19,371 nt of DNA. Source: Gammaproteobacteria bacterium UBA3532 (GTDB lineage Bacteria > Pseudomonadota > Gammaproteobacteria > Enterobacterales > UBA3532). Shown here in pieces: positions 1 to 19,371 of the stretch; position 1 is the first letter of the stretch; every line of letters begins with the position of its first letter. The translations under genes and the position numbers were made by a program. Below the pieces are notes generated by a model. The model saw only the letters and a list, made by a program, of their open reading frames with translations, made no database searches and was not told the origin of the DNA. The stretch spans positions 1-19,371 of the forward strand of contig DFOV01000366.1 of NCBI GenBank assembly GCA_002376965.1, given 5' to 3'.

Positions 1-1
1 A

Positions 2-1621
2 TTTGGGATTAACATGGTGGCGCTTGAAGATGGTCAGCCTAAGCTATTTAATTTGAAGGATATTCTTGCCTCCTTTATTCGCCATCGACGTGAAGTTGTT
101 ACCCGCCGCAGTATCTATGAATTACGTAAAGCGCGTGAAAAAGCCCATGTGTTGGAAGGTTTAGCTATTGCACTGGCAAACATCGATCCGATCATCGAGC
201 TTATTCGCCGTTCGCCCACACCAGCTGAAGCGAAAGAAAAGCTGGTTGCACAGGGCTGGGAACTGGGTAATGTTGCGGCCATGCTGGAGCGAGCCGGTGT
301 TGATGCCGCTAGGCCGGACGATTTACCTGAGGAATATGGCGTTCGCGATAACCAGTACTATTTATCGCCAGTTCAGGCTCAGGCCATTTTGGATCTTCGC
401 TTACATAAATTGACAGGTTTGGAGCATGAGAAGATCCTGGGTGAATACAAAGATCTGATTGCCCAGATCGAAGAGTTATTAGATATATTGGGCGATCCTG
501 CACGTTTAATGTTGGAAATACGTGGTGAGTTTGAAGCGCTGGTACAAAACTTTGGTGATGAAAGACGTACTGAAATTGTTGCCGCTCAACATGATCTGTG
601 TATGGAAGATCTGATTACTGAAGAAGATATGGTTGTGACCTTTTCTCATCAAGGATACGCCAAGATCCAACCACTGGCGGACTACGAAGCTCAGCGCCGT
701 GGTGGACGTGGTAAATCGGCGGCAGCGACCAAAGATGAAGATTTTATTGAACGGATAGCCGTTGCCAGTACACATGATACTTTGTTGTGTTTTTCTAGTA
801 TTGGCAAGGTCTATTGGACGAAGGTTTATCAGCTGCCACAGGCAGGGCGTCAAGCGCGCGGCAAACCAATCAACAATATATTACCTTTGGTTGAAGGCGA
901 GAAAATCAGTGCTATCTTGCCTATCCGCGAATACCTTGAAGATCAGTTCGTCTTAATGGCAACCTCAAAAGGTACGGTCAAGAAAACCGCTCTCAGTGAT
1001 TTCTCTCGTCCTCGTTCATCAGGCATCATCGCCGTTGACTTGGTCGAAGACGACAAGCTTATCGGCGTACAACTGACGGATGGTACCAAGGATGTAATGT
1101 TGTTTACCGATGCGGGCAAGGTCATTCGCTTCAGTGAAGAGCATGTTCGCGTCATGGGAAGAACGGCGCGAGGGGTTCGCGGTATCCGCTTGAGCGAAGA
1201 ACAAAATGTTATCTCGCTTATTATTCCAGAAAATGACGCCTACATTCTTACTGCCACTGAAAACGGCTTTGGTAAACGAACTCGTGTTGAAGAGTATCCG
1301 ACCCATGGCCGTGGTGGGCAAGGTGTGCGTTCAATTCAGGTAACCGACCGTAATGGATTGGTGGTAGGGGCTATTCTGGTAGTGGATGGCGATGAATTGA
1401 TGTTAATCAGTAATGCCGGAACCCTGGTTCGAACTCGTTCAGATGAAGTGTCGGTTGTTGGACGAAATACCCAAGGCGTGCGGCTTATTCGAGTTGCAGA
1501 AGAAGAGCAGCTGATTTCACTGGCACGGATTGAAGAGCTTACCTCGGAAGACGATAGCGAAGGCGACGATTCTGTTGGCGGCGAAGGGACTGATGAAAGT
1601 AGCGAGCCAGAAGGGGAATAA
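2..1621 (+). CDS. gyrA: DNA gyrase subunit A, C-terminal part (5' truncated by window)
   Basis: GyrA is the breakage-reunion subunit of DNA gyrase, which introduces negative supercoils with GyrB. The reading frame is open from base 2, so the gene begins upstream. Roughly the first third, including the catalytic tyrosine and the quinolone-resistance region, is missing. What remains covers the tower/coiled-coil region ([38 protein letters not shown]) and the six-bladed beta-pinwheel C-terminal domain. The GyrA box QRRGGRG, needed for DNA wrapping, lies at 692-712. Pinwheel repeats follow ([62 protein letters not shown]). The protein ends in a long acidic Asp/Glu/Ser/Gly tail, as in other gammaproteobacterial GyrA proteins. 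The stop is 2 nt before serC. The family assignment is secure. Confidence 0.98.
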
Positions 1622-1623
1622 GG

Positions 1624-2718
1624 GTGAGTGTTTATAATTTTTGCCCTGGCCCGGCAGCACTACCGCGAGAGGTGATGCTCCAGGCCCAACAAGAGCTGCT
1701 CAATTGGAATAACATGCAGATTTCCGTGATGGAAATAAGTCATCGCAGCCCTGAATATATCGAAATGGCTGCGCAAGCGGAGCAAGACCTGCGCGACTTA
1801 ATGGCCATTCCCGATAACTATCATGTATTGTTTCTCCAAGGTGGCGCGACCATGCAGTTCGCGTCCGTACCGCTGAATTTGATGGGGAAATGTGCCAAGG
1901 CCGACTATTTGAATACTGGTCACTGGTCGGAAAAGGCCGTTGCTGAAGGCGGAAAATACGGTCAAGTCACCGATATTAACGCGCTTTATTCCGTTGATGG
2001 CAAAGTTGATATTCGTCCCTTGGAGCAGCTTCAACCTCAAGGTCGACGTCTTGGTGAAGGTTGTGCCTATGTTCACTATACGCCCAATGAAACCATTGAG
2101 GGGATTGAGTATTCATTTATTCCAGAGGCCCAGGCACCGTTAGTCGCCGATATGTCTTCGACGATTTTATCACGGCCTATTGATGTTTCTCAGTTTGGTA
2201 TTATTTATGCGGGGGCTCAGAAGAATATCGGCCCTTCTGGTCTGACCGTGGTTATTGTGCGTGATGATCTGGTTAATCAGGTGCAGCCTAGTGCTCCTTC
2301 TTTATTGCAATATCGTGCTCAGATTGAGCGTGACTCCATGTTGAATACGCCACCTACTTTTGGCTGGTATCTTGCTGGACTGGTATTCAAATGGCTTAAG
2401 AAGCAGGGCGGTGTTGAGGCATTTGCTACGCTAAACCAGAAAAAAGCTGATGTACTTTATCAGTGTATCGATGCATCCGACTTCTACCATAACCCCGTTG
2501 CCACCTCGGCTCGTTCGTGGATGAATATTCCGTTCACTTTGGCCAATCCTGAGCTTGACAAAAGGTTTCTGGAGAAGTCCAGAGAAGCGGGACTGCTTGC
2601 CTTAAAAGGGCATCGTGCCGTTGGTGGGATGCGGGCGAGTATATATAATGCGATGCCCTATGAAGGGGTAGTCGCACTTGTCGAATTTATGAAAGAGTTT
2701 GAGAAAAACTATGGATAA
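1624..2718 (+). CDS. serC: Phosphoserine aminotransferase SerC
   Basis: SerC is a PLP enzyme that converts 3-phosphohydroxypyruvate plus glutamate to phosphoserine. It also makes 4-phosphohydroxythreonine for PLP biosynthesis. The 364-residue protein has the typical length and N-terminus ([11 protein letters not shown]). It has a glycine-rich [10 protein letters not shown] segment and the Schiff-base lysine in [12 protein letters not shown], Lys200, equivalent to the lysine near 198 in E. coli. The C-terminal [16 protein letters not shown] motif closes the fold. The start is GTG at 1624, chosen because AAGGGG at 1611-1616 sits 7 nt upstream and the N-terminus matches the family. It directly follows gyrA, and its 3' end overlaps pheA. 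The gyrA-serC-pheA order is the Pseudomonas-type supraoperon arrangement. Confidence 0.98.
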
Positions 2719-3802
2719 TCAGCCAGTAACGCTCGACAGTTTGCGTGTAAAGATTGATCAGCTCGATCAATCTATTCTAGATCTCATCAGTCAACGGGCT
2801 CGCTGTGCTCAGCAAGTGGCTGAGGTGAAAAAAGAGCAGGGTGGTCCTTTAGTTTATTATCGTCCTGAGCGAGAGGCTCAGGTTTTGCGTAAAATAAAAG
2901 AAGCCAATAAAGGACCATTAGCCGACGAGGATATGGCACGGCTATTTCGAGAAATCATGTCCGCCTGTCTGGCATTGGAAGAGCCCGTCAAGGTGGCTTT
3001 TCTTGGGCCTGAAGGAACCCATACTCAAAGGGCTGTATTAAAACATTTTGGTCAGGCTGCGGTGTGCTTACCCCAGATTTCCATCGCCGAAGTATTTCGT
3101 GAAGTTGAATCAGGACAGGCTCAATTTGGCTTGGTTCCTGTTGAAAACTCTACCGAAGGCGTTGTTAACCATACGTTAGATAGCTTTGTTAAATCCAATT
3201 TGCGAATTTGCGGTGAAGTGGAGCTGCGTATCCATAATCATTTGCTGGCCCATCCAGATACAGATCCGGAGAACATAACGCGGATCTATTCACATCAACA
3301 GCCTTTAGCCCAGTGCCGCCATTGGCTTGATACCCACTATCTGCATTCAGAAAGGGCTGCTGTCAGCAGTACTTCAGAAGCTGCCAAGCGCGCCGCAAAT
3401 GAGATTGGTAATGCTGCAATCGCTAGTGAAATGGCGGCACAAATTTATGATTTAAAAACCATTGCGTCCAATATTGAGGACGAACCGGACAATACCACAC
3501 GCTTTTTAGTTATAGGGCACTATGCTCCACCGCCCAGCGGTGAGGATAAAACCTCGCTAATGGTGTCAACGGCCAACAAGCCTGGTGCATTGCATTACTT
3601 ATTGGAGCCGTTTGCCAAAAGTGACGTATCAATGAGTCGTATCGAGTCGCGACCATCGCGAAATGGTATGTGGGACTATGTATTTTTTATTGATATTGAG
3701 GGGCATCAGGATGATGCTGCAATTCAGCAGGTACTTACCGAGTTGAATCAAAATACATCGATAATGAAAGTGCTGGGTTCATACCCGCGCGCTGTTCTAT
3801 AA
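2711..3802 (+). CDS. pheA: Bifunctional chorismate mutase / prephenate dehydratase (P-protein)
   Basis: The P-protein converts chorismate to prephenate and then to phenylpyruvate for phenylalanine synthesis in the cytosol. The 363-residue protein has three parts. An AroQ-type chorismate mutase spans about 1-90 ([23 protein letters not shown]). A prephenate dehydratase domain spans about 93-270, with NSTEG at 146-150 and the catalytic TRF at 263-265. A C-terminal ACT domain (about 280-355) contains GALH (292-295; GALV in many homologues) and ESRP (312-315). These last two are the segments that bind feedback-inhibiting phenylalanine, so allosteric control is expected. ATG at 2711 is preferred over an in-frame TTG at 2699, because the extra four residues look non-native. 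The gene overlaps the last 8 bases of serC, suggesting coupled translation. Confidence 0.97.
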
Positions 3803-3821
3803 ACCAAGCTGGAGAGCAATA

Positions 3822-4925
3822 GTGACTAATAAGTTTGCATTATTGGCCAGAAAGGGCGTTCAAGAGCTCACTCCTTATCAGCCAGGTAAGCCGGTGGAAG
3901 AGTTGGAGCGTGAACTAGGCATTACCGGTAGTTTAAAGCTGGCGAGTAATGAGAACCCGCTGGGGTGTAGTGACAAGGTACGTGAATACTTGGCTAGTGG
4001 TAACTATGAACCTGCCATCTACCCAGATGCTAACGGCTTCTACCTGAAAGAAAAAATTGCTGAACGCCTTGGTGTGACGATTCCGCAAGTGACCTTGGGG
4101 AATGGTTCGAATGATGTACTGGATATTTTGGCGCGCGTTTTTGCAGGTCCTGGCGATGAGGTGGTTTATTCGCAATATGGCTTTCTGGTCTACCCGATTG
4201 TGACCAAGGCAGTGGGTGCCATCGGCATTGAAGTCCCTGCCAAGCAGTATGGTCACGACCTAGTTGCTATGGCTGATGCTATATCTGCGCGAACCAAATT
4301 GGTTTTTATTGCCAACCCAAACAATCCTACCGGTACTTGGATTACCCAGTCTGAGTTGCAGGTGTTTCTTGACCGTGTTCCGCCAAGTGTGATTGTCGTT
4401 GTTGATGAGGCGTATGTAGAGTATGTCAATGTACCCGATTACCCTGATGCTTTGGCATTATCCGCTCGCTATCCCAATCTGGTCATTACTCGCACTTTTT
4501 CAAAAGCCTATGGATTGGCCGGGCTAAGGATCGGCTTTAGTGTTAGCCATCCCGACATAGCTGATTTAATGAATCGCGTACGTCAACCATTCAATAACAG
4601 TTGTCTGGCTCTCAAAGCCGCTGAAATCGCGCTGAATGATCAAGAATTTATCGAGCGTAGTGTTGAAACAAATAAAGCCGGATATTTGCAAATAACTCAG
4701 TGTTTGGATAGGTTAGGCGTTGACTATGTTCCGTCTCAGGGCAATTTCGTTTTGATACGTGTTGGCAGTCAATCAGATGAGTTATATCAGCAGTGGTTGG
4801 AGCAGGGCGTTATCGTTCGTCCGGTTGCCAACTATGGTTTGGTCGGGTTTTTACGCGTGTCTATCGCAACGGAAGAGCAAAATCAGCGTTTGATTGATTT
4901 GCTGGGGGCATGGCGTGCCGATTAA
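3822..4925 (+). CDS. hisC: Histidinol-phosphate aminotransferase (HisC family), in aromatic context
   Basis: This is a fold-type I PLP aminotransferase of the HisC family, which classically makes histidinol phosphate from imidazole-acetol phosphate. The 367-residue protein has LASNENPLG near the N-terminus, an IYPDANGFYLKEK segment and GNGSNDVLDIL. It also has IANPNNPTGTW, VVDEAYVEY, and the PLP lysine in TRTFSKAYGLAGLRIG (Lys228). The start is GTG at 3822, with GGAGAG at 3811-3816 as ribosome-binding site. Its place between pheA and tyrA, away from other his genes, matches the extra HisC paralogue (HisHb) of the Pseudomonas supraoperon. Such enzymes often also transaminate phenylpyruvate and hydroxyphenylpyruvate. 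That aromatic role is inferred from context only; the sequence shows just the family. Confidence 0.95.
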   Translation: MTNKFALLARKGVQELTPYQPGKPVEELERELGITGSLKLASNENPLGCSDKVREYLASGNYEPAIYPDANGFYLKEKIAERLGVTIPQVTLGNGSNDVLDILARVFAGPGDEVVYSQYGFLVYPIVTKAVGAIGIEVPAKQYGHDLVAMADAISARTKLVFIANPNNPTGTWITQSELQVFLDRVPPSVIVVVDEAYVEYVNVPDYPDALALSARYPNLVITRTFSKAYGLAGLRIGFSVSHPDIADLMNRVRQPFNNSCLALKAAEIALNDQEFIERSVETNKAGYLQITQCLDRLGVDYVPSQGNFVLIRVGSQSDELYQQWLEQGVIVRPVANYGLVGFLRVSIATEEQNQRLIDLLGAWRAD

Positions 4926-5790
4926 GCGCCTGTGTATTATTGGACTGGGCTTGATCGGGGGGTCAGTGGCTATGGCCGCGCGAGCGGCTGGGATTTGTCA
5001 GCAGATCGATGCTCTTGATTGTGATGAACCCGCGATAGCCTACGCCTTGGAGCATGGGATTATTGATACTCAAGCTTCCGGCCTGGAGGAATTGGTGTCG
5101 GCTGATACACTGGTTGTGATTGCAACGCCTGTATCGCTAATCGCAGATATGGTGGCCAAGCTTTGGCATCAAGCGCAAAGCAAGGGCTTGTCGTCATTTT
5201 ATATCACCGATGTTGGTAGCGTTAAACGAAGTGCTATTGAACTGGTACGCGCTGAAATCGGCTTATCTCCATCAGGGTTTATACCTGCTCATCCCATTGC
5301 AGGCTCCGAGAAGAATGGCGTTGAACATGCACAGGTAGATTTACTTAAAAACAAAAAGGTCATTTTGACGCCAACCGATGAGAGTGCCGGTGAGGCTGTC
5401 GATCTTGTTACTGAATTTTGGCAGGCAATGGGGGCTAAAACTGAGCAAATGTCGGCGCTACTTCATGATGAAATATACGCTGCCACCAGTCATCTGCCAC
5501 ATATATTATCTTTTGCTTATGTCCAGCAAATGCATGAAATGAACCGGCGCTGTCCTGTCTTCGACAATGTTGGCAGCGGCTTTCGTGACTTTACCCGTAT
5601 TGCCGCAAGTGAGCCAGCTGTTTGGTCTGACATTCTGTTGTCGAATAAGGATGTCATACTGCCTCTGATAGAAGACAATATTGAACACCTAAAACATATT
5701 ACATCACTTATAAGTACGGGCAATAATACTGCCCTGATCGACTATTTGGCGGTTGTTCGTGATATCCGCCAACAAATAAACGGTAAATAA
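4915..5790 (+). CDS. tyrA: Prephenate/arogenate dehydrogenase
   Basis: TyrA oxidatively decarboxylates prephenate (or arogenate) to the tyrosine precursor using NAD(P)+. The 291-residue protein opens with a Rossmann dinucleotide motif GLGLIGG at 10-16. An acidic residue near the end of the second strand (LDCDE, about 35-38) suggests NAD+ preference. The conserved catalytic region is PAHPIAGSEKNGVEHA, with His126. The C-terminal helical dimerisation domain contains ATSHLPHILSFAY and GSGFRDFTRIAASEP. There is no chorismate mutase domain and no ACT domain, so this is a monofunctional TyrA. The start is GTG at 4915, preceded by a G-run at 4904-4908; an upstream TTG at 4894 has no support. It overlaps hisC by 11 nt and stops 1 nt before aroA. 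In Pseudomonas the two are fused; here a stop codon separates them. Confidence 0.96.
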   Translation: MPIKRLCIIGLGLIGGSVAMAARAAGICQQIDALDCDEPAIAYALEHGIIDTQASGLEELVSADTLVVIATPVSLIADMVAKLWHQAQSKGLSSFYITDVGSVKRSAIELVRAEIGLSPSGFIPAHPIAGSEKNGVEHAQVDLLKNKKVILTPTDESAGEAVDLVTEFWQAMGAKTEQMSALLHDEIYAATSHLPHILSFAYVQQMHEMNRRCPVFDNVGSGFRDFTRIAASEPAVWSDILLSNKDVILPLIEDNIEHLKHITSLISTGNNTALIDYLAVVRDIRQQINGK

Positions 5791-5791
5791 C

Positions 5792-7117
5792 ATGTCTGAA
5801 CAGAAAAATGTAATCTTCCGCGCACGCGGTACCAGTGCTCTTCAGGGAGAAATTCGTGTACCTGGTGACAAATCGATTTCACACCGTTCCATCATGCTGG
5901 GGTCTTTGGCAGAGGGCGTTACCGAGGTTACTGGGTTTCTAGAGGGAGAAGACAGCCTGTCGACGTTAAAAGCGTTTCAAGCCATGGGGGTTAACATTGA
6001 AGGGCCTAGCAATGGCAAGGTTACCATCGAAGGCGTTGGCTTGCATGGACTAAAACAACCTGAAAGCGATCTGTATTTAGGTAATTCAGGAACATCTATG
6101 CGATTGATGTCTGGTATTTTGGCCGGACAAACATTTGATTGCCGCCTAACTGGCGACTCTTCTCTTAGTGGACGTCCCATGGCTCGCGTTACCGATCCGC
6201 TAGCTCAAATGGGCGCGGAAATTAATACCGCAGATAAAGGACGCCCACCCTTAGAAATTAAAGGAAAAGGGAAGCTCAAAGGTATACATTACGATATGCC
6301 GATAGCCAGTGCTCAGGTTAAGTCGTGCATGTTGCTGGCCGGTTTGTATGCCGAAGGTGAGACCTCGGTAACAGAGCCTGCTCCTACCCGTGATCATACC
6401 GAAAGAATGCTGGCTGGATTTGGCTATGAAGTGCTTCGCGATGGCAGCCGAGTATCACTAAAGAGCGGTGGAAAGCTGACGGCTACAAAAATTGATGTAC
6501 CTTCCGATATCTCATCGGCAGCCTTTTTTATGGTCGCCGCTTCCATCGCCCCTGAAGCCGATGTCACACTGAAGCATGTTGGCATCAACCCGACGCGCAT
6601 CGGTGTAATCAATATATTAAAACAAATGGGAGCCGATATCTCGCTAGCCAACGAGCAAACCATAGGCGGTGAGCCAGTAGCGGATATACGTGTCCGCTCT
6701 GCTGAATTAAAAGGTATTGAGATACCGCAAGATCAAGTTCCTTTGGCTATCGATGAGTTTCCAGTGCTGTTTGTGGCCGCTGCGTCTGCTGAAGGACGCA
6801 CGATATTACGCGGCGCAGAAGAATTGCGAGTGAAAGAAAGTGACCGTATTCAAGTGATGGCGGATGGCCTCGAAGTTTTGGGTGCTAAGCTGGAAGTGCT
6901 GGATGACGGTATAATTATTGATGGAGGTGCTCCCCTGACAGGCGGTGTGGTGCATAGTCATGAAGATCATCGAATCGCCATGTCGTTCAGTGTTGCGTCG
7001 CTGATTACCGAAGGCGAAGTTGAAATTCATGATGCGAATAATGTAAAAACCTCGTTCCCCAATTTTGTTGATCTAATGGCTAGCATTGGTCTAAACATAC
7101 AGGTAGAAGGGGAATAG
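5792..7117 (+). CDS. aroA: 3-phosphoshikimate 1-carboxyvinyltransferase (EPSP synthase)
   Basis: EPSP synthase joins shikimate-3-phosphate and phosphoenolpyruvate, the sixth shikimate-pathway step. The 441-residue protein has all the core motifs. These include GDKSISHRS (25-33), GNSGTSMRL (97-105), SAQVK (173-177), RDHTE (200-204), NPTR (266-269), IDEFP (320-324) and DHRIAMS (392-398). The set GDKxx, SAQxK, RxHxE and NxTR is that used to define class II EPSP synthases, unlike E. coli AroA, which is class I. Gly100 is retained in GNSG, whereas the Agrobacterium CP4 enzyme has alanine at the corresponding place. ATG at 5792 lies 1 nt after the tyrA stop and has no strong ribosome-binding site, so translation is probably coupled to tyrA. 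The symbol aroF is used for this position in some Pseudomonas literature. Confidence 0.98.
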
Positions 7118-7122
7118 TTGTT

Positions 7123-7800
7123 GTGACTAATATTCCTGTAGTGACTATTGATGGGCCAAGTGGCGTGGGGAAGGGGACGCTAGCTAGCATGCTAGCCGAC
7201 GATTTGGGCTGGCATGTTCTGGATAGTGGTGCTCTGTATCGCGTGCTGGGTCTAGCCGCACAACATCATAAGGTTCCGTTAGATAGCGTCGAAGCTTTAA
7301 CCCCTCTGGCTGCCCACCTTGATGTCACCTTTGATTATCATGCTAACGGCGATAATCATATTATTCTTGAAGGTGAGAATGTTACCAATGACATTCGCAC
7401 GGAATCGGCTGGTAGCGCCGCATCATTGGTTGCTTCCATCCCCGCGGTTCGTGATGCTTTGCTAGAACGGCAGCGCGCTTTTCTGTCTGAGCCTGGTCTC
7501 GTTGCTGATGGACGAGATATGGGCACCGTTGTGTTTCCTGATGCCCCTTTGAAGATATTTCTTAATGCGTCTGCAAAAGCCCGCGCTGAACGTCGTTTCC
7601 GTCAGTTGAATGAGATGGGCAAAGATGTTAGCATGGAGCGCCTCTTGGAGGAGATAAATGCGCGTGATGAGCGTGATCGTAATCGTCCTGTAGCGCCCTT
7701 AGTGGCGGCCCAAGATGCATTAACCCTCGATACGACGGGACTGACAATCGAACAAGTCTTTAGCTGGGCCCAGGCCAAGGCTAGAGAGGCTTTTGCTTAG
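7123..7800 (+). CDS. cmk: Cytidylate kinase
   Basis: Cmk phosphorylates CMP and dCMP using ATP, recycling pyrimidine nucleotides. The 225-residue protein has the family length. It starts with the P-loop [10 protein letters not shown] (10-19), followed by [12 protein letters not shown], which lies in the nucleotide-binding core. It also has [15 protein letters not shown], and the lid/CMP-contact region [10 protein letters not shown] with [13 protein letters not shown]. The GTG at 7123 is chosen because GAAGGGGAA at 7106-7114 lies just upstream, within the aroA 3' end, and the protein begins [13 protein letters not shown] as in homologues. It is 5 nt downstream of aroA and precedes rpsA, the same pairing as in E. 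coli (cmk-rpsA). A terminator-like hairpin follows it. Confidence 0.98.
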
Positions 7801-7828
7801 CTGTTGTTTCGTGTGTCGATTAATCGTG

Positions 7829-7855
7829 GCCCTGTATATGCAGGGCTTTATTTTT
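7829..7855 (+). terminator. Rho-independent terminator-like hairpin after cmk
   Basis: A perfect 6-bp stem GCCCTG (7829-7834) / CAGGGC (7841-7846) with a 6-nt loop is followed directly by TTTATTTTT (7847-7855). This is the classic layout of an intrinsic terminator. The short stem suggests it may be only partly efficient, attenuating read-through from the aromatic operon into rpsA rather than blocking it. Confidence 0.75.
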
Positions 7856-7903
7856 AACTAACTAACCGTACACGCTTTTTAGGTGTGATACGTTATCTAG
7901 CGT

Positions 7904-7925
7904 TGGCCTTCGGGTCAGATTGGGA
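7904..7925 (+). promoter_or_regulatory. rpsA leader: UUCG hairpin and weak SD (candidate S1 autoregulatory site)
   Basis: TGGCC (7904-7908) can pair with GGTCA (7913-7917) around a TTCG tetraloop, with one G-U pair. This gives a stable C(UUCG)G hairpin 16 nt before the rpsA start. The only Shine-Dalgarno-like element is GGGA at 7922-7925, which is weak for a gene expected to be very highly expressed. In E. coli the rpsA initiation region is also a series of hairpins without a good SD and is autoregulated by S1. Assigning the same role here is inference. Confidence 0.4.
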
Positions 7926-7933
7926 TTTTTAAT

Positions 7934-9619
7934 ATGAGCGAGAATTTCGCACAACTGTTTGAAGAAAGTTTACAAGAACTGGAAATGACACCAGGTTCCA
8001 TCATTAAAGGAACCGTTGTTGATATTCAACAAGATTTCGTTGTGGTTTACGCCGGGCTGAAGTCTGAAGGTATCATTTCAAAAGACCAGTTCATCAGTGA
8101 AGCGGGTGAATTAGAAGTTGAAATTGGCGACGTTGTAGACGTTGCTCTAGACTCTCTTGAAGATGGCTTCGGTGATACACAACTTTCTAGAGAGAAAGCC
8201 AAACGCGCTGAAGTTTGGGCCGATCTTGAAAAATCTTACGAAGAGAAAGAGTCTATTATTGGTGTTATCAGCGGTAAAGTTAAAGGTGGCTTCACTGTTG
8301 ATATCAAAAACATCCGTGCATTCCTGCCTGGATCACTGGTTGATGTTCGCCCGATTAAAGATGCTAGCCACTTAGAAGGCAAGGATCTTGAGTTCAAAGT
8401 TATTAAACTTGATATCAAACGTAACAATGTTGTTGTTTCTCGTCGTTCTGTTATCGAAGAAGAAAACAGTGCAGACCGTGATGCACTTCTTGCTAAGTTG
8501 GAAGAAGGCCAGTCTGTTAAAGGTATCGTTAAGAACCTTACAGAGTACGGTGCATTTGTTGACTTGGGTGGTGTTGATGGCCTGTTGCACATCACTGATA
8601 TGGCATGGAAACGTGTTAAACATCCAAGCGAAGTGGTTAGCGTTGGTGACGAAATCGACGTTAAAGTTCTTAAGTTTGACAAAGATAAATCACGCGTATC
8701 TCTTGGCTTGAAACAGCTGGGTGATGATCCTTGGGGTGATATCGATAAGCGTTACCCAGAAGGTTCTCGTCTGCTTGGTCGTGTTACTAATATCACTGAC
8801 TACGGTTGCTTTGTCGAAATCCAAGAAGGCGTTGAAGGTCTGGTTCACGTTTCTGAAATGGATTGGACAAATAAAAATGTTCATCCTTCTAAGATCGTTC
8901 AACTGGATGATGAAGTTGAAGTCATGGTTCTGGATATCGATGCAGAGCGCCGCCGCATTTCACTTGGCATAAAACAATGTAAAGTGAATCCTTGGGAAGA
9001 GTTTGCCGCTACACACAACAAAAATGATCGCGTTTCAGGCAAGATCAAATCTATTACTGATTTTGGTATCTTCATCGGTTTACCTGGTAACATCGATGGC
9101 CTTGTTCACTTATCTGATATCTCTTGGAATGCTCCAGGTGAAGAAGCTGTACGTGATTACAAGAAAGGTGATGAAGTCGAAGCGGTTGTTCTTTCTGTTG
9201 ATGCTGAAAGAGAGCGTATTTCTCTTGGTATTAAGCAAATCGAGCAAGATCCATTCTCAACTTTCCTTGCAGAAACTACAAAAGGCTCTATTGTTAAAGG
9301 TAGCGTAAGTGAAGTTGATGCGAAAGGTGCTGTTATTGACCTTGGTGGCGGAGTAGAAGGCTATCTGCGTGCTTCTGAGTTAGCTCGTGAGCGAGTAGAT
9401 GATGCAACTGCCCACTTGAACCAAGGCGATGAATTGGAAGCTAAATTCATCGGAGTTGACCGCCGTAATCGTGTTATCAACTTGTCTATCAAGGCAAAAG
9501 ATGCCGCGGACGAAGCTGAAGCGTTAAACGATGTTAATCGTGCTAACGAAGAAGTCGCTTCGGCTGCACCAACAACGTTGGGTGATCTACTAAAAGCACA
9601 AATGGAAAGCAACGACTAG
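7934..9619 (+). CDS. rpsA: 30S ribosomal protein S1
   Basis: S1 binds and unfolds mRNA on the small ribosomal subunit and is needed to translate most mRNAs, especially those with weak Shine-Dalgarno sites. The 561-residue protein has the full gammaproteobacterial length and six S1 (OB-fold) repeats starting at about residues 21, 106, 192, 277, 364 and 451. Examples are [38 protein letters not shown] and [20 protein letters not shown]. Repeats 3-5 carry the [20 protein letters not shown] RNA-binding surface. Codon use (GTT, GAA, CGT, GGT, AAA) is clearly more biased than in the neighbours, as expected for a highly expressed gene. It lies between cmk and ihfB, as in E. coli. The start ATG at 7934 gives the family N-terminus [11 protein letters not shown]. 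Confidence 0.99.
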
Positions 9620-9661
9620 TATTGGCTTCCTTTGTGTAATTGATACCGTAGGGGGAGTGAA

Positions 9662-9943
9662 GTGACTAAATCCGAATTAATAGAGCGCATCGCTACAATG
9701 CAGCCAGATCTACAATTTAAAGATGTGGAGTCTGGTGTAAAGATGATATTAGACATGATGTCTGATTCATTGTCTCAGGGTGAGCGTATCGAAATTCGAG
9801 GGTTTGGAAGCTTCTCTCTCCACTATAGAGCACCCAGGGTTGGCCGCAATCCAAAGACTGGTGACTCGGTCACCTTGGATGCTAAATATGTACCTCACTT
9901 TAAACCCGGTAAAGAATTGAGAGAGCGGGTCAATTCGTTGTAG
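9662..9943 (+). CDS. ihfB: Integration host factor subunit beta
   Basis: IHF-beta pairs with IHF-alpha to form a nucleoid protein that bends DNA sharply at specific sites in recombination, replication and transcription. The 93-residue protein matches the HU/IHF family. It has an N-terminal helical dimerisation part ([10 protein letters not shown]), the core [15 protein letters not shown], and the DNA-contacting beta-arm [15 protein letters not shown]. Pro64 in RNPKTG is the residue that intercalates between base pairs. The C-terminus [13 protein letters not shown] is typical of the beta subunit. The start is GTG at 9662, preceded by a strong GGGGGAG (9651-9657). The rpsA-ihfB pairing is conserved in gammaproteobacteria. 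A 42-nt gap from rpsA shows no obvious terminator. Confidence 0.98.
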
Positions 9944-9981
9944 AATCGGGTTTATACGCTAACTACCCAGACTCAATCTCT

Positions 9982-10266
9982 ATGCGCATTATTGCACTTG
10001 TCGCTGCCACTGTCATTTTGGTATGCGTGGCTATGCTTTTCGCCCTAAATAACATGCAGGTAGTCGCTGTCGATCTCATTGTGGTCCGCAGTGAAATGCC
10101 AGTAGCTTACGTGGTTGCAGGGGCTGTTTTCCTTGGTCTTATTCTTGGCGTATTACTGACTTTCTTTCTCTACCTGAAAGTGCATTGGCAGTTAATGCGA
10201 GCAAAACAGCAGAATAAACACTTAAGCAAGCGTCTGGCATCATCCGGCGTTGCGCTAAAATCCTAA
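9982..10266 (+). CDS. lapA: LapA family inner-membrane protein (DUF1049)
   Basis: LapA (YciS) is a small inner-membrane protein that works with LapB in coordinating lipopolysaccharide synthesis. The 94-residue protein has two clear transmembrane segments (about 3-22 and 41-65). They are separated by a short loop containing ALNNMQVVAVDL, the DUF1049 signature region. A basic cytoplasmic tail follows (KVHWQLMRAKQQNKHLSKR). ATG at 9982 lacks a recognisable Shine-Dalgarno sequence, and no alternative in-frame start is available in the short gap after ihfB. It ends 1 nt before lapB, so the two are almost certainly co-translated. The assignment rests on size, topology and the conserved ihfB-lapA-lapB-pyrF order. 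Confidence 0.92.
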   Translation: MRIIALVAATVILVCVAMLFALNNMQVVAVDLIVVRSEMPVAYVVAGAVFLGLILGVLLTFFLYLKVHWQLMRAKQQNKHLSKRLASSGVALKS

Positions 10267-10267
10267 A

Positions 10268-11413
10268 ATGCCGGGCATATCTTCCGTTGTAATGGCCATT
10301 ACCGGTGCTGGCTTTGGCTGGTTGATCGGACGGATAACTAAAAAGACGGATTTTTCCCAACCCTCTGAACAATGTGTCTCATTTTATCGTGAAATGAGCC
10401 AGCTCGATGGCGAGGCGTCAGATAAAGCTGTTGCTATATTAGAGCGTCTTATCGAGCAAGACAGCTCGACCATTGATGCATCGCTTAGCCTGGCTGCCTT
10501 ATTCCGGCGCAAGGGCGAAATCGATAAAGCCATTGCGCTACATCAGAAAGTGCTAGCTCATCAATCTTTATCCGGTGAGCTGAAGAACCAGGTCTTATAT
10601 CAGCTAGGCCAAGACTATCTAGCTGCTGGCTTGCTCTGTCGAGCTGAAAATATTTTTGAAGAATTAAAAAAACACAATGAGATAGGCTCCCAATCCACCG
10701 AGCAACTACTGACGATTTATAAAAAGACCGCCGAATGGGAAAAGGCGATAGCGTTGCTCTGTGGCAAAGGGCAAAAAAAAGCCGATTTGGAGCGATTAAA
10801 TTCGCTGGCTCACTGTTATTGCGAAATGGCTGACCAAAGCCTAGCCAAAGGCGAAATACATGCAGCTATCAAACTCTACACACAGGCGAACAAAGCTGTC
10901 TCAAAACATACGCGAGCAGAGCTGGGTTTGGCTAAGTGTTTATTGCTTACACGGCAATATGGCGAGTCAGAGCAATATGTTGAGCATATTGTAGAAACCA
11001 ATAGAGAGCGTATTGATGAGGCTTTACGCATATTGGAGGATATTTATAGAGCGCAAGATAATGGCGACGGTTTTCTACAAAAGCTTGAAGAACTTCTAAA
11101 CCAGAGCAGTTCTGTTGACTTGGTTGAGTTCTATTGTGATGCATTAATTGCTCGAAATAAACATAGCGCTCTAAGTGCCTTTTTAGTTCCGCGTCTTGAC
11201 GCGTCTGCTGACATCAGGCTGTATTTAAAGTGGTTTGAGAGCTTGCCTGATAAAGACGCCGTGCTGGGCCACTTGCACTATAAGCTCATATCTATGAATG
11301 AAGAAAGCAGAGTATACCTGTGTTCCAACTGTGGATTAAAAACTCATATGTTGTCTTGGAAATGCCCAGGCTGTGAACAGTGGGAAACACTTAACCAGGT
11401 ATCAGGTATTTAG
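10268..11413 (+). CDS. lapB: Lipopolysaccharide assembly protein LapB
   Basis: LapB (YciM) is an inner-membrane-anchored TPR protein. In E. coli it recruits LpxC to the protease FtsH, thereby limiting lipid A synthesis, and it contacts LPS transport proteins. The 381-residue protein has one N-terminal membrane anchor (about 5-21). A series of tetratricopeptide repeats follows across about 45-335 (for example [21 protein letters not shown] and [21 protein letters not shown]). It ends in a rubredoxin-like metal-binding knuckle with C352-x2-C355 and C366-x2-C369 ([19 protein letters not shown]). All four cysteines needed for metal binding are present. It starts 1 nt after lapA, with no independent ribosome-binding site visible. 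Length is close to the E. coli protein (389). Confidence 0.97.
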
Positions 11414-11454
11414 CAAATAAACTGAGGGTAGGCGCGAAAGGCGCTAAATATATA

Positions 11455-12153
11455 ATGGCAAAACAAGTTATCGTCGCACTCGACTTTTCTGACAAATACC
11501 AAGCAGAGGCTTTGGTTGACCGGCTGGATCCGAAAAAGTGTCGCCTTAAGGTGGGTAAGGAAATGTTCACTTTATTTGGCCCTGATTGGGTTAGGGCACT
11601 CAGTCAACGAGGATTTGACGTATTTTTGGATTTAAAATTTCACGATATACCTAATACTGTTGCCCAGGCTTGCCTTGCCGCTGCAGACTTAGGTGTATGG
11701 ATGTTGAATGTACACGCAAGCGGTGGGCCGGTGATGATGGAAAAGGCGGCGATTGCGCTGCAGCAGTCTCATGGAGATAGCCGTCCATTACTTACAGCGG
11801 TAACGGTATTGACCAGTATGGATGAGCAACAACTGGCAAGCATTGGCATTGCGCGCTCGGTCGATGAGCAAGTATTAGCGTTAGCCAAATTGAGTCAACA
11901 GTCTGGTTTGGATGGTGTTGTGTGTTCGGCTCGAGAAGCCGCGATGCTTCGAGCGACCCTGAATCAGGATTTCAAATTAGTTACGCCAGGTATTCGCCCT
12001 GTATTTGCGGCAACCGATGATCAGGTGCGAATCATGACACCCAATGAAGCGATAAAAAGTGGTGCTGATTATCTGGTAATAGGTCGCCCAATTACCCAGG
12101 CTGAAGACCCTATGTTGGCACTCGAAAAGATCGAGTTAGAGATTTCGGCATAA
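11455..12153 (+). CDS. pyrF: Orotidine-5'-phosphate decarboxylase
   Basis: PyrF decarboxylates OMP to UMP, the last step of de novo pyrimidine synthesis. The 232-residue TIM-barrel protein has the conserved N-terminus VALDFSDK, and KVGKEMF, which contributes a substrate lysine. The catalytic [10 protein letters not shown] contains Asp59, Lys61 and Asp64. [14 protein letters not shown] and the phosphate-binding [11 protein letters not shown] come later. This is the group I (bacterial) form. ATG at 11455 is preceded at a distance by GAAAGG (11436-11441). A small GCGC/GCGC hairpin (11433-11444) lies just upstream. Its position after lapB matches the E. coli yciS-yciM-pyrF order. It is 41 nt downstream of lapB. 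Confidence 0.98.
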
Positions 12154-12197
12154 GCTTAAACAAGTATTTTGAGTTAGTACCGGTATACAATGGATTA

Positions 12198-12226
12198 CAG
12201 GTTATGGTTGATTTTTCCATAGCCTG
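12198..12226. repeat. 10-bp inverted repeat downstream of pyrF
   Basis: CAGGTTATGG (12198-12207) pairs with CCATAGCCTG (12217-12226), nine Watson-Crick pairs plus one G-U, around a 9-nt T-rich loop. No T-run follows on either strand, so it does not fit a standard intrinsic terminator. It lies in the 177-bp gap between pyrF and the ComEA-like gene. It could be a 3' stabilising hairpin or a regulatory leader. Confidence 0.5.
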
Positions 12227-12254
12227 ATAGGGTTTGGATGACAAACATTTGGGA

Positions 12255-12282
12255 TTGCCTTTTTGGGTATCTGATTTACTAT
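12255..12282 (+). promoter_or_regulatory. Candidate sigma70 promoter for the ComEA-like gene
   Basis: TTGCCT (12255-12260) and TACTAT (12277-12282) are separated by 16 nt, each matching the consensus at four of six bases. The spacing is acceptable but the match is modest. It sits about 49 nt upstream of the gene, after the likely end of the pyrF transcript. Confidence 0.25.
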
Positions 12283-12330
12283 TGTTATTGAGCAGGACGC
12301 ACAACCATATAAAGCCAGGAGGGTTTTCTA

Positions 12331-12600
12331 ATGATACAACGCTATTCTCAAGTTATTTTTCTTGTCCTTTCACTACTATTATCTGGCGGCGCTTTTGCCA
12401 CAGAAACAATTATTGATATCAACCACGCCTCGGCTGAAGAGTTAACAGAGCTCAATGGCATCGGAGAGGTAAAAGCGCAGGCGATCATCAAGTATCGCAC
12501 TGAGCATGGCCCTTTTGTTTCAGTCGAAGATATTGTCAACGTAAACGGTATTGGTCAGGGCACATTGGCCAAAATCAAAGAGCAAATAAAAACCAAATAA
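12331..12600 (+). CDS. Secreted ComEA-like helix-hairpin-helix DNA-binding protein
   Basis: This small ComEA-family protein has 89 residues. An N-terminal signal peptide (about 1-23, hydrophobic FLVLSLLLSGG, likely cleavage after AFA) directs it to the periplasm. The mature part is two helix-hairpin-helix motifs: INHASAEELTELNGIGEVKA and VEDIVNVNGIGQGTLAKIKE. These bind DNA backbone non-specifically. ComEA proteins pull incoming DNA through the outer membrane in natural transformation. However, many gammaproteobacteria carry short ComEA paralogues of unproven role, so competence is only a possibility. The ribosome-binding site AGGAGGG (12317-12323), 7 nt before ATG, is the strongest in this part of the window. 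The gene is monocistronic, followed by a strong terminator. Confidence 0.9.
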   Translation: MIQRYSQVIFLVLSLLLSGGAFATETIIDINHASAEELTELNGIGEVKAQAIIKYRTEHGPFVSVEDIVNVNGIGQGTLAKIKEQIKTK

Positions 12601-12630
12601 CGCTAATTGCATTTAGTTCTGCTCTGATTA

Positions 12631-12665
12631 AATAATAAACCCCGCCATGAGCGGGGTTTATTATT
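12631..12665. terminator. Strong symmetric intrinsic terminator
   Basis: A perfect 15-bp inverted repeat spans 12631-12645 and 12651-12665, with a 5-nt CATGA loop. The core is CCCCGC/GCGGGG flanked by A-rich and T-rich arms, so both strands present a GC-rich stem followed by a T-rich run. It ends the ComEA-like transcript and could also stop transcription entering from the right. Confidence 0.92.
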
Positions 12666-12742
12666 TAGCCATCTTATACTATATATTGGTAGTGTATGTT
12701 TACCTTTTATGTGTTGCCAGTGTATGAGTGATCAAGTTTTAT

Positions 12743-12872
12743 CCATCCTCGTCAAGTGGCTGGATATTTCTTAAGTAAACATCTGCTGCATGGGTGCTGC
12801 GGCCAGGCCATCATGGATGAGTATATGGCGTTTTACGCGAGAAATATCCAGCTGCCTGGCGGCAATGGATGG
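12743..12872. other. Large imperfect hairpin in a 372-bp gene-free gap (possible structured RNA)
   Basis: The gap 12601-12972 contains no convincing gene. Its middle forms a long nested dyad. GCTGGATATTTCT (12759-12771) pairs perfectly with AGAAATATCCAGC (12840-12852). Inside, GTAAAC (12775-12780) pairs with GTTTTAC (12830-12836) with one bulge. Outside, CCATCC (12743-12748) pairs with GGATGG (12867-12872). A small TGCC-TGGC-GGCA hairpin (12853-12864) sits in the right-hand internal loop. The symmetry is real, but strand, promoter and function are unknown. It could be a small RNA, a 5' leader of the downstream gene, or a mobile palindromic repeat. Confidence 0.5.
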
Positions 12873-12972
12873 TAGCTATTTATCCTATTGTCCCGCACTT
12901 GTTGCCATACTGAGACAACAAATGGAAATTAAGCCTGCTCTAGATATCCTTATATGGTTTGCGCGGTAGTAT

Positions 12973-14385
12973 ATGAATAACCCTGAACAGAAAATTGAAG
13001 AATATCAGCGTCAAGTTGACAACCTGTTAAAATATAAGAGGTTATTTTTTGCTGCCCAAGAAGAGATTAAGCGGCTCAAAGAGGAAGGAGCAGTATCTAC
13101 TGGATTGGACGATAACATTGCGCAAGATGATGATGAACTGGGGCTGACACTAGACCAAAGTGATGGAGAAGATGACTTGGACTTAGGCTTTGCTGATGGC
13201 GAAGTTGAAGACATTGAGCTGGATGATACTCTCGAAACGGCCACTTCTGCTCCAGTGCGAACAATTGCTGAATCAGAAGAGCTTCTGAATCAAAACCTGG
13301 AAAAATTTCGCGACCTATTCTTCAATATGCGCACTTTACTTGGAGAGGAGCGTAGCTCTAATAAGACGCGTATTGACCATGCTGTCACTTTGGGCAAGCA
13401 ACAAAGCGAGCATATAGACAAAGCAGAAGCCGTCATTGACGATATTCTTAACAAAGATGATGCCTTTCTTGGAGTTCTCCAGCCGGTTACTGAAGTGATA
13501 AGTGATATCCATGCTCAGCATGATGTCATACTGTCTCAACTATCCGTACTTGAGGCTAGGTTTGCTGAAGGGATGGCTAGCTGTGAGCAGTTAGGAATCG
13601 ACACTGGAGAGCAGGCGAATACGCAAAAAAGAATGCTTGAACTGGAAACCAAGCTAGAAAGTTACGAGAAAGCGCATGCTCTTGAGCGCGAACGAAAAAG
13701 TCGCTTTGAGGTGTTGCACATTATTGATGCGTTACGCTTGATTCAACTTAAGCATGATCCGGAAGATTTATTGCAAGCTATCCTTGATTTGTGTGATCGC
13801 GGTGACCTTAGAGCAACCGGCATCCTAGCCGTCGCGGGCAAAGTAGTACGATTATCTGAGCGGGGTGTCACCCGCAAGAAAGACATTGCGCTTATCGAGA
13901 AGCATAAAGATGATGGTGATGTCGTACACTTAAATAAAAAAATCCTCCTCAATGATAAACCGATATCAATTTTGCTGGGAGCTTCTAGCGAAGATGTCGG
14001 TGAGAAGTCTGTCTTAGGCCTGATCCGTGGGTTTATTTCTATTACAAAGTGGCGAATTACGGCTTTGGAAGCTGGTGCTACAAAAGAGCCTGTTGCCAAC
14101 AATGACAGTGCTACATCGGAACAGCTTGGCAAAGTAATGGCGCTGGGAGAACAGCTTATTTTAGGAATTGAAAGTCAGCTTAAAGCGTTGGAAAATGCGT
14201 GCTTATCTATCGTTGATGAGCAAACCGATGAGATATCCTCCTTGATGGAAAGCCATGACGTTGATCTAAGTGTTCAAGCTGAGCTGCTGGCTACTACAGA
14301 GAGTAGCCGAGAAAAAATTGAGCAAGTTCTCGAGCGTTACGCGCATTTAGACCCGCGTTTCAAGGCACTATTCGTTCACAAATAG
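12973..14385 (+). CDS. Acidic coiled-coil protein of unknown function
   Basis: I do not recognise the family of this 470-residue protein. It is cytoplasmic by appearance, with no signal peptide or membrane segment. Residues 1-38 are a charged helix (KIEEYQRQVDNLLKYKRL, AQEEIKRLKEE). Residues 45-90 are a very acidic, low-complexity linker rich in Asp, Glu and Gly. The rest is mostly predicted helix and coiled coil (SEELLNQNLEKFRDLFFNMR, LELETKLESYEKAHALERER). A more globular stretch lies at about 240-375 (FEVLHIIDALRLIQ, VLGLIRGFISITKWRI), followed by a final helical part. Such architecture suits a scaffold or cell-organisation protein, but nothing shows a catalytic site. The Shine-Dalgarno sequence before ATG 12973 is weak. 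The gene converges on the UPF0149 gene, with 8 nt between stops. Confidence 0.85.
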   Translation: MNNPEQKIEEYQRQVDNLLKYKRLFFAAQEEIKRLKEEGAVSTGLDDNIAQDDDELGLTLDQSDGEDDLDLGFADGEVEDIELDDTLETATSAPVRTIAESEELLNQNLEKFRDLFFNMRTLLGEERSSNKTRIDHAVTLGKQQSEHIDKAEAVIDDILNKDDAFLGVLQPVTEVISDIHAQHDVILSQLSVLEARFAEGMASCEQLGIDTGEQANTQKRMLELETKLESYEKAHALERERKSRFEVLHIIDALRLIQLKHDPEDLLQAILDLCDRGDLRATGILAVAGKVVRLSERGVTRKKDIALIEKHKDDGDVVHLNKKILLNDKPISILLGASSEDVGEKSVLGLIRGFISITKWRITALEAGATKEPVANNDSATSEQLGKVMALGEQLILGIESQLKALENACLSIVDEQTDEISSLMESHDVDLSVQAELLATTESSREKIEQVLERYAHLDPRFKALFVHK

Positions 14386-14393
14386 GCTCTGGA

Positions 14394-14996
14394 CTATAAT
14401 TTATTTGGGCCTTGTGATTGTTCTACGGGAGCTCGATAGAAAAGGTATATGTCGGTTAGTCGCTCTGGTATATCTGCAATCAGCTTCTTTTTTTCTGAAG
14501 GGCTTTGGTGCAATTCCTCGAATACAGGATCACTCCCTTCACTGCTAGCTAAGACGATAGGTAGCAGTATTTCGCCAACTTTTTCTTCTCCTTTTTCGTA
14601 CCAGGCTGACTCGGCAAGGGTTGTTGCATCTAAAAAGCCATCACACCAATCGGTAAGAGCATCTTCTTCAGTGGCTATTGAATTGAAATTCAATGGAAAA
14701 TGGAATGGGTGATGGTGATATAAATGGCTGTTTATGAAATGCAGCCAGCGTTGGGCAAAAGATTGGATTTGCTGTTGTCGTTCAGTTAGATCATCTTTTT
14801 CGTCTTCTATGCCATAAAGCAATGCTTCCCAAGGTTCTTGTTGGAGAAGTTCGGGACCGGCAGCAAGCGCACATAAAAAGCCATGCATACCGAGGTAATT
14901 CAGGCCATTGGGGTTATCGGTGTCGCTATCCAGTACACGTTGCAACTTTTCGTGCTCTTCGAGCGTAAGGTTGGATAATTGGGGGTTTGTTGGCAT
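14394..14996 (-). CDS. UPF0149 family protein (YecA/YgfB-like)
   Basis: The 200-residue protein belongs to the UPF0149 (YecA/YgfB) family, whose biochemical role is poorly defined. Evidence is the family hallmark GMHGFLCALAAGPE (36-49) followed by WEALLYG, and the second motif DWCDGFLDA (116-124). The all-helical composition also fits. It lacks the C-terminal Cys-rich SEC-C metal-binding tail found in YecA itself, so it is the short form. The start is ATG at 14996-14994, with AGGT (complement of 15003-15006) upstream. It is the only convincing - strand gene in the window, convergent with the coiled-coil gene and divergent from the receiver-like gene. Its C-terminus (PVEQSQGPNKL) is disordered-looking. 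Confidence 0.88.
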   Translation of the reverse strand: MPTNPQLSNLTLEEHEKLQRVLDSDTDNPNGLNYLGMHGFLCALAAGPELLQQEPWEALLYGIEDEKDDLTERQQQIQSFAQRWLHFINSHLYHHHPFHFPLNFNSIATEEDALTDWCDGFLDATTLAESAWYEKGEEKVGEILLPIVLASSEGSDPVFEELHQSPSEKKKLIADIPERLTDIYLFYRAPVEQSQGPNKL

Positions 14997-15051
14997 TTTG
15001 TGACCTGCTTCGCGGAATTGTAACCGTCGCCATTATAAAGTTGGGGTGTAA

Positions 15052-15082
15052 ATTATAACATCGTTAGCTCACCTAGAATCAA
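15052..15082 (-). promoter_or_regulatory. Candidate promoter for the UPF0149 gene
   Basis: On the - strand a perfect TATAAT (complement of 15052-15057) lies downstream of TTGATT (complement of 15077-15082), with a long 19-nt spacer. A second perfect TATAAT on the same strand (complement of 15032-15037) has no good -35. The 106-bp divergent spacer is AT-rich and probably holds promoters for both genes. I could not pick a good + strand one. Confidence 0.3.
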
Positions 15083-15102
15083 CCGAAAGGGAGAAAGGAA
15101 TC

Positions 15103-16077
15103 ATGGCACATACATTTCGAGTCGAAGGCATAGAACCTAAAGATATTTCGTTGTTTCGTTCATTGATGACAATTGCAGAAGGACGGCTAACCTCTCCATG
15201 GACATTTATGGCAAAAGGCGATTGCAGCGATGTTGTGTTGATTGACATTGATGCAATCGGAGCTGATGGGTTTCAGTCATTGTGTCGTAAGCTAGTTGGA
15301 GTTATTCCCGTGATTTACGGCAAAGAGAATACATTGAATTCTCATTTCTATCTTTCCAAGCCTGCGCGCCCCATGGAACTGGCTAAGTTGCTCAACGAGT
15401 TACATGTCTATCTTGGTCGAGAAAATGGCGCCGCCAGTAGTGACTATGTCGAAGCCTATAGGCCCGAAGAACATTTTGTCGGTATTTTACGCGAAGCAGC
15501 GGCCCAACGAAGCGTTGTTTGGCTCAAGCATTCTGAATATCCGATTATCCTTGTCGATGGCGCCAACAAAATGGTTTATACCAAGACCTCTCAAAAAATT
15601 GAAATGACTACTGAGTGGTTTTTACGATTAGAGGCCATCGATAGTCACGATGTTACCATTGCATCGGTGGATCAAAGTAAAGTAGAAGAGCTAATCAAAG
15701 CGAATCAGCTGACGGCGCACTCCCTCGAATATATGTTGTGGCATGTTACCACGCTTAGTGCAAAAGGTGCGTTGTATCATGGCGTAAGCGCGTTTCAGCC
15801 GGTCGAAATTACTCATTGGCCGAATATTGAAAAGATTGGCCGTGAGCCCTATGTGACAAAGCTGGCTGCTTATATGCTATGCCACAAGGAGGACTTGGTA
15901 ACAGTGGCCAACAAAACACAAACGCCTTTCACCAGGGTGGTTGATTTTTACAACGCTTGCTTGATCCTTGGTTATGCGACGCATCCTGCCGAGCACAAAG
16001 AACAAAGCATGCAACCACTTTCTAGGCGGATTATTCCTTTCCTGAGCCGACGCAGGCGAGCCGATTCTCACTGCTAA
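15103..16077 (+). CDS. Protein with degenerate receiver-like N-terminal domain, unknown function
   Basis: This 324-residue protein is not one I recognise by name. Residues 1-105 resemble a response-regulator receiver fold. DVVLIDIDAIGADGF (43-57) aligns with the phospho-acceptor strand, with Asp48 in the acceptor place. SKPARPMELAKLL (85-97) has the conserved Lys86-Pro of the last loop. The usual acidic pair near the N-terminus is absent (FRVEGIEPKD), so normal phosphorylation is doubtful. The middle (about 118-200) has strands such as SVVWLKHSEYPIILVDG. The C-terminal third has helices (LTAHSLEYMLWHVTTL, LVTVANKTQTPFTRVVDFYNACLILGYA) that could form a winged-helix-like or protein-binding module. 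A basic tail follows (RRIIPFLSRRRR). ATG 15103 has a good GGGAGAAAGGA upstream. It is separated from ccmA by a promoter region. Confidence 0.82.
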   Translation: MAHTFRVEGIEPKDISLFRSLMTIAEGRLTSPWTFMAKGDCSDVVLIDIDAIGADGFQSLCRKLVGVIPVIYGKENTLNSHFYLSKPARPMELAKLLNELHVYLGRENGAASSDYVEAYRPEEHFVGILREAAAQRSVVWLKHSEYPIILVDGANKMVYTKTSQKIEMTTEWFLRLEAIDSHDVTIASVDQSKVEELIKANQLTAHSLEYMLWHVTTLSAKGALYHGVSAFQPVEITHWPNIEKIGREPYVTKLAAYMLCHKEDLVTVANKTQTPFTRVVDFYNACLILGYATHPAEHKEQSMQPLSRRIIPFLSRRRRADSHC

Positions 16078-16086
16078 CCCACTAGA

Positions 16087-16114
16087 TTGCGGCATCCCCT
16101 GACTATGGTATGAT
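16087..16114 (+). promoter_or_regulatory. Extended -10 promoter of the ccm operon
   Basis: TGGTATGAT (16106-16114) is an extended -10 element (TGnTATGAT, five of six in the hexamer). A weak -35 TTGCGG (16087-16092) lies 16 nt upstream. Transcription would start near 16121, leaving a leader of about 26 nt before ccmA. Confidence 0.5.
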
Positions 16115-16149
16115 AGGCGCTCGCCAACAATCATAGAAGCCAGGGGATG
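16093..16149. repeat. Dyad enclosing the ccm promoter and ccmA start codon
   Basis: CATCCCCTG (16093-16101) is perfectly complementary to CAGGGGATG (16141-16149), the latter including the ccmA ATG. Inside, TATGAT (16109-16114, the -10 box) pairs with ATCATA (16130-16135). A GGC/GCC mini-stem (16116-16118 with 16123-16125) sits at the tip. RNA read through from the upstream gene would hide the ccmA start. RNA begun at the internal promoter would lack the left arm. Confidence 0.6.
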
Positions 16150-16779
16150 TATCCGTCTACCAGCCTTGAACTAGACAACCTTCATTGCTTTCGCGATGAA
16201 AGACTACTTATCGACCAGCTCAGTGCTAAGCTGGCCTCAGGTGATTTAGTGCAACTTGCCGGTGTTAATGGTGCCGGAAAAACCACGCTAATCCGCATAT
16301 TAATTGGTTTAAGAACGCCTGACGAAGGGAGGGTTCTCTTTAATGGCGTACCGATCACTGATTGTTATCCCGAGTTCTGTCATGCTTTGTCTTATATTGG
16401 GCATCGTACTGGTAATAAACTATTTCTAAGTGCCAAAGAAAATCTGCATTTCTGTTGCCCCTGGGCCTCTGAGGAAGAGCTGTTAGAAGCGTTAAACCAC
16501 GTCGGGTTATATGGATTTGAAGATAGTCCGCTGCATGCACTTTCAGCAGGGCAGAATCAGCGGGTTGCCCTAGCCAGACTCTTTGTTTCGACGACGCCTG
16601 TCTGGATACTGGATGAGCCTTTTACTGCGCTGGATACAGATGCTATTCATGCCATTGAAAACCTAATGTTGTCCCATTGCCAACGCGGCGGGATTGTGGT
16701 TTTTACTTCGCACCAATCGATGCGTCAACAATCGCAGACTGTGCGCCAGTTGTCGTTAAAAGGAGCGACTAATGCGTAG
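16147..16779 (+). CDS. ccmA: Heme exporter ATP-binding protein CcmA
   Basis: CcmA is the ATPase of the CcmABCD complex. This complex releases holo-CcmE (heme chaperone) into the periplasm during System I cytochrome c maturation. The 210-residue protein has Walker A GVNGAGKTT (39-47), the ABC signature LSAGQ (132-136) and Walker B VWILDEP (152-158). A switch-histidine region follows (VVFTSHQ). ATG at 16147 is preceded by AGGGG directly adjacent, and by AGAAG at 16134-16138 at better spacing. No other good start exists. It overlaps ccmB by 8 nt, so the two are co-translated. It heads a ccmABCDE run, with a promoter and a dyad upstream. Confidence 0.97.
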   Translation: MYPSTSLELDNLHCFRDERLLIDQLSAKLASGDLVQLAGVNGAGKTTLIRILIGLRTPDEGRVLFNGVPITDCYPEFCHALSYIGHRTGNKLFLSAKENLHFCCPWASEEELLEALNHVGLYGFEDSPLHALSAGQNQRVALARLFVSTTPVWILDEPFTALDTDAIHAIENLMLSHCQRGGIVVFTSHQSMRQQSQTVRQLSLKGATNA

Positions 16780-17437
16780 TGTACAAGCGCTTGTCGTTAG
16801 GGATTTGGCACTGGGCATACGCAGGCCATCGGAAATACTAAACCCACTGATTTTTTTCGTGATGGTACTAACGCTGTTTCCTTTGGGAGTTGGTCCAAGC
16901 CCTGAGATTTTAGCTCGAATAGCACCGGGTATCATTTGGGTTGCGGCCTTATTAGCCACCTTGTTAGGGCTTGACTCGCTATTTAGAACAGATTACGAAG
17001 ACGGTGCCTTGGATCAGTTGCTTGTTGGTGGGAACCACTTGCCGCTAATGGCACTCTCTAAAGTGCTGGTGCATTGGATCTTGTCGGCAGTGCCGCTATT
17101 GATTCTAACACCGCTAATGGGCCTTATGATGCACTTGGACTGGGCTGCCATTCGCGTGCTTTGGCTAAGTTTATTGATCGGTAGCCCATTGCTCAGTATT
17201 ATCGGAGCATTAGGTGCCGCTTTAACCGTCGGGGTAAAACGAGGTAGCGTCTTGTTATCTTTGCTTATTTTACCTTTGTATGTACCAGTACTGATCTTTG
17301 GAACCAGCGCTGTGAGCGCTGCGGCTATGGGGCTGGATTACAATGTTCAAATTGCTATCTTGGGGGCTATGTTGGCGCTGGCGTTGAGTTTAGCACCACT
17401 GGTTATCGCTGCAGCACTGCGCGTCAGTGTGTCTTAA
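16772..17437 (+). CDS. ccmB: Heme exporter membrane protein CcmB
   Basis: CcmB is the integral membrane subunit paired with the CcmA ATPase in the cytochrome c maturation complex. The 221-residue protein has the family length and six predicted membrane helices (about 22-40, 50-70, 97-117, 127-152, 157-180 and 192-217). Family motifs are present: VRDLALGIRRPSEILNPL at the N-terminus, LFRTDYEDGALDQLL after helix 2, and GALGAALTVGVKRGSVLLSLL. ATG at 16772 has AGGAG at 16761-16765 and lies inside the ccmA 3' end. A 73-nt gap to ccmC contains a 9-nt direct repeat (TGTATGACT at 17438-17446 and 17457-17465) and no terminator, so the operon probably continues. Confidence 0.97.
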   Translation: MRSVQALVVRDLALGIRRPSEILNPLIFFVMVLTLFPLGVGPSPEILARIAPGIIWVAALLATLLGLDSLFRTDYEDGALDQLLVGGNHLPLMALSKVLVHWILSAVPLLILTPLMGLMMHLDWAAIRVLWLSLLIGSPLLSIIGALGAALTVGVKRGSVLLSLLILPLYVPVLIFGTSAVSAAAMGLDYNVQIAILGAMLALALSLAPLVIAAALRVSVS

Positions 17438-17510
17438 TGTATGACTGATAAAATAGTGTATGACTAAGTGAAATAACAATAAGATTGGCTTAACAAGAGA
17501 AATATCATCT

Positions 17511-18251
17511 ATGTGGCAATGGTTTCATAAATTGGGTTCGCCTAAATACGTTTATCCGTTATGTGGGAAGTTGTTGCCGTGGATGGCATTTTTCACTACT
17601 GCGCTGTTAGTGATCGGAACTGTTTGGGGGTTGTTTTATGCTCCTGCAGACTATCAGCAAGGCAATAGTTTCCGAATTATCTATATCCATGTTCCGTCTG
17701 CTTTCATGTCGATGGGAACATACACCTATATCGCAGTTCTGGCTGCTATTGGTATTATTTGGCGAATGAAGCTGGCTGATATGTTTGCTGTGGCTATAGC
17801 GCCTATTGGTGCTGCATTCACTTTTGTTGCCTTGTTCACTGGTGCAGTATGGGGGAAGCCCACCTGGGGTACATATTGGGTGTGGGATGCGCGTTTGACC
17901 TCTGAGCTTATTCTATTGTTTCTCTACTTTGGTTTGATTGCGCTTTACCATGCGATCGAAGACAAGCAGAAAGCGATTAAAGCTTTCCGTATCCTGGCGC
18001 TTGTGGGTGTAGTGAATGTTCCGATTATTCATTATTCAGTCCATTTCTGGAACACTTTGCATCAAGGCGCAACCTTGTCAAAGTTTGAAAAGCCTTCTAT
18101 GGCGCCAGAGATGTTATGGCCGCTGCTTATAAACATTCTCGGTACGGTGTTGCTATTCCTAACAATAGGAATGATGAGGCTGCGTAATCATATTCTGGTT
18201 AGTGAAAAGAATACCCAGTGGGTCAAGCAGGAGGTGCAACATGTTCTTTGA
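17511..18251 (+). CDS. ccmC: Heme lyase/handling protein CcmC
   Basis: CcmC binds heme at the periplasmic face and attaches it to the chaperone CcmE. The 246-residue protein has six membrane helices and the diagnostic tryptophan-rich WWD domain (GKPTWGTYWVWDARLTSEL, 115-133). The two heme-ligand histidines are in the expected places: His60 in YIHVPSAFM and His184 in FWNTLHQG. Both match the E. coli numbering. ATG at 17511 is preceded by AAGAGA at moderate spacing. It overlaps ccmD by 11 nt. All residues known to be needed are present, so the protein should be functional. Confidence 0.98.
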   Translation: MWQWFHKLGSPKYVYPLCGKLLPWMAFFTTALLVIGTVWGLFYAPADYQQGNSFRIIYIHVPSAFMSMGTYTYIAVLAAIGIIWRMKLADMFAVAIAPIGAAFTFVALFTGAVWGKPTWGTYWVWDARLTSELILLFLYFGLIALYHAIEDKQKAIKAFRILALVGVVNVPIIHYSVHFWNTLHQGATLSKFEKPSMAPEMLWPLLINILGTVLLFLTIGMMRLRNHILVSEKNTQWVKQEVQHVL

Positions 18252-18441
18252 GTCTTGGGCTGAAGTGATCCATATGAACGGGCATGGCGTTTATGTGTGG
18301 TGGTCTTTTGGAGTAACTCTGGCGGTGGTTGTCGGGCTGGTGGTAGAGCCAAAGCTTAAGCAACGTCAGCTTAAACGTGAACTGAAACAATACTATCGTC
18401 GTCAAGAAATGCGGAGTAACAATGAAACCACATCGCCGTAA
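18241..18441 (+). CDS. ccmD: Heme exporter small subunit CcmD
   Basis: CcmD is a small membrane protein that stabilises the CcmABC-CcmE complex and helps release holo-CcmE. The 66-residue protein starts FFESWAEVIHMNGHGVYVWWSF in outline. It has one membrane helix (about 17-38) followed by a strongly basic cytoplasmic tail (KLKQRQLKRELKQYYRR). This is the CcmD pattern, including the conserved GHGxYVW segment. ATG 18241 is chosen over an in-frame ATG at 18202, because CAGGAGGTG (18228-18236) sits just upstream and the longer form adds non-family residues. It overlaps both ccmC (11 nt) and ccmE (20 nt). Confidence 0.93.
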   Translation: MFFESWAEVIHMNGHGVYVWWSFGVTLAVVVGLVVEPKLKQRQLKRELKQYYRRQEMRSNNETTSP

Positions 18442-18862
18442 TCGTTTAATTATCATTTGCCTGAGTGTTGTCGGGCTATCTGTTTGCTTGTTTTTGCTTG
18501 GCTACGCGTTTAAGCAGAATATTAACCTGTATTATTCACCCCATGAGGTGAATGCCGGAGCCGCCCCTATTGGCCCGTCAATTCGTGTTGGTGGCTTGGT
18601 AGTCGAAGGCAGTGTTAAACATGCGGATAAGGGATTAGATGTTAGCTTTGATGTGACTAATGTAAAAGGGACAGTCACCATCCACTATAGTGGGATTTTG
18701 CCTGATCTGTTTCGTGAAGGGCAGGGGATTATTGCGTTGGGAGCGCTAAAAGACAATAACACGCTGGTGGCCAGTGAAGTGCTTGCCAAGCATGACGAAG
18801 AATATATGCCACCAGAAGTGGCTGAGTCACTTAAAGGAACTAAGCACCAACTTCCTGAGTAA
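18422..18862 (+). CDS. ccmE: Cytochrome c maturation heme chaperone CcmE
   Basis: CcmE carries heme covalently in the periplasm from the CcmABCD complex to the ligation complex CcmFH. The 146-residue protein has a single N-terminal membrane anchor (about 8-28) and an OB-fold periplasmic domain (VGGLVVEGSV, TVTIHYSGILPDLFREGQG). The heme-attachment motif is His124-x3-Tyr128 (LAKHDEEYMPPE), equivalent to His130/Tyr134 of E. coli. ATG at 18422, with CGGAGT just upstream, lies inside ccmD. In most System I operons ccmF, ccmG and ccmH follow directly. Here about 250 bp of non-coding sequence and an unrelated gene follow. Confidence 0.97.
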   Translation: MKPHRRNRLIIICLSVVGLSVCLFLLGYAFKQNINLYYSPHEVNAGAAPIGPSIRVGGLVVEGSVKHADKGLDVSFDVTNVKGTVTIHYSGILPDLFREGQGIIALGALKDNNTLVASEVLAKHDEEYMPPEVAESLKGTKHQLPE

Positions 18863-18994
18863 CTTTTTCTAAAACAATGTTGTTAAAATAATAAAGTAGA
18901 CCGCGCAAAACTTCTGATTTGCTCTATTCTCTATCATTGACATAGCCAATCAACAGGCCGAGACTTTGGCAGCTTGTTCGTATGGCTCTAAAAC

Positions 18995-19022
18995 TTGAAT
19001 AAAAGTAATTTGAACCTATAAA
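18995..19022 (+). promoter_or_regulatory. Candidate promoter for the EGKCG-repeat gene
   Basis: The 246-bp gap 18863-19108 holds no gene. TTGAAT (18995-19000) and TATAAA (19017-19022) with 16-nt spacing is the best sigma70-like pair, giving a leader of about 80 nt. An alternative ECF-sigma-like pair is TGAACCT (19011-19017) and GTCACA (19033-19038). A perfect TTGACA at 18937-18942 has no -10 partner. None is strong enough to be sure. Confidence 0.3.
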
Positions 19023-19108
19023 AAAAACGAAAGTCACAGACTGCGTGGGTAACAAGTTAGTAATAATCAAAATCAATAGTAGGCGTATTATTTGTTAGGA
19101 GACAAACA

Positions 19109-19371
19109 ATGGCTAAATATACTAAGAAATCTGTCGCGACCTTGGTTGGCGCTTCTGTAGCAGCGACCTTGTCGCTGGCTTCTGCAGCTAATGCTCAATC
19201 TAACCCTTTTGGCTTTACCGATCTTGAGTCCGGCTTCAATGTCGCTATGGGTGAGGGCAAGTGCGGAGAAGGTAAATGTGGCGAAGGCAAGTGCGGCGGC
19301 GACAAAGCTAAAGAAGGTAAATGCGGCGAAGGCAAGTGCGGCGGCGACAAAGCCAAAGAAGGTAAATGCGG
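19109..19371 (+). CDS. hvfA: HvfA-like secreted EGKCG-repeat RiPP precursor (3' truncated by window)
   Basis: The first 87 residues are visible. A signal peptide (about 1-29, KKSVATLVGASVAATLSLAS, likely cleavage ANA-QS) leads to a short neutral segment (SNPFGFTDLESGFNVAMG). Cysteine repeats follow: six EGKCG motifs begin at residues 49, 54, 59, 69, 74 and 84, the last one cut. They are spaced by GDKAK. Cys residues are 52, 57, 62, 72, 77 and 87. EGKCG repeats behind a signal peptide define HvfA-family precursors. Their cysteines are converted by an MNIO enzyme (HvfB, DUF692) with partner HvfC into oxazolone/thioamide groups that bind copper. AGGAGA (19097-19102) is a good ribosome-binding site 6 nt before ATG. 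Partner genes would lie beyond the window. Family assignment is strong; modification and copper binding are inferred. Confidence 0.87.
   Translation, partial: MAKYTKKSVATLVGASVAATLSLASAANAQSNPFGFTDLESGFNVAMGEGKCGEGKCGEGKCGGDKAKEGKCGEGKCGGDKAKEGKC
19271..19371 (+). repeat. 45-bp tandem repeat inside the EGKCG gene
   Basis: Copies span 19271-19315 and 19316-19360, and a third begins at 19361. The two complete copies differ only at third codon positions (TGT/TGC and GCT/GCC). Each encodes 15 residues containing two EGKCG motifs and one GDKAK spacer. The near-identity points to recent duplication. Confidence 0.92.

What the first reader, a model, noticed from the sequence alone, without database searches (positions are those of the whole stretch)
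19109..19371. HvfA-type copper-binding RiPP precursor at the window edge
A signal peptide is followed by at least six EGKCG motifs at regular spacing. In the HvfA family, each such cysteine is a substrate for an MNIO (DUF692) enzyme that builds an oxazolone/thioamide copper ligand. The gene sits downstream of ccmABCDE. I infer that a maturation cassette (hvfB DUF692, hvfC DUF2063-type partner, and perhaps a DoxX-like hvfD) follows just outside the window, making this an undescribed copper-handling RiPP locus in this organism.
Basis: partly seen in the sequence, partly recalled or inferred. Interest (0 to 1): 0.92.

Follow-up and report, generated by a model that had tools for sequence, protein, structure and literature searches.

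The report
HvfA-type copper-binding peptide gene, contig-split
The window ends inside an ordinary member of a recently described family of cysteine-repeat peptides that bacteria modify to bind copper, and its two predicted maturation enzymes lie at the end of another contig of the same genome.

Summary
ORF 19109-19369(+) has a Shine-Dalgarno-like AGGAG, a signal-peptide-like start and six EGKC units, and runs off the end of the 19,371-base contig C17. It matches the NCBIfam HvfA repeat model (46.2 bits, cut-off 19.5).

The end of contig C310 carries three EGKCG units and the stop of such a gene, then HvfB (MNIO/DUF692; 437 bits, cut-off 360) and HvfC (DUF2063; 307, cut-off 142). The assembly most likely broke inside hvfA.

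Corrections: the next gene is mlaA, not DoxX; the HvfX-type DoxX gene lies on another contig. The Cys product of this family has been reassigned in print from oxazolone/thioamide to 5-thiooxazole. The family is well described (oxazolin, fontiphorin, the Microbulbifer peptide; "captophorins").

Gene order supports the C17-C310 link: in 25 of 45 relatives holding both ccmE and mlaA, the two lie within 12 kb on one strand, and in 5 of those 25 hvfB lies between them. In this genome ccmFGHI lies elsewhere.

Verdict: new member of a known kind. The loose end is the ccm-hvfABC-mlaA position: copper attacks cytochrome c maturation, but inherited position explains the pattern as well.

The parts
19109..19369 (+). 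5' part of hvfA, precursor of a copper-binding RiPP; open at the contig end
   Evidence: Frame open to the end; NF050137 46.2 bits, cut-off 19.5; NF050188 37 bits, cut-off 95, on the cut protein
19097..19101 (+). Shine-Dalgarno-like AGGAG
   Evidence: Read in the sequence, seven bases before the ATG
19109..19195 (+). Likely Sec signal peptide, residues 1-29 (cleavage after ANA)
   Evidence: Judged by eye: basic start, hydrophobic core, ANA-Q; no predictor run
19253..19369 (+). Repeat region with six EGKC units (Cys codons at 19262, 19277, 19292, 19322, 19337, 19367)
16147..16779 (+). ccmA, upstream neighbour
   Evidence: NF010061 249.6 bits, cut-off 195
16772..17437 (+). ccmB, upstream neighbour
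   Evidence: TIGR01190 254.5 bits, cut-off 156.2
17511..18251 (+). ccmC, upstream neighbour
   Evidence: TIGR01191 251.9 bits, cut-off 186
18241..18441 (+). ccmD, upstream neighbour
   Evidence: TIGR03141 62.2 bits, cut-off 25.95
18422..18862 (+). ccmE, upstream neighbour; 246 bases before hvfA
   Evidence: NF009729 192.3 bits, cut-off 171

Best explanation
This is the 5' part of hvfA in a normal hvfABC operon (Buf_EGKCG/oxazolin type, grouped in print as captophorins), split by the assembly in its repeats. Shown by sequence: repeat family, HvfB and HvfC next to the 3' piece, and a gene order in relatives that links the two contigs. Inferred from characterised relatives: HvfC binds the precursor and supports the active iron state of HvfB; HvfB takes four hydrogens from each repeat Lys-Cys to make a copper-binding 5-thiooxazole; the modified peptide is exported by Sec and buffers excess copper in the periplasm. 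HvfX (DoxX type), encoded on another contig, would be an accessory membrane protein of unknown role.
For: NF050137 over cut-off. One PF05114 gene in the genome, E = 1.4e-103, at the end of C310, directly after the 3' end of an EGKCG gene. HvfB 437.2 bits (cut-off 360), HvfC 306.7 (142), HvfX 214.4 (80). HvfB aligns with 3bww (E = 1.3e-80), HvfC with 3dee (E = 8.8e-12). Order ccm-hvfA-hvfB-hvfC-mlaA in five relatives and, from ccmC on, in a Kangiella record. GC of C17 and C310 alike, 0.460 and 0.466. Chemistry and copper binding shown for relatives in PMC13097082, PMC13419390 and PMC12538549.
Against: The C17-C310 junction is not seen in any read and the ends share no exact overlap of 10-60 bases. 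The full-length HvfA model is not reached by the fragment (37 against 95 bits). DoxX is not in the operon. In the HvfB tree the window's protein does not group with the mlaA-type rows: with SH-aLRT 91 it joins two Oleispira rows of the DoxX type, and its nearest rows by path are DoxX type. No copper or chemistry data exist for this organism.
Confidence: 0.87

Rival explanations
1. The frame encodes an unrelated Gly/Cys-rich low-complexity protein that binds metal through plain thiols, without enzymatic modification.
For: Low-complexity repeats can mislead profile searches; Pfam has no match at E <= 1; many relatives are named only 'uncharacterized low-complexity protein' by their source.
Against: HvfB and HvfC follow the 3' end of such a gene directly, and the NPF..L.SGY-like stretch after the signal is shared with precursors next to hvfB in other genomes.
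Confidence: 0.02
2. The C310 piece belongs to a second precursor gene or to a contaminating organism, so the window's hvfA has another, unseen cassette or none.
For: The genome is in 454 contigs, 91% complete, 3.5% contamination; the contig ends do not overlap.
Against: Only these two places match the precursor, one has the start and the other the end; relatives keep ccm-hvfABC-mlaA in this order; GC is alike.
Confidence: 0.06
3. The peptide is a copper-acquisition metallophore, as methanobactin is, rather than a copper buffer.
For: HvfB belongs to the same MNIO superfamily as MbnB (TIGR04159, 45.6 bits); NCBIfam calls the family a metallophore.
Against: The MbnB score is far under its cut-off of 325; [quoted passage not shown] No uptake gene was looked for here.
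Confidence: 0.1
4. hvfABC and mlaA act together, for instance mlaA serving the export or docking of the peptide at the outer membrane.
For: mlaA starts 32 bases after hvfC; 12 of 80 named HvfB loci have mlaA downstream.
Against: 20 of 25 relatives with ccmE and mlaA close together lack hvfB between them; in 5 of the 12 named loci mlaA lies 1.5 to 3.2 kb beyond hvfC.
Confidence: 0.04

Closest known systems
Oxazolin, hvfABCX of non-typeable Haemophilus influenzae
   Same: Signal peptide, EGKCG repeats, HvfB and HvfC over the NCBIfam cut-offs (operon as described in PMC13419390)
   Different: At least nine units if both halves are one gene (six there); hvfX not in the operon; mlaA follows hvfC
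Microbulbifer mmrABC (bulbicupramide)
   Same: Marine-type precursor with EGKCG units and MNIO plus DUF2063 pair (PMC12538549); the Microbulbifer elongatus locus L074 also has mlaA downstream and no DoxX hit in the fetched stretch
   Different: 5-8 Cys per precursor in that paper; no ccm hit upstream in L074
Fontiphorin, fonABC of Fontimonas thermophila
   Same: EGKCG precursor with MNIO and DUF2063 partner; 5-thiooxazole product (PMC13097082 passages)
   Different: Seven sites of modification there; not compared by sequence here
Bufferins (DUF2282 and 6/12-Cys types)
   Same: Secreted MNIO-modified copper chelators (PMC12452194)
   Different: Other precursor type; no DUF2282 match in this genome; BufB model 263.5 bits, under its cut-off of 310
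Methanobactins
   Same: MNIO superfamily enzyme acting on Cys of a peptide
   Different: MbnB model 45.6 bits, cut-off 325; oxazolone/thioamide product, where the EGKCG family makes 5-thiooxazole

Membership tests
HvfA / Buf_EGKCG (oxazolin, captophorin) precursors | Repeated EGKCG motifs; repeat model over cut-off | tested here: met
   Six EGKC units; NF050137 46.2 bits, cut-off 19.5
HvfA / Buf_EGKCG (oxazolin, captophorin) precursors | Full-length HvfA equivalog NF050188 over cut-off | tested here: inconclusive
   37 bits against 95, but on a protein cut by the contig end
HvfA / Buf_EGKCG (oxazolin, captophorin) precursors | N-terminal signal peptide | tested here: inconclusive
   Looks like one by eye; no predictor was run
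HvfA / Buf_EGKCG (oxazolin, captophorin) precursors | MNIO (HvfB) gene next to the precursor | tested here: met
   HvfB 437.2 bits, cut-off 360, 12 bases after the stop of the 3' piece on C310; junction with C17 inferred from gene order
HvfA / Buf_EGKCG (oxazolin, captophorin) precursors | DUF2063/RRE partner (HvfC) | tested here: met
   NF050145 306.7 bits, cut-off 142; PF09836 and PF22106
HvfA / Buf_EGKCG (oxazolin, captophorin) precursors | DoxX-type HvfX in the operon (common, not universal) | tested here: not met
   HvfX over cut-off exists but on C96; mlaA follows hvfC. Absent also from the Microbulbifer cluster as described and from 12 of 80 loci with mlaA
HvfA / Buf_EGKCG (oxazolin, captophorin) precursors | Loss of 4 H per Cys to 5-thiooxazole; copper binding | not testable with these tools
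   Needs mass spectrometry and NMR
Methanobactin | MbnB equivalog over its cut-off | tested here: not met
   TIGR04159 45.6 bits, cut-off 325
Buf1 bufferin | DUF2282 precursor and BufB maturase | tested here: not met
   No PF10048 match in the genome; NF050167 263.5 bits, cut-off 310

The most novel reading that the evidence does not exclude
The copper peptide sits between the cytochrome c maturation genes and mlaA because it guards c-type cytochrome assembly, a known target of periplasmic copper: hvfABC would be a locally placed copper buffer for the thiols of that pathway in some Gammaproteobacteria. No paper joining the two was found in the searches, which cover only the held open-licence library.
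Probability: 0.13. Interest if true: 0.5.

Novelty: new member of a known kind. Interest (0 to 1): 0.24.

Why it matters
It shows how a fragmented assembly can cut a repeat-rich RiPP gene in two and hide it from annotation. It adds a locus with probably nine or more copper sites, and it points to ccm-hvfABC-mlaA as a recurring gene order. That order allows a simple test: does losing the copper peptide harm cytochrome c maturation under copper stress?

Tried and rejected
A functional hvfABC-mlaA unit was considered, because 12 of the 80 named HvfB loci kept have mlaA downstream and no DoxX hit in the fetched stretch. It was downgraded: ccmE and mlaA lie within 12 kb on one strand in 25 of the 45 relatives that hold both, 20 of them without hvfB between, so mlaA is an old neighbour of ccm.

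A shared new home for the unlinked HvfX gene was looked for. Here it lies beside a sohB-like gene (named by eye). Blast with that gene and its two other neighbours found none of them in the 4,000 to 7,001 bases fetched around HvfX in 12 mlaA-type genomes (0 of 12).

A single origin of the mlaA arrangement was tested on a quick tree of 98 HvfB proteins: the label needs 5 changes, and holding the 20 rows together is not rejected (AU p = 0.306), so the tree does not decide. The window's protein itself falls near DoxX-type rows. A first tree had 91 rows, because 7 loci with the match on the minus strand were dropped; one search restored them. Architecture labels in both were typed by hand.

The promoter and terminator scan of 18800-19200 gave two promoter-like sites, both on the - strand (chance 0.9), and no terminator. 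DUF2282 was not found in the genome. Two literature searches on copper and cytochrome assembly gave 1 and 3 papers, of which only PMC8456105 was opened.

Full report
OBSERVATION. The window is the complete contig C17 of the held genome (4,012,724 bases in 454 contigs, 91% complete, 3.5% contamination). Its last reading frame, 19109-19369(+), starts with ATG seven bases after AGGAG. It encodes MAKYTKKSVATLVGASVAATLSLASAANAQ, then SNPFGFTDLESGFNVAMG and six EGKC units, and is open at the contig end. Unit starts are at residues 49, 54, 59, 69, 74 and 84; shuffling residues 31-87 gave at most 2 units in 100,000 trials. NCBIfam's HvfA repeat model matches at 46.2 bits (cut-off 19.5); the full-length HvfA model gives 37 bits (cut-off 95), as can happen with a cut gene. 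Pfam has no match. A protein search found 331 matches at E <= 0.001 among 341 candidates; of the 120 listed, several carry 'HvfA family' in the name given by a source.

THE OTHER HALF. One PF05114 (MNIO) gene was found in the genome, on C310. The window's precursor matches two places: itself and the end of C310. Read from that end, C310 gives EGKCGGSKKAKEGKCGEGKCGS and a stop. hvfB follows 12 bases later, hvfC starts at the end of hvfB, and mlaA starts 32 bases after hvfC. HvfB and HvfC pass the NCBIfam equivalog cut-offs (437.2 against 360; 306.7 against 142). MlaA is named by Pfam (PF04333, 251 bits, cut-off 25); the NCBIfam MlaA equivalog is under its cut-off (150 against 375). The two contig ends share no exact overlap of 10-60 bases; the last unit of C17 and the first of C310 differ at 2 of 14 bases. 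If both belong to one gene, it has at least nine units.

GENE ORDER. Searches of 59 genomes (the own and 58 relatives of the same order) with HvfB, CcmE and MlaA were tabulated from typed coordinates. Of the 58 relatives, 46 have a CcmE match, 55 a MlaA match and 45 both. In 25 of the 45 the two lie within 12 kb on one strand, and in 5 of the 25 (G007, G014, G031, G052, G058) hvfB lies between. Of 17 relatives with a close HvfB (57% identity or more), 7 have it linked to mlaA and 6 to ccmE. Fetched stretches of the five show ccmA-B-C-E-F-G-H, then hvfA-hvfB-hvfC-mlaA; ccmI was matched before hvfA in three of them and not in L125 and L127, and ccmD was not among the queries. A named Kangiella record shows the same order from ccmC on. 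So the window's ccmE-hvfA end and C310's hvfA-mlaA end are neighbours in relatives, which supports the link. In the window's genome ccmFGHI is absent from this place and lies on C149; a second ccm set lies on C229.

DoxX. The genome has two DoxX (PF07681) matches over the cut-off, on C96 and C115. The one on C96 is an HvfX equivalog (214.4 bits, cut-off 80), and a search with that family found only this one. Of the 80 named HvfB loci kept (552 stretches encoded a relative), 12 have mlaA downstream and no DoxX hit in the fetched stretch. In 5 of these 12, mlaA lies 1.5 to 3.2 kb beyond hvfC. 47 have a DoxX hit after hvfC. The other 21 are neither: 4 have DoxX before hvfB, 1 has it 1.8 kb after hvfC, and 16 show none in what was fetched, some of it short.

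PRECURSORS IN RELATIVES. Of the 80 named loci, 60 show a reading frame with four or more KC[GAS] motifs, holding 4 to 16 KC; 20 show none by that rule, in some because the contig ends there. The stretch after the signal, NPF..L.SGY with variations, recurs in the 15 loci printed and resembles the window's NPFGFTDLESGF.

MECHANISM. Shown here: families, order, motifs. HvfB aligns with 3bww (E = 1.3e-80) and HvfC with 3dee (E = 8.8e-12). DVNN and DTH motifs are present in HvfB; PMC13419390 reports N175, D242 and H244 of H. influenzae HvfB as needed for activity (section 23), and their match to these motifs is my inference. Taken from papers: HvfB with HvfC turns each repeat Cys into a copper-binding 5-thiooxazole, reassigned from oxazolone/thioamide (introduction of PMC13419390; passages of PMC13097082). 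The Microbulbifer relative loses 4 H per Cys and its product is a copper chelator (abstract, section 8 and part 1 of section 9 of PMC12538549). Bufferins enhance growth under copper stress, and about 2,000 EGKCG precursors were collected (start of the abstract and passages of PMC12452194). Inferred: periplasmic copper buffering in this organism.

A SPECULATIVE LINK. [quoted passage not shown] 2015, which I did not read. That gives a motive for placing a copper peptide within the ccm array. But 20 of the 25 ccm-mlaA relatives lack hvfB there, so simple inheritance of position is enough. Searches for MNIO with MlaA and DUF692 with MlaA found no paper, and MNIO with 'cytochrome c maturation' found two papers on plant mitochondrial genomes. 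Terms beginning with ccm, MlaA or VacJ do not occur in the main texts of PMC12452194, PMC13097082 or PMC12538549.

VERDICT. A sound observation and a mostly correct prediction of an ordinary family member; modest interest.

Noticed in passing
C149:6305-10895(+) and C229:105-7134(+) of the window's genome (L120, L121): The window's ccm set stops at ccmE; ccmFGHI lies alone on C149, and a second ccmABC(D)E-F-G-H-I set lies on C229. Only one CcmE was matched in each of the 46 relatives that have one.
   Followed up: partly
C96:309-839(-) of the window's genome (L086): HvfX-type DoxX gene away from hvfABC; the same separation in 12 of 12 other mlaA-type genomes searched.
   Followed up: partly
window 19088-19369(-): A 93-residue frame open on the strand opposite hvfA; probably only a mirror of the repeat's composition.
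   Followed up: no
L035:6866-7604: In Aliamphritea spongicola the HvfC match falls into three pieces, as if the frame were broken.
   Followed up: no
L131 (G013:C59:1000-12000): A relative with ccmA-I followed by mlaA and no hvf genes between, the likely arrangement without the insertion.
   Followed up: partly
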